Origin: Ignavibacteriales bacterium
GTDB lineage: Bacteria > Bacteroidota > Ignavibacteria > UBA10030
Assembly: GCA_026390595.1 (NCBI GenBank)
Contig: JAPLFQ010000025.1
Location: 124,001-188,000, forward strand
Length of the DNA: 64,000 bases
Direction: 5' to 3'
In this document: piece by piece, positions 1 to 64,000 of the stretch
How the letters are laid out: the number at the start of each line of letters is the position of its first letter
Numbering within the stretch: the first letter of the stretch is position 1
The notes under the pieces: model-generated
The model's database searches: none
The model's input: the letters and a program-made list of their open reading frames with translations, nothing else
Told to the model about the DNA's origin: nothing
Program-made: the position numbers and the translations under genes

Positions 1-1
1 C

Positions 2-799
2 GTCGTACCTCTGATTGCGGTGCTGTACTATTGTGTGCGGACGTTCGGTTCACTCTGGTGGCTGCCGGTCGGATCGTTGCTCTTTCTTGTATCCGTGGTC
101 CTGGCGAGGCTCGCTCCTGTGCTCATTCTCCCGCTCTTTTACAAGTTCAAGCCGCTGAAGGATGGTGAGCTGAAGACGAGGATTCTCACTCTCTGCCACA
201 ACGTTGGTATGCCCGTGCAGGGAGTGTTTGTATTCGATATGAGCAAGAACACGAAGAAGGCCAATGCGGCCTTCACGGGGATAGGGAAGTCGAAGCGGAT
301 CATACTCGGCGATACGCTTGTCGCTAATTTCCGGGACGAGGAAATCGAATCCGTTTTTGCCCATGAGCTTGGACATTACAAACTCAGGCATATCGCCGTG
401 ATGATGGCTCTCGGCACCGTCAGTAGTTTCTTCGGTCTCTATCTGACGGCGCTTGTGTATGCGCATAGCCTGACCTGGTTCGGATTTGTTTCGCTCGATC
501 AGATTGCGGCGCTTCCTTTGCTCGCGCTCTGGCTTGGCGTATATTCACTCGTCGCAAACCCGATCACGAACATGATCTCGCGGGCGCATGAGTACGCGGC
601 AGACAGATTTGCTGTTCGCCTTACGGGAAACGCTGAAGCGCTTGGAAATTCCCTCAAGAAACTGGCGTCAATCAATCTTGCTGACGTGTCACCCCATCCA
701 TGGGTGGAATTCCTGTTCCATAGTCACCCATCCATTGAAAAGCGGATCAGAGCGATTGACCTCGCGGCCATTCGCACAGCGTCGGGGGCGCAACGATGA
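2..799 (+). CDS. M48 family (Ste24-type) zinc metalloprotease, 5' end outside window
   Basis: Membrane-bound zinc endopeptidase of the M48 family, probably acting at the inner membrane in protein quality control or processing. The reading frame is open to the left window edge, so the N-terminal part is missing. Counting from the GTG at 20, hydrophobic segments lie near residues 12-40, the catalytic HELGH motif is at 115-119, and a later EYAADRF segment supplies the downstream glutamate ligand expected in this family. Two further hydrophobic stretches follow HELGH, typical of Ste24/CAAX-protease-like M48 proteins. Its stop overlaps the start of plsC (ATGA), so the two are probably co-transcribed. 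The family is clear; the substrate is unknown. Confidence 0.9.
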   Translation, partial: VVPLIAVLYYCVRTFGSLWWLPVGSLLFLVSVVLARLAPVLILPLFYKFKPLKDGELKTRILTLCHNVGMPVQGVFVFDMSKNTKKANAAFTGIGKSKRIILGDTLVANFRDEEIESVFAHELGHYKLRHIAVMMALGTVSSFFGLYLTALVYAHSLTWFGFVSLDQIAALPLLALWLGVYSLVANPITNMISRAHEYAADRFAVRLTGNAEALGNSLKKLASINLADVSPHPWVEFLFHSHPSIEKRIRAIDLAAIRTASGAQR

Positions 800-1506
800 T
801 CCTTACGTCCTTGAAGATATGCCTTATCTGGATTGCCGCGATTCCCGTGTCGATCATTGCACTCATTTCCACCCCGCTTGACCGGACGGGGGTGACGTTT
901 CACCTGATGAGCCGCCTCTGGTGCAGCTTCATACTCTGGCTTTTTCACATCAAGATCAGGACCAAAGGGGCGGAGTTGCTCGACCCGAAACAGCGATATG
1001 TGTATATCTCGAACCACGCCAGTGCATTCGACATCCCCGCCGTGGTTGTCGGCATCCCGGATGGTATCCGGTTTGTTCTGAAGAAAGAACTCACCCGAAT
1101 CCCCATCTGGGGATGGGCGCTCAAGTACGGACATTACATCACCATCGATCGCGGAAAAGCGCGCGATGCTATGAAAAGTCTGGACGAGGCGGCTGTGCAC
1201 ATGCGCAACGGTGCCTCGGTTATTCTCTTTGCAGAGGGGACCCGCACGCGTGACGGCAGGCTGCAGCCGTTCAAGCGCGGAGCATTTACGCTGGCCGTCA
1301 AGGCCGGGAACCCGATAGTACCTGTCACAATCAACAACACGTTCAGGATTCTGCCGAGAGGATCGCTGCGCGTAAACCCTGCCGACATCGAACTGGTCTT
1401 CGGTGAACCCATCCAGACTACGGCGATCGACGGGAGGGACGGGGAACAACGATTGATGGAACAGGTACGCCAGGCCATCGCAGCCGCCTTCACGGAACAA
1501 GGATAA
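796..1506 (+). CDS. plsC: 1-acyl-sn-glycerol-3-phosphate acyltransferase
   Basis: Transfers an acyl chain to lysophosphatidic acid to make phosphatidic acid, the second acylation of phospholipid synthesis, at the inner membrane. The 236-residue protein begins with a hydrophobic anchor (about residues 3-25). It carries the acyltransferase motif NHASAFD at 73-79 (catalytic His74 and Asp79) and the substrate-binding FAEGTR block at 145-150, with the later PVTINN region also typical. Length is normal for bacterial PlsC. The start overlaps the protease stop by four bases, and gatC follows eight bases after its stop. A related lyso-lipid acyltransferase is the only realistic alternative. Confidence 0.92.
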   Translation: MILTSLKICLIWIAAIPVSIIALISTPLDRTGVTFHLMSRLWCSFILWLFHIKIRTKGAELLDPKQRYVYISNHASAFDIPAVVVGIPDGIRFVLKKELTRIPIWGWALKYGHYITIDRGKARDAMKSLDEAAVHMRNGASVILFAEGTRTRDGRLQPFKRGAFTLAVKAGNPIVPVTINNTFRILPRGSLRVNPADIELVFGEPIQTTAIDGRDGEQRLMEQVRQAIAAAFTEQG

Positions 1507-1514
1507 GAGGTCAT

Positions 1515-1808
1515 ATGTCTGTTACGCTGAAGGATGTCGATCATATTGCGAAGCTTGCCCGTCTCGAGTTCACAGACGAGGAAAAGGCGACGTTTACACA
1601 TCAACTGAACTCCATCCTTGCCTATGTCGAGCAGCTGAACAAGCTTGATACAACGAACGTCGAACCGCTCGCTCATGTGATCGAACTCGAAGATGCCTTT
1701 CGCGTGGATGTCGTCAGGCCGGGCGTAAGCCAGGAAGACGCTTTGAAGAATGCGCCGGCGAAGAACGAGAAATTCTTCAAAGTTCCCAAAGTCATAGGGG
1801 ACCATTGA
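1515..1808 (+). CDS. gatC: Asp-tRNA(Asn)/Glu-tRNA(Gln) amidotransferase subunit C
   Basis: Small stabilising subunit of the GatCAB amidotransferase, which converts misacylated Glu-tRNA(Gln) or Asp-tRNA(Asn) to the amidated form in the cytoplasm. The 97-residue length and the N-terminal pattern VDHIAKLARLEFTDEE followed by a helix ending in VEQLNKLDT match GatC, as does the C-terminal FKVPKVI. gatA and gatB are not in the window, so the complex is encoded at separate loci, which is common. It is preceded by AGAGGTCAT just before the ATG and sits tightly between plsC and kdsB. Confidence 0.95.
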   Translation: MSVTLKDVDHIAKLARLEFTDEEKATFTHQLNSILAYVEQLNKLDTTNVEPLAHVIELEDAFRVDVVRPGVSQEDALKNAPAKNEKFFKVPKVIGDH

Positions 1809-1810
1809 CC

Positions 1811-2563
1811 ATGGAGCGTGTCATCGCTGTCATCCCGGCGCGCTACGCGTCGCAGCGCTTGCCGGCGAAGCCGCTGGTGGACCTTCTTGGTAAGCCGATG
1901 ATCCAGCGGGTGTACGAGCGAGTCCGGAAAGCCTCGTTACCCACAAGTGTCATTGTTGCAACTGACGATGAACGCATAGCAGATGTTGTGCGGAAGTTCG
2001 GAGGAGAGGTGATGATGACCTCGCCTGACATCAAGAGCGGCAGCGACCGGGTTGCGGCGGTTGCGCGTGAACTCCCGGGAGAAATTTTCGTCAACGTTCA
2101 GGGGGATGAGCCGCTTATTGCACCAGCCATGATCGATGAGGCCGCGCGCGTCCTCCTCGATGATCCCGCGGTGATGGTCGGGACGCTCGTCAGGAAGATC
2201 GAATCCGTGGATGACCTCGCGAACACGGCTGTCGTCAAAGTGGTTGTGAGTGCCGGGAACGATGCGCTCTATTTTTCCCGGACTGCGATCCCTTTTCTGA
2301 GGGATGTCCCTGATCAATCCCAATGGTTGAAACATCACACATTTTTCAAGCATGTTGGAATGTACGTTTTCAGGAAGGATTTCCTTCTCAGGTATGCCTC
2401 GATGCCGGAATCGAGCCTCGAGAAGGCGGAGCGGTTGGAACAGCTCAGGATCCTGGAGCGCGGGTACCGGATCAAGGTTGGTATTACAGAACACGACAGC
2501 GTCCCGATCGATACTCCTGATGACGTTCGCCGCGTCATCGAACTGTTGCGGGCTCAACAATAG
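1811..2563 (+). CDS. kdsB: 3-deoxy-manno-octulosonate cytidylyltransferase (CMP-Kdo synthetase)
   Basis: Activates Kdo with CTP to give CMP-Kdo for the LPS inner core, in the cytoplasm. The N-terminus AVIPARYASQRLPAKPL is the family's nucleotide-binding signature, and NVQGDEPLI further in is also diagnostic. The protein is 250 residues, as expected. I chose the ATG at 1811; an in-frame TTG at 1805 overlaps the gatC stop and is possible, but AGGGG at 1796-1800 and family N-termini fit the ATG. Its presence shows that the organism makes a Kdo-containing lipopolysaccharide. The downstream neighbour pyrG makes CTP, a substrate of this enzyme. Confidence 0.95.
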   Translation: MERVIAVIPARYASQRLPAKPLVDLLGKPMIQRVYERVRKASLPTSVIVATDDERIADVVRKFGGEVMMTSPDIKSGSDRVAAVARELPGEIFVNVQGDEPLIAPAMIDEAARVLLDDPAVMVGTLVRKIESVDDLANTAVVKVVVSAGNDALYFSRTAIPFLRDVPDQSQWLKHHTFFKHVGMYVFRKDFLLRYASMPESSLEKAERLEQLRILERGYRIKVGITEHDSVPIDTPDDVRRVIELLRAQQ

Positions 2564-2585
2564 GATATTCATTTTTTCTGGATAG

Positions 2586-4205
<1,620 letters not shown>

Positions 4206-4230
4206 AACTCGTTCATCCTGGAGAAAAGTA

Positions 4231-4771
4231 ATGATGTCTCGACAGTTCTTCATTCTTCTGCTGCCCGCACTTGTGCTCATGGGGTGCACGGCGTCGTCGA
4301 GACTCCAATCTGCGCTCGGCAACAAGTACAAGTATTCTGTTTCCATGACCGGACCGGAACGATCGAAGGACATGCTGTTTCGGGACGAGCAGCTGATGAT
4401 TCAATTCCGCGTGGACGATCCGGGGATCCGGTTCCAGGCCCAGAACATTTCTCCAGCCGAGATGCGCATCGATTGGCCGAAGGCAACAATCTCCATCCAC
4501 ACTATGCCTTCACCGGTACGGAACTTGTCAACCTTCTACGATTCAACAAAGTCGCAGCCCGCCGTGCAGACTATTCCGCCCTTGGGAGTTGTCCGTGATG
4601 TGATTCTGCCGCGGGGCAATTCGTATTTCGATGGTACCCAGTGGCGTGTTGATGATCTTCTGCCGACGACGGACGCTGGAACATCAGCTCACCGCGGTCG
4701 TCATCGCGAGCGGCTTTCTCGGCTTTCTCAGTTATATGATGACGATGAAAAAAGTCCCGGTGGTGGAATGA
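4231..4771 (+). pseudogene. Predicted membrane-anchored lipoprotein interrupted by one frameshift
   Basis: The frame starting ATGATG at 4231 (after GGAGAAAAGTA) begins with a lipoprotein signal peptide ending in the lipobox LMGC (Cys19) and continues as a soluble domain to about VDDLLPTT near 4665. There the sensible frame moves by +1: in the next frame the sequence reads LEHQLTAVVIASGFLGFLSY, a clear membrane helix, then MMTMKKVPVVE and a stop at 4769-4771. Left unshifted, the first frame runs through an implausible Arg/His-rich stretch into the following lipoprotein. I therefore read this as one gene of about 180 residues with a single-base indel around 4660-4680, either a sequencing error or a real lesion. 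I do not recognise the family. Confidence 0.6.
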
Positions 4772-5517
4772 CCGGCAATCTCATGTCCAGATCGACACGT
4801 CATATTCTCGTTTCGCTTTCCTTCCTGTTCGCGGTGAGTGCGCTTCTTGGAGCGTGTCGAAGCTCAAAGCAGGCGGCTACTGGGGACGAGGCGTTCTTCG
4901 AACCCCTCAAGTCGGTCAATCGTCTCCCAGTACAGAAAGCACCGGCAGCTCCTGCCAATCTCTCGGCGTGGGACAACAAAGCGGATACACTGGTGAAGCG
5001 GCAGATAGACCAGGACAGACGCATCGGAGCGCTCACGGACCAACTGCAGCGTCTCGAAACCTCCCGCAAAGGAGACCAGAGAGATTCATCGAAAAAAACC
5101 GCCGCCCAAACGGCCAAACCCTCCGCGCCCGAGCCGAAACCGGCGGTTCAAGCGGACGAGAAGGCTGTGCGGCTCTACGAAGCAGGCCATCATAAGGAGG
5201 CGGTGGAAGTCCTAAGAGGATTGCTGCAGCCCGGGATTACGAAAGATCTCGAGGAGAAGTATCGCTTCATGCTTGGTGTGAGCTATTTCAACCTGAAGCA
5301 ATTCGATCTGGCTGCCGCATCACTCAAGACTATCACAGATCGTAAAGGGTCCAGCATGAGGCCGGACGCATTTTTTGTCCTGGGCCAAACCTACAAGCAG
5401 CTGGGGGCGAGGCGGCAGGCAATTTCCATGTTCGAAGCGGTCCTGAGAGAATCACCGAAGGCTGCTCTCGCCGCGTCAGCGCGGGAAGAATTGAAGGAGC
5501 TTGCATCGAAGAAGTGA
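4768..5517 (+). CDS. TPR-containing lipoprotein, YbgF/CpoB-like layout
   Basis: Probable outer-membrane lipoprotein with a periplasmic repeat domain. From the ATG at 4768 (overlapping the stop of the frameshifted gene, ATGA) it is 249 residues; an ATG at 4783 is an alternative start. It has a signal peptide ending in LLGAC, a charged coiled-coil segment with an IDQDRRIGALTDQLQRLE heptad pattern, a Lys/Pro/Ala-rich linker, and two to three tetratricopeptide-like repeats (AVRLYEAGHHKEAVEVLRGL; FMLGVSYFNLKQFDLAAASL; FVLGQTYKQLGARRQAISMF). Coiled coil plus TPR resembles CpoB/YbgF, but no tol-pal genes are adjacent, so the specific role is open. A strong terminator follows. Confidence 0.75.
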   Translation: MTGNLMSRSTRHILVSLSFLFAVSALLGACRSSKQAATGDEAFFEPLKSVNRLPVQKAPAAPANLSAWDNKADTLVKRQIDQDRRIGALTDQLQRLETSRKGDQRDSSKKTAAQTAKPSAPEPKPAVQADEKAVRLYEAGHHKEAVEVLRGLLQPGITKDLEEKYRFMLGVSYFNLKQFDLAAASLKTITDRKGSSMRPDAFFVLGQTYKQLGARRQAISMFEAVLRESPKAALAASAREELKELASKK

Positions 5518-5557
5518 AGGTGCCGATGCCTGTCAGATGTGTACAGGACATAGAAAG

Positions 5558-5593
5558 AAAAGTCCCGCCGAAGATTATCCGGCGGGACTTTTT
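5558..5593. terminator. Bidirectional Rho-independent terminator
   Basis: A 13-bp perfect stem (5558-5570 paired with 5580-5592, core GTCCCGCCG/CGGCGGGAC) with a 9-base loop. It is followed by five T on the plus strand and flanked by an A-rich run on its left, which gives a T-rich tail on the minus strand. It lies between convergent genes ending at 5517 (+) and 5639 (-), so it probably serves both. Confidence 0.9.
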
Positions 5594-5638
5594 GCTGTAC
5601 TGCTGATCATGTCGCTTTGCTCAGTCTGCATCACTGAG

Positions 5639-6118
5639 CTATTTTTTCTTCCTGGGGGAGGGGGGACGCTTCGGAGGTGCAGGCGGTTGAATTGCCGATT
5701 CAAGTTGTTTAATTTTCGCATCCAGTTCCGCCGCCGAAGTAGCAAGCGAGTCGAATACTCTTGCCTCAAGATCTTTGCGCTGTCGTTGTGCCTGATTCAG
5801 CGCTCCGTACATCATCATACTCGCGATGATCATGACCCCCAGCATCACGTAGATCCAAACCACTTTTGAATCCAGGTCCCGCCGGAGCAGCTGCGCGTTG
5901 TAAACCACGATGAACTGAAGGCTGTCAACCCGCCTCGCCATTTCATCGACGTTCGCAAATCCCGCTTTGTCGGCGGAGTCTTTTTTGCCTTTTTCCGCCT
6001 GACTTAAGACGCGGTTCTGGTTCTGCGGAGTTGCCGGAGTGCCTGATGCAGGAGAAGCCGCCGCGATGAGTAACACCATCAGTGTCCAAAGAAAACACTT
6101 CGATACCATTGTGCTCAT
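5639..6118 (-). CDS. Small exported membrane protein with coiled coil, unknown function
   Basis: Unrecognised 159-residue protein. I chose the ATG at 6118 because GAGG lies just upstream and the translation then opens with a signal-like segment (MSTMVSKCFLW followed by a hydrophobic run ending ASPASG). A second hydrophobic helix (VVWIYVMLGVMIIASMMMYG) sits mid-protein, followed by a charged coiled-coil region (QRQRKDLEARVFDSLATSAA) and a Pro/Lys-rich tail (PPAPPKRPPSPRKKK). The layout suggests a periplasmic N-terminal segment anchored by one helix with a cytoplasmic coiled-coil tail, or the reverse. It is transcribed towards the shared terminator at 5558-5593. Confidence 0.6.
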   Translation of the reverse strand: MSTMVSKCFLWTLMVLLIAAASPASGTPATPQNQNRVLSQAEKGKKDSADKAGFANVDEMARRVDSLQFIVVYNAQLLRRDLDSKVVWIYVMLGVMIIASMMMYGALNQAQRQRKDLEARVFDSLATSAAELDAKIKQLESAIQPPAPPKRPPSPRKKK

Positions 6119-6227
6119 GTAATCCTCGTTTCCATTGGGTTGATGCGGTGATGGGGGGTTCACGCGCCCTCCAAATTAGAGAGATGGCAGTGGAAAGTCA
6201 ACCCCCATTTTCTGAGGCCGTGAATCG

Positions 6228-6258
6228 TTGAATTTCAGCCGGTGTTTGGCTATCTTTT
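6228..6258 (+). promoter_or_regulatory. Bacteroidota-type promoter candidate for the amidohydrolase gene
   Basis: TTG at 6228-6230, a 20-base spacer, then TATCTTTT at 6251-6258, one mismatch from the Bacteroidota -7 consensus TAnnTTTG. It lies about 50 bases upstream of the ATG at 6310 in an otherwise empty gap. Confidence 0.5.
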
Positions 6259-6309
6259 CTCCACACCGGTATGCTCACCTGATTCCCCAAAATCCGAGAG
6301 GTATTTCTT

Positions 6310-7968
6310 ATGCGCCTACTCTTTCACAGCATGCTCCTCGTCCTCCTTGGTGCCCCCGCTTTCGGTCAGGGGCAGCCAGTCGACGTCCTTTTCGTCAATG
6401 GAAAGATCTGGACTGTGGATAAGGCAAAACCAAGCGCAGAAGCTCTCGCTGTCCAGCGGGGCCGGATTCTTGCCGTGGGCTCGAACAGCGAGATACTGAA
6501 ACTTGCCGGCACCGGGACGCGGATCGTCGACCTCAAGGGGAAACGCATGCTCCCCGGTTTCATCGACAATCATACTCATTTCATGAGCGGCGGATTTCAG
6601 CTCCAAAGCGTGGACCTCCGTTATGCGAAGAGCGAATCGGAGTTTGCGGCGTTGATCAAAGCCAGGGCTGAAAAATATCCCGGCCGGTGGATCACGGGAG
6701 GCGATTGGGACCACGACAACTGGCCCGGAGGCAACCTCCCCTCGAAAGAACTCATCGATCGCTTCACGGCACAAACTCCTCTGTTTGTCAACCGGTACGA
6801 CGGCCACATGGCACTCGCGAATTCCTATGTGCTCAAACTTGCCGGCATCGACAAGAACACACCCGATCCGCAGGGGGGAACCATTGTCCGGGATAAGAAA
6901 ACCGGGGAAGCGACAGGAGTTCTGAAGGATGCCGCGATGAATCTTGTCTACCGGCATGTGCCCGATCCCAGTGAGCCGGAAATGATCGAAGCTGCGAAGC
7001 TGGCACTTACCGAGGCGCGGAGATTTGGAGTGACCAGCATACAAGACGTTTCCTCCGGGGGTGATGTGCGCGTGTACCAGATCCTGCGGGACAAGAGTGA
7101 ACTCACTGCGCGTTTCCACTGCAGGGTGCCCCTCAGTCAGTGGGGAAATCTCGCCGCGGTGGGCATCAAGGTCCCGTTTGGCGATGAATGGGTTCGCATG
7201 GGCTCTCTGAAGGAATTCGCAGACGGATCGCTCGGTTCATCAACAGCTCTCTTCTTTCAACCATTCCTATCCGATCCTGGCACGCACGGTCTTGCCATGG
7301 ATGTGGTGCTCGACGGACAGCTGGAAAAATGGTCGATGGGTGCCGACAAGGCCGGGCTTCAACTTTCGATTCATGCGATCGGTGACAGCGCGAACAGCCT
7401 CACGCTGGATATCTTCGAGAGGATTGCGAAAGCGAATCCGAAGTGGGACAGAAGATTCCGGATTGAACATGCTCAGCACATCGCGCCGAAGGACTTCCGG
7501 CGATTTGCAGAGCTCGGCGTGATCGCGTCCGTGCAGCCCTACCACGCCATCGACGACGGGCGATGGGCGGAGCAGAGAATCGGGCGCGAACGATGCAAGA
7601 CGACGTATCCGTTCCGGACGTTTCTCGACAACGGCGTCAGGATGTGTTTCGGAAGTGATTGGACGGTCGGACCGTTGAGCCCCGTGCTTGGTATCTATGC
7701 TGCTGTAACACGCCGGACGACAGACGGCGCCAATCCGAACGGTTGGTTCCCTGAACAAAAGATTACAGTCGCGGAAGCGATCGAAGCCTACACGGTCAAC
7801 TGCGCCTACGCCGTGTTCGAAGAGAATGAGAAAGGTTCGATCGCGCCGGGGAAAATGGCGGACTTTGTCGTCCTTTCGGATGATATCCTCACGATCGATC
7901 CTGTCAAGATCGAAACCGTCAGCGTCGAGATGACTATTGTCGGCGGAAAAACTGTGTACGCAAAGTGA
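6310..7968 (+). CDS. Exported amidohydrolase, YtcJ-like (amidohydrolase 3 family)
   Basis: Metal-dependent hydrolase of the amidohydrolase superfamily, predicted to be exported. The 552-residue protein begins with a signal peptide (residues 1-20, ending AFGQ), then the VLFVNGKIWTVD entry strand typical of the family, the metal-binding HTH of GFIDNHTHF, the YtcJ-like WITGGDWDHDNWPGG block, a HAIGD motif, IEHAQHI, and FGSDWTVGP near the C-terminus, ending with a second composite-domain strand (IVGGKTVYA). All expected metal-ligand regions are present. Family members hydrolyse amides of poorly known substrates. It stands alone between a promoter candidate and the ABC membrane-domain gene. Confidence 0.88.
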   Translation: MRLLFHSMLLVLLGAPAFGQGQPVDVLFVNGKIWTVDKAKPSAEALAVQRGRILAVGSNSEILKLAGTGTRIVDLKGKRMLPGFIDNHTHFMSGGFQLQSVDLRYAKSESEFAALIKARAEKYPGRWITGGDWDHDNWPGGNLPSKELIDRFTAQTPLFVNRYDGHMALANSYVLKLAGIDKNTPDPQGGTIVRDKKTGEATGVLKDAAMNLVYRHVPDPSEPEMIEAAKLALTEARRFGVTSIQDVSSGGDVRVYQILRDKSELTARFHCRVPLSQWGNLAAVGIKVPFGDEWVRMGSLKEFADGSLGSSTALFFQPFLSDPGTHGLAMDVVLDGQLEKWSMGADKAGLQLSIHAIGDSANSLTLDIFERIAKANPKWDRRFRIEHAQHIAPKDFRRFAELGVIASVQPYHAIDDGRWAEQRIGRERCKTTYPFRTFLDNGVRMCFGSDWTVGPLSPVLGIYAAVTRRTTDGANPNGWFPEQKITVAEAIEAYTVNCAYAVFEENEKGSIAPGKMADFVVLSDDILTIDPVKIETVSVEMTIVGGKTVYAK

Positions 7969-8016
7969 TCGGGTGGGCAATCTTGATCAACTGACAGCAC
8001 TTCGCGGTGCGAGCGA

Positions 8017-8892
8017 ATGAACCTTCTTGATCTGGCGCGGAGATTCCGAAAAGGAATTTTCATTGCCCTTTCCCTCGTCGTGATCGAGCACGTCGCGTGG
8101 ATCATTGAACCTGCCTTGTTCGGTAAGGTGATCGATGCGTTGATCGATCGCGCGAGCACTGAGGGTCCCGCTCTCCAATCCCTGAACGTCACGCCCCTTT
8201 TTCTCTGGATCATCGTCTTTGCAGTCAATTCCGGTACGGGAGTAGTTCGACGCATCGTCGATGAGCGGATCTACCTCCGGATCTACGCCGAACTCGCAAC
8301 CGGCGTGGCCACCGGCAGCCAAAGGAAGCAATACACGGTTTCGAAAACCGTCGCCCTCACTCAGCTGTCCGAGCAGTACATTTCTTTCCTCCAGTACCGC
8401 ATGCCCGAGATAATCGATCAGATCGTGTCTATCACGGGGGCGGTCATTGCATTAGCGGCATTCGACTGGCGATTATCGGTGGCATGCCTTACGATCATCC
8501 TGCCGCTTATGCAGGTTACGGGTGTCTACACGCGGAAAGTGAGCACGCTTCAGAAGCAATATCACGACAACTTTGAGACCACGACTGATGTGTTCGCACG
8601 TCAAAGTGTGGAAGAGGTCAAATCCTACTATGCGAGGCTGACTTCCCTCAAGCAGAGCATCGCGAATTGGGGAGCGTTCAATTTTGGCATCATGAGACTT
8701 GCACTCCTGGTGATCTTCATCGCTGTACTCTACATCTCCATTGACCTCGACAACTTCAGCACTGGTGCGATCTATTCGATCGTCGCGTATATCTGGACCT
8801 TCATCACGACATCGGAATATATCCCTGAGCTCCTGGAGAGCTGGACATCACTCAAAGACATATCCCGAAGATTGAAGGAAGGGGGGGAATAG
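8017..8892 (+). CDS. ABC transporter six-helix membrane domain protein without an ATPase domain
   Basis: The 291-residue protein aligns by eye with the membrane half of exporter-type ABC proteins: about six hydrophobic helices (for example residues 14-35, 63-80, 135-175 and 225-265), with the conserved stretch from IIDQIVSITGAVIALAAFDW onward. It ends with DISRRLKEGGE, exactly where the nucleotide-binding domain would begin. No Walker A or signature motif is present and none is encoded next to it; the following gene is recG. It could pair with an ATPase encoded elsewhere or be a transport-independent relic. The membrane-domain assignment is reasonable, the function open. Confidence 0.75.
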   Translation: MNLLDLARRFRKGIFIALSLVVIEHVAWIIEPALFGKVIDALIDRASTEGPALQSLNVTPLFLWIIVFAVNSGTGVVRRIVDERIYLRIYAELATGVATGSQRKQYTVSKTVALTQLSEQYISFLQYRMPEIIDQIVSITGAVIALAAFDWRLSVACLTIILPLMQVTGVYTRKVSTLQKQYHDNFETTTDVFARQSVEEVKSYYARLTSLKQSIANWGAFNFGIMRLALLVIFIAVLYISIDLDNFSTGAIYSIVAYIWTFITTSEYIPELLESWTSLKDISRRLKEGGE

Positions 8893-8977
8893 TTGCAGCG
8901 CGAAGTTCATTTCGCCCTGTCGTTATCCCGCCAACGGGGAAACTTTGCTATATTCACCCAATCAGACGACGATCATC

Positions 8978-11194
8978 GTGAACCGACCACCGACCAAACC
9001 TAAGACGAATATCATCCAACGCGCTGAATCGCCGCTCCAGTACGTTAAGGGTATTGGGCCCAAGCGGGCGGCCGCGCTCGAATCCGTCGAGATCCGCACG
9101 GTGCGGGACCTTCTGCACAATTTCCCCTTCGATTACCTCGACCGGAGCAGTATCGTCAGCATCCGCGACCTCAAGAAGTATGTCGATGCTGAGAAGCCCG
9201 TGACCGTCATCGGCCAGGTCTTTCGTCAGGAGATGCGTCGCTCGCGGCGTTCAAACCGTCTCATTTTCATTTTGACACTGGAGGATGCGACAGGGCACCT
9301 GCCGTGTGTCTGGTTCGAGGGAGTACAGTGGTTCAAAGATGCGTTCGAAGCAGGCGAACTCCTGGCGGTGTCCGCCTACCCGGACTTTGACAAGCTGGGT
9401 CGAATCCAGTTCACGCATCCCGAGTTCGACCGCCTCAAGGGAGCGGAAGAAGAAGACGAACCGGACTGGGGAAAACTCTTCAATACCGGCTCCATCATCC
9501 CGAAGTACAGCTCTACGGCAGACCTGACGAAAGTCGGTCTCGACAGTCGTGGCTTTCGCAGGATCACTCGCAGTGCGTTGAAGAGTCACCTGAACACGGT
9601 GGAGGAATTCCTTCCTGATGAGATCCGCGCGCGTGAAAACCTTGCGGGTTGTCGTACAGCGCTTGGACAGATCCATTTTCCCGCGAATCAGGACGAACTT
9701 GCAGCAGCGCGCCGGCGGCTGAAATTCGACGAGTTGTTTTTTCTCCAGCTGATGCTCGCGTTTCGCAAACGGCGTCTCAGTGAGGAGAAGAAGGGGATCA
9801 CCTACTCCACAGAAAGCGAATTGGCGCGGTCGCTTGCTGGCTCGCTCCCGTTCGAATTGACCAGGGCGCAGCGCAGGGTCCTGAACGAGATCGCCGATGA
9901 CATGCGCGCACCGAAGCCGATGAACCGGCTGCTGCAGGGAGATGTCGGCAGCGGGAAAACCATCGTCGCACTCCTTGCCATGCTGGTTGCGGTGCAGAAT
10001 GGATATCAGGTCGCGCTGATGGCGCCGACAGAAATACTCGCGGATCAGCATTTTCGCACGCTGGCAGGGTATCTGAAAAACCTCCCTGTGACCGTGCGGT
10101 TGCTGACCGGGGGTCAACGAAAGAAGCTGCGCGAAGACGTCCTGGAGGATATCCGGAGCGGCCGGGCGCATATCGTTGTCGGTACCCATGCTCTTATAGA
10201 AGAAAACGTCTCGTTTGCGCAGCTCGGTTTTGTGGTGATCGACGAGCAGCATCGTTTCGGCGTGATGCAGCGTGCGACGCTCCGCGGAAAGGGACTCAAC
10301 CCCGACGTCCTCGTGATGACAGCGACGCCGATTCCCCGCACGCTCTCTCTCACGGTCTACGGCGACCTTGACGTGTCGGTGATCGATGAAATGCCCGCGG
10401 ACCGCAAGCCGATCAAGACCGGCGTGCGCCTGGAGAATCAGAAAGAGAAAGTGTACCAATTCGTGCGCGAGGAAGTGCGGCGCGGCCGCCAAGCGTATAT
10501 TGTGTTCCCTCTGATTGAAGAATCGGAGAAGGTTGATCTGAAGGCGGCGACGGAGGAGTTCGAACATCTGAAGACCGCGGTGTTTCCTGAATACACATTG
10601 GGCCTGCTCCACGGCCGCATGAAGTCCGAAGAAAAAGACGGGATCATGGGACGATTCAAGGCCGGCGAGATCCACGTTCTCGTTTCCACGACCGTCATCG
10701 AAGTCGGTATCGATATTCCCAATGCCACGATCATGATCGTTGAGAATGCCGAGCGGTTTGGGTTGTCGCAGCTTCACCAGCTCCGCGGGAGGGTCGGGAG
10801 AGGGGCCGACCAGTCCTATTGCATCCTCGTGGCCAACTACGGTTGGTTCGATGACCACCGGAGGGGCAAGGAAGTCGGCGAGCTGAAGAGGGAGAAGTTG
10901 AACGCCCAGATCCGGCTCGACACGATGGTGGAGACGTCCGACGGTTTCAAGATCGCCGAAGTGGATCTGAAACTCCGGGGGCCGGGGGAGATTTTCGGCA
11001 TCCGGCAGAGCGGCATACCGGAATTCCGCATCGCCAACCCCGTGGAGGACGGCGATATCATCGCAATCGCACGAAAAGAAGCATTTCTTCTGGTTGAGCA
11101 GGATCCCCAGCTCCGGTTATCATCTCACAAGAACCTCCGGAAACACTTCGAAGAGCGCTACCGAGATGCTCTCGCGCTCGGCAGCATCGCTTGA
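8978..11194 (+). CDS. recG: ATP-dependent DNA helicase RecG
   Basis: Branch-migration helicase that remodels stalled replication forks and Holliday junctions. The protein has the N-terminal wedge/OB domain (LQYVKGIGPKRAAALES, then the PVTVIGQV region), the SF2 helicase core with Walker A GDVGSGKT, DEQHRFG (DEXH box), TATPIPRT, and the C-terminal domain with HQLRGRVGRG and LKLRGPGEIFGIRQSG. I chose the GTG at 8978 (738 residues); the frame opens with a TTG at 8945 which has no better support. Length is within the usual range for RecG. It stands downstream of the ABC membrane-domain gene without an obvious terminator between them. Confidence 0.96.
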   Translation: MNRPPTKPKTNIIQRAESPLQYVKGIGPKRAAALESVEIRTVRDLLHNFPFDYLDRSSIVSIRDLKKYVDAEKPVTVIGQVFRQEMRRSRRSNRLIFILTLEDATGHLPCVWFEGVQWFKDAFEAGELLAVSAYPDFDKLGRIQFTHPEFDRLKGAEEEDEPDWGKLFNTGSIIPKYSSTADLTKVGLDSRGFRRITRSALKSHLNTVEEFLPDEIRARENLAGCRTALGQIHFPANQDELAAARRRLKFDELFFLQLMLAFRKRRLSEEKKGITYSTESELARSLAGSLPFELTRAQRRVLNEIADDMRAPKPMNRLLQGDVGSGKTIVALLAMLVAVQNGYQVALMAPTEILADQHFRTLAGYLKNLPVTVRLLTGGQRKKLREDVLEDIRSGRAHIVVGTHALIEENVSFAQLGFVVIDEQHRFGVMQRATLRGKGLNPDVLVMTATPIPRTLSLTVYGDLDVSVIDEMPADRKPIKTGVRLENQKEKVYQFVREEVRRGRQAYIVFPLIEESEKVDLKAATEEFEHLKTAVFPEYTLGLLHGRMKSEEKDGIMGRFKAGEIHVLVSTTVIEVGIDIPNATIMIVENAERFGLSQLHQLRGRVGRGADQSYCILVANYGWFDDHRRGKEVGELKREKLNAQIRLDTMVETSDGFKIAEVDLKLRGPGEIFGIRQSGIPEFRIANPVEDGDIIAIARKEAFLLVEQDPQLRLSSHKNLRKHFEERYRDALALGSIA

Positions 11195-11396
11195 TCCATC
11201 CCTTCTCTCCTCTCTCACCTGAGAAGATCCTCATGGTCCTTCGCTCGGTCGACGACGCTTGCTCCGTGAGCGCGACCTCGCGCGGTCGGTCGTTGACATC
11301 GCGTGATCACCTCCGACCGAGTCGCGCGTGGTGACCGATCCGCGGATCGTGTCAAGGAAGATCGCGCGTTGGAAGCGCGAAAAACCCGTCTCAGAC
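11195..11396. other. Intergenic stretch after recG with GC-rich direct and inverted words
   Basis: About 200 bases with no convincing reading frame, RNA gene or T-tailed terminator. It is rich in TCGCGCG/CGCGATC-type words and contains near-palindromic pieces around 11290-11345 (variants of GGTCGGTCG and its complement). It may form secondary structure in a 3' or 5' untranslated region; nothing more can be said. Confidence 0.3.
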
Positions 11397-11426
11397 TTGA
11401 CAACGACGTTTAAAAGCTTATATTTG
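11397..11426 (+). promoter_or_regulatory. Consensus Bacteroidota promoter driving the ATP-grasp/KamA cluster
   Basis: TTG at 11397-11399, a 19-base spacer, and TATATTTG at 11419-11426, an exact match to TAnnTTTG. This is the best promoter match in the window. It lies about 60 bases upstream of the first ATP-grasp gene and is correctly oriented. Confidence 0.75.
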
Positions 11427-11488
11427 TATCAACGATACACGTTCATTGATAGGTCGTCCTCCCACATCTGAAAGGTTGATCAACCTGC

Positions 11489-12583
11489 TTGTTACCGCGA
11501 TTGAATGTCGCGCTCGTCTATAACATGAAGAAGGAACACGCGGATGAAGTTTCGACTCATCCCCGGAGTGGTGGCAATGGAGAGGGTGAGGTGTCGGTTG
11601 CAGCGCAAACGAAACTTCAGGAGACGAGACACGACACATACGCAGAATGGGACAGCGAAGCGACCATTCTCGCCGTGAAGGCAGCTTTGGCGGAGCGACA
11701 CAGCGTGACGATGTTCGAAGCGACTGAGGATGCTCCCCAACGACTTCTCGAAGCCCGACCCGATATTGTGTTCAACATCGCGGAAGGATTGAGAGGACCC
11801 TCCCGAGAAGCGCAGATCCCCGCCATCCTGGACATGCTTGGAATCCCGTACACAGGATCTGATCCTGTAACGCTGGGAATCTGTCTGGACAAGGCGCGCG
11901 CGAAAGAGATTCTTTCCTTTTATCAAATCCCCAATCCGGCATTTCACGTCATCGCATCGGTCGACGAGCTTCGGCATTGCTCTGTCGAATTCCCGTCCGT
12001 CGTGAAACCTCTGCACGAAGGATCGAGCAAGGGGATTCTGAACGCTTCTATCGTCCGGACGCAGAATGAACTTGAAGTTCAGGTCGAACGCGTTCTGAAC
12101 GAATACGCGGAACCGGCTCTCGTTGAAAAGTTCCTCCCCGGTCGCGAATTCACCGTCGCGCTTCTTGGAAACGGCCAATCTTTGCGTGTTTTCCCAATAG
12201 TAGAAATTCGCCTGGACAAACTTCCCGCCGGGGTCAATCCCCTCTATTCATATGAGGCAAAATGGGTGTGGGATCAGAGCGACCATCCGGTGGAAATGTA
12301 TGACTGTCCGGCGAAAATTGATGCCGACCTTGAACGCCGCATCAAAGAGACTTGTATAAAGGTGTTCACTGTTTTACGATGCCGCGATTGGTCGAGGATC
12401 GACATTCGTCTGGATGAGCACGGAACGCCGAATATCGTTGAGTTGAATCCTCTTCCGGGAATTCTGCCGAATCCCGATGATCATTCGAGCTTTCCGATGG
12501 CGGCGCGGGCGGCCGGATTTTCTTATAACGCAATGCTTAACGCTGTCTTGGATGCAGCCATCCAGAGATATGGAATTGCTTAA
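11489..12583 (+). CDS. D-alanine-D-alanine ligase-like ATP-grasp protein (first of pair)
   Basis: ATP-grasp carboxylate-amine ligase, predicted to form an amide bond through an acyl-phosphate. The 364-residue protein has the N-terminal Rossmann-like strand (LNVALVYN), a PDIVFNIAEG motif, PYTGSDPVTLGICLDK, the ATP-grasp fold with VVKPLHEGSSKGI, and the metal-binding IVELNPLPG near the end. The TTG at 11489 is the only plausible start: a TGA lies in frame just upstream at 11477 and the first beta strand begins immediately after. It is longer than and diverged from ordinary Ddl, and has a paralogue directly downstream, so it is probably not the cell-wall enzyme. Substrates are unknown. Confidence 0.85.
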   Translation: MLPRLNVALVYNMKKEHADEVSTHPRSGGNGEGEVSVAAQTKLQETRHDTYAEWDSEATILAVKAALAERHSVTMFEATEDAPQRLLEARPDIVFNIAEGLRGPSREAQIPAILDMLGIPYTGSDPVTLGICLDKARAKEILSFYQIPNPAFHVIASVDELRHCSVEFPSVVKPLHEGSSKGILNASIVRTQNELEVQVERVLNEYAEPALVEKFLPGREFTVALLGNGQSLRVFPIVEIRLDKLPAGVNPLYSYEAKWVWDQSDHPVEMYDCPAKIDADLERRIKETCIKVFTVLRCRDWSRIDIRLDEHGTPNIVELNPLPGILPNPDDHSSFPMAARAAGFSYNAMLNAVLDAAIQRYGIA

Positions 12584-12638
12584 ACGATTGCCGGCAAATA
12601 AGAAACCGGTTACCGGTTCACACTAGTGCGGAGAGAGT

Positions 12639-13733
12639 ATGGCGAAGAAGGTACACATTGCTGTCGTGTTCAACGAGCCCACGGTCGCAACATCAACCGG
12701 GAGGAAATTCATCTCGGAGATGGGGAAGATCGAGGCGGCCGTGACGCGCGCACAGGTGATCTCGGCGAACCAGGCGCAGTCCGTCGATTTGTCTGAAGTA
12801 GGCGTTCTCGAAGAACGGGCGCAAGTCCAGGACGCGTTATCGAAGACCGGCTACAAGACGTCGCTCTTTAATATGAACAGCGACATCAAACGGCTTATTC
12901 AGTTCATCGAAGAAAAAGAACCCGATCTTATCTTCAATCTGTGTGAGTCTGTCGGCGACGAGGCGACGCATGAAATGTTTGTTGCAGGTCTCTACGAACT
13001 GATGGGAGTTCCCTACACCGGGGCTGGCGCATTTGCTCTCGGCACGTGCCAGAACAAGGCGCGGACCAAGCAGATCCTGAGCTTTTATGATATCAAGGTC
13101 CCCAAGTTCGCCCTGTATAAGAACGCCAACGAGGTCGTTGAGGACAGCTTCAACTTGAAGTTTCCGGTGATTGTGAAGCCCTCGCTTGAAGACGCGAGCG
13201 TGGGGATTGATAATGGTTCGGTTGTCGACAACTTTCCTGCTCTGAAAAAACGTGTCCGCCATATCTTCCAGAACTTCGATCAGCCGGCTCTCGTCGATGA
13301 ATACATCGAGGGGCGGGAACTCAACGTTGCCATCATCGGCAACCGGCGGCCGATCATTCTGCCGATTTCAGAGATAGACTTTTCCGGGCTGCCAGCCGAG
13401 TTGCCGAAGATTGTGACGTATGCGGCGAAGTGGTTGGAGGGAACGGACGAGTACAAAGGTACGGTCGGTGTCTGTCCGGCTCAGATTCCTCCGGAGGTCG
13501 AGAAGCAGGCGAAGGAGATTGCTCTGCAGGCCTACCGCGTCATGGGATGCCGCGACTACGCGCGCGTCGACATGCGGCTCGACAAAAACAACAACCTGTA
13601 TGTCATCGAAGTCAATCCGAATCCCGACATCAGCGACGATGCGGGCTTCGCGCGCTCTGCGCGGGCGTACGGATACTCGTTCGACGAAATCATCAACAAG
13701 ATTGTGGAGTACGCGCTTGAGCGTACACCGTAA
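12639..13733 (+). CDS. D-alanine-D-alanine ligase-like ATP-grasp protein (second of pair)
   Basis: Second ATP-grasp ligase, the same length (364 residues) as its neighbour. It has HIAVVFNEPT at the N-terminus, an extra insertion (residues about 20-60, ISANQAQSVDLSEVGVLEER) absent from the first copy, PDLIFNLCES, PYTGAGAFALGTCQNKARTK, VIVKPSLEDASVGI, and the metal-ligand region VIEVNPNPDISDDAGF. The pair resembles tandem ligases that build a short peptide or amide step by step, but this is inference. It starts at ATG after GGAGAGAG, 55 bases after the first copy, and is followed eight bases later by the acetyltransferase. Confidence 0.85.
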   Translation: MAKKVHIAVVFNEPTVATSTGRKFISEMGKIEAAVTRAQVISANQAQSVDLSEVGVLEERAQVQDALSKTGYKTSLFNMNSDIKRLIQFIEEKEPDLIFNLCESVGDEATHEMFVAGLYELMGVPYTGAGAFALGTCQNKARTKQILSFYDIKVPKFALYKNANEVVEDSFNLKFPVIVKPSLEDASVGIDNGSVVDNFPALKKRVRHIFQNFDQPALVDEYIEGRELNVAIIGNRRPIILPISEIDFSGLPAELPKIVTYAAKWLEGTDEYKGTVGVCPAQIPPEVEKQAKEIALQAYRVMGCRDYARVDMRLDKNNNLYVIEVNPNPDISDDAGFARSARAYGYSFDEIINKIVEYALERTP

Positions 13734-13741
13734 GAGAAGCC

Positions 13742-14215
13742 ATGGCCATCCGCCCGTTTCGTGCAGAAGATCTTGAACCGCTTGTGGCCCTGGTGAAAGC
13801 GACGGATGTATTCCGGCCGGAGGAAGTGGATGTTGCGCGGGAGTTGATGGAGGTAGTGGCCAGGCAGCCCGGGCAGAAGGATTATGTGATCTCGACGCAT
13901 GAAGATGAGAGCGGCACCATCCGCGGATACTACTGCATAGGGCAGACACCTATGACAGAATCCACATACGATTTGTACTGGATAGCGGTTGATCCCCGGG
14001 TCCATGGTCAGGGAATCGGGAAGCAGCTGCTTCGGCACAGTGAGGAGTACATCAAAGAACACGGCGGCAAACTTGTTGTCGCTGAGACTTCCTCGCTGCC
14101 GAAGTACGAGAAGACACGATTGTTTTACGAGCACAATCATTACACCGAGGCGTCGCGCATCAACGACTACTATGCTCGTGGCGACGGGCTCGTGGTGTAC
14201 ATCAAATACCTCTGA
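13742..14215 (+). CDS. GNAT family N-acetyltransferase
   Basis: Acetyl-CoA-dependent acyltransferase of 157 residues. The GNAT acetyl-CoA-binding motif is VHGQGIGKQLL, preceded by the DLYWIAVDP strand; the ending YYARGDGLVVYIKYL is typical of a complete fold. The position, between two ATP-grasp ligases and a lysine 2,3-aminomutase-like enzyme, recalls the AblA/AblB pairing in which an aminomutase makes beta-lysine and an acetyltransferase makes N-epsilon-acetyl-beta-lysine, so a beta-amino acid acetylating role is possible. This protein is shorter than AblB and was not aligned to it. The start is ATG, eight bases after the upstream stop. Confidence 0.85.
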   Translation: MAIRPFRAEDLEPLVALVKATDVFRPEEVDVARELMEVVARQPGQKDYVISTHEDESGTIRGYYCIGQTPMTESTYDLYWIAVDPRVHGQGIGKQLLRHSEEYIKEHGGKLVVAETSSLPKYEKTRLFYEHNHYTEASRINDYYARGDGLVVYIKYL

Positions 14216-14234
14216 GGAGGAACAAACAACCTGT

Positions 14235-15401
14235 ATGGAACTCTGGCAAGAGATGTTGCGACAGAGTGTGGACAGCGGTAAGGATCTCGTCGAACGGTTT
14301 GGATTTGACAAGGAGCTCGCCGAAAGGCTGAACAAGCTCTTTCACATCCGAGTGAATCCGTACTATCTCAGCTTGATCCGCTATCCCGGCGACCCCATTT
14401 GGCTCCAATGCATCCCCGATGCTGTGGAGCTCGAAGATCGCAACGGTCTGGAAGATCCACTGAACGAAGACGCTGACAGTCCTGTTCCGAGCATCACGCA
14501 TCGTTACCCCGACAGGGCGCTCTTTCTCGTCACGAGCCAATGCTCCATGTATTGCCGGTTCTGTACGAGGAAGCGCAAGGTGAGCGACTCCACCAAGATC
14601 AACTCGAAGTGGATCCAGGATGGCGTTGACTATATTGCGGCGCATCCGGAGATTCGTGATGTCATCCTATCGGGCGGCGATCCGTTGATGGTTACTGACT
14701 ACGTGCTCGAGCGCATCCTTTCCAGCCTGCGCGCGATTCCTCACGTCGAGATCATCCGTCTGGGCACAAAAATGCCATGCGTGCTCCCTCAGCGCATCAC
14801 GCCGAAACTGTGCAAGATGCTGAAGAAATACCATCCTATCTACGTCAATACCCACTTCAATCACCCATGGGAGTGCACGCCTGAAGCGGACAAAGCGTGC
14901 GCGATGCTGGCCGATGCCGGTTGCCCGGTCGGTAACCAGGCGGTTCTGATGAAAGGGGTCAACGATGACGCCGACGTCATGCTTGATCTCCATCGCAAAC
15001 TGCTCAAGATGCGTGTCCGGCCGTACTACATCTACCAGGCTGATCTGACCAAGGGGACCAATCATTTCAGGACCCCGGTTCGCAAGGGTCTGGAGATCAT
15101 GGACAAGCTGCGCGGGCACACGTCGGGCCTGGCAATTCCCTACTATGTGATCGATGCGCCGGGCGGCGGCGGAAAGATACCGTTGCTGCCGCAATACGTC
15201 CTCGGACGGAACGGGAAAGATATCATCCTTCGCAACTACAAGTATGAAATCTTCACGTATCCGGATGTCGAGGAAGAACAGCCCGAACCGCAGCTGGTCG
15301 TGGAGACAAAATACCGGCGCCGCCGGAGGATGACGGAGAAGAAGGTGGTTCCGAACGAACCGGCAAAACGCGAGTTAGAACCGGAGCCGGTGAACAAATA
15401 G
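14235..15401 (+). CDS. kamA: Lysine 2,3-aminomutase family radical SAM/PLP enzyme
   Basis: Predicted to move the alpha-amino group of lysine to the beta carbon using an iron-sulfur cluster, S-adenosylmethionine and PLP. In the 388-residue protein the cluster-binding CSMYCRFC gives Cys103, Cys107 and Cys110. SGGDP lies at 146-150, and DAPGGGGK at 307-314 provides the PLP lysine, Lys314. The two aspartates that bind the lysine side-chain amine in the clostridial enzyme appear to be kept: Asp270 in YQADLTKG and Asp307 just before PGGGGK. Glutamate mutases differ at both places, so lysine or a similar substrate is favoured. AGGAGG at 14215-14220 lies 14 bases before the ATG. EpmB-type elongation-factor modification is the main alternative, but no epmA is nearby. 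Confidence 0.85.
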   Translation: MELWQEMLRQSVDSGKDLVERFGFDKELAERLNKLFHIRVNPYYLSLIRYPGDPIWLQCIPDAVELEDRNGLEDPLNEDADSPVPSITHRYPDRALFLVTSQCSMYCRFCTRKRKVSDSTKINSKWIQDGVDYIAAHPEIRDVILSGGDPLMVTDYVLERILSSLRAIPHVEIIRLGTKMPCVLPQRITPKLCKMLKKYHPIYVNTHFNHPWECTPEADKACAMLADAGCPVGNQAVLMKGVNDDADVMLDLHRKLLKMRVRPYYIYQADLTKGTNHFRTPVRKGLEIMDKLRGHTSGLAIPYYVIDAPGGGGKIPLLPQYVLGRNGKDIILRNYKYEIFTYPDVEEEQPEPQLVVETKYRRRRRMTEKKVVPNEPAKRELEPEPVNK

Positions 15402-15423
15402 GTCCCTCCATTCACCTTTTGAG

Positions 15424-15455
15424 AAAGCCCGCGCTTGCTAGCTGCGGGCTTTTTT
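15424..15455 (+). terminator. Rho-independent terminator after the KamA gene
   Basis: Stem AAAGCCCGC (15424-15432) with GCGGGCTTT (15444-15452), an 11-base loop, then a T run to 15455. It separates the ATP-grasp/GNAT/KamA unit from the M24 peptidase. Confidence 0.9.
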
Positions 15456-15520
15456 GTTTCATTAGAGACAGAATAATCCTCGAACAGAGGATTTGATCAT
15501 TCCAATGAGGGAGATGACCC

Positions 15521-16723
15521 ATGCCAACGCTCGGACCAGAAACAGTCAGACTGATTCAGGAAGTCCTTCGCGAAGAACACGTTGATGGCTGGCTGTTCTA
15601 TAATTTTCGCGGTTCCAATGTTTTTGCCACCCGCATCCTGAGCCTTCCGGCGCATATCATGCAAACGCGCCGCTATTTCTACTTCATCCCGGCCTCCGGC
15701 GTGCCGCAGAAACTCGTTCACAACATCGAACAGTGGAACCTCGACGGTATCCCCGGCGACAAGACGCTGTACGTCAGCTGGCAGTCGCTGCGGGAAGGCA
15801 TCCGGAAGATTGTCGGCGGAGCAAAGAAGGTCGCCATGGAGTACTCGCCGATGAACAACATCCCCTACGTCTCCAATGTCGATGCCGGAACGGTGGAGCT
15901 CGTACGTTCGCTCGGGCTGGAAGTTGTCACGTCCGCAGATCTGGTCTCGCGGTTCGAGTCCACATGGGACGATGAGCAGACCGAAGACAACATGATGACG
16001 GCGAAGCACCTTCGCCAGATCGTCGATGTGACATTCGGTTTCATCAAGCAGAGGATCAATGCCGGGACGCCGACGACGGAATACGATGTGCAGTTGTTCA
16101 TGCTTTCCGAGTTCAAGAAGCGCGATCTCTTCTCCGAGAGCGACCCGAACTGTTCGGTGAACGCGAACAGCGCGAACCCCCATTATGAACCGACGAAGGA
16201 AATCCACAGCCCGCTGCACAAGGGGGATTTCGTGCTCCTGGACCTGTGGGCGAAGAAGAACAAACCGCGTTCAGTGTATGGGGACATTACGTGGACCGGG
16301 TATATCGGGGAATCAGTGCCCGATGAGTATACGAAGATTTTCGAAGTGGTGAAGGGGGGACGCGATGCCGCGATCCGCTTCGTGCAGGATTCATTCAAGG
16401 CGGGGAAGGAGATTTGCGGTTTCCAGATCGACGACGCCGCCCGGAACTACTTCAAAGAGAAGGGATACGATCAGTATTTCGTCCATCGCACGGGGCACTC
16501 CATCGGTGAGGAGATCCATGGCAACGGGGCGAATATCGACAACCTCGAAACCCGCGATGAGCGGAAGATCATCCCCCGGACTTCATTTTCCATCGAGCCC
16601 GGAATCTATCTGCCCGGAAAATTCGGTGTGAGGACTGAGATCGACATGTATATCACGAAGTCGAAAGAGGCGGTTGTAACAGGATTACCGATGCAGGAAA
16701 AAGTGGTCGCGATTTTGTCGTAG
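15521..16723 (+). CDS. M24 family metallopeptidase (Xaa-Pro aminopeptidase-like)
   Basis: Dinuclear-metal peptidase of 400 residues with the N-terminal creatinase/prolidase-type domain (residues 1 to about 160) and the C-terminal pita-bread domain. Metal ligands are visible: Asp in VLLDLWAKK, Asp in SVYGDITW, His in HRTGHSIGEE, Glu in SIEPGIYLPG and Glu in VRTEIDMY. Family members remove an N-terminal residue before proline or cleave dipeptides. It follows the aminomutase gene but a terminator intervenes, so it is probably transcribed separately. A functional link to the ATP-grasp cluster is only positional. Confidence 0.88.
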   Translation: MPTLGPETVRLIQEVLREEHVDGWLFYNFRGSNVFATRILSLPAHIMQTRRYFYFIPASGVPQKLVHNIEQWNLDGIPGDKTLYVSWQSLREGIRKIVGGAKKVAMEYSPMNNIPYVSNVDAGTVELVRSLGLEVVTSADLVSRFESTWDDEQTEDNMMTAKHLRQIVDVTFGFIKQRINAGTPTTEYDVQLFMLSEFKKRDLFSESDPNCSVNANSANPHYEPTKEIHSPLHKGDFVLLDLWAKKNKPRSVYGDITWTGYIGESVPDEYTKIFEVVKGGRDAAIRFVQDSFKAGKEICGFQIDDAARNYFKEKGYDQYFVHRTGHSIGEEIHGNGANIDNLETRDERKIIPRTSFSIEPGIYLPGKFGVRTEIDMYITKSKEAVVTGLPMQEKVVAILS

Positions 16724-16730
16724 CAGCAAT

Positions 16731-16764
16731 CTTGTCGGACAGGTTGACAAGCTGTCCAACAGGT
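16731..16764. repeat. Palindromic repeat, CTTGTCGGACAGGTTG family, copy 1
   Basis: CTTGTCGGACAGGTTG begins this copy and is identical to 16 bases at 51266-51281. Here it continues as ACAAGCTGTCC, so two alternative hairpins can form (CTTGTC with GACAAG; GGACAG with CTGTCC). It lies between two convergent genes and may act as a T-less bidirectional stop. Confidence 0.6.
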
Positions 16765-16768
16765 GATC

Positions 16769-17878
16769 CTACTTCTGAACCCTCAGCAGATTGACCAGAG
16801 CAAGTGCCAGGAAAATGATGTTGGCGAGCCAGGCAGTGAGGAGGGGATTGAGATCCCCGTTATAACCAAACACCTGGCTCGTTTTCATGAAGCCCAGGTA
16901 GATAAACGTCACTGCCACACACACGCCGAAATCGATCGCAATGCCGCTGCGTCGCTTGATCGACGCGAAGGGGACGCCGAAGAGGACCACGATGACGCTC
17001 GCGAAGGGGAATGCGATCTTGTTGTGGTAATCGACCAGCCACCGCGAGACATCCTGCCCGGCTTTCTGCTGATTCGTGATGAACTCCCGTAGGTCTGTGT
17101 AGTTCATCTCGTCCGGCTTCCGCTGCTTCTTCTCGATGTCGGTGGGGCTGATGCTGAGCCTCCCCAGCGCCATTCGGTTAAAAGGTGTGATACGCTCGGT
17201 CTCTCCTTCGAATTCCCTGATACCGCCGTTGATCAGAATCCATCCATCCCGGAGTGAATCTCCCTCGTTCGCCCAGGGATGTCCCCACTCCATCTGCCGC
17301 GCATCATATCGTCTCCGGAGCACAGTTGCGTTGGAATCCGCAAATTCTTCGACGCTGACCCTGTATCCGACCTGTTTCACACTCTCATAATAGTTGATCG
17401 AAACGAGGCGCGTTTTCCCGTCCTGAAAGAACAGCGGCAGCATGCTTCGATTGCTCAGCGAGGGTCTGAGGTTTGTTCGTTCGATCGACGCCTTTTTCTG
17501 ATTGGCGTACGGCACAATCCAGCCGTTGAAATAGATCGACAGGATGCTGACGGCGAGAGCAACGAGGATGAACGGCGTGAGGAACCGGTAGAGGCTGAGT
17601 CCGCTCGACTTCATGGCCGGAAGTTCGTTTTGATTCGTCAACCGGCCAACGACGAACAGCGCTCCCAGGAGCATCGCCACCGGCGTCATGAGCTTGATGA
17701 TCTCCGGCGTGAAGGCGAGGTAGTATTGAACGATCGTCATGAGTGGTGCGTTCGCGTCGATGAAGTCATCCAGGTGCTCCATCATGTCGATGACAACAAA
17801 AATCAGCAGGAACGTGACGAGGCCAAAGATGACGGTGCTGAGGAACTGACGGATGATATAGCGGTCGAGGATGGTCAC
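16769..17878 (-). CDS. LptF/LptG family permease (second of pair)
   Basis: Inner-membrane component that, with LptB, drives LPS extraction towards the outer membrane. From the GTG at 17878 it is 369 residues with the family layout: one to three N-terminal helices (YIIRQFLSTVIFGLVTFLL onward), a periplasmic beta-jellyroll middle (about residues 115-270), and three C-terminal helices ending LVNLLRVQK. The chosen start overlaps the stop of the upstream paralogue by four bases (GTGA), strong evidence for translational coupling; a longer frame runs further upstream but lies inside the neighbour. Which of LptF or LptG it represents cannot be decided from the sequence alone. Confidence 0.88.
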   Translation of the reverse strand: MTILDRYIIRQFLSTVIFGLVTFLLIFVVIDMMEHLDDFIDANAPLMTIVQYYLAFTPEIIKLMTPVAMLLGALFVVGRLTNQNELPAMKSSGLSLYRFLTPFILVALAVSILSIYFNGWIVPYANQKKASIERTNLRPSLSNRSMLPLFFQDGKTRLVSINYYESVKQVGYRVSVEEFADSNATVLRRRYDARQMEWGHPWANEGDSLRDGWILINGGIREFEGETERITPFNRMALGRLSISPTDIEKKQRKPDEMNYTDLREFITNQQKAGQDVSRWLVDYHNKIAFPFASVIVVLFGVPFASIKRRSGIAIDFGVCVAVTFIYLGFMKTSQVFGYNGDLNPLLTAWLANIIFLALALVNLLRVQK

Positions 17879-19248
17879 GCGGACGCTTCCTCGGAACGCC
17901 ATTGCTTCGGGACGAGCCGCAGAAGCATGGACCAGTTGATGGTCAGATTCTCCCGGGCGGTCCTGAATGTGAGGTAGAGGCCCATGATTCCGATGATGAT
18001 GTTGGCAGACCACATACCGAACCAGGGGTCGATAAACCCGCGGTCGGCCAGCTTCTCACCACCGATGAGGCATGACCAATAGAGGAGGAAGAACCCGAGG
18101 CTCAGGCTGGCAGCGACGCCGAAGGTCCCTCGCCTCGCCATGATGCCGAGCGGCGCTCCGATCAGTACGAACACGATGCAAGCAAACGGGATCGAATATT
18201 TCTTGTATATTTCGACGGAGTATTCGTGAATCCGTCGGGCGAAGTAGCCTGCGCGTGCCTGTTCACCTTCAAGCGATGACGAGAGTGATGCCATCCGGGC
18301 CTCAGCTCCTGTGATCGGATCTCCAAGGTACAGAGCCTGGAAGTCCGGGCTCCTTTTCGGGTTATACACGGCGTCAAGTTCACGTTGCACAAGGGCGGCA
18401 ATATGGGCCCGTGATGTATCGAGAAGTTGGCGGAGACTGTCGACAATCGTCGTCATGGCAGAGGCACTCAGCTCACGGTCGCCCCGTGAGAAAGCACTCT
18501 CCTGCGAGCGCTGAAAATCGAACCCCTCGGCGTTCATTGCAATCCGGTGCTTTTCGAAACGGATCTTCCGGTACTGGTTGAAATCGGCCATGCTCAGCTC
18601 GTGGATCTCCCCGTCATAAAGATCCATGATCAACTTCTGGTAGTCCGGCGAGAACGACACTGTTCCGTGGTCCGCTGTGACGGTCGTGCTGACCGCGCTG
18701 TTGGTATAATCAAAGATCGTCACTCCTTCGAGGTCGTTGGTGTGTTCGAAGGTTTTCCGCACCAGGATGCTGTATCCCTGAATCTCGCGGGGATCCGAAA
18801 ACATGCCGGGCATGATCGAGAATGTCGGTTTCTTCCGATAGATGTCGGTCATCAGCATCTTTGCGCGGTGGTTGGCATCGGGGAGCACCCTGTTGTTGAA
18901 GAGCACCAGAAGGTAGCAGAGAAGCATCGAAAGAAGGAATACCGGGGCGACCATCCTGTACAGGCTTATCCCGCTCGCTCGCATCGCCGTGATCTCGTTC
19001 CCCGATGAGAGATTGCCGAACGCCATGAGCGTGGCGACAAGCACGGCCATCGGGACGGCGAGAACGAGCATCCACGCGAGGTTCATGACGATCAGCTCGG
19101 CGATGACGCCGGCGCTCAGCCCCTTCCCCGCCAACTGGTCCATCTTCTGCATGACAAACTGCAGCAGAAAAATGAAGACAAGGACGGAGACTGAAAATAA
19201 GAAAGGGGTTACGTGCCGCTGCAGAATATGGCGTGAAAGAATGGACAT
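17875..19248 (-). CDS. LptF/LptG family permease (first of pair)
   Basis: Partner LPS-export permease of 457 residues from the ATG at 19248 (MSILSRHILQRHVTPFLFS). It has an N-terminal helix, two further helices around residues 60-120 with the family's GNEITAMRASGISLYRM segment, a long periplasmic domain that is larger than in its neighbour and includes a coiled-coil-like insertion (SAMTTIVDSLRQLLDTSRAH), and C-terminal helices beginning IPFACIVFVLIGAPLGI. The conserved short loop before the last helices (PLGIMARRG) is present. It is the first gene of a two-gene minus-strand operon. Confidence 0.88.
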   Translation of the reverse strand: MSILSRHILQRHVTPFLFSVSVLVFIFLLQFVMQKMDQLAGKGLSAGVIAELIVMNLAWMLVLAVPMAVLVATLMAFGNLSSGNEITAMRASGISLYRMVAPVFLLSMLLCYLLVLFNNRVLPDANHRAKMLMTDIYRKKPTFSIMPGMFSDPREIQGYSILVRKTFEHTNDLEGVTIFDYTNSAVSTTVTADHGTVSFSPDYQKLIMDLYDGEIHELSMADFNQYRKIRFEKHRIAMNAEGFDFQRSQESAFSRGDRELSASAMTTIVDSLRQLLDTSRAHIAALVQRELDAVYNPKRSPDFQALYLGDPITGAEARMASLSSSLEGEQARAGYFARRIHEYSVEIYKKYSIPFACIVFVLIGAPLGIMARRGTFGVAASLSLGFFLLYWSCLIGGEKLADRGFIDPWFGMWSANIIIGIMGLYLTFRTARENLTINWSMLLRLVPKQWRSEEASA

Positions 19249-19363
19249 ACTATTGGAAATATACTCAGAATGGTCTCTGATTACAAGTGACGTCGTGTCG
19301 GCTCTGCAGGCGTCGCAGGTGCGTATTCCTGAATCGTCCCCGGCGCAGAGCACAAGGGTTTGG

Positions 19364-19394
19364 TTGATTTGCTCTGTGGCTTTGTGTATCTTAG
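19364..19394 (+). promoter_or_regulatory. Bacteroidota-type promoter candidate for pdxH
   Basis: TTG at 19364-19366, a 20-base spacer and TATCTTAG at 19387-19394 (one mismatch from TAnnTTTG), about 50 bases before the pdxH ATG and between divergent genes. Confidence 0.45.
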
Positions 19395-19443
19395 CGTCAA
19401 AGATTTCACGAGGAACTCCAACGAATCAACGAGCCGTCGTTTC

Positions 19444-20088
19444 ATGAACCTTGATGACCTTGGGCGCCTGCGAAAAGAATACTCACGCCACGCCCTGAGC
19501 GAATCGGACGTTGATCTTGATCCGCTTGTGCAGTTCAGCTGCTGGTTCCAGGAATCGCTGCGTGCCCTCGTGCCGGAGCCGAACGCGATGGCTCTCGCCA
19601 CTGCGACAGAAGAAGGGAAGCCCTCGGTTCGCATGGTTCTTCTCAAGGGATACGATGAGCGGGGTTTCGTCTTCTATACAAACTATGAGGGAAGAAAATC
19701 CTCCGAGCTCTTCAGAAACCCGAACGCAGCGCTGCTCTTCTTCTGGGTTGAACTCGAACGGCAGATTCGTATCGAAGGGACCGTGGAAAAAACTTCACGC
19801 GGGGAATCGGAGGAGTACTTCAAGGCACGGCCTCTCGAGAGCCGGCTCGGCGCATGGGCGTCGAGACAGAGTGCGGTGATTCCCGGCCGGAGTGACCTGG
19901 AGCAGAAGGTCCTCGATTTGAAAGAGCGTTATGCCGGCCGTGAGGTTCCGGTGCCTCCTTTCTGGGGAGGGTTTCGTCTGCTGCCACAGGTATTTGAGTT
20001 CTGGCAGGGGCGGGAAAACCGGCTCCATGACCGCATCCGGTATTCCCTGCAGGGGGGTGTCTGGGTGATCGAGCGGCTCTCTCCGTAA
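19444..20088 (+). CDS. pdxH: Pyridoxamine/pyridoxine 5'-phosphate oxidase
   Basis: FMN-dependent oxidase that makes pyridoxal 5'-phosphate, the cofactor used by several enzymes of this window (the KamA-like enzyme, the DegT aminotransferase). From the ATG at 19444 it is 214 residues, the normal length. Characteristic blocks are PNAMALATATEEGKPSVRMV, LLKGYDERGFVFYTNYEGRK (FMN site), LESRLGAWASRQS, PPFWGGFRL and the C-terminal RENRLHDRIRY. A longer in-frame start at 19360 overlaps the promoter candidate and adds residues not found in the family. It is transcribed divergently from the Lpt pair. Confidence 0.96.
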   Translation: MNLDDLGRLRKEYSRHALSESDVDLDPLVQFSCWFQESLRALVPEPNAMALATATEEGKPSVRMVLLKGYDERGFVFYTNYEGRKSSELFRNPNAALLFFWVELERQIRIEGTVEKTSRGESEEYFKARPLESRLGAWASRQSAVIPGRSDLEQKVLDLKERYAGREVPVPPFWGGFRLLPQVFEFWQGRENRLHDRIRYSLQGGVWVIERLSP

Positions 20089-20139
20089 ACGAATTCCAAT
20101 GACCTCTTCAAGTGATAGCGTCCTAATGATGGATCGGTA

Positions 20140-23100
20140 GTGGATTACCTCGCTGGGGCCCGCATACTCCTGCTGATCGCCTTGATCAGCGCGTTTGTTC
20201 TTCTCGCCAGGCGCCTTTCCCGCGCTCTCCTTCCGTCCTTTGTGCTCATCGCAATCGGCTTCGTGCTCCTCCTGCTGGACCTCGTCCTCCGCCCGACTAT
20301 GGAGGGGGGGCTCTTCTTGGGGGCGAGTGGATTGCCGAACTCCGCAGCTCTTGTACTATTCTATCTCGCGAAGATCGCCGGGTTGGTGGTTCTCCTCTTT
20401 GGGCTCTACGGAGTCCACCGGGTTATGGTCGCGGTGTCCGCCCCGGAAGAGATCCAGCGGCAGCAGCGGGTCATCAGCGTCGCCCTCGCGGAGAGTGAGA
20501 AGCGGTACCGTCAGTTTTTCGAGGAAGACCTTTCCGGGAATTTTATCGCCGACCGCCAGGGGAAGATTCTCGCCTGCAATCCCTCGTTCGCTTCCATGTT
20601 CGGGTACGTCTCCGTGCTGGAGGTCATGAATTCGGAGGGAACGAACTTCTATGAGAGCCCCCGGGCATTTGAGAACTTTACGGAGCTGCTGCGCGAACAC
20701 CGGCAACTGAAGCACTTTCAGATGATCATGCGGCGGAAGGATGAAAGCCGCATCTACGTCGTGGCGAGCATCACGGGCGAGTTCGATGACGAGAATGATC
20801 TCGTGCAGATCCAGGGATTTGTTCTCGACGAAACCGACAGAGTGATGATCGAGCAGACGCTTCGCAACAGCGTTGAACAATTCCGGCAGGTATTCGAAGA
20901 AGGGCCGGTGGGCATGATGCTCGTGAAACTCGACGGAGAGATACTGAAAGTCAACAAGGCGTTCTGCGCCATGGTGGGATATTCCGAACCCGAGCTCCGG
21001 AGAATCACTTTTGACGGCATCACGCATCACGAGGATGTCGGGAAGGACGTTGAGCGCATCCAGCTTCTCGCGAAGGCGGAGATTGCCAATTACCGGACGG
21101 AGAAACGCTTCCTTACGCAGAAGGGAGACGTGATCTGGGGACTTTTGACCGTGTCTGTTGTCAGAGAAGCTGATGGGACTCCGTTGTACGCCGTACGCAT
21201 CATCGAGGACATCACGGCGCGCAAACGCGGCGAAGAGGAACTGGAACAATCGCTCTCTGTCCTGCGCGCGACGCTGGAATCGTCGACGGATGGCATTCTT
21301 GTCGTGGACGAGACTGGCCGGGTTGTGAACTACAACCGGAAATTCGTCGAGATGTGGAAGATCCCTCAAAGGATCATGCTCGAACGAGATGAAAACATTA
21401 CGATCGCCTCGATGCTCGAACAGGTCGAGGATTATCGTGACTTTCAGGAGACGCTGAGGGCCGTGTACGCTCAACCCGAGATGGAAAGCTTCGACATCCT
21501 TGGATTGAAAGATGGAAGGATCGTGGAACGCTATTCAAAGCCGCAGAAGATCGGGGGAAAGACGGTCGGGAGGGTCTGGAGTTTTCGGGACGTGACCCAG
21601 CGGCTCCGGTCGGAGGAGGAACGGCGGACATCGGAGGAAAAATACCGAGCCCTTTTCGAGGAATCAAAAGACGTGGTCTTCATCAGCACGCCAGATGGAA
21701 AATTCCTCGACATCAACCCGGCTGGAGTGGAGCTCTTTGGATATTCCAGCAAAGAAGAATTACTTGAGGTCGATATTGCTCATGACGTGTACATCGACTC
21801 CGAAGCGAGGATGAGAGCCGGCGAGTTGCTCGCCGAGCAGGGGTATCTGAAAGAGCATCTGACACAGGCGAGAACGAAAGACGGGCGGAAGCTCATGGTC
21901 CTGGAGACCACGACGGCGGTCCGGGATCTGTCGGGCAACGTGATTGCCTACCGCGGCATTCTCCGCGACGTGACAGAACAACACCGGCTCGAGGAGCAAT
22001 TGCGCCAGGTCCAGCGGATGGAAAGTGTCGGCACGCTGGCGGGGGGCATCGCTCATGATTTTAACAACATCCTTTCGATTGCAATCGGATACCTCGCGCG
22101 CTTCGAGAAGCAGGGAACCGATCCCGCGTCGCAGGCCCACACTGTCGATTCCATCCGCAAGGCGCTCGCGCGCGGAACCGGATTGGTCCAGCAACTCCTG
22201 ACATTTGCCCGAAAGACCAGCGGTGTCCAGGAAGCCGTCCGCGTGAATGAGCTCGTCCAGGAATTGACCGTATTGGTGACCGAAGCGTTTCCTTCGAGCA
22301 TCCGGTTTGATGTCACGCTTGGAGCGAACGTTCCTCTGCTTCTCGCCGATCCTGGTCAACTGCAACAGGCGATGATGAACCTCTGCATCAACGCGCGGGA
22401 CGCTATGATCGATGGTCCGGTTGGGAAAAAGGCTGGAGGGACGCTGACGATCGAAACCGCTCGCGCGCAGGGGAGCGGCCTCACCGGCCGATTCCCCGCT
22501 GCTGTGGAAAAAGAGTATGTGCTCATCCGCGTTCAGGATACGGGGGTTGGTATGGATGAGGCGACGAAGGGGAGAATGTTCGAGCCTTTTTTCACGACCA
22601 AGCCCCCAGGGAAGGGAACAGGATTGGGTCTCTCGGTCGTCTATGGTGTTGTAGACGGCCATCGCGGATTCATTGACGTGGAGACTGAACCGGGAACAGG
22701 AACGTCGATCTCTTTGTACTTTCCCGTCGTGCCTGTCGAGGAACATGTTTCTTCCGAAGACCTCTATCAGGAGCCGGTGCAGGGCTCAGGCGAAACGGTG
22801 CTGCTGGTTGAAGACGAAGAGATGCTGCTCGATCTCCTTCAAGCACTCCTTGAAGAGAATGGATACCGCGTGCTGACAGCAAAGGATGGCATGGAAGCCG
22901 TGGACGTGTACACGGCACACGGAAATGAAATCAGTATTGTGCTTTCCGATATGGGTTTGCCAAAACTCGGAGGCTGGGAAGCTTTTCGCAGGATGAAAGT
23001 AATGAATCCCCAAATTCGGTGTATCCTCGCGAGCGGGTACTTCGATCCGGATCTCAGAATGGACATGATCAAGGAAGGCGCGATCGATTTCGTTCAGAAG

Positions 23101-23178
23101 CCGTACGTGCCGAACATAATTCTTGCGCGCATCTACGACGCCATTCACGACGGAAACGGAAGCCCGCCGCAGAAATAG
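20140..23178 (+). CDS. Hybrid sensor histidine kinase with four PAS domains and a receiver
   Basis: Signal-transducing kinase of 1012 residues. Order: membrane helices in residues 1-105; PAS domains at about 120-235, 245-360, 370-490 and 500-620 (each opening with a YRQFFEE / FRQVFEE / LRATLES / YRALFEE type helix); a dimerisation domain with phospho-accepting His639 in GGIAHDFNN; an ATPase domain with QDTGVGMDE and [11 protein letters not shown]; and a C-terminal receiver with phospho-accepting Asp937 in LSDMGLP. The kinase core resembles NtrB-like cytosolic PAS kinases. The start is a GTG. It lies directly upstream of sprA and one gene from porX; whether it signals to the secretion system is not shown. 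Confidence 0.92.
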
Positions 23179-23208
23179 TGCGGCCGTGAGCTCTGGATCA
23201 AAAGAAAC

Positions 23209-23239
23209 TTGCTATTGTTCTTCCTTTTCTTTAAGTTTT
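23209..23239 (+). promoter_or_regulatory. Bacteroidota-type promoter candidate for sprA
   Basis: TTG at 23209-23211, a 20-base spacer, TAAGTTTT at 23232-23239 (one mismatch from TAnnTTTG). It is about 130 bases upstream of the sprA start, leaving a long leader in which I see no riboswitch. Confidence 0.4.
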
Positions 23240-23371
23240 CACCAGCCCATCAGGGCGTTTTGTTCACGTCAACGGACGGAGATTTATCGATTCATTCGCT
23301 ACCATACCAGTGCATTGATTCCTCGAGAGTAAGTTCTCGTGGTCACTTACTGACACATCTCGTAGAGCGGC

Positions 23372-26300
23372 GTGAGACAAGGTAGCGAGTTACGGAGTCC
23401 GAAGACGTCGGGCAGGCAAAGTCTGTCCCTTGGCAGACTGATGGGTGGTGCTGCAGCACTCATCCTTGCGCTTTTTTCCCTCGCTTCATCCCTTATTCCT
23501 GAAACGAATTCATTTGCCGCACCCCTCGCCGCATTGCCGCGCGAGAAAGCAGAAGTACTCGCTGCATCGCCGGGAAGTTCCCCCGTTCTTCAGGATACCA
23601 CACGGCGTCGGCCGGCAGGCACGATGTCGCGCCGTGCCCGCGCGCTGGAAAAGAGATCGCAATCGGTCGACACGACCGACGTCACCAAATCAGCTGCCCG
23701 AATCCTCGAAGCGATCAAAGCACTGCCGCGTGACTCTTCCGCAAGGCTCGCCTTTCAGCATGTCCGGCGGGATGAGCAGGTCGTGAACCTGCTGAGCCGT
23801 CCAAGCCATGCTCTCTACCTTCCCGATCCGATGATCATCCGCACACAACAGACTTTGGATTCCACGAGGCTGGAATACCGTGTGCGGCGGCTCTATGGGA
23901 CCATGGATACACGGATTCCCCAGACGTTCACGCTCGATGAGTACCGCGAACTCAGGTTGCGGCAGACGATTCGGAAGAACTGGGAGGCGAAAGCCCACGC
24001 GTATGAATTGGAAACGGACAAGAAGAAAGGGCTCGGCGATCTCTTCGGTTCGGTGACCAATATCGAGATCCCGGTCCCCAAAAACCCCATTTTCAGCATC
24101 TTCGGTCCGAACATCATCCGCATCCAGATCAACGGCGCGGTGGATATCCACGGTGCATTCCGGAATACTGCATCGGACCTGTTCCTCAACAACCCGCTGG
24201 CGCAGAGCCGCAGCGAACCCGATTTCAGCCAGGAGGTGCAGGTAAACGTCAAGGGCCAGATTGGCGACAAGCTGACACTCGATGCAGACTGGAACACCCA
24301 GCGTCAGTTTGAGTACGAAAACCAGCTGAAGGTTCATTACAAAGGGTATGACGACGACATCATTCAGAGCGTCGAGGCCGGAAACGTCTCGCTGACGACG
24401 AACTCCTCTTTCATTTCCAGCAGTTCGGCCCTGTTTGGAATCAAAGCGGGATTCCAGATCGGCCCGTTGAAGCTGACGACGGTCGCTTCGCAGAAGAAAG
24501 GCCAGATCAAAGCGCTTTCGGTCTCGGGAGGTGGCAAGCCGACGCCGTTCGAGAGGCGGGCGACAGACTACTCGACAGACTACTACTTTATCGACACCAG
24601 CTACATTGCCTGGTTCGATTCAGCCTACATCAATATTCCGCCGGTCGTGAACCTGCGGAAAGAAATACGTGACCTCGAGGTGTGGGTTACCCGCATCGGG
24701 AATGAAGATCCGAACGAGCGCGACGTCGTCGCGTTCATGGACCAGAATCAAGTTCTGACGAAACAGGGTGATCCGGCTGCCCGAAGGCAGGAATATGACA
24801 TGGTGCCTGGTGAAGTCGAGGTTGGAAGGTTCATTCGACTCGATCCCAACTCAGACTACACCTATCATCAGTACGCCGGCTACATCACGCTCAACCGTTC
24901 GCTGCAGACCGAGCAGGCGATCGCAGTGGCATATGCGCTTCCAGATCCGACCAATCCGCAGAAGAGCGTCAGCGTGGGTAATTTCGGGTCCCGCGACACT
25001 GCGAAAACATCCAAGCTCGTCATGAAACTCGTCCGCCCGCAGAAACTCGGCCCGCAGTACAAAACGGCCTGGCGGATGATGATGAAAAACGTCTATCCGT
25101 TGGGCGGCCGCGGTATCAAGAAAGAAGGATTCGAACTCAAGCTCGTCTACGAAGTACCCGGCAAGGAACCTCAGGACAACATCCTGGGCTTGTTCAATCT
25201 TCTCGAGGTCTTTGGCCTCGACCGGTACGGCGAACAACCCGGCTCGCCGCCTGACGGCAAGTTCGACTATGCACCGCTTCTTACCATCAACGAAAGCAGG
25301 GGAGAATTGATCTTCCCGCGTGCGGAGCCCTTCCTGGATGGAGTCCGGAAGTTCTTCCTGTCGAAGGGGCTGTCGGTCGCCCAGGCCGACTCGTTCGCGT
25401 TCAGGGAAGTGTATGACACGACGTTCAATGGTGCATCGAACAGCCAGAGGAACAAGTTCCTGATCCGCGGGTCAACCTCGTCATCGATGGCCTCGACGTA
25501 TCAGATCGGCTTCAACACGGTGGAAGGAAGCGTCAAAGTTGTTGTCAACGGCAATCAGGCTGTTCTCAACACCGACTATTCCGTCGACTATATCTCAGGA
25601 CAGGTGACGATTAAGAACCAGGCCCTGCTGGTCCCCGGCGCAAATCTCCAGATCCAGTACGAAGCGAACGACCTCTTGCAGCTCGCGTCCAAATCGCTTC
25701 TTGGAGCGCGCGGCGAATTGAACCTGGGGAAGAACTCTTCCTTCGGTTTCACGGTCATGAATCTGAGTCAGCAGTCCCTCAGCGATAAAATCCGACTGGG
25801 TGAGGAACCAATCAGCAATACCATCCTGGGCCTGGACGGAGGCACGACGTTTGACCTTGACTTCCTGACGCGGGCTGTGAACTGGCTGCCGGGCGTCCAG
25901 ACGAATGCCGTCTCCAACATCTCCGTCAAGGGGGAAGCGGCGTATATGAGCCCGAATCCGAATACGCGCACAAGCCCGATCTCCACTGACCATGGTGCGT
26001 CAGTCGCGTACATCGATGACTTCGAGGGGTCCCGGAAAACCATTCCGCTCGCCACCCAATATGGGGCATGGCGTGACGCCAGCGTGCCCGAGTTCATCTC
26101 GACGCTGGATACTCCGCTGAAGCTGACGAGTCAGGCGAAGATGGAATACAAGGCCAAGCTCGTTTGGTATACTGTGCAGCCAAGCGATGTGTCTGCCACG
26201 CAGATCTGGCCCAACAAGAGCGTTCGCGCAGGCCAGGACCAGGTAACGGTGCTGAACCTCTGGTACCGCCCGAATGAACGTGCGGCGTACAACTACTCCA

Positions 26301-29300
26301 TGGATCTCGATACAAAGCTCAGAGCGAATCATCAGAAGACCTGGGCAGGTATCCAGAGGCTGCTTGGATCTACCGCGACGAACCTTCTCGATGAAAATAT
26401 CAACTTCATCGAACTGTGGGTGCATCTCAACAAGGTACAAAGCACCGTGAAGCTCAACATCGACCTTGGGCTTATCAGCGAGGACGTCATCCCCAACAAC
26501 CGGCTCGATACGGAAGACGGTCTCGACGGCGGGATCAAGAACGGAATTCTCCGGCCCGGGGAAGACATTGGTATTGACGGATACAGCAATGACCAGGAGA
26601 AAATCCAATACCATGATTTCATCACAAGATATCCGGAGTATGCCGAAGATCCGTCCGGCGATGATTGGGTAAGGCCGAATCCGCAGTCCCTGGATCCCAA
26701 TGACTACAGGGGAATCAACGGGACGGAAAATAACGCGCAGAGCGATGTCGGCCGCTTCCCCGACTCGGAAGATCTGAACCGGAACAACAACGTCGACAGG
26801 ACGAATAGTTATTTCGAATACGAGCTCTCCCTCGACACGCTGAGCAACGATTTTCGCCAGTTCGTCACCGGCGGGAACAACGGGTGGTACCAGGTACGCA
26901 TTCCCCTCAATGGCTTCAAACGCAGCATCGGTGACCCCTCGTTCGGCACTGTTGAAGCGATGCGTGTCTGGCTGACGGGCGCCCAGGACGAGACGCTGAT
27001 CCGGATCGCGGAATTCAACCTTGTCGGAAACCAGTGGGAAGAACTCGTGAAGAACGACAGCACGTTCAGGGTGAGCGTCGTGAACATCGAGGACAACCCG
27101 AACTATGTGTCGCCGTCGTCGCTCCCTAGGCAAAGAGATCCAAATCAACCGGACCAGGTCATTCTCCTGAACGAGCAATCCCTCAACCTGATCGTCAATG
27201 GCCTGAAGGACGGAGAATCGCGTCAGTCCATCAAGCGATTCCCCACGCGGCCGCTGGATCTGTTCAGCTACCGGGCGATGCAGATGTTCGTTCACGGCGA
27301 CGAGCGCCCCGGGACGCGCATCCACTACAACGATACGACGAACTATGATCTTGAACTCTTCCTCCGCTTTGGATCCGATTCCCTGAACTACTATGAATAC
27401 CGGGCGCCGATTCATGCCGGATGGGATCTGAACGATGTCAATATCAGTTTCGCAGAGATCACGGCGATCAAACAGTTCGGCCGTGACTCTCTCACCACTC
27501 TCAGTCCGAGAATTCCGGTCCCGGGTGGACCGCCCGGAGCGACCTATCAGGTTCGCGGGCTGCCAACGCTGACGAACATACGGCAAATTGTTGTCGGTGT
27601 TCAGAACCCTTCATTCAAAGGCCCGAGCGTCGTCACCACCGAAGTGTGGGTTAACGAACTCCGCCTTACCGATGTGGACAACACGCCCGGCTGGGCGTAC
27701 CGGTTCGATTCGTCTGTCAAGATCGCTGATATCGCGAACGTGACATTCAACATGACTCAGCGCGATGCGAACTTCCACTCGTTGGAAGACCGATTCGGCA
27801 CCCGTAATCAGGATCGCAATTGGGCTATCGCAGCTTCCGTTGCGTTCGAAAGATTCCTGCCGCAGAGCTGGGCGGGAACCGGACTCTCCTTTTCCTATTC
27901 ACGTTCGGAGCAGCTCCAGAATCCCAAATACATGCCGGGGACGGACATCCTCGTTGATCAGGCCTCACAGGTGGTCGCTGACGCCGAGCGGGCGAAGGGC
28001 ACCCCGGACGCAATCGTGCAGGGAAAAGCAGACTCCGTCCGTCTGCGCACACAGACGCTGAGCGTCTCGGAAACGTTTGCGCTTCCGAATATCAAACTCA
28101 ACGTCCCGGTCAACTCGTGGCTGGTGACAGAAACGATCAACAAGTTGTCGCTCTCGTATTCGTTCACACGGTCGTCGCAGCGAAGCCCCGTCACCGAATC
28201 TATGGAACAGTGGCAGTGGAATGCAAGGGCGGCCTACGGTCTCACATTCAGCGACCGGAACTTCATTTCTCCCTTCGCGCCATTCGGGGATTTCTTCCTG
28301 ACGAAGAGCTGGAAAGACCTCAAGATCTATTTCTCGCCGCGCAATTTCAACGTGTCTGCGTCCTTTGCGCGGGGACAGACGAAGGAGCAGGCGCGGGACC
28401 AGACTATCGCCAAACCAACAGTCCGGAACTTCGCCGCGGGCCGGTCAATGTCCTTCACGTGGCAGTTTACCGATGGGGGGCTGCTCAACCTGGGGACTGA
28501 ATATTCCCTTGATGTCCAGAGCACGCTGCTGAACTTCGAGACAGACGATTTCGGCCGCCAGCGGTCATTCTCGCAGATCATGTCTGAGATGTTTGGCAAG
28601 TCCAAGCTCATCGATTTTGGAAATGATCTGAACTACGGACAGTCCATCAATATCAATCCGAGGATTCTGATTCCTCCCATCCTCATGCTGGACCGGATAT
28701 TCTCTGTCTCGACACGCTATTCCGCGCGCTATGACTGGGTGAACAACCTTCAGGCAGGCAGCCTCGGGAAAGGCGCCGGTGCTGCAGGCAACGCAAGCCT
28801 GAACTTCGACGTCAATATGAAGGTTATCGGCGAGCAAATCTGGTCGCAGCAGCAGGGTGCGCCGGAAGCCGCAACCGACACGGGAAAAGGGAAGAGCGCA
28901 TTCAATCTGGCGAAGACGCTGGATCGTGCGTCGCGGGTCCTTTTCAAGACCACGATTTTCGATTTCGAAAAACTGAGCATGGCTTTCACGCAGCAAACGA
29001 GGACGCAGAACAGCGGCGTGATCGGCAGACCCGGATTCGCGAACATGTTCGGCCGCATCCCGTTTGTTGAGAGCTCACTCCCGGAGAATGGCCCATCGTT
29101 GATGTATCAGCTCGGGCTTTCCTCTGATCCTCACGGCGAGGTGATCGTCAAGGGCACCAACAAGTTCCCATTCATCGGCGGCTATACGATTCCAGGCATC
29201 CGTGCTCCGAACGGCAATCTTGTGGATCAGTATTCTCAGGCCAACAACTTAACCATGAGGACGAATCGTCCCTTGTGGGAAGGGGCGAGTATTGAGCTGA

Positions 29301-30250
29301 ACTGGAACCTCAACTGGAACTACAACGTCAACAAAACGATCCAGTCGGACAGTCTCGGGTTCACGACGGTGAACAGCAAGGTCGTCAGCGGCGATGTGTC
29401 GCGATCCTATCTTTCTTTCCCGTCCATTCTGTTTTTCAAATTCCTGAACACGAGCATCGAGCAGGTTCAGAAACAATATGTGCTCGCGCGCGATAATCCG
29501 AGTGACGTACGCTCGAGCGACGCGAAAATCTCGGAAGCGTTTGAAAAAGGGCTGGAAGCTCTGCCGTTCGCGCAGAAGTTCCTGGGTAACCTGGTGCCCC
29601 GTCCGAACTGGACGATCCGGTGGGACGGCCTTGAAAAATTACCTCTCTTCAATTTGATCACCACGCGCATCGCATTCGATCACAGCTATACATCGGGCTA
29701 CAAGATGCGTTGGAGAATCGATCCGACGGGGAACCAGATCACTGAAAGTCAGGGTGTGAGCTACGGTTTTGCGCCGCTCGTCGGTTTCAATGTTACGTTC
29801 AAGCAGATTCTGAAGGGGAATTTTACAGCGAACTTCCGCTACGGGACTTCGACAAACTACGACCTGACTCCGGCCGCGCAGAATATCGTCCAGTCAGACA
29901 TTATAGACATGACTATCACCGGCGGATTCTCACGCAGCGGCTTCGAGATTCCGTTCTTCGGTCTGGCCCTCTCCAACGACATTGAAGTCAGTTTCTCGTA
30001 CAGCAATTCCAAGAACGCACGGCGCGTGTACGATCTGAACTCCGACAACTTCAAGCCGGAAGGGACGCCGCTTGAGGGCTCCAGCAGGACGATTCTGGAA
30101 CCCCGTATCCGGTACATTCTCAGTGCGAGAGTCACAGCTTCTGTATACTACAAGTACACGAAGCTCAAGCCCGACGAAGGCGGCTCGCGCATCCCTGGTT
30201 CAACAACGAATGAGGGGGGGCTGGATGTTCGTATTTCTATCCAGCCCTGA
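23372..30250 (+). CDS. sprA: T9SS outer-membrane translocon SprA (Sov)
   Basis: Giant 36-strand beta-barrel that carries T9SS cargo through the outer membrane. At 2292 residues it is close to known SprA/Sov length. The N-terminus has a signal-like helix (about residues 23-48); the body contains SprA N-domain features such as FSIFGPNIIRIQINGAVDI and SVEAGNVSLTTNSSF, a SFGSRDT-like GNFGSRDT stretch, and VAYIDDFEGSRKTIPL with the conserved IDDFEG motif. The remainder is rich in alternating hydrophobic strands ending VRISIQP, a typical barrel C-terminus. The GTG at 23372 is used; an ATG at 23441 is possible. It marks a type IX secretion system whose other parts lie elsewhere, apart from porX nearby. 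Confidence 0.95.
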   Translation: MRQGSELRSPKTSGRQSLSLGRLMGGAAALILALFSLASSLIPETNSFAAPLAALPREKAEVLAASPGSSPVLQDTTRRRPAGTMSRRARALEKRSQSVDTTDVTKSAARILEAIKALPRDSSARLAFQHVRRDEQVVNLLSRPSHALYLPDPMIIRTQQTLDSTRLEYRVRRLYGTMDTRIPQTFTLDEYRELRLRQTIRKNWEAKAHAYELETDKKKGLGDLFGSVTNIEIPVPKNPIFSIFGPNIIRIQINGAVDIHGAFRNTASDLFLNNPLAQSRSEPDFSQEVQVNVKGQIGDKLTLDADWNTQRQFEYENQLKVHYKGYDDDIIQSVEAGNVSLTTNSSFISSSSALFGIKAGFQIGPLKLTTVASQKKGQIKALSVSGGGKPTPFERRATDYSTDYYFIDTSYIAWFDSAYINIPPVVNLRKEIRDLEVWVTRIGNEDPNERDVVAFMDQNQVLTKQGDPAARRQEYDMVPGEVEVGRFIRLDPNSDYTYHQYAGYITLNRSLQTEQAIAVAYALPDPTNPQKSVSVGNFGSRDTAKTSKLVMKLVRPQKLGPQYKTAWRMMMKNVYPLGGRGIKKEGFELKLVYEVPGKEPQDNILGLFNLLEVFGLDRYGEQPGSPPDGKFDYAPLLTINESRGELIFPRAEPFLDGVRKFFLSKGLSVAQADSFAFREVYDTTFNGASNSQRNKFLIRGSTSSSMASTYQIGFNTVEGSVKVVVNGNQAVLNTDYSVDYISGQVTIKNQALLVPGANLQIQYEANDLLQLASKSLLGARGELNLGKNSSFGFTVMNLSQQSLSDKIRLGEEPISNTILGLDGGTTFDLDFLTRAVNWLPGVQTNAVSNISVKGEAAYMSPNPNTRTSPISTDHGASVAYIDDFEGSRKTIPLATQYGAWRDASVPEFISTLDTPLKLTSQAKMEYKAKLVWYTVQPSDVSATQIWPNKSVRAGQDQVTVLNLWYRPNERAAYNYSMDLDTKLRANHQKTWAGIQRLLGSTATNLLDENINFIELWVHLNKVQSTVKLNIDLGLISEDVIPNNRLDTEDGLDGGIKNGILRPGEDIGIDGYSNDQEKIQYHDFITRYPEYAEDPSGDDWVRPNPQSLDPNDYRGINGTENNAQSDVGRFPDSEDLNRNNNVDRTNSYFEYELSLDTLSNDFRQFVTGGNNGWYQVRIPLNGFKRSIGDPSFGTVEAMRVWLTGAQDETLIRIAEFNLVGNQWEELVKNDSTFRVSVVNIEDNPNYVSPSSLPRQRDPNQPDQVILLNEQSLNLIVNGLKDGESRQSIKRFPTRPLDLFSYRAMQMFVHGDERPGTRIHYNDTTNYDLELFLRFGSDSLNYYEYRAPIHAGWDLNDVNISFAEITAIKQFGRDSLTTLSPRIPVPGGPPGATYQVRGLPTLTNIRQIVVGVQNPSFKGPSVVTTEVWVNELRLTDVDNTPGWAYRFDSSVKIADIANVTFNMTQRDANFHSLEDRFGTRNQDRNWAIAASVAFERFLPQSWAGTGLSFSYSRSEQLQNPKYMPGTDILVDQASQVVADAERAKGTPDAIVQGKADSVRLRTQTLSVSETFALPNIKLNVPVNSWLVTETINKLSLSYSFTRSSQRSPVTESMEQWQWNARAAYGLTFSDRNFISPFAPFGDFFLTKSWKDLKIYFSPRNFNVSASFARGQTKEQARDQTIAKPTVRNFAAGRSMSFTWQFTDGGLLNLGTEYSLDVQSTLLNFETDDFGRQRSFSQIMSEMFGKSKLIDFGNDLNYGQSININPRILIPPILMLDRIFSVSTRYSARYDWVNNLQAGSLGKGAGAAGNASLNFDVNMKVIGEQIWSQQQGAPEAATDTGKGKSAFNLAKTLDRASRVLFKTTIFDFEKLSMAFTQQTRTQNSGVIGRPGFANMFGRIPFVESSLPENGPSLMYQLGLSSDPHGEVIVKGTNKFPFIGGYTIPGIRAPNGNLVDQYSQANNLTMRTNRPLWEGASIELNWNLNWNYNVNKTIQSDSLGFTTVNSKVVSGDVSRSYLSFPSILFFKFLNTSIEQVQKQYVLARDNPSDVRSSDAKISEAFEKGLEALPFAQKFLGNLVPRPNWTIRWDGLEKLPLFNLITTRIAFDHSYTSGYKMRWRIDPTGNQITESQGVSYGFAPLVGFNVTFKQILKGNFTANFRYGTSTNYDLTPAAQNIVQSDIIDMTITGGFSRSGFEIPFFGLALSNDIEVSFSYSNSKNARRVYDLNSDNFKPEGTPLEGSSRTILEPRIRYILSARVTASVYYKYTKLKPDEGGSRIPGSTTNEGGLDVRISIQP

Positions 30251-30374
30251 TGAGATCTTCTTTTGCTGCGGAAGTTTGTTTCAAAACATGACCATTCCAC
30301 GGAGGTGACTTTTCGGACCTTGTTCACGACATCTTAGTTCACCGTTCGATGAACATTTTGTCCCGGAGGTCACC

Positions 30375-30914
30375 ATGTCCAATCACCTGAGCAGATTTAC
30401 CTGGATCATCATCCTCTCTTGTGCGCTAGCCGCAGTCAGTTCCGCTGGAGCTCGACCCGACAAAATGGCCAGCGTTCGCATTAAGACGCTGTCGATGTAT
30501 CGACCATCCGTGGCTGGCCAAGGAGAAATCCACACACATCTGACACGGTGGTTTGAATCGCAGGGTGTAAAAGTCTCCGACACCGCCGAGTGGGTTGTCT
30601 GGTTCAATGCTCTCAACATTGACGAGTCTGATACGAACCATATCATCCTGGCAATCGGTCTTGGTCACACGCTTCCGAAGGAGGCGATCGAAATGGGAAA
30701 GAAGTCAGAAATATTCTATTCCCATCTGCCTGTTTCAAAGAAGTCTTCGCTCCCGGCGGAGGGAAAGTTCATCCGCGAATATGTTACCGAAGGATTTCTG
30801 TATGAGTTCATGTATCCGCTGGACGAGAAGCTTGCGGTGGTTCCACGGCAGAAGCTGCTGGAGCGTCTCGACGAGCTCGTGAACGATCTTTGCGCCAGAC
30901 AACTCGAGGGCTGA
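30375..30914 (+). CDS. Small secreted protein between sprA and porX, unknown function
   Basis: A 179-residue protein preceded by GGAGG and starting with a clear signal peptide (residues 1-25, ending SSAGA). The mature part has no motif I recognise; it contains a WVVWFNALNIDE strand and an acidic-basic C-terminal helix (RQKLLERLDELVNDLCARQ). No membrane helix follows the signal, so a periplasmic location is likely. Its place between two T9SS genes makes a role near that system conceivable, but nothing in the sequence proves it. Confidence 0.7.
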   Translation: MSNHLSRFTWIIILSCALAAVSSAGARPDKMASVRIKTLSMYRPSVAGQGEIHTHLTRWFESQGVKVSDTAEWVVWFNALNIDESDTNHIILAIGLGHTLPKEAIEMGKKSEIFYSHLPVSKKSSLPAEGKFIREYVTEGFLYEFMYPLDEKLAVVPRQKLLERLDELVNDLCARQLEG

Positions 30915-30997
30915 TCCCGCAATTGCACGGCAGACGGCGGGCAACGTGCCCGTTCGTTGATTCTCAGGACTAGATTGGGTACTTTCATAGAAGGAAA

Positions 30998-32563
30998 ATG
31001 ATGACGAAGAAAAGAATATTGTGGGTCGACGACGAGATTGATCTCCTCCGTGCGCACGTGCGCCTCCTGGAAGAGAAAGGGTACACTGTGGAAACAGCCA
31101 CGAATGGCGAAGATGCTCTCCAGATGACGAGGGAAAAGGGGTACGATCTGGTCTTTCTGGATGAGATGATGCCGGGGATGGGCGGACTCCAGACACTTTC
31201 CAAAATGAAGGATCTTGATCCGAAGATCCCGATCGTGATGGTGACGAAAAACGAAGCCGAAAGTCTCATGGAGGAGGCAATCGGTGGGAAGATCAGCGAC
31301 TATCTGACGAAACCTGTGAATCCCAGTCAGATTCTGCTTGCCTGCAAGAAGATTCTGGAAGGGAAGAAGATCTCAAGCGAGCACGTGTCCCGCGACTATT
31401 CGGCGGAATTCAGCCAGATCTCTCTCGCCCTCATGAATCCGATGGATCACAACGGGTGGTATGAGTTGTATTCCAAACTCACGGGCTGGGACATGGAGCT
31501 CGATGAGCATCCCGAGCTGGGCCTGCGTCAGACACTTGTCGACCAAAAACGGGAATGCAACGCGGAATTCGGTAAGTATGTCGAAAGGAACTACCGGAAC
31601 TGGATCAACCAGACAACGGACAAGCCGGTTCTTTCCACGCAGGTCGTTGAGCAGTTCGTCATTCCGGAGCTCGACAACACGGGATCGGTGTTTCTCTTTA
31701 TCATCGACTGTCTGAGGCTGGACCAGTGGCTTGTGATGGAGCACTTCCTTTCAGATTACTTCTCGGTCGAGCGTTCCTTCCAGTTCAGCATTCTGCCTAC
31801 GGCGACACCCTACTCCCGCAACGCGATTTTTAGCGGCTTGTTTCCCGTCGAGCTTGAACAGCGGTTCCCGGAGATTTGGGCCCCCGGCGACGATGATGAA
31901 AACAGCCGGAACCGGGACGAGCATCAGCTTCTGGACAAGCTGCTGGAGAGAAAGCGCATTGCCTTGAAGCCCGAGCCCAAGTACATCAAGATTTTGGATG
32001 CGGACTTCGGGCGGCAGGTCGAGGGGAACATCCTCTCCTATACCAAGGGCAAGCTGACGGCGGTGGTGGTGAATTTTGTGGATATGCTGGCCCATGGCCG
32101 GTCCGACTCTCAACTCCTCAAGGAAATTGCACCGGACGAAGCAGCCTATCGGTCGCTGACGCGCTCTTGGTTCCAGCACTCCTCGTTGTTCAGCATGCTC
32201 AAGGTGCTCTCGACGCAGAAGAACGTGAAGATCGTCCTCACCTCAGATCACGGCAGTATCCGCTGTATGCGCGGGTCGAAAGTAATCGGTGACCGTGAGG
32301 CCTCGACGAACCTTCGGTACAAGTTCGGCCGCAACCTGCGCGTAGACGAACGGCATGCGGTATTTGTGAAGCATCCGCAGGACTACAAACTGCCGCGGGC
32401 AAGCGTGACAACGAACTACATCCTTGCGAAGGAAGACTATTACTTCGTCTATCCGACGGATTATCATCGGTACCTCGCTCAATATCGCGACAGCTTCCAG
32501 CACGGCGGCATCTCCATGGAAGAAATGATGCTGCCCGTGGTGACGCTCACGCCCAAGAGGTAA
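30998..32563 (+). CDS. porX: PorX-type response regulator with PglZ domain
   Basis: Cytoplasmic response regulator that in Porphyromonas and Flavobacterium controls type IX secretion. The 521-residue protein has an N-terminal receiver (WVDDEID, phospho-accepting Asp55 in FLDEMMPG, KPVNPSQ), a helical linker, and a C-terminal alkaline-phosphatase-like PglZ domain with IIDCLRLDQW (Asp237), PTATPYSRNAIFSGL carrying the expected catalytic threonine, VLTSDHGSI and a final QHGGISMEE. There is no DNA-binding output domain, as in PorX. GAAGGAAA precedes the ATGATG start. Proximity to sprA strengthens the assignment; the usual partner kinase PorY is not seen here. Confidence 0.93.
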   Translation: MMTKKRILWVDDEIDLLRAHVRLLEEKGYTVETATNGEDALQMTREKGYDLVFLDEMMPGMGGLQTLSKMKDLDPKIPIVMVTKNEAESLMEEAIGGKISDYLTKPVNPSQILLACKKILEGKKISSEHVSRDYSAEFSQISLALMNPMDHNGWYELYSKLTGWDMELDEHPELGLRQTLVDQKRECNAEFGKYVERNYRNWINQTTDKPVLSTQVVEQFVIPELDNTGSVFLFIIDCLRLDQWLVMEHFLSDYFSVERSFQFSILPTATPYSRNAIFSGLFPVELEQRFPEIWAPGDDDENSRNRDEHQLLDKLLERKRIALKPEPKYIKILDADFGRQVEGNILSYTKGKLTAVVVNFVDMLAHGRSDSQLLKEIAPDEAAYRSLTRSWFQHSSLFSMLKVLSTQKNVKIVLTSDHGSIRCMRGSKVIGDREASTNLRYKFGRNLRVDERHAVFVKHPQDYKLPRASVTTNYILAKEDYYFVYPTDYHRYLAQYRDSFQHGGISMEEMMLPVVTLTPKR

Positions 32564-32564
32564 A

Positions 32565-32679
32565 GAAATTTGCCACGGATGATCACGGAAGAAGCACGGA
32601 TCGGACGGATTGAGAGAATGAAATGTGTGTTCTCATCCGTGAACATCCGTCGAGATCTGTGTTGATCCGTGGTTTCTTG
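32565..32679. repeat. ATCCGTG-family inverted repeat
   Basis: Left arm 32565-32611 contains CACGGATGATCACGG and ACGGATCGGACGGATT; right arm 32625-32679 contains CATCCGTGAACATCCGTC and GTTGATCCGTGG. Each arm is a run of near-tandem 9-12 base words, and the arms are inverted with only about 13 bases between. The element fills the porX-tsaE gap. A related single-arm copy is at 56303-56349. Confidence 0.75.
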
Positions 32680-32691
32680 TCCTTTCAAAGA

Positions 32692-33186
32692 ATGGCAATG
32701 CTCAACGAACACCTTACACACTCAGAAGAGGAGACGCTCACGCTGGCACAGTCCTTCGCCGGCCGACTCGAGCGGGGGGATGTTGTTGCCCTGTGGGGTG
32801 AGCTGGGTACGGGGAAGACACGTTTCGTAAAAGGTGTGTGCGAAGCGTTCGGAGCGAACCGGCACGTCTCAAGCCCGAGCTTCGTCATTCTCAACCGCTA
32901 TGAGGGAACGGGGAGGGATCAACGGGAATTGTTCGTCTATCACCTCGACCTATACCGTGTGAAATCAGCCGAGGAGATCTATGATCTCGGCTTTGAGGAG
33001 TTTGTCTACGGTGACGGTATCACGTTGATAGAATGGGCCGAACAGCTTGGAGATCTCCTGCCGCCAAAGCGCTATGATGTACGGCTGGTCTATGGCGAGA
33101 AAGACGCTGATCGCACGATTTCCATCGAGGCCCTGAACGCGGGAGCGGGCGGAACGGGATCGCGAAAGGTATCGACGGTATCATGA
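32692..33186 (+). CDS. tsaE: tRNA threonylcarbamoyladenosine biosynthesis ATPase TsaE
   Basis: ATPase needed with TsaB and TsaD to place threonylcarbamoyl on A37 of ANN-decoding tRNAs. From the ATG at 32692 it is 164 residues with Walker A GELGTGKT at 36-43, the SSPSFVILNRYEG switch region, YHLDLYRVKSAEEIYDLG, and IEWAEQLGDLLP, all family hallmarks. Longer in-frame starts run back into the ATCCGTG repeat and are unlikely. Its stop overlaps the tsaB start (ATGA), so the pair is translationally coupled. Confidence 0.95.
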   Translation: MAMLNEHLTHSEEETLTLAQSFAGRLERGDVVALWGELGTGKTRFVKGVCEAFGANRHVSSPSFVILNRYEGTGRDQRELFVYHLDLYRVKSAEEIYDLGFEEFVYGDGITLIEWAEQLGDLLPPKRYDVRLVYGEKDADRTISIEALNAGAGGTGSRKVSTVS

Positions 33187-33869
33187 ATATTCTGGGCCTC
33201 GAAACATCCACTGCCGTCTGTTCTGTCGGGCTCTTCCGCGAGGGACAGCCTGGTGTTGAACATTCACTGCGCGAGTCGCATATACACTCCGAGAAGTTGT
33301 TGACGCTCATGCAGGAAGTCATGAAGGAAGCGGGCATCGGAATGAAGGAGCTGGATGCAATCGCCGTCTCCATTGGACCCGGCTCGTTCACAGGACTGCG
33401 AATCGGGCTGAGCACAGCAAAGGGGCTGTCGTATGCTCTCGACAAGCCTCTGGTCGCGGTTTCGACGTTCGGAGCTATCGCGGAAGCGGCCCGCCGGCTG
33501 GCAGGGGCATCGGGACCGATAGCAGTCCTGATCGATGCGAAGAAGGAGGAATGGTACGTAGGGCGATTTCTCGTTGCCGACGGAAGCGTTCGTGAGGCAG
33601 GCCCGGTAGAGGTCAGATCGCTTGCAGCGGCCGCATCCTTATTGAAAGAAGAGAAATGTGCGCTGATTCTGACGGACAAGGTCGATCAGCTTTCTCGGGC
33701 TCTTGACATTGGGGCGACGATTGAAGATGTTCATACGTATTGCCGCGGTGACGTCGTGGCATCGCTCGGGTATGCGGGGGCGATGAGGCAGGAATTTGCA
33801 GATGCTCCGTCTCTGGAGCCGATGTATCTGAAGGATTTTGTCATCCGGTCGGCTCAGCCCGTGTCGTAG
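33183..33869 (+). CDS. tsaB: tRNA threonylcarbamoyladenosine biosynthesis protein TsaB
   Basis: Non-catalytic partner of TsaD in t6A formation. The 228-residue protein begins with MNILGLETSTAVCSVGL, carries the HSEKLLTLMQE region and the ASKHA-fold SIGPGSFTGLRIGLSTAKGL block, and ends with a YLKDF tail typical of TsaB. Length is normal. It is coupled to tsaE by a four-base overlap; tsaD is not in the window. Confidence 0.94.
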   Translation: MNILGLETSTAVCSVGLFREGQPGVEHSLRESHIHSEKLLTLMQEVMKEAGIGMKELDAIAVSIGPGSFTGLRIGLSTAKGLSYALDKPLVAVSTFGAIAEAARRLAGASGPIAVLIDAKKEEWYVGRFLVADGSVREAGPVEVRSLAAAASLLKEEKCALILTDKVDQLSRALDIGATIEDVHTYCRGDVVASLGYAGAMRQEFADAPSLEPMYLKDFVIRSAQPVS

Positions 33870-33888
33870 CACCGACCTTCAATGTCGT

Positions 33889-33945
33889 ATCCCCGACCTT
33901 TTTACCCACCGTAGTCCGGAGGACGAAGGTGGGCAGGTCGGGGAT
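33889..33945. repeat. Nested GC-rich hairpin after tsaB
   Basis: Outer arms ATCCCCGACC (33889-33898) and GGTCGGGGAT (33936-33945) are perfectly complementary. Between them lies a second palindrome, CCCACC...GGTGGG, itself containing GTCCGGAGGAC. With no T run it is better read as a nested palindromic repeat than as a terminator, though it could stop transcription after tsaB. Confidence 0.65.
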
Positions 33946-33984
33946 GGAAGGCATGCACAGCCGGGTAATCAGAGATGTCTTTGG

Positions 33985-34104
33985 GAGGCTGTCTCAAATG
34001 TAGGTCGAAATGTAATTTCGACCACGTTGAGGATGCTGAAAACGTAGTAATTGACAGAATCTCGACGTAATTCAGAAGGTTGTCAGTACTTTTGAGACAG
34101 CCTC
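33985..34104. mobile_element. MITE-like element with GAGGCTGTCTCAAA terminal inverted repeats
   Basis: A 120-bp unit bounded by a perfect 14-base inverted repeat: GAGGCTGTCTCAAA at 33985-33998 and its complement at 34091-34104. It has an internal palindrome (GGTCGAAATGTAATTTCGACC-type) and no coding capacity. Ends of the form GGCTGTCTCAAA resemble those of IS1182-type insertion sequences, so it may be a non-autonomous derivative; this is from memory of the family. I see no clear target-site duplication. It sits upstream of accD. Confidence 0.65.
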
Positions 34105-34206
34105 ATAGGAATGGTAGCAACAAAACTCTGAGAGGATTCAGCCCCTTCTGACCCGGGCATAATCTCAGAGATAAACAACAGTTCGGATTTCACCAAGGAG
34201 ATCCCC

Positions 34207-35049
34207 ATGGCGTGGTTCAGGCGTTCCAAAGAAAACATCTCATCTGAAGGCACGAAGAAAGACATCCCCGATGGCCAATGGACAAAGTGCGATGGCTGTG
34301 GTGAGATTATTCATAAGAAACAGCTTGAGCAAAACTTCTTCACGTGCTCCAAGTGCAGCTATCATTTCCGGATCGGCAGCAAGGAGTATTTCGAAATCCT
34401 GCTCGATCAGAAGTCCTTCAAGGAAATGGATGCCAAGATGCGCTCCGTCGACGCGCTGAACTTCGTTGATACGAAGCGCTACGTGGACCGCCTCAAGGAC
34501 TCAACCCGAAAAAGCGGCCTGAATGATGCAGTGCGGACCGGAACGGCGCAGATCAACGGAGTGCCGATCGTCATCGCCTGCATGGATTTCTCGTTCATCG
34601 GCGGCAGTATGGGCTCGGTGGTGGGGGAGAAGATCGCGAGGGCGATTGACTGTGCTATCAAGAAGCGGAGTGCCCTGATCATCATCTCATCCAGCGGCGG
34701 CGCGAGAATGATGGAGGCTGCCTATTCGCTGATGCAGTTGGCGAAGACCAGCGCCAAACTCGCCCAGCTTTCGGATGCCGGGGTTCCGTACATTTCCGTC
34801 ATGACTGACCCCACAACGGGGGGAGTGACCGCGAGCTACGCGATGCTCGGCGACATCCACATTGCCGAGCAGGGAGCCCTGATCGGTTTCGCAGGCCCCC
34901 GCGTGATCAAGCAGACGATTGGCCGCGATCTGCCAAAGGGATTCCAGCGCGCGGAGTTCCTCGAAGAAAGAGGATTCATCGATATCGTTCTGCATCGCAA
35001 GGATATGAAAGAGACGATCACGAAAGTGCTGAAACTGTTACAGGGCTGA
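34207..35049 (+). CDS. accD: Acetyl-CoA carboxylase carboxyltransferase subunit beta
   Basis: Beta subunit of the carboxyltransferase that makes malonyl-CoA for fatty-acid synthesis. The 280-residue protein has the N-terminal zinc ribbon (Cys28, Cys31, Cys47, Cys50) and the crotonase-fold body with GSMGSVVGEKIARAID, ISSSGGARMMEAAYSLMQ, MTDPTTGGVTASYAMLGD and GFAGPRVIKQT. Length and motifs match AccD. accA is not adjacent. AAGGAGAT precedes the ATG, and the arginase gene begins seven bases after its stop. Confidence 0.96.
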   Translation: MAWFRRSKENISSEGTKKDIPDGQWTKCDGCGEIIHKKQLEQNFFTCSKCSYHFRIGSKEYFEILLDQKSFKEMDAKMRSVDALNFVDTKRYVDRLKDSTRKSGLNDAVRTGTAQINGVPIVIACMDFSFIGGSMGSVVGEKIARAIDCAIKKRSALIIISSSGGARMMEAAYSLMQLAKTSAKLAQLSDAGVPYISVMTDPTTGGVTASYAMLGDIHIAEQGALIGFAGPRVIKQTIGRDLPKGFQRAEFLEERGFIDIVLHRKDMKETITKVLKLLQG

Positions 35050-35055
35050 CGATGT

Positions 35056-35958
35056 ATGAAGATCCACATCATTGGCGTACCGATGGACTTGGGTGCTGGG
35101 CGGCGGGGGGTCGACATGGGCCCGTCTGCAATACGCATCGCTGCGGTCGCGGAACGTCTCCGTTCACTGGGACACACCGTCGTTGATGAAGGAGATATTC
35201 CCACCACCGTTCCTGAGCTGCAACCGCTCTACAATGAGAAACTGAAGTACCTCCCCGAAGTCGTGCGTGCCTGCACGCTCCTCGCATCGAAAGTCGAAAA
35301 AGTCTCGCGCGCCGGCGGAGTCCCGTTGGTACTTGGCGGGGACCACTCCATCGCCATGGGAACCATCGCGGGCGTGGCGGCAGAAGCGCGTCGCACGGGG
35401 AAGAAGCTCGGCGTTCTTTGGATCGACGCCCACGGGGACTTCAATACAAACAAATCATCTCCTTCCGGGAACATCCACGGTATGCCACTCTCCGCATCGG
35501 TCGGCATCGGCGCGCCGGAGCTCACTTCCATCGGCGGGGATTACCGCAAGGTGGATCCCAAACGCGTGGTGCTCATCGCAATCAGGGATCTCGACGAGGC
35601 CGAGAAGAAGGCCATCGGACAGCATGGCGTCACCATTTTCACGATGGAAGATATTGACAAAGAAGGCATGTCGGTCGTGATGGGGCGGGCTCTTCGCAAG
35701 CTGAAAGGGATGGACCTGCTGCACGTCAGTCTCGATCTTGACGCACTGGATCCCGAACTGGCGCCGGGAGTCGGCACGCCGGTAAAAGGCGGGTTGAACT
35801 ATCGCGAGGCCCATTTACTCATGGAAACCCTGTCTGTCCAGGGGAAAATGACGTCGATGGAGGTTGTCGAGGTGAACCCGATCCTTGACGATAGAAACCG
35901 GTCAGCCGAGATCGCAGTTGAACTTGTCTCCTCCGCTTTTGGAAAGAGGATAATCTGA
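35056..35958 (+). CDS. rocF: Arginase
   Basis: Hydrolyses arginine to ornithine and urea with a two-manganese centre. The 300-residue protein shows the ureohydrolase ligands: His97 in GGDHS (94-98), Asp124, His126 and Asp128 in DAHGDFN, and Asp227 and Asp229 in [27 protein letters not shown] at the N-terminus and [20 protein letters not shown] favour arginase over agmatinase or formiminoglutamase. Length matches RocF-type arginases. It is probably co-transcribed with accD by spacing rather than by pathway. Confidence 0.9.
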
Positions 35959-36002
35959 AATCGCGACCTTAGGGTCGTTGCATCGCAGCCTGGGAGAGAT
36001 AC

Positions 36003-36785
36003 ATGCCGAATGAACAGAAACCCGGATCGAAAAGAGAAATCGCCGCAGTGATCATGGCCGCCGGACAGGGAAAAAGGATGAAGGACCCTTCCCGGGCCAA
36101 GGTGATGTACGAATTGAACAACAAACCGATGATCCACTACGTCGTCGATCTTGCCGGCCAACTGGGCGCCTCCGCAATTGTCGTTGTCGTGGGTCATCAG
36201 CGTCAAATCGTGATCGACTATCTGGCGGGAAACCACCCCTCCGTATCGTGTGCAATCCAGGAACCTCAGCGGGGGACAGGTCACGCCGTGATGCAGTCCG
36301 CTGCTGCGCTTGACACGTTCAGAGGCGATGTGCTCGTATTGTCAGGGGATGTGCCGCTCCTGACAAAACGAACGATGGAGAACCTCATGCGGCATCATGT
36401 TGACACTGGTGCCGTTGCGACGATTCTCACGTCTAAGATGAAGGATCCGACAGGCTATGGGCGCATCATTCGCAATCCCGACGGTTCTGTCAAGAAGATT
36501 GTCGAGCATCGGGACGCGTCGGAGGAGGAAAGAACGATTGCGGAAATCAATTCCGGGATTTATGTGTTTGATAAAGAGAAGCTGTTTGACGGTCTGAATC
36601 ACATTACACCCGACAACGCTCAGAACGAGTACTATCTGACCGACGTGTTCGAGTATTTCTGGCAGCAACGTTGGACCGTTTCTGCGTTGGTGGCAGAGCA
36701 TGAGGATGAAATCCACGGCATTAATACGTTTGACCAGCTCGAGCAGGCAAGGGGGATTCTGAATGCACGGCCTGGTGATCAATAG
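36003..36785 (+). CDS. GlmU-like nucleotidyltransferase lacking the acetyltransferase domain
   Basis: Sugar-phosphate nucleotidyltransferase of 260 residues matching only the N-terminal uridyltransferase half of GlmU. Seen are AAGQGKRMK (nucleotide loop), QRGTGHAVMQSA, LSGDVPLL (metal Asp), GYGRIIRN, EINSGIYVF and NAQNEYYLTD. The left-handed beta-helix acetyltransferase half (normally another 200 residues) is missing and the protein ends cleanly, with no helix-coding sequence after the stop. It would make UDP-GlcNAc from GlcNAc-1-phosphate, with acetylation done by another enzyme, or use a different sugar. wecB, about 5 kb downstream, uses UDP-GlcNAc. Confidence 0.85.
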   Translation: MPNEQKPGSKREIAAVIMAAGQGKRMKDPSRAKVMYELNNKPMIHYVVDLAGQLGASAIVVVVGHQRQIVIDYLAGNHPSVSCAIQEPQRGTGHAVMQSAAALDTFRGDVLVLSGDVPLLTKRTMENLMRHHVDTGAVATILTSKMKDPTGYGRIIRNPDGSVKKIVEHRDASEEERTIAEINSGIYVFDKEKLFDGLNHITPDNAQNEYYLTDVFEYFWQQRWTVSALVAEHEDEIHGINTFDQLEQARGILNARPGDQ

Positions 36786-36835
36786 TTTCCTTCTTTGATA
36801 GAAATCATTCATCGCAGAGGGCCCACAATCTTGGG

Positions 36836-36881
36836 ATTTCTCCGCGTTTCTCCGCGGACTCGGCGCCTCCGCGTTGAAAAC
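36836..36881. repeat. CTCCGCG-family repeat, copy 1
   Basis: Near-tandem words CTCCGCGTTTCTCCGCGG and CTCCGCGTTGAAAA, preceded at 36811-36819 by the opposite-strand word ATCGCAGAG. It belongs to the same family as the longer inverted copy at 55151-55275. Confidence 0.6.
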
Positions 36882-36932
36882 CACAATCAAACTGGGAGGC
36901 TCTCCAGTAGTGGGGAGTCTTGACTATCACTC

Positions 36933-36940
36933 TACATTTG
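36933..36940 (+). promoter_or_regulatory. Exact -7 element TACATTTG before the 36980 gene
   Basis: TACATTTG matches TAnnTTTG exactly and lies 40 bases before the ATG at 36980. No TTG is found at the expected 19-21 base distance upstream, so the promoter call is tentative. Confidence 0.3.
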
Positions 36941-36979
36941 AGTATCATTCCGATGGAATCGACAGCGAGAGGGCTACTC

Positions 36980-37492
36980 ATGAAGAAGATGGCAGTGGGT
37001 GTGTGTATGTTGGCCGTGATGCTCTGCTTCACGACTGCTTCAGCGCAATTCAAGTCCACGATTGAGCCCCGGTCGACTGTTGCAGAGTCCATCCTTCGAT
37101 CGGATGACGGCGGATTGATGTTCGGTCTGTTCAATCCAAACAATTTCAGCATGCATCACAGCTTCTCCCTGTCGTACCAGACTTTCGGTGGCCAGGGATT
37201 GTCAATGGGGATGTACACCAACAGCCTCGCATACAAGTTCTCTGATGACCTCGATGTGAAGGCTGATATCAGCCTGATGGCTTCGCCGTACAACACGTTG
37301 GGGAAGCAATATCAAAGCAGTCTGAGCGGACTTTTTCTGAACCGGGCGGAACTGACCTATAGGCCCTGGAAGAACACACTATTCCAGGTCCAGTTCCAAC
37401 AAGTGCCGGCGGGATCTCTGATGGGATATGGGTACATGGGTGGAAACAATTTCTTTGGCGGATTCAGCCGATATCAGGACGACAATCGCTAA
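36980..37492 (+). CDS. Exported small beta-rich protein, probable outer-membrane-associated
   Basis: 170 residues from the ATG at 36980, which has GAGAGGG six bases upstream and gives a textbook signal peptide (MKKMAVGVCMLAVMLCFTTA, cleavage after ASA). The mature part alternates hydrophobic and polar residues (FSLSYQTFGGQGLSMGMYTN; LNRAELTYRPWKNTLFQVQF), which suggests a small beta-sheet or half-barrel. It ends with a Gly/Asn/Tyr-rich tail (GYGYMGGNNFFGGFSRY). I do not recognise the family. A frame opening further upstream at 36920 adds a non-signal N-terminus and is rejected. A strong terminator follows. Confidence 0.7.
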   Translation: MKKMAVGVCMLAVMLCFTTASAQFKSTIEPRSTVAESILRSDDGGLMFGLFNPNNFSMHHSFSLSYQTFGGQGLSMGMYTNSLAYKFSDDLDVKADISLMASPYNTLGKQYQSSLSGLFLNRAELTYRPWKNTLFQVQFQQVPAGSLMGYGYMGGNNFFGGFSRYQDDNR

Positions 37493-37524
37493 ATCTCTGA
37501 ATTGAATCTCTGCTCTTTTTCCAC

Positions 37525-37571
37525 ACCGAGCGTGACTGGTCTGCGTTGGCAGACGAGCGCTCGGTTTTTTT
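37525..37571 (+). terminator. Rho-independent terminator
   Basis: Outer stem ACCGAGCG (37525-37532) with CGCTCGGT (37558-37565), an inner stem GTCTGC/GCAGAC, then a T run of seven (37565-37571). It ends transcription of the 36980 gene just before the LytR_C gene. Confidence 0.88.
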
Positions 37572-37585
37572 GTGTCTATCGCTGA

Positions 37586-38122
37586 ATGGTGAACGAGACC
37601 GAGCAACCGCTGAATACTCCTGAGCTTCCTCCCGAAGAGGGACAAGCCCAGCCGGCTCCGTCGAAGCCGAAGAAACGCCGCTTCCGCACGAGTTGGAAGG
37701 GTATCGGAGGCAATGGACTCATTCTGGCTTTTGCAGTGATCGTGATTTTCTTTATCTGGTCATTCGTGAACAGGATGTTCATCGATCCTCCCGTCAAACC
37801 GGAAACGGTACAAGGGGGGACAGCGCACACGATTCAGCTCGACGTGCTCAATGGGTCAGGAGTTCCGAAGCTCAGTCAGAAATTTACAGACTATCTTCGT
37901 GCGCGCGGATTCGATGTTGTGGAGACGGGAAACTACAAGGATTCCAAGGTCGAGAACACGCGCGTCCTTGACCGCACCGGACACCAGGAGGCAGCCCAGC
38001 AGGTAGCCGAGGCTCTTGGTGTTCCCAAAACCGCCGTCGTGCAGCAAATTGACCGCAATGCGTATCTTGATGTCACAGTGGTAATCGGGAAAGACTTCCG
38101 GTTACTCAAACCGTTCAAATAA
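37586..38122 (+). CDS. Membrane-anchored LytR_C domain protein
   Basis: 178-residue protein with a Pro/Glu-rich cytoplasmic N-terminus (residues 1-33), one membrane helix (about 44-63, LILAFAVIVIFFIWSFV) and an extracytoplasmic LytR C-terminal domain (about 85-178) showing LDVLNGSGVPKLSQKFTDYL and the strand VTVVIGKDF. This domain occurs at the end of LytR-CpsA-Psr proteins and alone; its ligand is uncertain. The start used is ATG at 37586. The gene leads the short run LytR_C-rsfS-argS with 18- and 14-base gaps, so the three are probably one operon. Confidence 0.85.
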   Translation: MVNETEQPLNTPELPPEEGQAQPAPSKPKKRRFRTSWKGIGGNGLILAFAVIVIFFIWSFVNRMFIDPPVKPETVQGGTAHTIQLDVLNGSGVPKLSQKFTDYLRARGFDVVETGNYKDSKVENTRVLDRTGHQEAAQQVAEALGVPKTAVVQQIDRNAYLDVTVVIGKDFRLLKPFK

Positions 38123-38140
38123 CAAGGGGAGGATCCGATA

Positions 38141-38572
38141 TTGACCTCAAGAACTCTTGCCAAGAAAATTGCAGAGTTTGCTCATTCCAGAAAAGCTTCT
38201 GACGTTCTCTTGATGGATTTGCGAAAACTGAGGGCGCCGGCCGATTTCTTTGTCGTTTGCTCGGCGGACTCGGACACGCATGCCAGGGCCATTTCAGATG
38301 CCGTACGAGTGGGTACGGAGGGAATTGGTATTTCCTTGTGGCACTCGGAAGGGTATCGGTCCCTCTCGTGGGTACTTCTCGACTATTCTGATGTCGTGGT
38401 GCATGTATTCAAGAAAGACGTGCGCCCGTTCTACAACCTGGAGCGTCTCTGGGGGGATGCAACACTGATCCCCGTCGAGGACACTCCTCCCGCGGCGCGG
38501 GCTAAGGGCCGCGTTCCGGCAAAGCGTAAAAGTCCGGCCTCAGGCCGCCGAACGAAGAAAACTCCATCGTGA
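38141..38572 (+). CDS. rsfS: Ribosome silencing factor RsfS
   Basis: Binds ribosomal protein uL14 and blocks subunit joining when nutrients are scarce. The 143-residue protein has KASDVLLMDLRKL, PADFFVVCSADSDTHARAI, WHSEGYRSLSWVLLDYSDVVVHVF (matched in pieces) and FYNLERLWGDA, the conserved core of the family. A basic, Pro-rich tail (residues about 118-143) is extra. The start is TTG with GGGGAGG 9-10 bases upstream; no ATG gives a complete fold. Confidence 0.93.
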   Translation: MTSRTLAKKIAEFAHSRKASDVLLMDLRKLRAPADFFVVCSADSDTHARAISDAVRVGTEGIGISLWHSEGYRSLSWVLLDYSDVVVHVFKKDVRPFYNLERLWGDATLIPVEDTPPAARAKGRVPAKRKSPASGRRTKKTPS

Positions 38573-38586
38573 TCTGATAGAATTCC

Positions 38587-40245
38587 ATGAAGCGTTACCT
38601 TTCCGAGAAAGTTACAACAGCGCTCGCATCTCTAAACTATGAAGGTGCGGCAAAGCTCACGTTTGATAAGCCGCGCGACGAAGCACACGGCGACCTGACG
38701 ACGAATATCGCCATGCTTCTGGCGAAATCGCTCGGCAAAAATCCACGTGCCCTTGCGCAGGAAATCACAGGAGCGCTCAAGGTTGAACCCGAGTTTGTCT
38801 CGAAGGTGGAGATTGCCGGTCCCGGCTTCATCAACTTCCGGTTTACGGAGAAGTTCTTCAATCATCAGGTCGGTACGCTTCTCTCGCAGGGAGAGTCGTT
38901 TGGCAGGTCGAACGCCGGGGGAAACAAGAAGACCCAGGTGGAGTTTGTGAGCGCCAATCCGACGGGGCCGTTGAGCGTGGGGCATGGGCGTCAGGCAGCC
39001 ATCGGCGATACCATCGCAAACCTGCTTGAGTGGACCGGACACGACGTAATACGCGAATACTATTATAACAACGCCGGCAGACAGATGCGTTTGCTGGCAG
39101 AATCGACATTTGCGCGGTATCGTCAGATTTCCGACCCGGCGTTTCCTTTCCCTGAAGACGGCTACCAGGGGCTGTATATCATCGAGATTGCGAAGCGTCT
39201 CAGCGAAGCGCGGGGGGATGAACTCGCTGGGATGGAAAAGGAAAAGGCGATTGAAGAGTGCAAGACATATGCCGAACAGGTTCTCTTCGAGGCAATCAAG
39301 AACGTGCTGGGACGGATGGGAATCAAATTTGACGTTTTCTTCAATGAGGATTCTCTCTACAAAAGCGGCAAGATCCAGGAAGTGATCGAGGAATTTCGGA
39401 GACTGGAGCTGGCATATGACAGCGAAGGGGCTGTGTGGCTGAAAGCGACGTCCCTCGGTCTCGACCAGGACCGCGTTATCGTGAAGAGCACAGGAGAGCC
39501 GACATACCGTCTGCCGGACATCGCCTACCACAGGGAGAAGTTCAGACGCGGATTCGAATTCGTCGTGGACGTTTTCGGTGCGGATCACATCGCAACAATC
39601 CCCGACGTTCTTGCCGGCGTCAAAGCGCTGGGATATGATCCCGATAAGGTGAAAGTGGTTATTCACCAGTTTGTGACTCTCTGGCGTGACGGCCAGGAAG
39701 TGAAGATGTCAAAGCGGACGGCGAACATGGTGACGCTGGACGAGCTCATCGAAGAAGTCGGGTCAGACGCCGTACGGTATTTCTTCCTCATGCGCGGAGT
39801 ATCGACGCACCTTGCGTTCGATCTCAACCTCGCTCTGGAGCAATCAGACAAGAACCCGGTGTACTACGTGCAGTATGCTCATGCGCGCATCGCGAGCATT
39901 CTCCGGTTCGCTGAAAGCGAGGGGCTGTACTCATCCGTTCCCGGAGCAGGCGAGCCCGCCGTGAGCTTTTCACTCCTCGTGCAGCCCGAAGAGGTTGCAC
40001 TCGTGAAGCTGTTGCTGGAATTCCCCGAGATCGTCGAGTCATCGTGCTTTGGTTTTGAGCCGCAACGGCTCACAACGTATCTCCATGATGCTGCGACGGC
40101 ATTTCACAAGTTCTACCATGAACATCGGGTTGTCACGCCGGATCGTGATCTCTCAGTTGCGCGGCTTGCTCTCTGTTCAGCGACGAGAACTGTACTCGCA
40201 AATGGGTGCAAAATATTGGGTATTTCAGCGCCAGACCGGATGTAA
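38587..40245 (+). CDS. argS: Arginyl-tRNA synthetase
   Basis: Charges tRNA(Arg) in the cytoplasm. The 552-residue class I synthetase has the N-terminal Add1 domain (residues 1 to about 100), the HIGH-equivalent SANPTGPLSVGHGR, the KMSKR signature at 373-377, YVQYAHARI, and the C-terminal anticodon-binding DALR domain (HDAATAFHKFYHEHRV). Length is typical. It ends the LytR_C-rsfS-argS run. A long repeat-bearing gap separates it from the polysaccharide genes. Confidence 0.97.
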   Translation: MKRYLSEKVTTALASLNYEGAAKLTFDKPRDEAHGDLTTNIAMLLAKSLGKNPRALAQEITGALKVEPEFVSKVEIAGPGFINFRFTEKFFNHQVGTLLSQGESFGRSNAGGNKKTQVEFVSANPTGPLSVGHGRQAAIGDTIANLLEWTGHDVIREYYYNNAGRQMRLLAESTFARYRQISDPAFPFPEDGYQGLYIIEIAKRLSEARGDELAGMEKEKAIEECKTYAEQVLFEAIKNVLGRMGIKFDVFFNEDSLYKSGKIQEVIEEFRRLELAYDSEGAVWLKATSLGLDQDRVIVKSTGEPTYRLPDIAYHREKFRRGFEFVVDVFGADHIATIPDVLAGVKALGYDPDKVKVVIHQFVTLWRDGQEVKMSKRTANMVTLDELIEEVGSDAVRYFFLMRGVSTHLAFDLNLALEQSDKNPVYYVQYAHARIASILRFAESEGLYSSVPGAGEPAVSFSLLVQPEEVALVKLLLEFPEIVESSCFGFEPQRLTTYLHDAATAFHKFYHEHRVVTPDRDLSVARLALCSATRTVLANGCKILGISAPDRM

Positions 40246-40485
40246 CAGTTTCCAATGATCAGGAATGTGCCGTTGACACTCGGCCGATTTTTCGCTACGT
40301 TGTCATAGCACTAAAACCATCACTGAGGCCCTACAGACCTTCCTCTTGCTACTGCTTTACTGATCCATCCATCGTTTTCTCGTACCATAACACTTTTGAT
40401 AGACTCGTTGCCGCGCTCTCAGGCTTGTGAGGCTTTTTTCTTCGGCCATTCTTTGCTAAATTGCCTGATTACAAGGGCGCAGTGC
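40246..40485. other. Intergenic stretch after argS, nothing recognised
   Basis: About 240 bases without a convincing gene, RNA or clean terminator. A weak hairpin-plus-T run is present near 40420-40438 (CTCTCAGGCTTGTGAG followed by GCTTTTTT) and could end argS transcription. The rest looks like spacer before the repeat at 40486. Confidence 0.35.
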
Positions 40486-40517
40486 GTTTTTTCAATCGAA
40501 AATCTCCGCCGAAGGCG

Positions 40518-40553
40518 CCAGCCCGCCTCGATGCGGTACTGAGGCTGGCGGGG
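40518..40553. repeat. CCAGCCCGCC...GGCGGGG palindrome, copy A
   Basis: CCAGCCCGCC at 40518-40527 and GGCGGGG at 40547-40553 with a central GCGGT. It has the same ends and centre as copies at 55179-55204 and 58575-58599, but here the middle is about ten bases longer. It is nested in the AATCGAAAATC-type repeat. Confidence 0.65.
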
Positions 40554-40585
40554 ATGCGCCTATGGCGCAGAAAATTGGCAATCGA

Positions 40586-40593
40586 TAATTTTG
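40586..40593 (+). promoter_or_regulatory. -7 element TAATTTTG inside the repeat before rfbB
   Basis: TAATTTTG matches TAnnTTTG exactly, 56 bases before the rfbB ATG. The expected -33 site reads TGG (40563-40565) at a 20-base spacing rather than TTG. It could be the promoter of the polysaccharide locus, supplied by the repeat. Confidence 0.3.
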
Positions 40594-40648
40594 AGTAATG
40601 TTCTCTAGAATCACGATGGGCTTCTTCTAACAATAATCGACAATAGAT

Positions 40649-41659
40649 ATGAATCTTCTTGTCACCGGCGGCGCTGGTTTTATTGGCAGTAATTTCATCC
40701 ATTACGTGCTCGATTCACATCCGGCATACCGCGTCGTCAACCTGGACAAACTGACATATGCCGGGAACCTGGAGAACCTGGAAGACGTGGTTGGGAATCC
40801 CCGATACACATTTGTCCATGGGGATATTTGTGACGACGCTCTGGTCCGATCGCTTTTCGAAAAGCGCACTTTCGACGCTGTCGTCCATTTCGCAGCCGAA
40901 TCGCACGTCGACAGAAGCATTGTCGGTGCTGCGGAGTTCGTCCGCACGAATGTGATGGGGACAAATGTCTTGCTCGAGATGGCGAAAGCATACCAGTTGA
41001 AGCAATTCGTTCAGATCTCCACGGACGAGGTGTACGGCTCGCTTGGGAAAGACGGGAAATTCCGGGAAGACACTCCGCTTCACCCCAACAGTCCTTATGC
41101 CGCCAGCAAGGCATCGGCCGATTTGCTCGCGCTTGCGTATCAGCACACCTTCGGGCTCCCGATCGTGGTTACACGTTGCTCGAACAATTACGGCCCTTAC
41201 CAGTTTCCCGAGAAACTGATCCCGCTGATGATAGCGAACGCAATGAACGACAAGCCGTTGCCGGTGTACGGTGATGGAGCGAATGTCCGTGACTGGATTC
41301 ACGTTTCCGACCACTGCGCGGCGATTGACACAGTCCTGCACAAGGGGGTTCCCGGAGAGGTCTACAATATCGGCGGGAATTCCGAAGAGAAGAATATCAA
41401 CGTGGTAAAGACGATTCTTGCCACGCTCGGGAAACCTGAATCACTCATCACTTTCGTGAAGGACCGTCCCGGGCACGACCAGCGGTATGCAATCGACGCC
41501 GGCAAAATCTCGCGGGAACTTGGATGGGAGCCCCGGCACACATTTGAGGCAGGCATCGCTCAGACGATTCTCTGGTACCGGGAAAACGTGCCGTGGTGGC
41601 AGCGGATTCTCAGCGGCGAATACAAAGAATACTACAGGAAGATGTACGAGGGAAGGTGA
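40649..41659 (+). CDS. rfbB: dTDP-glucose 4,6-dehydratase
   Basis: Converts dTDP-glucose to dTDP-4-keto-6-deoxyglucose, the entry to rhamnose and other 6-deoxysugars. The 336-residue extended SDR has [11 protein letters not shown] at the N-terminus (NAD loop), [23 protein letters not shown], the catalytic YAASK, and [17 protein letters not shown], all diagnostic for RmlB. Length is normal. rmlA, rmlC and rmlD are not in the window, so either the rest of the pathway is elsewhere or the product feeds another deoxysugar. It is the first gene of the polysaccharide region. Confidence 0.95.
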
Positions 41660-41672
41660 GGTGTGGGGATTG

Positions 41673-41777
41673 CGAATGCAGGAGCCAGAATCCAGAAGTC
41701 AGAATGCAGTTTGCAGACTACAGCCTGCTGAATCAGCCATTAACCATTTACCTAATTGACCAACTCACCAATTAACC
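41673..41777. repeat. CAGAATC-family word repeat between rfbB and wecB
   Basis: Near-tandem words GAATGCAGGAGCCAGAATCC, AGAAGTCAGAATGCAG and TTTGCAGACTACAG (41673-41722) are followed by a second series CCATTAACCATTTACC, AATTGACCAACTCACC, AATTAACC (41731-41777). Both series have a period of about 7-12 bases and no coding sense. Confidence 0.6.
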
Positions 41778-41793
41778 AGACTCTGTTCCACCC

Positions 41794-42891
41794 GTGAAAA
41801 CCATCATCAGCATCGTCGGGGCAAGGCCGAACTTCATGAAGGTCGCCCCTTTGCATAAGGCATTCCAGCAGTATTCGGATTCCGTCCGCCACCTGATCGT
41901 GCACACCGGTCAGCACTATGATGACGCGATGTCGAAGGTATTCTTCGACGACCTCGAACTGCCGCACCCTGATTTCTACCTCGGCGTCGGATCAGGCACG
42001 CACGCCGAGCAGACATCGAAGGTGATGCTGGGAGTGGAACGAGTACTGACGGAGCAAAAACCGGACCTCGTGATCGTGGTGGGTGATGTGAACTCCACCG
42101 TCGCCGCGAGCCTCGTCAGCGTGAAAATGGGCATTCCCGTCGCGCACGTCGAAGCAGGACTGAGGAGTTTTGACCGGACGATGCCGGAAGAAATCAACCG
42201 GATGCTGACGGACGTAGTCTCCGAGTTCCTGTTCGTCAGTGAGCCCAGCGGTCTCCACAACCTGCGCAGGGAAGGAGTAGCAGAGAACAAGATATTCTAC
42301 GTCGGGAATGTGATGATCGATTCCCTCGTTCACTACCGCCAGAAAGCTGCTCGCCTTTCGACATTGGATCAATTCAAGGTTAAACAAAAACAGTTTACGC
42401 TTGTGACACTCCACCGGCCCAGCAACGTGGACACAGAGGAAGGGCTCGGCAAGATTGTCAGCTTCTTCGAACAGCTCGCAAGCCGGACATCGATTGTATT
42501 CCCTGTCCACCCAAGGACCCGGAAAATGCTCGAGCGTTTCGGCCTCGGAGGACATGCCGGGAGAATACCAAACCTTGTCATTACGGATCCTCTCGGATAT
42601 CTTGATTTCTTGTGCCTGATGGATCAGGCGCAGCTGGTCGTGACAGATTCCGGGGGAATTCAGGAGGAAACGACCTATCTCGGTGTGCCTTGCCTTACGC
42701 TGCGGGAAAATACAGAACGCCCCAGCACGACAGAAGTAGGGACGAATGAGCTTTGCGGTCTCGATGTGACGAAGATCGTACAGAAGAGTCTCGATGTGTT
42801 CGATGGGCGGCCGAAGAAAGGCCGGATACCCGAACTGTGGGACGGCCACGCGGCTCAAAGGATTGCAGAAATCATTTTGAAGAAAATCTAA
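41794..42891 (+). CDS. wecB: Non-hydrolysing UDP-N-acetylglucosamine 2-epimerase
   Basis: Interconverts UDP-GlcNAc and UDP-ManNAc for surface polysaccharide. The 365-residue protein has GARPNFMKVAPL, HTGQHYDDAMS, VVVGDVNST, VEAGLRSFDRTMPEE, HRPSNVD and VTDSGGIQEE, the complete set of WecB-type motifs. The start is a GTG at 41794. It follows the CAGAATC repeat and is 13 bases upstream of the export protein gene, suggesting one transcript. No ManNAc dehydrogenase (wecC) is seen nearby. Confidence 0.95.
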   Translation: MKTIISIVGARPNFMKVAPLHKAFQQYSDSVRHLIVHTGQHYDDAMSKVFFDDLELPHPDFYLGVGSGTHAEQTSKVMLGVERVLTEQKPDLVIVVGDVNSTVAASLVSVKMGIPVAHVEAGLRSFDRTMPEEINRMLTDVVSEFLFVSEPSGLHNLRREGVAENKIFYVGNVMIDSLVHYRQKAARLSTLDQFKVKQKQFTLVTLHRPSNVDTEEGLGKIVSFFEQLASRTSIVFPVHPRTRKMLERFGLGGHAGRIPNLVITDPLGYLDFLCLMDQAQLVVTDSGGIQEETTYLGVPCLTLRENTERPSTTEVGTNELCGLDVTKIVQKSLDVFDGRPKKGRIPELWDGHAAQRIAEIILKKI

Positions 42892-42904
42892 GGAGCGGTA
42901 CCGC

Positions 42905-44635
42905 ATGAACATCCGCGCAACGATCTCGATTGTCGTCTGCCTGTGTTTCTGCCTGGGGTTCAGTCAGGCGCAGGAAAAGAATGGTTCCGTCTGGGATCAG
43001 GCCAAGACAAAATCGTCCCAAAGCGATCAGAAAGAAAAGGACGATTCCGGACCGAAGCTTACGGGCATACCGATGGAAGGGCCGATTGACCCGACCCAGT
43101 ATGTCGTCGGACCCTTTGACATCTTCGCGCTCACGTTTTGGGGCGTGCCTCCGATGGAATACACGATAGCGGTCACTCCGGAAGGTACGTTGCTGATCCC
43201 GACCGTCGGAGAGGTGCGGGTTGCTGACGCGACTCTGGCTGTGGCGAAGAAGCGGGTGGCCGAAGCGGTCGAAAAGAAGTACCTCCGCGGGGCAGTGTCG
43301 ATGACACTCGTCAGGCCAAGATCACTCATTGTGACGCTGCGGGGTGCTGTGTCGCGGCCGGGGCAATACATCGCGAGTGCTATTGAACGAGTGGAGAAGA
43401 TAATCCTGCAGGCTGCAAGCAACGTGAGTACGCCAAATACAACCTTCTCAATTCCAGCCCTCACGCCGAGCGGGCTGCCTGTGTTCCAGGATGACTACAG
43501 GGTTCCGAGAATCAGCGCGAAATCTGAACTCGACGAACAGACTTCCGTCCGCAATATTCGCCTGATTCGTCGCAGCGGGGACACGCTGCGCGTTGATATT
43601 CCAAAATACTACGCAACGCTCGACAATCGATACAACCCGTTCCTCGTTGATGGGGACCTGATCGTGGTGCCGAGCAAGACCCTTTCGACGAATTTTGTCA
43701 GCGTCCACGGCGCAGTGAATTCTCCCGGGCGATATGAGTTTGTTCAGGGGGACAGCCTCGTGGGCATCCTTCAAATTGCGCAGGGTACTCTTGAAACGGC
43801 TGATCGGCACTCAGTAACGATTTACCGGTCGGACAGAGTGACGGAGAAAGGCACGGAGCTCATCGTCGATCTCGATGCTGTGCTGAACAAGACCGCTCCT
43901 GACCTTGCGCTGCAGCGCGGCGACCGCGTACTCGTTCCGCATCAGGCAGATAGAAGAAGGGATTTCTACGTGACTGTTGCCGGAGAGGTGAATTCCCCCG
44001 GAGACTATCCGATCACGCGTCAGGGGACCAAACTGAGCCAGATTATCAAAGGGGCGGGTGGCTTGTCGAATCGTGCATTTCCCAGCGGATCAGTCCTGTG
44101 GCGCAAAGATGAAAAGTACACAATTCCCGATGTTGCCCAGCTCGAATATCTCACATTTCTCCGGGCACATCAATTCGACCTGGTTGACAGCACATATTTC
44201 TTCCTCGACCTTAAGGTTGGAAGGCAGCCGGTGGTCGTCAATTTCAAGCAGCTTCTGCTTGAAAACGATACTACCTGCGATGTCACACTGCGACACGGGG
44301 ATTTCCTCTATATCGCGTCGAACGAGCGGTCCGTGTTGGTGCAAGGTCAGGTTTCCAATCCGGGCTACCTCGCGTTTGTTCCGGGGGCGGACTATAAATA
44401 CTACATCAAGAAAGCTGGTGACTATCAGCAGTACGCTGATGAGGGAGAAGTGAGGATCATCAAAGAGGGGACGACGAGTTGGTTCAAGCCGGGTGATACA
44501 ACGATCGAGCCGGGCGACCGCGTCTGGGTGCCGAAGGAAGTGAAAAGAAATTTCTGGGCGTATTTCGGCATCGTCAGAGATGTGGTCTCCGTCGTGATCT
44601 CGGTGGCGACGTTGATCTATATCAGCCGCAAGTAG
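42905..44635 (+). CDS. Wza-like polysaccharide export protein with SLBB repeats
   Basis: Periplasmic/outer-membrane export component for exopolysaccharide or capsule. The 576-residue protein has a signal peptide (1-22, ending FSQA; no lipobox), the polysaccharide-export domain (about 60-145, YVVGPFDIFALTFWG and VTPEGTLLIPTVGEVRV), then several SLBB beta-grasp repeats marked by VTLRGAVSRPGQY, VSVHGAVNSPGRYEF, VTVAGEVNSPGDYPI and VLVQGQVSNPGYLAF. A C-terminal helix (residues about 552-572, DVVSVVISVATLIYI) could cross a membrane. It is longer than E. coli Wza because of extra SLBB units. Confidence 0.9.
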   Translation: MNIRATISIVVCLCFCLGFSQAQEKNGSVWDQAKTKSSQSDQKEKDDSGPKLTGIPMEGPIDPTQYVVGPFDIFALTFWGVPPMEYTIAVTPEGTLLIPTVGEVRVADATLAVAKKRVAEAVEKKYLRGAVSMTLVRPRSLIVTLRGAVSRPGQYIASAIERVEKIILQAASNVSTPNTTFSIPALTPSGLPVFQDDYRVPRISAKSELDEQTSVRNIRLIRRSGDTLRVDIPKYYATLDNRYNPFLVDGDLIVVPSKTLSTNFVSVHGAVNSPGRYEFVQGDSLVGILQIAQGTLETADRHSVTIYRSDRVTEKGTELIVDLDAVLNKTAPDLALQRGDRVLVPHQADRRRDFYVTVAGEVNSPGDYPITRQGTKLSQIIKGAGGLSNRAFPSGSVLWRKDEKYTIPDVAQLEYLTFLRAHQFDLVDSTYFFLDLKVGRQPVVVNFKQLLLENDTTCDVTLRHGDFLYIASNERSVLVQGQVSNPGYLAFVPGADYKYYIKKAGDYQQYADEGEVRIIKEGTTSWFKPGDTTIEPGDRVWVPKEVKRNFWAYFGIVRDVVSVVISVATLIYISRK

Positions 44636-44660
44636 TGCGGTGCCATCGGCTATCTGGTGA

Positions 44661-44794
44661 AAAAGCAAACCGCCAAGCACGCCAAGAACCGCAAAGCACA
44701 CAATGGAATGCAGAGATCTTGTCGTGGAATTCGTTTGAACCGTACTATCAACTCTTGGCGATCTTGGCGGCCTTTGCGGTTTATCTTTGCTTTT
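44661..44794. repeat. CTTTGCG-family inverted repeat, empty copy 1
   Basis: Left arm 44661-44699 (AAACCGCCAAGCACGCC, AAGAACCGCAAAG) and right arm 44752-44794 (CTCTTGGCGATCTTGGCGG, CCTTTGCGGTTT) are inverted copies of the same near-tandem word, with about 52 bases of unrelated sequence between. No gene is inside. Compare the gene-carrying version at 62056-62553. Confidence 0.75.
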
Positions 44795-44867
44795 GAAACT
44801 CCAAGGGCTCTGCAAAGCTAGCGTGACATCGCAGCAATTGGATTCATACACAGCATAGGGCATCAGG

Positions 44868-46163
44868 ATGAAATCAAAACAGACAGAACCACTCGGCGAT
44901 CAGACGAACCGTCCCGTGACGAATCAGCCCGAGACGGATGGTCCCCGGCCGCTTGGCACGGCATTGCTGGACTTTTTCGCGGTCATTACCAAATGGCGGA
45001 AGCTGATCACCCGAACGGTCTTCATTATCACTGTCATCGCTGTCGCGGTCGGATTGCTTAGCCCTAAGTGGTATAAGGCCACCGCGTCGGTGTTCCCGGC
45101 TGAGAAAGCAGATATGTTTGCCGGACTGGAGGGGATCTCATCCCTGGTGAAATCCATTTCGCCCGGCCGGGCGCTATCGGGGCTGGCCGGATCTTCAGAG
45201 ATGGATCGGTACCGGGCCATCCTGACAAGCGAAAGCGCTCTCCTCAAAGTGATCGAGCGGTTTGACCTTACTAAAGTGTACGAGATTACGAACTACCCGC
45301 GGGAAAAGACGATCAAAGAGCTGCTCTCCAACGTCGGCTTTGAGGTCGCAGAGGAAGGCAACCTGCAGATTATCGTGTACGATACGGATCCGCAGCGGGC
45401 GGCAGATATGGCGAACTACTTTGTGCATGTTCTGAACGAGACCAATTCGCAACTTCAGGTCCAGAACGCTCGCTCAAACCGACTGTTCGTTGAAACCCGG
45501 TACCACAAGAACCTCGCAGACCTGAAGGGGGCGGAAGATTCCCTGAAAGCGTTCCAGCAGAAATATGGCGTCATCGCTCTCCCGGAGCAATTGGAAGCGT
45601 CCATCAAGGCGATGGCGGAGATTTACGGTAAGATGGAGGTGCAGGATGTCGGGCTCACCGTTCTCCGGCAGACTGTTGCCAAGGATCACCCGAGCATACG
45701 CGCTGCTGAAATCGAGCTCGACGCCATGCGGAACAAGATTCGTCAACTGAACAACGGAACAGCCGGAGCGCCCGGAGATGTGAGCGTCCTGGTTCCTTTC
45801 AAACAAGCTCCGCGGCTCGGAACTGCCTATGTGCGGCTCTACCGAGAAGTCGAGATTCAGTACAAGATTCTGCAATTCGTGACTCCGCTTTATGAGCAGG
45901 CCAAGGTTGAAGAGCAGAGGGCCACCCCCTCCGTGATCGTGCTCGACTCTGCCCAGGTTCCAGAGAGGAAGGCGAAGCCTAAAGTATCGCTCTACGGCTT
46001 CCTGGCCATGGTTATTTCGACCATCGTCGTGTTGGGCATCGTTTTCGCGATCGAAGGTGTGCAGAAGCTGGAGGCGCTCGATCCGGATCGGTTCAAGTCC
46101 TTGTGGTCGACTATGCGAACTGACTGGTTCGGCCTGAGATGGACACGAAAAGCCAAGAGATAG
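44868..46163 (+). CDS. Wzz-type polysaccharide chain-length/co-polymerase protein
   Basis: Inner-membrane co-polymerase that sets chain length. The 431-residue protein has a cytoplasmic N-terminus, helix 1 at about 46-65 (TVFIITVIAVAVGLL), the Wzz domain start (KWYKATASVFPAEKAD), a long periplasmic coiled coil (about 190-310) and helix 2 near 373-395 (YGFLAMVISTIVVLGIVFAI) after the Pro-rich approach (QVPERKAKPKVS). There is no fused tyrosine kinase. It pairs naturally with the Wza-like gene upstream. Confidence 0.88.
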   Translation: MKSKQTEPLGDQTNRPVTNQPETDGPRPLGTALLDFFAVITKWRKLITRTVFIITVIAVAVGLLSPKWYKATASVFPAEKADMFAGLEGISSLVKSISPGRALSGLAGSSEMDRYRAILTSESALLKVIERFDLTKVYEITNYPREKTIKELLSNVGFEVAEEGNLQIIVYDTDPQRAADMANYFVHVLNETNSQLQVQNARSNRLFVETRYHKNLADLKGAEDSLKAFQQKYGVIALPEQLEASIKAMAEIYGKMEVQDVGLTVLRQTVAKDHPSIRAAEIELDAMRNKIRQLNNGTAGAPGDVSVLVPFKQAPRLGTAYVRLYREVEIQYKILQFVTPLYEQAKVEEQRATPSVIVLDSAQVPERKAKPKVSLYGFLAMVISTIVVLGIVFAIEGVQKLEALDPDRFKSLWSTMRTDWFGLRWTRKAKR

Positions 46164-46277
46164 ATCGAGAATCTGAAGTTGAGGGAAGGTGCCCCGTACA
46201 ATTCTCCCCTTTTCCCTGCTTCATCCTTTGCAATCGCTGGAGTCGGTGAGTTCTTTTTGATTCGAATAACTGAAACT

Positions 46278-47804
46278 ATGGAGATGGGACACACAAGAAG
46301 CGGTTTGATTGCCCGCAACAGCGTGATGAATTTCCTGGGACAATTCATACCTCTCGTCGTGGGTGTGATTTCAATCCCCTTCATCATTCAACGCCTTGGT
46401 ATCGACCAGTTTGGCATTTTGTCGCTCGCATGGATGCTCTTGGGCTACTTCACGCTTTTCGACCTAGGACTCGGACGAGCCACAACGAAGTTCGTGGCCG
46501 AGGCTGTGCACAACGATGCTTTGCAGAACCTGAGGACGCTGTTTTGGAGTTCGTGCGGAACGAACCTCTTCATGGGCATCATCGGCGCGGCGGTTGTCGC
46601 TGGTTTAGCTCCCGTACTCGCTGAACGTGTATTCCGGATCCCTCCGGCATTGGTTGATGTAGCAAGCACGACGTTCTTGATTCTTGCCGTTTCTACTCCG
46701 ATTGTCTTGGTTTCAACAGTGTTCCGGGGCACTCTGGAGGCGGCCCAGCGTTTCGATTATGTAAGCTCGGTCAATTTCATCTCCAGTTCATTCACGTTTC
46801 TCATGCCTGTTGCAGGTATCCTCTTAGGTTTTGATGTTCGAGGGATCATCCTGCTTCTGATGATTGCGAGACTTTGCAGTGCGACGGCTTATTTGTTGCT
46901 CTGCTTCAAGGTCTTTCCGGTGTTGAGGGAAAGCGTATCATTTGACTTCAACAGGGTCAAAGCCCTGCTGACGTTCGGCGGATGGGTGAGCATCTCAAGT
47001 TTTGTCAATCCGATCCTGGTCTACCTCGATCGGTTCTTCATAGGATCGATGATCTCTATCGCCGCTGTGGCCTACTACACCGCTCCGTATGAGATGGTGA
47101 CCAGACTATGGATCCTTCCAGCGAGTCTCACCATGACCTTGTTCCCCGCTTTTAGCGCAATGAGTGCCTCTTCGCGAGATGCGCTGCCGGGTCTCTACAG
47201 CCGTTCTGTGAAGTATCTTTTTTTGTTGATGGCGCCTCTCGTGATGCTCCTGGTTTTGTTTGCCGGCGATATTCTGCGCCTGTGGCTTGGAACCGAGTTT
47301 GCGGAGAATAGCGCGCTCGTCTTCCAGGTTCTCGCCGTGGGCATTCTCTTCAACTCGATGGCGCAGATACCCTTCGCACTCCTTCAAGGGCTTGGACGAC
47401 CTGACCTCACAGCAAAGTTCCATCTGCTGGAGTTGGTGCTGACCGTCCCATTGATGTGGTTCATGGTTTCCAACTTTGGGATTCGCGGCGCAGCTCTGGC
47501 TTGGAGCACTCGTGTTCTGGTGGATGCGTTGATGCTCTTTGGTGCATCGGGCCCGGTGGTGGGGGTGCATCTGGATCTTGGGAAAGAGATGGTGCGGGGG
47601 TTTGCCGCGGTTCTTTTGCTTGCATCTGGTTTGATTGCCCTTTCATTGATGGGAATACCCCGAATTGCCCTGGCGATTTCTGCGATTGGAATAGTGGGCC
47701 TTTTCGCATTCGCTTCCTGGCGCTATGTGCTGGGCCCGGCAGAAAGGCACTCGATTGCTTCCATCGCTCGCGGGCTTGGATTTCTGGCTGAAGGAACGCG
47801 ATGA
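46278..47804 (+). CDS. Oligosaccharide flippase (Wzx-like, MATE/MOP superfamily)
   Basis: Predicted to flip undecaprenyl-linked repeat units to the periplasmic face. From the ATG at 46278 it is 508 residues with about 12-14 hydrophobic helices spread along its length and the N-terminal pattern NSVMNFLGQFIPLVVGVISI of polysaccharide_synt proteins. The conserved LGRATTKFV and YLDRFFIGSM stretches agree. A frame opening at a TTG at 46179 extends upstream, but that part is not membrane-like. Its stop overlaps the start of the following methyltransferase by four bases (ATGA). Confidence 0.87.
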   Translation: MEMGHTRSGLIARNSVMNFLGQFIPLVVGVISIPFIIQRLGIDQFGILSLAWMLLGYFTLFDLGLGRATTKFVAEAVHNDALQNLRTLFWSSCGTNLFMGIIGAAVVAGLAPVLAERVFRIPPALVDVASTTFLILAVSTPIVLVSTVFRGTLEAAQRFDYVSSVNFISSSFTFLMPVAGILLGFDVRGIILLLMIARLCSATAYLLLCFKVFPVLRESVSFDFNRVKALLTFGGWVSISSFVNPILVYLDRFFIGSMISIAAVAYYTAPYEMVTRLWILPASLTMTLFPAFSAMSASSRDALPGLYSRSVKYLFLLMAPLVMLLVLFAGDILRLWLGTEFAENSALVFQVLAVGILFNSMAQIPFALLQGLGRPDLTAKFHLLELVLTVPLMWFMVSNFGIRGAALAWSTRVLVDALMLFGASGPVVGVHLDLGKEMVRGFAAVLLLASGLIALSLMGIPRIALAISAIGIVGLFAFASWRYVLGPAERHSIASIARGLGFLAEGTR

Positions 47805-48898
47805 GTCCAGACTCAGAGATCCGCGCGGAAGAGGTCAGAACTTGCCTCCTCTGCAAGACCAAAGGAACCATGCTCTATGCCGGTCTCCAAGATCGATTGT
47901 TCGATGCTCCGGGGATGTGGAATATTTTCAAGTGCGCTGACTGTGGCCTGATGTGGCTCAGTCCCCGGCCAATCTCATCCGACCTTGGCAAAGCTTACCA
48001 GAGCTACTATACTCACAACGCGGGGTCTGACAAGGGGAGAATGGAGGAATTCATCGAGAAAGTGGCCCGTCCTGTCGTGATGTCCAGGTTCGGCTATGAG
48101 AGACAAGCTGATGATCGCTCAGCGCGCAATCCCGGTGCGAGTTTGTTGTCGCATGTCCCGGTGGTGAAAGAGATCGCGTGGCGGTATGTCATGAATCTTC
48201 ACGGACAACGGGGAGGCCGGCTTCTGGATGTTGGTTGCGGCGATGGTTCGTTCCTTGCCAGGATGAAGCATCTGGGTTGGGACGTAATGGGAGTAGAACC
48301 GGATCCTCGCGCTGCGAGAAAGACGCAAGAAGAACTTGGTATCCCGGTCTTCAACGGCACGCTTACCGAAGCAGGATTCGATTCCAGGTCCTTTGACGCA
48401 ATAACCTTGACTCATGTGATCGAACACGTTGAAGAACCTGGCTCATTGCTTCGAGAATGTCACAGGATATTGAAGCCTACAGGTAAGCTCTCGATAGCGA
48501 CTCCAAATATCGAAAGTTTCGGCCATAGAATGTTCGGCGCGGCTTGGCGAGAGCTCGATCCTCCCCGCCACCTTCACCTTTTGTCTCTCAAGACACTTGC
48601 AGCGCTTGTCGAGGGTGCAGTTCCGTTAGGGTTCTCGGTTGATCACCTCGGTTCCTCCGGAGTTTATGCGGGGCAAATCCTGGTGATAAGCCGAAGCATC
48701 AGGTTGAAGGGAGCATGGGTGGAACGACCGCTAACGAAGTGGCAAGTAGTAATGACTGTCGTATACTTCATCGCTGAGACCATCGTACGTGCGTTTTCAC
48801 CAAGGGCGGGGGAAGAACTTTTGATGACTTTAACGAAGCAGCCGGGCAATGCGGCCCATATGCCTCGGTCTGAGAACACCCCCGGTTTGGTGCGATAA
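47801..48898 (+). CDS. SAM-dependent methyltransferase with N-terminal zinc-ribbon-like region
   Basis: 365-residue class I methyltransferase. The N-terminus has two Cys pairs (CLLCKTKG and FKCADCGLMWLSPRP), as in a family of surface-sugar or C-methyltransferases, followed by motif I LLDVGCGDGSFLARM at about 145-160, the acidic VEPDP end of strand 2, LTHVIEHVEEP and ILKPTGKLSIATPN. It sits between the flippase and the polymerase, so a polysaccharide precursor or lipid-linked sugar is the likely substrate. The start overlaps the flippase stop. Confidence 0.85.
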   Translation: MSPDSEIRAEEVRTCLLCKTKGTMLYAGLQDRLFDAPGMWNIFKCADCGLMWLSPRPISSDLGKAYQSYYTHNAGSDKGRMEEFIEKVARPVVMSRFGYERQADDRSARNPGASLLSHVPVVKEIAWRYVMNLHGQRGGRLLDVGCGDGSFLARMKHLGWDVMGVEPDPRAARKTQEELGIPVFNGTLTEAGFDSRSFDAITLTHVIEHVEEPGSLLRECHRILKPTGKLSIATPNIESFGHRMFGAAWRELDPPRHLHLLSLKTLAALVEGAVPLGFSVDHLGSSGVYAGQILVISRSIRLKGAWVERPLTKWQVVMTVVYFIAETIVRAFSPRAGEELLMTLTKQPGNAAHMPRSENTPGLVR

Positions 48899-48981
48899 TC
48901 CAATGGCATTTTGCACAAGAAAAGAACTCTGTCAAGCTGTTCAGTCGCGCACTCTGATCCCGATACATTGACACGTATTGT

Positions 48982-50268
48982 ATGAACGCTCTATCATTCC
49001 TGTGTTTCATGATTTGCTTGGCGATTGTTGCCAGCGCGATGCGGCGGGATGCGGACGCGTTGTCTCCAGCGCGCGTGCTCGGATTTGTTTGGGCACTTGC
49101 CATAGGTCTCACGAATTTGAAATTGAGTGGCTTACAGGAGAACTGGTCAATCACAAGCTGGATCCAGCTGATCATCGGTGTGTCCAGCTACTTGATAGGC
49201 ACATTGATAGCGTTTGTTCAGAATATCGGGCGACAGTTACTTTCCGTCGAGTTGATGCGCAAATCCTGGACGAAAGACGTTGACGAGCACAGGCTTTTCA
49301 TAAGTATTGCCGTTACATTCGCCCTCTATATTTTTGGTTATTTTGTGATAACGTTTATCAAGGGGGTGACACCTCCTCTTTTTAGTGCCAAGCCATGGAT
49401 TGCCCGACATGACTTTACGATGTTTGGCATCGGGCTGTTTCTTCAGAACGTTGTCGTTGTTGTCTTTTTCTCGGTTGTCTATCTGCTTATTGCCGGAGGT
49501 GAAAAGCGAAAGAAACGGGTCGTATTGGCGATGACCGCAATATCCCTGCTCACGTATTTTTTCCTGCTTCAGCGCCTTCAGATCATGATGACGGGCATCG
49601 TTTGTGCAACGCTCATCTACTATACAACATCGCACCTCAGGAAGTCGACCGTCATCTGGTACTTTTTGGGGACGAGCCTGTTCTTCCTTCTTGTGTCATC
49701 ACTCCGCACTGGCCAGGTCCTGGTATTGTTTCTGTATACATCGGCCGCAATGAAATTCTCTCCTGCGTACGCGATCTTCACTGAGCCTTACATGTACGTT
49801 GTGATGAACCTGGAAAATTTCGCACGAGCGGTGCAACAACTCGACAGTCTGGCGTACGGCTACTACACCTTTGATTTCACGACGGCCCTCGTGGGCCTTA
49901 AACATTGGATCAGCGAATACTTCGGGATGGTCGACACGCCCTATTTGACCAGCAACTACAATACTTACACTGCATTTTGGACTTACTACCGAGATTTCGG
50001 AACATTCGGAATTGCAATCATTCCCGCTCTTGTGGGTTGGGGTATCGCTTCAGCCTACTACTGGCTCCGGACTAGTCCAAACATCCGAAGCCTTGCTTTC
50101 TACAGCGTTGCAATGTTCGTGATGTTCATGACATTCTTCAATAGCCCTCTTGGATTTCTCTGGTTCGTGTATAATGTCGTCGTGATGTATGCCGTTCTGC
50201 GCTATATCCGGGTCCGAGCGGTCCCTGCTTTGTCGGCAGCGCCGGCGAGGCTTCAGACGAGTCAGTGA
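48982..50268 (+). CDS. Wzy-like O-antigen/exopolysaccharide polymerase
   Basis: 428-residue integral membrane protein with roughly 10-12 helices. It has a large periplasmic-type loop rich in Tyr/Thr/Trp between about 275 and 325 (LAYGYYTFDFTTALVGLKHW, YLTSNYNTYTAFWTYYRDFG), the layout of oligosaccharide repeat-unit polymerases (O-antigen_polysaccharide polymerase type). Sequence conservation in Wzy is very low, so the assignment rests on topology and on its place beside Wzx, Wzz and glycosyltransferases. The start is ATG at 48982. Confidence 0.75.
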   Translation: MNALSFLCFMICLAIVASAMRRDADALSPARVLGFVWALAIGLTNLKLSGLQENWSITSWIQLIIGVSSYLIGTLIAFVQNIGRQLLSVELMRKSWTKDVDEHRLFISIAVTFALYIFGYFVITFIKGVTPPLFSAKPWIARHDFTMFGIGLFLQNVVVVVFFSVVYLLIAGGEKRKKRVVLAMTAISLLTYFFLLQRLQIMMTGIVCATLIYYTTSHLRKSTVIWYFLGTSLFFLLVSSLRTGQVLVLFLYTSAAMKFSPAYAIFTEPYMYVVMNLENFARAVQQLDSLAYGYYTFDFTTALVGLKHWISEYFGMVDTPYLTSNYNTYTAFWTYYRDFGTFGIAIIPALVGWGIASAYYWLRTSPNIRSLAFYSVAMFVMFMTFFNSPLGFLWFVYNVVVMYAVLRYIRVRAVPALSAAPARLQTSQ

Positions 50269-50303
50269 ATCCAAGGAAGCGACGTTCGTGATAGATAACG
50301 ACC

Positions 50304-51254
50304 ATGCCGTCTCTTGATATCGTGATTGTTAATTGGAACGCGGGCAACTATCTGCGTCCGTGCCTGCAATCCATCGAGGAGTCGCATCTGGCAGGTTGCG
50401 AAGTCCGGCGCGTGGTAGTTATTGATAACGCCTCAACGGACGGTTCAACTCAGGGATTGTCGGATTTGAAACTTCCGATCACTGTCTTGCACAACAACGA
50501 AAATCGGGGGTTCGCTTCGGCGTGCAACCAAGGGGCAGAAAAGAGCGCGGCTGATCACCTGTTGTTTCTGAACCCCGACACGCGGTTATCAAAGAACTCC
50601 CTCGCGGCGGCGGTTTCGTGCATGAGTTCTCCGGAACAGCAGAAAACCGGGATCCTCGGGATTCAGTTGATCGACGATGACGGCACAATCTCCCGTTCCT
50701 GTGCCCGGTTCCCGACCGCTGGGAGATTCCTTTCAATGATGTTCGGCCTGGATCGATTGTTTCCGGGGGCGTTCAGAAGTCATTTCATGACTGAGTGGGA
50801 TCACAGGGAAAGCCGTGAAGTAGATCAGGTTATCGGGGCGTTTTTCATGGTCAGAACCGCGCTGTTCAAAGCGCTTCACGGTTTCGACGAGAGATATTTT
50901 GTGTTCTTTGAAGAGGTGGATTTCGCCCTCCGGGCCCGAAGAGTTGGCTTGCGAAGCTACTACCTTGCAACGGCTCCGGCTTATCACAAGGGGGGAGGAA
51001 CAACCGACCAGATCAGGGCGACAAGGATGTTTTATTCCTTGAGGAGCAGGATCCTCTTCTTCTACAAGAACTTTGACGGAATGACTGCGACGATGGTTGC
51101 CGTTGCCACATTGTTCATCGAGCCGATCACCCGGATTCTGTTCGCGATCCTGAAGGGCTCGGGTGAAACAATCAGCGAAACCGTGAAGGGCTATGCCCGC
51201 CTATGGGGTGCGCTGCCGTTGCTGATGGTTGGGAGGGGAAGAAAGTCGGCTTGA
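50304..51254 (+). CDS. GT2 family glycosyltransferase (rhamnosyltransferase-like)
   Basis: 316-residue inverting glycosyltransferase with a GT-A fold: LDIVIVNWNAGNYL, VVIDNASTDGS, LLFLNPDTRLS (metal-binding DxD equivalent), and FFEEVDFALRARRVG near the acceptor site. A C-terminal hydrophobic segment (about 250-275) suggests membrane attachment. It resembles WbbL-type rhamnosyltransferases, which would fit with rfbB upstream, but the sugar cannot be read from the sequence. Confidence 0.87.
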   Translation: MPSLDIVIVNWNAGNYLRPCLQSIEESHLAGCEVRRVVVIDNASTDGSTQGLSDLKLPITVLHNNENRGFASACNQGAEKSAADHLLFLNPDTRLSKNSLAAAVSCMSSPEQQKTGILGIQLIDDDGTISRSCARFPTAGRFLSMMFGLDRLFPGAFRSHFMTEWDHRESREVDQVIGAFFMVRTALFKALHGFDERYFVFFEEVDFALRARRVGLRSYYLATAPAYHKGGGTTDQIRATRMFYSLRSRILFFYKNFDGMTATMVAVATLFIEPITRILFAILKGSGETISETVKGYARLWGALPLLMVGRGRKSA

Positions 51255-51265
51255 GAACTGAGAAG

Positions 51266-51295
51266 CTTGTCGGACAGGTTGCCAACCTGTCGTGG
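51266..51295. repeat. Palindromic repeat, CTTGTCGGACAGGTTG family, copy 2
   Basis: CTTGTCGGACAGGTTG (51266-51281), identical to copy 1 at 16731, continues here as CCAACCTGTC so that GACAGGTTG and CAACCTGTC form a perfect stem around one central C. It lies after the GT2 gene and may act as a 3'-end hairpin. Confidence 0.65.
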
Positions 51296-51329
51296 CAGGG
51301 AGTCGGTTCAATGCGACCGGTGCCTTGAC

Positions 51330-51434
51330 AAAGAGAACCGCAAAGGGCGCCAAGAAACGCAAAGGAAATATCAGCGCTTTGCGGATAACAGCGGTTCACT
51401 CTTAGCGCTCTTCGCGGTCTTTGCGGTTATTTTC
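51330..51434. repeat. CTTTGCG-family inverted repeat, empty copy 2
   Basis: Left arm 51330-51365 (AGAACCGCAAAGGGCGCC, AAGAAACGCAAAGG), right arm 51397-51434 (CTCTTAGCGCTCTTCGCGG, TCTTTGCGGTTATTTT), about 31 bases between. It ends ten bases before the methyltransferase start and so occupies that gene's expected leader and ribosome-binding region. Confidence 0.75.
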
Positions 51435-51443
51435 TGACCTTGC

Positions 51444-52133
51444 ATGAGGCGGACGGTGGTGGAATCTCTTTTTCGAAAGGTCAACCCAGGCTATCGCCAT
51501 CGCTACGAGGTCTACAATGAACTGGTCTCGGGAGAACTCTCCAGCGATAAGGTTTGGGTGGATGTCGGGTGTGGCTGTAATGAAAATGTCGCGGTCTACG
51601 GAACCAAGACGAAACTCGCGGTCGGTCTTGACGCGATGATTCATCCGGAACTCGCAAACGCTCCTTTCATCCAGGCGAGTTTGCGCAGCATCCCCCTTCG
51701 TTCGGGTTGCGCAGATATTGTGACATTGAGAATGGTAGTTGAACATCTCGAAAAAATCCCCGGGGATTTTGAGGAGATCGAACGGATTCTGAAACCAGGC
51801 GGCAAGATGGTCGTTCTTACGACCAACAGCCTGAGCCCACTGGTGTTCTTCCCGGGTCTTCTGCCGTATCGCCTGAAGGAAGGATTGATCCGGAAAACTT
51901 TTCACACAGCCGCCGAAGACGTGTTTCCCACATTCCATCGATGTAACACGCCGGGTGCGATGAAGAACGGAATCGGGGAATTGAGACTCAGCACTCTTCA
52001 ATTCCTGGAACAGGTCCCGCTGTCTTCTCCGGGCCTGACGATGGTCTTTGGTGGATGGTACATCATTGCGAGACTCCCGTTTCTGGCGCAGTTGAGAAGC
52101 ACCATGCTTGCTGTATTTGAAAAAAGGAATTGA
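51444..52133 (+). CDS. Class I SAM-dependent methyltransferase
   Basis: 229-residue methyltransferase with motif I VWVDVGCGCNENVA (about residues 32-45), the LAVGLDAMI strand 2 end, IVTLRMVVEHLEKI and ILKPGGKMVVLTTN. The C-terminal part holds hydrophobic segments (LVFFPGLLPYRL; MVFGGWYIIARLPFLAQL). The ATG at 51444 abuts a repeat and has no visible ribosome-binding site; the GTG at 51456 is an alternative start. It is followed two bases after its stop by a glycosyltransferase. The target is presumably a lipid-linked glycan or sugar. Confidence 0.8.
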   Translation: MRRTVVESLFRKVNPGYRHRYEVYNELVSGELSSDKVWVDVGCGCNENVAVYGTKTKLAVGLDAMIHPELANAPFIQASLRSIPLRSGCADIVTLRMVVEHLEKIPGDFEEIERILKPGGKMVVLTTNSLSPLVFFPGLLPYRLKEGLIRKTFHTAAEDVFPTFHRCNTPGAMKNGIGELRLSTLQFLEQVPLSSPGLTMVFGGWYIIARLPFLAQLRSTMLAVFEKRN

Positions 52134-52134
52134 A

Positions 52135-53205
52135 GTGAAGATTCTGCTACTCAGCCGATACGACACACTCGGAGCAAGCAGCCGGTACAGAAGCTATCAA
52201 TACCTGCCGTATCTCCGAAGCCGGGGCCATACGGTTCAGGTTGCACCGCTGCTCAGCAATCTCTATCTGCAGCGGCTGTATGCCGGAAAAAGCATGCCCG
52301 TGTTCGACGTGTTCGCAGCACTTGTTCACAGAAAGCTGCTCATGCTGCAGAAGAGGAAATTCGACCTCCTCTGGATTGAATACGAGGCATTGCCGTGGAT
52401 CCCATACTGGATGGAGTCGATGCTCCTGTCGTCTTCGGTACCTTTTGTTCTGGATTATGACGATGCGATCTTTCATCGCTATGACCGGCATCCTTCTGCC
52501 GTCGTGCGGGCAGCCCTGGGGAAAAAGATCGATCACCTCATGAACCGGTCGAGCCTGGTTATTGCCGGAAACGAATACCTTGCATCACGCGCCCGGGAGG
52601 CGGGCGCGAAACGAGTGGAGATTTTGCCCACCGTCATCGATCTCGAAAAATATCCAGTGACGCCGGCGGCACAGTCCGACGAGTTCACGATCGGCTGGAT
52701 CGGAACACCGAAGACGGTCCACTACCTGAACGAAATACGGGAAGCGCTGCAAGTCGTGGGCCGCGAAGGTGGAGCGAGGGTGGTGACGATAGGAGCGGAA
52801 GGAGTTGAATTGTCAGGTGTTCATTGTGAACACAGGCTGTGGAGCGAGAAGACGGAAGTGGAAGAGATGCAGAAGTTCGACGTTGGAGTTATGCCGCTCA
52901 TCGACGGCCCCTGGGAGCGGGGAAAATGCGGACACAAACTGATCCAATACATGGGCTGCTCCCGTCCTGTTGTTGCCTCGCCGGTTGGAGTCAACAGCAC
53001 GATCGTTGAAGAGGGAAAGACAGGCTTTCTGGCGTCGACGACGGACCAATGGGTTCGGGCGCTGAGAACGCTGAAAGAGAACCGTTCGCTCCGGTTGGAA
53101 ATGGGGCGGAAAGGGAGAGGAAAGGTTGAGCAGAGCTATTCGTTGCAGGTCGCCGCACCGCGCCTTGCATCGCTGCTTGAAGAGTTTCAAAAGGGCAAAC
53201 GCTGA
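52135..53205 (+). CDS. Glycosyltransferase (GT-B fold, GT1/GT4-like)
   Basis: 356 residues from the GTG at 52135, which is preceded by AAAAAAGGA; a longer TTG start inside the upstream gene is less likely. The N-terminal Rossmann half opens with KILLLSRYDTLGASSRYRS and contains VLDYDDAIFHRYDRHP; the C-terminal half has FTIGWIGTPKTVHYL and the donor-site region GVMPLIDGPWERGKCGHKLI followed by PVVASPVGVN. These match glycosyltransferases with a GT4-like C-domain. The stop overlaps the asnB start by one base. Confidence 0.85.
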   Translation: MKILLLSRYDTLGASSRYRSYQYLPYLRSRGHTVQVAPLLSNLYLQRLYAGKSMPVFDVFAALVHRKLLMLQKRKFDLLWIEYEALPWIPYWMESMLLSSSVPFVLDYDDAIFHRYDRHPSAVVRAALGKKIDHLMNRSSLVIAGNEYLASRAREAGAKRVEILPTVIDLEKYPVTPAAQSDEFTIGWIGTPKTVHYLNEIREALQVVGREGGARVVTIGAEGVELSGVHCEHRLWSEKTEVEEMQKFDVGVMPLIDGPWERGKCGHKLIQYMGCSRPVVASPVGVNSTIVEEGKTGFLASTTDQWVRALRTLKENRSLRLEMGRKGRGKVEQSYSLQVAAPRLASLLEEFQKGKR

Positions 53206-55103
53206 TGTGCGGAATATTCGGCATACTTTCGACGAACCCTTCCCATTTCGCTCATACCGCGGAACAGATGAAAGCTATCTATCATCGCGGACCGGATGAA
53301 CAGGGGACGTGGGCGAACGAGCAGGTGTTTCTCGGCAATTGCAGGCTCAGTATCATCGATCTGGTGAGCGGGCATCAACCCATATTCAACGAAAAGAAAT
53401 CGTGCTGCATCGTCTATAACGGTGAACTGTATAACTTCGAAGACTTGCGTCCGCAGCTGCAATCACGCGGACACCTGTTCACAACACATTCAGACACCGA
53501 AGTTGTCCTGCACGCCTACGAAGAGTGGGGGATCGATTGCCTCAAGAAGTTCAACGGCATGTTCGCGTTCGCCATTTGGGACGACGCGAAGCAAGCCCTC
53601 TTTGTCGCCCGCGACCGAATAGGGGAGAAACCTCTCTACTACTTCAGGGGACGAGATCGACTGGTCTTCGGGTCTGAAATCAAGTCGATTGTGGCAGATC
53701 CAACAATTCCGCGAGAGGTGAATCCGCGTGGACTTTCAAACTTCGTGACGTTTGGCCACTCCCTGGCTCCGGACACGATGTACAAGGACATTTTCAAACT
53801 TCTTCCGGGACATTACCTCATCGCGGCGGGAGGCAAGGTCGAAACAAGGCAGTACTGGGATGTCGGGGATGAGCCCCAGATCTCCGACGGAAAAGAACTC
53901 TCAGAAGAAGAGTATGCTGAGAGAATTCTCGCGCTGCTCGATGATTCGGTCAAGCGCCGGATGGTGGCCGACGTGCCAGTGGGCGCATTCTTGAGTGGCG
54001 GAGTGGATTCAAGCGCCATCGTCGCTTTGATGTGCAGGCATACACGTGAACGCGTCAAGACATTCTCGCTCGGTTTCACGATCGGCGGAGCGTATAACGA
54101 ACTTGCCGACGCGAAGCGAGTTGCCGACTTCCTCGGGACCGAGCATCACGAGCTCCGGGTCGATCATCTCGATATGATCGGGACGCTGCAGAAGCTTGTC
54201 TATCAGTACGATGAGCCGTTTGGGGACGCCGCCAATTTTCCTGTCTACCTGATCAGCGAGTTTGCGCGAAAACATGTAAAAGTAGTTCTGGCCGGCGAGG
54301 GGGGAGACGAGCTGTTTGGAGGGTATCGACGGTACGCTGCCGACCTCATGGCGCAGAGGTACCAGAGACTACCCGGGCTCATCACCCGATCGCTGGTTCC
54401 GGCTCTTGTCGGTGCAGTCCCGCGTCTTCGCCGGACGAAACGCATAGCACGAACGCTGCCGATCTCTGATCCCGCAGTTCGTTATGGGGCGTGGCTTGAA
54501 GTGTTTTCCCGCGAGATGAGGGAAGAGTTGTTCCGGCCGGAATTCCAGAAAGAGATCGAGGGATACGACCCGACCTGGCCCTATCCACATTACTACAACC
54601 GTCAATTGAATGGTCCTCGATCGCTGGATCATCTCAACCGGATAATGTATGTCGATCTCAAGACGTGGCTGTCCGATACCTACATGGAAAAGGTGGATAA
54701 AGCCACGATGGCGGTCAGTCTCGAGGGAAGGCTCCCATTCCTGGACCATCGCCTCGTCGAACTGGCATTCCAGATTCCCGGGAAATACAAGATCCGCGGG
54801 ACTTCGACGAAGATGATACTCAAGAAGGCAGTCAGGAGTCTGGTTCCTCCGGAAGTGCTGAAGAAACCAAAACATGGTTTCGCCGTTCCGACGGATCCCT
54901 GGTTCAGAGGAGAGCTCAAGGAGTTTGTTTTTCAAACGCTGACAGATGAGCGGGCTCGACGTCGTGGCTATTTCAACGCGCCCTATATCGAGAAGCTCTA
55001 CAAGCTGCACAGCGAAGGGAAAGAAGTATACGATACGGCGCTCTGGTTCCTGCTCAATTTCGAACTGTGGAACCGGGTGTATATCGACCGGCAATCAGTG
55101 TAG
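53205..55103 (+). CDS. asnB: Glutamine-hydrolysing asparagine synthase-type amidotransferase
   Basis: 632-residue protein with an N-terminal class II glutaminase (MCGIFG with nucleophile Cys2, CRLSIIDL, YNGELYNF) and a C-terminal ATP pyrophosphatase/synthetase domain (FLSGGVDSSAI P-loop; GEGGDELFGGYRRY). It could make asparagine, but the place inside a polysaccharide cluster fits homologues such as WbpS that amidate sugar acids on O-antigens. Both readings are open. It starts on the last base of the upstream glycosyltransferase stop. Confidence 0.9.
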   Translation: MCGIFGILSTNPSHFAHTAEQMKAIYHRGPDEQGTWANEQVFLGNCRLSIIDLVSGHQPIFNEKKSCCIVYNGELYNFEDLRPQLQSRGHLFTTHSDTEVVLHAYEEWGIDCLKKFNGMFAFAIWDDAKQALFVARDRIGEKPLYYFRGRDRLVFGSEIKSIVADPTIPREVNPRGLSNFVTFGHSLAPDTMYKDIFKLLPGHYLIAAGGKVETRQYWDVGDEPQISDGKELSEEEYAERILALLDDSVKRRMVADVPVGAFLSGGVDSSAIVALMCRHTRERVKTFSLGFTIGGAYNELADAKRVADFLGTEHHELRVDHLDMIGTLQKLVYQYDEPFGDAANFPVYLISEFARKHVKVVLAGEGGDELFGGYRRYAADLMAQRYQRLPGLITRSLVPALVGAVPRLRRTKRIARTLPISDPAVRYGAWLEVFSREMREELFRPEFQKEIEGYDPTWPYPHYYNRQLNGPRSLDHLNRIMYVDLKTWLSDTYMEKVDKATMAVSLEGRLPFLDHRLVELAFQIPGKYKIRGTSTKMILKKAVRSLVPPEVLKKPKHGFAVPTDPWFRGELKEFVFQTLTDERARRRGYFNAPYIEKLYKLHSEGKEVYDTALWFLLNFELWNRVYIDRQSV

Positions 55104-55150
55104 TGTTTCCCGACATTCCCTGTGAAATGTATCGGTCTGGATTATCAAGG

Positions 55151-55275
55151 TTCTTAACGCAGAGTCGCGGAGTCCGCACCAGCCCGCCATGCGGTCTGGC
55201 GGGGAGGATCGCAGAGGAAAAGAGTCATAAACTCCGCGTTGCTCGGCGATCTCTGCGTCTCTGCGATGAAAGCAT
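55151..55275. repeat. CTCTGCG-family inverted repeat with nested palindrome
   Basis: Left part AACGCAGAGTCGCGGAGTCC and, after an insertion, GGATCGCAGAGGAA; right part ACTCCGCGTTGCTCGG and GATCTCTGCGTCTCTGCG (to about 55275). The halves are inverted. The left half is interrupted at 55179-55204 by the CCAGCCCGCC...GGCGGGG palindrome, which is foreign to the word pattern. Confidence 0.7.
55179..55204. repeat. CCAGCCCGCC...GGCGGGG palindrome, copy B
   Basis: CCAGCCCGCC at 55179-55188, central GCGGT, GGCGGGG at 55198-55204. Shortest middle together with copy C. It interrupts the CTCTGCG-type repeat. Confidence 0.7.
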
Positions 55276-55328
55276 TGAAATGAGTTTTTGGCGATTGTGC
55301 GATAGAAATTCCAGAAAGGGTTGAAGAA

Positions 55329-56291
55329 ATGGCTCATTTTCTCGTCACCGGTGGTGCTGGTTTTATTGGATCGAACATTGTCGCTGAGCTTGTGAAGCGC
55401 GGCGAACGTGTGCGGGTTCTTGACAACTTCTCGACGGGCAACCGTGAAAACCTCCGCCCGTTTGGCGATTCCATCGAGCTCGTTGAAGGAAGTCTGACCG
55501 ATTTCGAAACCGTGCGAATCGCTGCACGTGGAGTGGACGTCGTGCTCCATCAGGGTGCGCTTCCATCGGTTCCACGATCGATCGAGCAGCCTCTCAACAG
55601 CAACGAAGTGAATGCCGGCGGGACCTTGAACGTCCTCGTGGCCAGCAGAGACGAGGGTGTGAAGCGTGTGGTGTTCGCTTCGTCGTCATCAATCTATGGC
55701 GACGTTGACATCGACCGGAAGCATGAAGGCCTTCCACCCCGGCCTCTTTCGCCATACGCGGTTGCAAAGATGGCTGCCGAGTACTATGCCAAGGTATTTT
55801 TCAAACTATACGGGCTGGAAGCTGTGGCGCTGAGGTATTTCAATGTCTTCGGCCCTCGCCAAAACCCGGACTCACAGTATTCCGCCGTGATTCCGAAGTT
55901 CATCAAGATGATGATGAATGGGAAGCAGCCGGTGATTTTTGGTGACGGTCTGCAGTCGCGGGATTTCAGCTACGTCGAAAATATTGTACTCGCCAACCTT
56001 CTTGCTGCCAGTGCTCCGCGCATGACCGGTGAAACGTTAAATATCGCGTGTGGAGAAACCCGCACTCTTCTCGATCTAGTCAACGGATTGAACAAAGCTC
56101 TTGGCACAACCATCTCGCCGATCTTCCAGCCGATTCGAAAAGGGGACGTGATGCACTCCCTCGCTGACATCTCGCTTGCAGAACGGACGATCAATTACAA
56201 GCCGACAGTTGGGTGGGAAGAAGGGCTCAAACGGACCGTGCAATGGTATGTCGAACTCGAAAAGGGCAATCGTGGAACAGGTGTTGCGTAG
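55329..56291 (+). CDS. NAD-dependent epimerase/dehydratase (WbpP/GalE-like SDR)
   Basis: 320-residue extended SDR with [14 protein letters not shown] (NAD loop), LDNFSTGNRENL, HQGALPSVPRSI, ASSSSIYGD, the catalytic YAVAK, and RYFNVFGPRQNP. The SVPRSIEQP stretch resembles UDP-GlcNAc/UDP-GlcNAcA C4-epimerases (WbpP/TviC type), so a UDP-GalNAc-type product is plausible. It starts at ATG after GGGTTGAAGAA and follows the CTCTGCG repeat. Confidence 0.87.
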   Translation: MAHFLVTGGAGFIGSNIVAELVKRGERVRVLDNFSTGNRENLRPFGDSIELVEGSLTDFETVRIAARGVDVVLHQGALPSVPRSIEQPLNSNEVNAGGTLNVLVASRDEGVKRVVFASSSSIYGDVDIDRKHEGLPPRPLSPYAVAKMAAEYYAKVFFKLYGLEAVALRYFNVFGPRQNPDSQYSAVIPKFIKMMMNGKQPVIFGDGLQSRDFSYVENIVLANLLAASAPRMTGETLNIACGETRTLLDLVNGLNKALGTTISPIFQPIRKGDVMHSLADISLAERTINYKPTVGWEEGLKRTVQWYVELEKGNRGTGVA

Positions 56292-56302
56292 GCGGTCAAT
56301 CC

Positions 56303-56349
56303 ATCTGATCCGTGTCTTTTCCGTGTAAGTCCGTGGTTAATTTCTTTTT
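56303..56349. repeat. ATCCGTG-family repeat, single arm
   Basis: Near-tandem words CTGATCCGTGTC, TTTTCCGTGTAAG, TCCGTGGTTAATTTC. Same family and final word as the right arm of 32565-32679, but without a visible inverted partner. It overlaps the upstream end of the open frame of the next gene and rules out its earliest start. Confidence 0.6.
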
Positions 56350-56383
56350 GCGTGAATCGCGCAAATTGTTGAGGGGAGTGAGT

Positions 56384-57550
56384 TTGAAAGCAGTAATCGC
56401 GGCAAATACATCCTGGTACCTCCAGAACTTCAGGGGAGAAATTTTTCGTGATCTGGCATCAGCCGGGACAGACGTCGTGGCCCTGGCGCCGAAAGACGAA
56501 TGGTCGCCCCGGTTCGAAGAACTGGGTGCAAGGTACGTTGAGATCCGGATGAACCGTCGAGGGCTGAATCCCTTCGGTGATTTGCTCCTGCTCGCCCGAT
56601 TGTATCGCATCTATTCCAAAGAACGGCCGGATGTGGTGCTCCATAATACGATCAAACCGGTGATCTACGGATCGCTGGCGGCCGGGTTTGCAGGTGTTGG
56701 CAGGATCGTGAACATGATCTCAGGGCTCGGATTCGTTTTCATCGGTGAAGGTTTGGTGCAGCGGATGTTGCGTCCACTGGTTCACCGGCTATACCGGCGC
56801 GCGCTGCGAAGATCCCATACGGTTCTGTTCCAGAACCCAGACGACAGGAAGTACTTCGTTGACCATCGTCTCGTCACCGAAGCAAAAACCGTAGTCATCC
56901 CAGGATCGGGTGTTGATACCGATCGGTTTCATTACGTCGGAAGCCCAAACGACAAGTCGGACTGCACGTTCCTGTTTGTGGGAAGGATCCTTAAAGACAA
57001 GGGAGTGCTCGAGTTTGTCGAGGCTGCGAGGATGACCAGAGAATCAAAACCCAATGCCAGATTCCAGATGCTGGGGAAAATCGACACCGACAACCCAACC
57101 CACATCGAGGGTTCGGTCGTCAGCAGTTGGGTCAATGACGGACTTGTTGAGTATCTTGGTGAAGCCGACGATGTTCGCGACATTCTCGGTCGCGCCGATG
57201 TGGTTGTCCTCCCGTCGTATCGCGAAGGGGTGCCGAGATCGGTCCTGGAGGGGATGGCGATGGGCAAAGCGATCATCACGACAGATGTCCCTGGTTGCAG
57301 AGAGACGGTGGAGAATGGCAGGAACGGGTTGCTGGTTCCGCCGCGGGATGCTGATGCGCTGGCAGCAGCTATGAAGGACATGATTGCTCATCCAGACCGG
57401 CGAGCAGCGATGGGCAAAGAGAGCAGAAAACTCGCTGAGGAACGCTTCGACGTGAGAAATGTGAACGAACAGATTTTCAGGGCGATGGGTCTCACGGCTC
57501 ATCTGCAAGAAAGCGTACCTGCAGCCGCACAGAATCGGAATTTGAAATGA
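56384..57550 (+). CDS. GT4 family glycosyltransferase
   Basis: 388-residue GT-B glycosyltransferase from the TTG at 56384, which has GAGGGG seven bases upstream; a GTG at 56378 is the alternative. The open frame continues to 56312 but that part is repeat sequence. N-domain: KAVIAANTSWYLQNFRGEIF; C-domain: FLFVGRILKDKGVLEFVEAA, VVVLPSYREGVPRSVLEGMA with the donor-phosphate EGVP...E pattern, and TTDVPGCRETVENGRNGLL. It resembles PglA/WbnE-type GT4 enzymes. Its stop overlaps the next epimerase start (ATGA). Confidence 0.9.
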   Translation: MKAVIAANTSWYLQNFRGEIFRDLASAGTDVVALAPKDEWSPRFEELGARYVEIRMNRRGLNPFGDLLLLARLYRIYSKERPDVVLHNTIKPVIYGSLAAGFAGVGRIVNMISGLGFVFIGEGLVQRMLRPLVHRLYRRALRRSHTVLFQNPDDRKYFVDHRLVTEAKTVVIPGSGVDTDRFHYVGSPNDKSDCTFLFVGRILKDKGVLEFVEAARMTRESKPNARFQMLGKIDTDNPTHIEGSVVSSWVNDGLVEYLGEADDVRDILGRADVVVLPSYREGVPRSVLEGMAMGKAIITTDVPGCRETVENGRNGLLVPPRDADALAAAMKDMIAHPDRRAAMGKESRKLAEERFDVRNVNEQIFRAMGLTAHLQESVPAAAQNRNLK

Positions 57551-58536
57551 TCCTTGTAACCGGAAACGTTGGATTTATCGGAACGTATCTCACGAAAGCT
57601 CTTGTGAAACAGGGCTTCAAGGTCCATGGGATCGATCTTCGGCCGCTGCGTGACTCCGAAGATGTCGTCAATCATGTGCAGGGGAATATCCTTGAGAAGG
57701 ATTCTGTTCGCAAAGCCATGGAAGGCGCCGATTGCATTATCCACCTTGCTGCCGAACACAAGGACTTTGGCGTCGACAGAGACCAATACTATCGCGTCAA
57801 TGTCGATGGAACGAAAATGCTGTTGCGAACTGCGTCGGAGATGAAGATCAACAAGTTTGTCTTTTTTAGCTCGGTTGCGGTCTATGGTGCTTCGCAGCCT
57901 TCATCTGATGGCACACTCCCGAATCCAAACAACGACTATGGCGCCTCCAAGCTGAAAACAGAGGACGCAGTCCGCGTATGGGCAGCGGAAGATCCGGCCA
58001 GGGAAGTCGTCATCCTGCGTCCAACGGTAGTGTTTGGACCGAGGAATCGTGCGAACATCTTCCGGCTCGTCAGGCAAGTCTGCGACAAGCAGTTCATCTG
58101 GGTTGGCAAGGGAGACAATATCAAGTCCGTAGCGTACGTGGAGAACCTTGTCGATGCGACGATCTTGCTACTGAACACGATGGCTCCCGGCGTGTTGACG
58201 CTGAACTACTCCGATCGGCCGCAGCTGACGACGAAAGAGATCGTCGATATTATCGCACAGAAGGCCGGAGTAACAGTCCCAAGCAGGAGAATTCCTCTGC
58301 CACTCGCTCTCTCGGTTGCGCGCGTGTTCGATCTGTTGGGCAATATCACTCGCCGGGATTTTCCGATTACGTCGGCGAGGATCCGGAAGTTCAATACGCC
58401 CACGTGTCACAATGCCGAAAAGATCTTTGCGATGGGCTTTCAGCCCCGGTACAGTATCGAAGAGGGGTTTGAAAAAAACGTCCGGTGGTATCTATCCAAT
58501 AAAGGGGATCTCGATCTATCCGACACATTGGACTGA
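57547..58536 (+). CDS. NAD-dependent epimerase/dehydratase (SDR)
   Basis: 329-residue extended SDR. The NAD loop is TGNVGFIG, with Asn in place of the usual Gly at the second position but the G-x2-G-x2-G spacing kept. Further on are IIHLAAEHKDFGVD, FFSSVAVYG, YGASK as the active-site pair and LRPTVVFGPRNR. The substrate is unknown; family members reduce or epimerise nucleotide-linked sugars, and its coupling to a GT4 gene by overlap suggests they act on the same residue. Confidence 0.85.
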   Translation: MILVTGNVGFIGTYLTKALVKQGFKVHGIDLRPLRDSEDVVNHVQGNILEKDSVRKAMEGADCIIHLAAEHKDFGVDRDQYYRVNVDGTKMLLRTASEMKINKFVFFSSVAVYGASQPSSDGTLPNPNNDYGASKLKTEDAVRVWAAEDPAREVVILRPTVVFGPRNRANIFRLVRQVCDKQFIWVGKGDNIKSVAYVENLVDATILLLNTMAPGVLTLNYSDRPQLTTKEIVDIIAQKAGVTVPSRRIPLPLALSVARVFDLLGNITRRDFPITSARIRKFNTPTCHNAEKIFAMGFQPRYSIEEGFEKNVRWYLSNKGDLDLSDTLD

Positions 58537-58549
58537 AAGCCACCTCAAC

Positions 58550-58700
58550 TGTCATTCCCGCTCGTGGTTGGTGGCCAGCCCGCCAGCGGTCAGGCGGGGT
58601 ATCCAGACTGCGTGTTCTGGACTCCCGATTGAAACATCCCCGAAAAGGAATTCGGGGCCCCGAGGAAAGTCCTCGGGGTAAACAAGTCGGGAGTGACAAC
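58550..58700. repeat. GTCATTCCCG...CGGGAGTGAC element with stacked hairpins
   Basis: About 150 bp. Ends GTCATTCCCG (58551-58560) and CGGGAGTGAC (58688-58697) pair with one mismatch. Inside are copy C of the CCAGCCCGCC palindrome (58575-58599), a CCCCGAA/TTCGGGG hairpin (58638-58657) and a CCCCGAGGA/TCCTCGGGG hairpin with a 3-base loop (58658-58678), enclosed by ACTCCCGA/TCGGGAGT. No reading frame fits. It lies between the epimerase and the initiating transferase. Confidence 0.75.
58575..58599. repeat. CCAGCCCGCC...GGCGGGG palindrome, copy C
   Basis: CCAGCCCGCC at 58575-58584, central GCGGT, GGCGGGG at 58593-58599. It is nested in the GTCATTCCCG element, the third different host repeat. Confidence 0.7.
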
Positions 58701-58740
58701 CCTTTTTGAGATATGTTCTAATCAGACTTAGCGTCTTCCA

Positions 58741-60153
58741 ATGAACAAACGCACAGAGCGAATAGTCCTACTCTTGCTCGATTTCTTCACCATCAACCTG
58801 GCGTACACCGCGTACTACGTGTTGCGGGTGCGGAGCGGCCTGTTCAACAATCCGATCGAGCCGGACCTGTACCTGCCGATGCTGACGATCTATGTCTACT
58901 GGCTCTTCCTGTTCGCCTTCTTTGGTCTCTACCGGTCGTGGTACGCCCAATCCCGTCTCGACGAAATTATCACGCTTTTCAGAACAACCGGGGCAGGGGT
59001 TCTTGTCCTCTTCTTCCTTGTCTTCATCGATGACACAGCGACGCACCCCCAGTCGAGTACGCGCACGCTCATCGCTGCCTACTGGATAGTATTGTTTGGG
59101 TTCGTGAGCATCGGACGCCTGGCCATGCGGGCCACGCAAAAGCGGTTGCTCGAAAACGGGATCGGTGCCCGCAACACACTTATTGTCGGCTGGTCTGAGA
59201 GCGCCAGGGATTTGAGTGATATGGTCCTCAAGTACCCGGCATTGGGGTACAAACTCGTGGGGTTTGTCGAGACGGCGAAGCGAAAGACCCCGAAACGCAC
59301 GCGAGGTGACTACAAAGATATTCCGCTTCTCGGCTCGATGGAAAAGCTGTCGTCGCTCATACTTCAGCATGATGTTCGAGAGGTGCTGATCGGCCTCGAT
59401 TCGTCCGAACACGAAAAACTTATTCGCATCATTAATGAGTGTGCCGGCTATGAAGTGGGTTTGAAGATCATGGCAGATATGTATGATATCGTGAGCGGCC
59501 AGGCCCGCGTGAGCTCGATCTACGGTGCACCCCTGATCGAGGTGAACCCCGAAATCATGAAGCCGTGGGAGGAATCACTCAAGCGCGCTCTCGATATGCT
59601 CGCCTCCCTCGTGATCCTGGTCGTGGGACTGCCGTTCTGGTTGCTGGTCGCCGTGGTCATCAGGTTGAATTCTCCGGGCTCGGTCTTGTACGGCCAGGAG
59701 CGGCTGGGGAAGAACGGGAAGCCGTTCAGGATCTTTAAGTTTCGGTCGATGTACGTCGATGCAGAAAAGAAATCGGGGCCCGTGTGGGCCGCGAAGAAGG
59801 ATCCACGCGTCACGCCGGTCGGAAGAACTCTCCGACGTCTGCATATCGACGAAGTTCCGCAGTTCATCAACGTGCTGCGCGGAGACATGAGTCTGGTGGG
59901 TCCGCGTCCCGAGCGTGGGTTCTTCGTGGAGAAACTCTCGGCGGAACTACCGCTCTACAAGCGTCGTCTCAAGGTGCGTCCCGGCATTACCGGCTGGGCG
60001 CAGGTCAAGCACAAGTACGACGAATCCATCGAAGATGTGAAAGTGAAGTTGAAATATGATCTCTTCTACATCGAGAACATGTCGTGGCGGATGGATTTAA
60101 AGATACTTTTTAATACATTTTATGTCATGATAATGGGAAAAGGACATACCTGA
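58741..60153 (+). CDS. Undecaprenyl-phosphate sugar phosphotransferase (WbaP/WcaJ-like)
   Basis: Initiating enzyme that places the first sugar phosphate on undecaprenyl phosphate at the inner membrane. The 470-residue protein has four to five N-terminal helices (residues 1 to about 125), a nucleotide-binding-like middle (NTLIVGWSESARDLSDMVL at about 140-160), and the catalytic domain from about 280: KRALDMLASLVILVVGLPFW (membrane re-entrant helix), GQERLGKNGKPFRIFKFRSM, HIDEVPQFINVLRGDMSLVG with the Asp-Glu catalytic pair, and RPGITGWAQV. It is complete, unlike the related half-protein at 62629. Confidence 0.93.
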   Translation: MNKRTERIVLLLLDFFTINLAYTAYYVLRVRSGLFNNPIEPDLYLPMLTIYVYWLFLFAFFGLYRSWYAQSRLDEIITLFRTTGAGVLVLFFLVFIDDTATHPQSSTRTLIAAYWIVLFGFVSIGRLAMRATQKRLLENGIGARNTLIVGWSESARDLSDMVLKYPALGYKLVGFVETAKRKTPKRTRGDYKDIPLLGSMEKLSSLILQHDVREVLIGLDSSEHEKLIRIINECAGYEVGLKIMADMYDIVSGQARVSSIYGAPLIEVNPEIMKPWEESLKRALDMLASLVILVVGLPFWLLVAVVIRLNSPGSVLYGQERLGKNGKPFRIFKFRSMYVDAEKKSGPVWAAKKDPRVTPVGRTLRRLHIDEVPQFINVLRGDMSLVGPRPERGFFVEKLSAELPLYKRRLKVRPGITGWAQVKHKYDESIEDVKVKLKYDLFYIENMSWRMDLKILFNTFYVMIMGKGHT

Positions 60154-60154
60154 T

Positions 60155-61270
60155 ATGAGCACACTGAATATTCAAATGGTTGACCTGGTTACACAGTACA
60201 AGAAAATCAAGCCCGAAATCGACGAGGCAATCCACAAGGTCCTTGATTCCGGCTACTACATCCTTGGGAAGGAAGTGGGGGAATTTGAAGTCGCTGCAGC
60301 GAAGTACCTCGGCACGCGCCATGCCATTGGCTGTGCCTCCGGCACGGACGCTCTCCAGGTAGCCATGATGGCGCTGGAAATTGGTCCGGGTGATGAGGTG
60401 ATTACGACCCCCTTTACATTTGTGGCTACTGCGGAAACGATCGCCATTCTTGGTGCAAAGCCGGTCTATGTGGACATCGATCCACAGACCTACAATATCG
60501 ACCCGGCGGCCATCGAAGCCGCGATCACACCCAGAACGAAGGCGATACTTCCCGTGCATCTCTACGGGCACGCAGCAGATATGGATCCGATCATGGAGAT
60601 TTCCAGAAAGCACGGAATTCCGGTCATCGAGGATGCAGCCCAGGCGATGGGAGCGGACTACAAGGGACGCAAAGTCGGCGGCATCGGTTCGATGGGGTGC
60701 ATCAGTTTCTTCCCGAGCAAGAACCTGGGTGCGTTCGGCGATGCAGGTATGATCGTGACGAACGATGACAAGCTCGCCGACAAACTCCGGGTCATTATCA
60801 TGCACGGTTCACGCAAACGGTACTACCACGAGGTCCTTGGCGTGAACAGCCGGCTTGATACGCTCCAGGCGGCGATCCTCAACGTCAAACTGAAATACCT
60901 CGATCAATGGCATGATGCCCGTCGGGCGTCGGCCCACTTCTACAATAAGCTTTTCAAGGTGAACGGTATCACGACGCCGTACGAAGCACCATATACGCGT
61001 CATATCTTCCACCAATACACGCTGCGGATCGGTGACAGGAACAAAGTGGATGAATACCTCACGCAGAAGAAGATTCCTCATGCAATCTATTATCCCATCC
61101 CGCTGCATCAACAGCAGGCGTTCCTGGTTGCAGGAAAGCCGGCCGGGTCCTTCCAGGTGACCGAACAGGCGGCAGCAGAAGTTCTCTCTCTTCCGATACA
61201 CACTGAGCTGACCGAAGAACAACAGCGGTTCATAGCTCATTCAGTCCTGGAAGGGTTGGGCAAGCAGTAG
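60155..61270 (+). CDS. DegT/DnrJ/EryC1/StrS aminotransferase
   Basis: PLP-dependent sugar aminotransferase of 371 residues. It shows MVDLVTQYKKIKPEIDEAI, CASGTDALQVAMMAL, TTPFTFVATAETIA, PVHLYGHAADMD, VIEDAAQAMGADYKG and FFPSKNLGAFGDAGM with the Schiff-base lysine. The N-terminal pattern and the NSRLDTLQAAIL block resemble WbpE-type enzymes that aminate 3-keto uronates or similar sugars. It starts one base after the stop of the initiating transferase, so the two are tightly co-expressed. Confidence 0.93.
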   Translation: MSTLNIQMVDLVTQYKKIKPEIDEAIHKVLDSGYYILGKEVGEFEVAAAKYLGTRHAIGCASGTDALQVAMMALEIGPGDEVITTPFTFVATAETIAILGAKPVYVDIDPQTYNIDPAAIEAAITPRTKAILPVHLYGHAADMDPIMEISRKHGIPVIEDAAQAMGADYKGRKVGGIGSMGCISFFPSKNLGAFGDAGMIVTNDDKLADKLRVIIMHGSRKRYYHEVLGVNSRLDTLQAAILNVKLKYLDQWHDARRASAHFYNKLFKVNGITTPYEAPYTRHIFHQYTLRIGDRNKVDEYLTQKKIPHAIYYPIPLHQQQAFLVAGKPAGSFQVTEQAAAEVLSLPIHTELTEEQQRFIAHSVLEGLGKQ

Positions 61271-61312
61271 AACAAATTCACTATCACCACAACTGTCGAA
61301 CACGACATCATT

Positions 61313-62029
61313 ATGAAACGCTGCCTGGTTGTTATTCCTACATTTAACGAAGCCGATAATGTCCAAGAGCTCCTCCCAGCGGTGCTCAAGTTCGGGACCC
61401 ATTTCAACGTCCTCATCGTCGACGACAATTCTCCGGACGGTACGGCGAAGCTCGTGAAGGAGATGCAGAAGACGGAGCCGAGAATTCATCTGCTCGAACG
61501 ACCCGGCAAAATGGGACTTGGGACGGCGTATGTCGCCGGCTTCAAGTTCGCTCTGGCCAACGGCTTCGACTTTGTCTTCGAGATGGACGCCGATTTTTCG
61601 CACGATCCCGAGATGCTTCCGAAACTCCTCGCAAAGGCGGAAGAATATGACCTTGTCATCGGCTCGCGGTACATCGAAGGGGTGAACGTAGTCAACTGGC
61701 CTATGAAGCGATTGCTCTTGAGCTATTTCGCAAACATCTACACCCGCGTGATCACAGGAATGCCGGTCCGTGACGCCACCGGCGGATACAAGTGCTTCAA
61801 GCGGAAAGTGCTCGAGAGCATCGACCTCGACGCGATTCATTCCAACGGCTATGCATTCCAGATTGAAATGAACTTCAAGTCGTGGAGGAAGGGATTCCGC
61901 GTCGTCGAAATTCCGATCGTCTTTGTGGACCGGAGGATCGGCGTATCGAAGATGTCGAAGAAAATAGTCTACGAAGCGGTCTGGATGGTGTGGCGGCTGA
62001 AATTTCGAAGCCTCTTTGATGGCAGGTGA
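61313..62029 (+). CDS. Polyprenol-phosphate mannosyltransferase-like GT2 (DPM1 type)
   Basis: 238-residue GT2 enzyme predicted to make polyprenyl-phosphate sugar. Motifs: VVIPTFNEADNV, LIVDDNSPDGTA, EMDADFSHDPEMLP (DxD plus DPEMLP), and VIGSRYIEGVNVVNWPMKR. Length fits soluble DPM1-like proteins without membrane tail. It could supply Und-P-sugar for polymer modification or lipoprotein/protein glycosylation. It is the last polysaccharide gene before the repeat-bounded GxxExxY unit. Confidence 0.92.
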   Translation: MKRCLVVIPTFNEADNVQELLPAVLKFGTHFNVLIVDDNSPDGTAKLVKEMQKTEPRIHLLERPGKMGLGTAYVAGFKFALANGFDFVFEMDADFSHDPEMLPKLLAKAEEYDLVIGSRYIEGVNVVNWPMKRLLLSYFANIYTRVITGMPVRDATGGYKCFKRKVLESIDLDAIHSNGYAFQIEMNFKSWRKGFRVVEIPIVFVDRRIGVSKMSKKIVYEAVWMVWRLKFRSLFDGR

Positions 62030-62055
62030 TTTCCCGCCCCCGCCTCGAAGATGAA

Positions 62056-62096
62056 GAGAAGGCAAACCGCAAAGGGCGCGAAGAGCGCAAAGTGAA
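62056..62096. repeat. CTTTGCG-family repeat, left boundary of the GxxExxY unit
   Basis: GGCAAACCGCAAAGGGCGCG and AAGAGCGCAAAGTGAACG, in the AAACCGCAAAG orientation. It is inverted relative to the repeat that begins at 62519, so the two bracket the gene at 62126-62509 as terminal inverted repeats. Confidence 0.75.
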
Positions 62097-62125
62097 CGTT
62101 GACGCTGACATCACCCGAGGTAAGC

Positions 62126-62509
62126 GTGAGCGAAAACGAGGTTGGCAAAATCATTGTTGATCGTGCATTTCAAGTGCATCAAGAGTTGGGGCCCGGATTA
62201 CTCGAGTCCACTTATGAGGCTTGCCTCTGTCATGAATTGCGTGATGCGGGACTGCACATAGAGGTTCAGAAAGCCCTTCCGGTCATATATAAAGATGTGA
62301 AACTCGATTGCGGTTACCGGATCGACCTTCTTGTCGAAAACAAAGTAGTCATTGAGGTGAAGGCTGTGGAAGCTCTCAATGATGTCCATCTGGCCCAAAT
62401 CCTTACCTACTTGAAGCTGTCAGGCTGTAAACTTGGATATCTTATCAACTTCAACGTGAAACGGATCAAAGAAGGAATTAGACGGGTCGTCAACAATCTA
62501 GATGAGTAA
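62126..62509 (+). CDS. GxxExxY protein, PD-(D/E)XK nuclease superfamily
   Basis: 127 residues from the GTG at 62126, with CGAGG five bases upstream; a TTG at 62099 lies next to the repeat and is less likely. The family motif is GLLESTY at 24-30. The nuclease-type signature is Asp67 in YRIDLLVENK and Glu77-x-Lys79 in VVIEVKAVE, the D...ExK pattern of the PD-(D/E)XK fold (Pfam PDDEXK_3). No characterised function is known to me. It is unrelated to its polysaccharide neighbours and is bracketed by inverted CTTTGCG repeats, which suggests a mobile or self-spreading unit. Confidence 0.9.
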   Translation: MSENEVGKIIVDRAFQVHQELGPGLLESTYEACLCHELRDAGLHIEVQKALPVIYKDVKLDCGYRIDLLVENKVVIEVKAVEALNDVHLAQILTYLKLSGCKLGYLINFNVKRIKEGIRRVVNNLDE

Positions 62510-62518
62510 TATCTAAAA

Positions 62519-62620
62519 GTCCTTTGCGCCCCTTTGCGGCCTTGGCGGTTAGAAACAAACCGCAAAGTGTGCAGAGAGCGCCAAGACATTTGAAGTGCAC
62601 ATCTTGCGCCTTTGCGTGAT
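62519..62620. repeat. CTTTGCG-family inverted repeat, right boundary of the GxxExxY unit
   Basis: CCTTTGCGCCCCTTTGCGG and CCTTGGCGGTT (to 62550) are inverted relative to the left boundary. They are followed directly by AAACCGCAAAGTGTGCAGAG, AGCGCCAAGA and finally TTGCGCCTTTGCGTGAT, which again invert. So the right side is itself an inverted repeat of the empty type. It ends nine bases before the next gene. Confidence 0.75.
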
Positions 62621-62628
62621 ATCTTACC

Positions 62629-64000
62629 ATGGCTGTAAGACCAAAGAAAAACATACCACTTCTCTCCATCATCATCGTCAACTACAACGTGCGTGATTTT
62701 CTCCATCACGCCCTGGTGTCGTTGCAGAAGGCGATGAAGGGGATCCGCGGGGAAATCATTGTAGTCGATAATGCTTCGGATGACGGCAGCGTCGAAATGG
62801 TCCGTCGGCGCTTTCCGAAAGTCCACCTGATCGCCAGCAAGTCTAACCTCGGTTTTGCGAAGGCCAACAACGTTGGATTGAAGCAAGCCAGCGGGAAGTA
62901 CATCCTTCTCATCAACCCCGACACGCTCGTCCAGGAAGATACGCTCCAGGTGATGATCCGGTTTTTCGAGGAAAATCCCGACGTGGGTCTTGCCGGCTGC
63001 AAGATCATGAACCCCGACGGGACATTCCAGCTTGCATGCCGCCGCAGTTTCCCGGCTCCCTGGGCTGCGTTCACCAAGATGACAGGTCTCAGCGCTCTCA
63101 TTCCGGGGTCGCGCCTGTTTGGCCGGTACAATCTCACCTATCTCAGTCCCGACGAAACGTACGAAATCGATGCCGTGAGCGGATCGTTCATGATGGTCCG
63201 ACGAGAGGCCTATGAGCAGGTGGGAGGGTTGGACGAAGATTTCTTCATGTACGGGGAGGACCTTGACTGGTGCTATCGCATTCAGCGCTCCGGGTGGAAA
63301 AACTACTACGTCCATACAACGCAGATCATTCACTACAAAGGAGAGAGCACGAAACGGAGCAGCCTGAATGAAATCCGGACCTTCTACCAGGCGATGCACC
63401 TCTTTGTGCAAAAACATCTGCGTGGGTCGCTGGTATTTGTGTTTCTTCTCCGTCTAGCGATCACGGTCTCCTCACGCATCGCCATCCTCCGGGCCTTCTT
63501 GAGGCCGCTGGCTGTTGCCCTCGTCGATATCATCCTCGTCGATCTGTCGCTGGTACTAGCCGAGCTCATCTGGTTTGGTACCGTCTTCCGGTTGCCGGCG
63601 CATGCATACCCGATAATCTATTCCGTCCCGGCGCTGATTGTCGTGGGAGGGATGTTCTGGGCAGGCGTGTACACACATCGGCGAATGTCGGTATCCCGCA
63701 CAATCCTGGCGACGGCAATCAGTTACGTCTGCATCGCTGCCCTGGTCTTTTTCTTCAAGGACTACGGATTCAGCCGCGGCGTGACAATTATTTCAGGAAT
63801 GCTCAGCACGATGCTGCTGCCAACGTGGAGATTCGCGCTTCGCATGATGGGACGGAGTTCATCGGAGGGGCGGAGAAGCATCCTGGGCCGTCGCACACTC
63901 ATCGTCGGTACAGACAAGTCTGCGGAGGAATTGCTCCGCCGGCTTCGAAGCCGCGTGAGCGATGGATATGATGTGCTCGGTTTTATCGACATCAACAGGA
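62629..64000 (+). CDS. GT2 glycosyltransferase fused to a polyprenyl glycosylphosphotransferase N-terminal region, 3' end outside window
   Basis: An uninterrupted frame of 457 codons from the ATG at 62629 to the window edge. Residues 1 to about 265 are a WbbL-like GT2 domain: LLSIIIVNYNVRDFL, IVVDNASDDGS, LLINPDTLVQED, FMMVRREAYEQVGG, GEDLDWCYRIQ. After a linker, about four hydrophobic helices follow (from near residue 290), then RRTLIVGTDKSAEELLRRL and GYDVLGFIDI, which parallel NTLIVGWSESARDLSDMVL and GYKLVGFVET in the 58741 protein. The fused part therefore looks like the membrane and nucleotide-binding half of an initiating sugar transferase; whether the catalytic domain follows cannot be seen. 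Confidence 0.88.
   Translation, partial: MAVRPKKNIPLLSIIIVNYNVRDFLHHALVSLQKAMKGIRGEIIVVDNASDDGSVEMVRRRFPKVHLIASKSNLGFAKANNVGLKQASGKYILLINPDTLVQEDTLQVMIRFFEENPDVGLAGCKIMNPDGTFQLACRRSFPAPWAAFTKMTGLSALIPGSRLFGRYNLTYLSPDETYEIDAVSGSFMMVRREAYEQVGGLDEDFFMYGEDLDWCYRIQRSGWKNYYVHTTQIIHYKGESTKRSSLNEIRTFYQAMHLFVQKHLRGSLVFVFLLRLAITVSSRIAILRAFLRPLAVALVDIILVDLSLVLAELIWFGTVFRLPAHAYPIIYSVPALIVVGGMFWAGVYTHRRMSVSRTILATAISYVCIAALVFFFKDYGFSRGVTIISGMLSTMLLPTWRFALRMMGRSSSEGRRSILGRRTLIVGTDKSAEELLRRLRSRVSDGYDVLGFIDINR

Follow-up and report, generated by a model that had tools for sequence, protein, structure and literature searches.

A GxxExxY nuclease-fold gene enclosed by inverted word tracts: a candidate selfish unit with gene-less hairpin derivatives

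The GxxExxY gene of the window (the whole 64-kb stretch of DNA that was analysed) and the inverted tracts of short words on either side of it probably constitute one unit that is selfish, or was once selfish and is now maintained (a "GxxExxY word-hairpin element"), and the gene-less hairpins would be its derivatives; we assign this reading a probability of about 0.6. At the level of sequence, the comparisons described below show a co-inherited unit, an empty site, a deletion derivative, a second insertion, one flip, joint change of the two arms and a repeat number that depends on the gene. From these we infer that the GxxExxY protein would cut DNA, recognize the words and copy them in trans. 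A wider formulation is tentative and in our estimate falls a little short of even odds: a class of selfish elements crossing phyla, in which a 127-aa Cas4-like nuclease coevolves with a locus-specific heptamer word and both arms are rewritten in concert, and in which the four-helix-bundle (Avd-like) proteins represent a second independent lineage.

The gene and its arms in the window

An earlier note on this DNA had described a PD-(D/E)XK gene of the GxxExxY type enclosed by inverted CGCAAAG-type repeats, and both the gene and the enclosing arms were confirmed (Table 1). The gene lies in a polysaccharide cluster, in a gap with a glycosyltransferase gene on either side, and its product matched TIGR04256 (E 3.8e-45, 153 bits) and PF13366 (E 4.5e-44, 150 bits), in both cases above the curated cut-off (35 and 22 bits, respectively). 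It is the only protein inside the unit, within which no recognized transposase was found, and a profile search of the encoded protein gave no match to Y1_Tnp.

The two arms are mirror-image tracts of CGCnAAG with a 9-10-nt period (three words at a period of about 9 nt in the left arm) and share a perfect 10-nt inverted pair, CCGCAAAGGG/CCCTTTGCGG. The bracket had originally been extended to 62620, and the inverted arms within it are real, but the unit stops at 62551 and is followed by a separate gene-less hairpin, whose terminal CTTTGCGTGA at 62610-62619 matches the end of an element that occupies the same gap in congeners. Considered by themselves the arms in the window stand out only modestly, their ungapped score of 23 being reached by 1/1500 random positions, and the case therefore depends on other loci; counted as a single word, CGCAAAG shows no excess in the 64-kb window (12 seen versus 11 expected).

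Table 1. Positions of the gene, its arms and the gene-less hairpins in the window, and of a gene-less family elsewhere in the source genome.
Feature	Position	Strand	Description
GxxExxY gene	62126..62509	+	TIGR04256 / PF13366 PDDEXK_3; 127 aa; GTG start 62126, stop 62507-62509
Left arm	62063..62092	+	CAAACCGCAAAGGGCGCGAAGAGCGCAAAG; words CAAACCGCAAAG GGCGCGAAG AGCGCAAAG
Right arm	62522..62551	-	CTTTGCGCCCCTTTGCGGCCTTGGCGGTTA, inverted relative to left arm
Second hairpin, gene-less, abutting the gene unit	62556..62617	.	End CTTTGCGTGA at 62610-62619
Gene-less copy	44667..44782	.	Arms 44667-44694 and 44755-44782 (28 nt, 79% complementary)
Gene-less copy	51331..51433	.	Arms 51331-51355 and 51409-51433 (25 nt, 80% complementary)
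Gene-less hairpin, different word class (CGCnGAG)	55158..55248	.	ACGCAGAGTCGCGGAG .. CTCCGCG..CTCTGC
Gene-less family with outer ends, source genome	C31:18507-18678, C10:135938-136109, C22, C8, C6, C21 (L374-L381)		

The encoded protein

The conserved residues of the window protein are E27, D67, E77-x-K79, Q91 and Y95, of which D67 and Q91 are invariant in the alignment while E77, K79 and Y95 are conserved to at least 90%. The protein thus has the D..ExK plus QxxxY active-site residues as well as the predicted PD-(D/E)XK fold, and for the AF2 model (pLDDT 95.5) the nearest solved folds found by Foldseek were Cas4 SSO0001, lambda exonuclease and RecE, with E values of only 3e-3 to 2e-2. A sequence search of solved structures gave no match. 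The protein is predicted to be a compact Cas4/lambda-Exo-like PD-(D/E)XK nuclease. Gene pairs at orthologous or near sites had dN/dS values of 0.03-0.12, i.e. they are under purifying selection, which indicates that the protein is in use; strong selection of this kind at orthologous sites is compatible with a function in the cell as well.

GxxExxY genes are present in 46/61 relatives with up to 12 copies per genome. They were absent from the phage records searched, and eight distant plasmid records carried them, too few for a presence/absence comparison. An algal virus has been reported to encode GxxExxY/PF13366 proteins, and Arctic algae to have an expanded set of them (PMC12085832, PMC9756366). 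In the open literature that was searched, the family is named in passing only and no description of the repeats was found; it is a widespread name-only family with no published function in that literature.

Words flanking GxxExxY genes at other loci

We surveyed 203 GxxExxY loci from 113 genomes for pairs of CRCnRRK-type words within 210 bp. Such pairs were found at 86% of the loci, as compared to 4.4% of 367 positions drawn at random from the contigs of these loci; for four-helix-bundle genes the figure was 5.7% of 35 loci. The concern that most GxxExxY genes might lack inverted flanking words thus did not materialize. Words in mirror arrangement were seen at 55-57% of the GxxExxY loci and at 0% of both the random positions and the four-helix-bundle loci. 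Among order-level relatives an inverted flank score of at least 28 was reached by 43/73 GxxExxY loci, by 0/41 control genes and by 5% of mismatched left/right pairs; the corresponding test in a multi-phylum set (Bacteroidota, Ignavibacteria, Chloroflexota, Planctomycetota, Marinimicrobia, Treponema and Methylobacter, as named in the records) gave 77% of 77 loci versus 17% of mismatched pairs. When 408 kb centred on GxxExxY loci were scanned for brackets holding an ORF of at least 100 aa, 9/9 contained GxxExxY.

The flanks follow a common plan, TTAACC-RC..word..word - gene - rc(word)..rc(word)-GGTTAA, in which each arm is a tract of 7-nt words with a 9-10-nt period, CRCnRRK at most loci, that usually ends in ..GGTTAA, and the mirror placement permits folding into a hairpin or cruciform. 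The earlier note had described one repeat, CTTTGCG; the flanks of the 203 loci and of the source genome show many locus-specific words, among them CGCAAAG, CACGAAG, CACGGAT (as at L006) and CTGAACnnTGATT (as at L135). The source genome has five GxxExxY genes with word repeats at all five, the words being CGCAAAG (window), CGCnGAG, CACGGAT, ACAGAT and GCGGAT; at the ACAGAT locus they are clear on the right side only. The gene copy at that locus (L007, G000:C5:141403) has an in-frame TAG and is probably decaying.

Covariation of word and protein

Across genera and at non-orthologous sites, similarity of the words climbed with protein identity (cosine 0.024 to 0.183, 18,710 pairs, locus pairs with similar wider flanks being excluded). 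When loci were permuted within genomes, which preserves host composition, rho was 0.000 +- 0.026 as compared to the observed 0.135, a value reached in 0/1000 permutations, and the outcome was the same with or without Flavobacterium. For example, GNGFQEVIYQRAL-type proteins from three genera (L097, L113 and L135) have CTGAACnnTGATT-like words in common. This covariation shows, as far as comparison of sequences goes, that a GxxExxY gene and its arms are co-inherited as a unit; recognition of the word by the protein does not follow from covariation alone.

A second type of gene is found in a similar setting. Four-helix-bundle genes (TIGR02436, 23S-IVS/Avd-like; 11 in the source genome) also lie between inverted short-word tracts (L009-L019, L329-L357), and 40% of these loci had an inverted flank score of at least 28 as compared to 1% of mismatched pairs. 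Their words (TTAGC, AGTGAGA, GGGTATAGGG and AACTTCTAAC) are of another vocabulary than those of GxxExxY, and a nearest-neighbour call of the family from the words, with class sizes balanced, gave 0.775 versus 0.49. The four-helix-bundle proteins would be a second family with a GxxExxY-like way of life. That an unrelated family lives in word hairpins too, and that second insertions adjoin older ones, would suit a reading in which the hairpins are hot spots, or shared landing sites, that receive small genes of either family without being driven by them. The covariation described above and the difference in vocabulary within the same genome group (CRC words at 86% versus 5.7% of loci) both argue against such a passenger role, as does the lack of a word excess in genomes that have four-helix-bundle genes without GxxExxY (see below), and we consider it quite improbable.

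Repeat number follows GxxExxY

In 61 genomes we counted the matches to the pattern CRCNAAGNNCRCNAAG, taking the reversed pattern as control. The mean count was 25.3 (control 4.2) in the 46 genomes with GxxExxY and 3.4 (control 3.1) in the 15 without it. Given the counts of four-helix-bundle and Y1_Tnp genes, the partial rank correlation between CRCNAAGNNCRCNAAG and GxxExxY was 0.51 (p = 2.5e-5, p-values being optimistic here since the genomes are related); on genus means the correlation of words with GxxExxY was 0.70, or 0.56 as a partial correlation given the four-helix bundle. The four-helix-bundle and Y1_Tnp counts had no residual effect on word number, and the 10 genomes with four-helix-bundle genes but without GxxExxY had no excess (4.1 versus control 3.9). 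In the source genome 3/66 CRCNAAGNNCRCNAAG matches are near GxxExxY genes, so the excess consists of gene-less copies. The idea that the words are a feature of the host genome was rejected given that single genomes have several words and that no excess occurs without the gene.

Y1_Tnp (RAYT-like) genes occur in 52/61 genomes, in some cases as close as 1-2 kb from GxxExxY, and could in principle be the agents that spread the words. Their partial correlation with word number given GxxExxY was however -0.01, and five genomes with at least three Y1_Tnp genes and without GxxExxY show no excess, making this agent very hard to credit. The neighbouring pairs, at distances of at most 1-2 kb, are at G041:C33:223092 and 217770, G007:C79:63250 and G046:C6:109378.

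Gene-less hairpins

The gene-less copies that had been placed at 44661-44794 and 51330-51434 are real, with arms refined to the limits in Table 1, and a further gene-less hairpin with words of the CGCnGAG class had been overlooked. Single-strand folding of the two copies is better than that of shuffled sequences (z = -3.0 and z = -4.2, respectively), no match to Rfam RNA families was found up to E 1, and the copy at 44667-44782 is missing from the orthologous gap of a congener (G005). The idea that the words serve the gene only as operators or terminators was rejected, since dozens of copies have no gene.

The source genome contains a family of about ten related copies without the gene, about 170 bp long, with CGCAAAG arms inside outer inverted ends (CTAGCAGGATGTTGAAA..TTTCAACAACCTGCTAG, present in most of the better-preserved copies), and one pair is 91% identical over 172 bp. 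The copies of this subfamily terminate in an outer inverted repeat of their own, CTAGCAGG..CCTGCTAG, and therefore another transposase may spread those particular copies. The relatedness of these copies and their shared ends would also be expected if gene-less copies in general were ordinary MITEs that a conventional transposase mobilizes by different termini, with the CGCAAAG arms carried along as cargo. This is very unlikely in our view: the outer ends were found neither near GxxExxY genes nor at the 51331 and 62063 copies, and the association of words with GxxExxY across genera and phyla would be left unexplained.

Histories of single sites

In 10 genomes of other genera the genes that flank the window gap adjoin each other with no or almost no intergenic DNA. 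Thus, the gap does not always carry the repeats regardless of the gene, which had been named as a possible outcome when a comparison of orthologous gaps was proposed. The comparison yielded the empty sites that were sought but not precise junctions: identity at these sites is about 70%, so the junctions are not base-precise, and no target-site duplication was recognized at the empty sites in other genera and in G005 (flank identity 65-80%). G003 has a clean 480-bp unit in the gap (TCACGCAAAGG..gene..CTTTGCGTGA, last word CTCTGCGTGA), G015 has the same unit as a MITE-like derivative in which only the first 11 and the last 13 codons remain, and G001 has a deleted copy and then a second intact unit. 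Remnants were found in G002, G004 and G005.

At an orthologous gap in Flavobacterium the GxxExxY proteins form one clade (98/93) and those in plus orientation a single clade within the tree (89/84), which indicates one insertion followed by one flip and rules out free flipping of the gene. CGCAAAG is present on both arms in 6/6 plus species, and the minus species mostly have GAG words on both arms (exceptions are G190 and G115, the latter mixed), which suggests that the two arms of this insertion tend to change words together. In several species the gene is absent from the gap and left-type word tracts are kept, and these gaps are therefore not clean empty sites. At L263 (G163) an approximately sevenfold tandem amplification of the left arm, with a unit of roughly 78 bp, is located beside the inverted GxxExxY gene.

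Word tracts that remain in Flavobacterium without the gene would be expected if hairpins spread by slippage or by other transposases and GxxExxY were a cellular nuclease that trims or repairs them, its gene being sited among them. The strong purifying selection and the predicted Cas4/exonuclease-like fold are compatible with such a caretaker, and the genome-level correlation is expected from it as well. It would not explain, however, that nearly every copy is framed by mirror-image copies of a word specific to its locus, that one genome has several differently worded copies, or that a gene-bearing unit and its deletion derivative occur at orthologous sites, and we consider it unlikely.

Proposed mechanism and relation to known systems

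If gene and arms are one selfish unit, the nuclease would most likely act on arms that have folded or broken, and a repair process that takes the words as short homology might copy, flip or duplicate the unit. The same word-homology repair could homogenize its two arms, and gene-less hairpins with cognate words would be non-autonomous derivatives, related to the unit as REPINs are to RAYTs. The earlier note had drawn this parallel of autonomous and non-autonomous copies, and it holds in part: the unit recurs, gene-less copies outnumber the gene, a deletion derivative exists and repeat number follows GxxExxY, whereas the many words, the second family, the separate outer ends of one subfamily and the tracts without gene in Flavobacterium call for its modification.

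Like REPIN/REP sequences and their RAYTs (TnpA-REP) (e.g. PMC3116915, PMC8266576), the system consists of many short intergenic palindromes and one gene framed by inverted palindrome copies, with a repeat abundance tied to a gene that has apparently been maintained for long. The differences are that RAYT is a Y1 HUH enzyme whereas GxxExxY is a predicted Cas4/lambda-Exo-like PD-(D/E)XK nuclease, and that in the GxxExxY repeat a short word of variable sequence is arranged in tracts, with different words at different loci of one genome; inspection of the GxxExxY flanks revealed no recurrent GTAG or CGTC tag, a feature of REPs. The best reading is that the unit would resemble RAYT/REPIN in function while having a Cas4-like nuclease as its enzyme.

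Terminal inverted repeats and the coexistence of full and internally deleted copies (G015) are shared with MITEs and their parent insertion sequences, but the GxxExxY unit has no DDE transposase and no recognized target duplication, and its arms are word tracts that change in concert. With the 23S rRNA intervening sequences and other four-helix-bundle elements (TIGR02436, Avd-like) it has in common a small gene inside an inverted repeat and word hairpins in the same genomes, but the proteins are unrelated, the words are different and the GxxExxY element is not in rRNA. Cas4, lambda exonuclease and RecE (PD-(D/E)XK, QxxxY) resemble GxxExxY in predicted fold and active-site residues; GxxExxY differs in being only 127 aa long and in lying inside word hairpins without a CRISPR or phage recombination context.

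If GxxExxY drives the repeats, this would account for hairpins that are abundant between the genes of Bacteroidota, Chloroflexota, Planctomycetota and other groups, and would provide a directly testable pairing of protein and word. The system would also parallel RAYT/REPIN while relying on another enzyme, and a Cas4-like nuclease that stands alone would possibly have a selfish role.

Directly 5' of the start codon many GxxExxY genes have a G-run resembling GGGGGGAAT (L076, L083, L094, L096, L101, L106, L107, L119 and L122), which is perhaps a strong ribosome-binding site carried within the unit.
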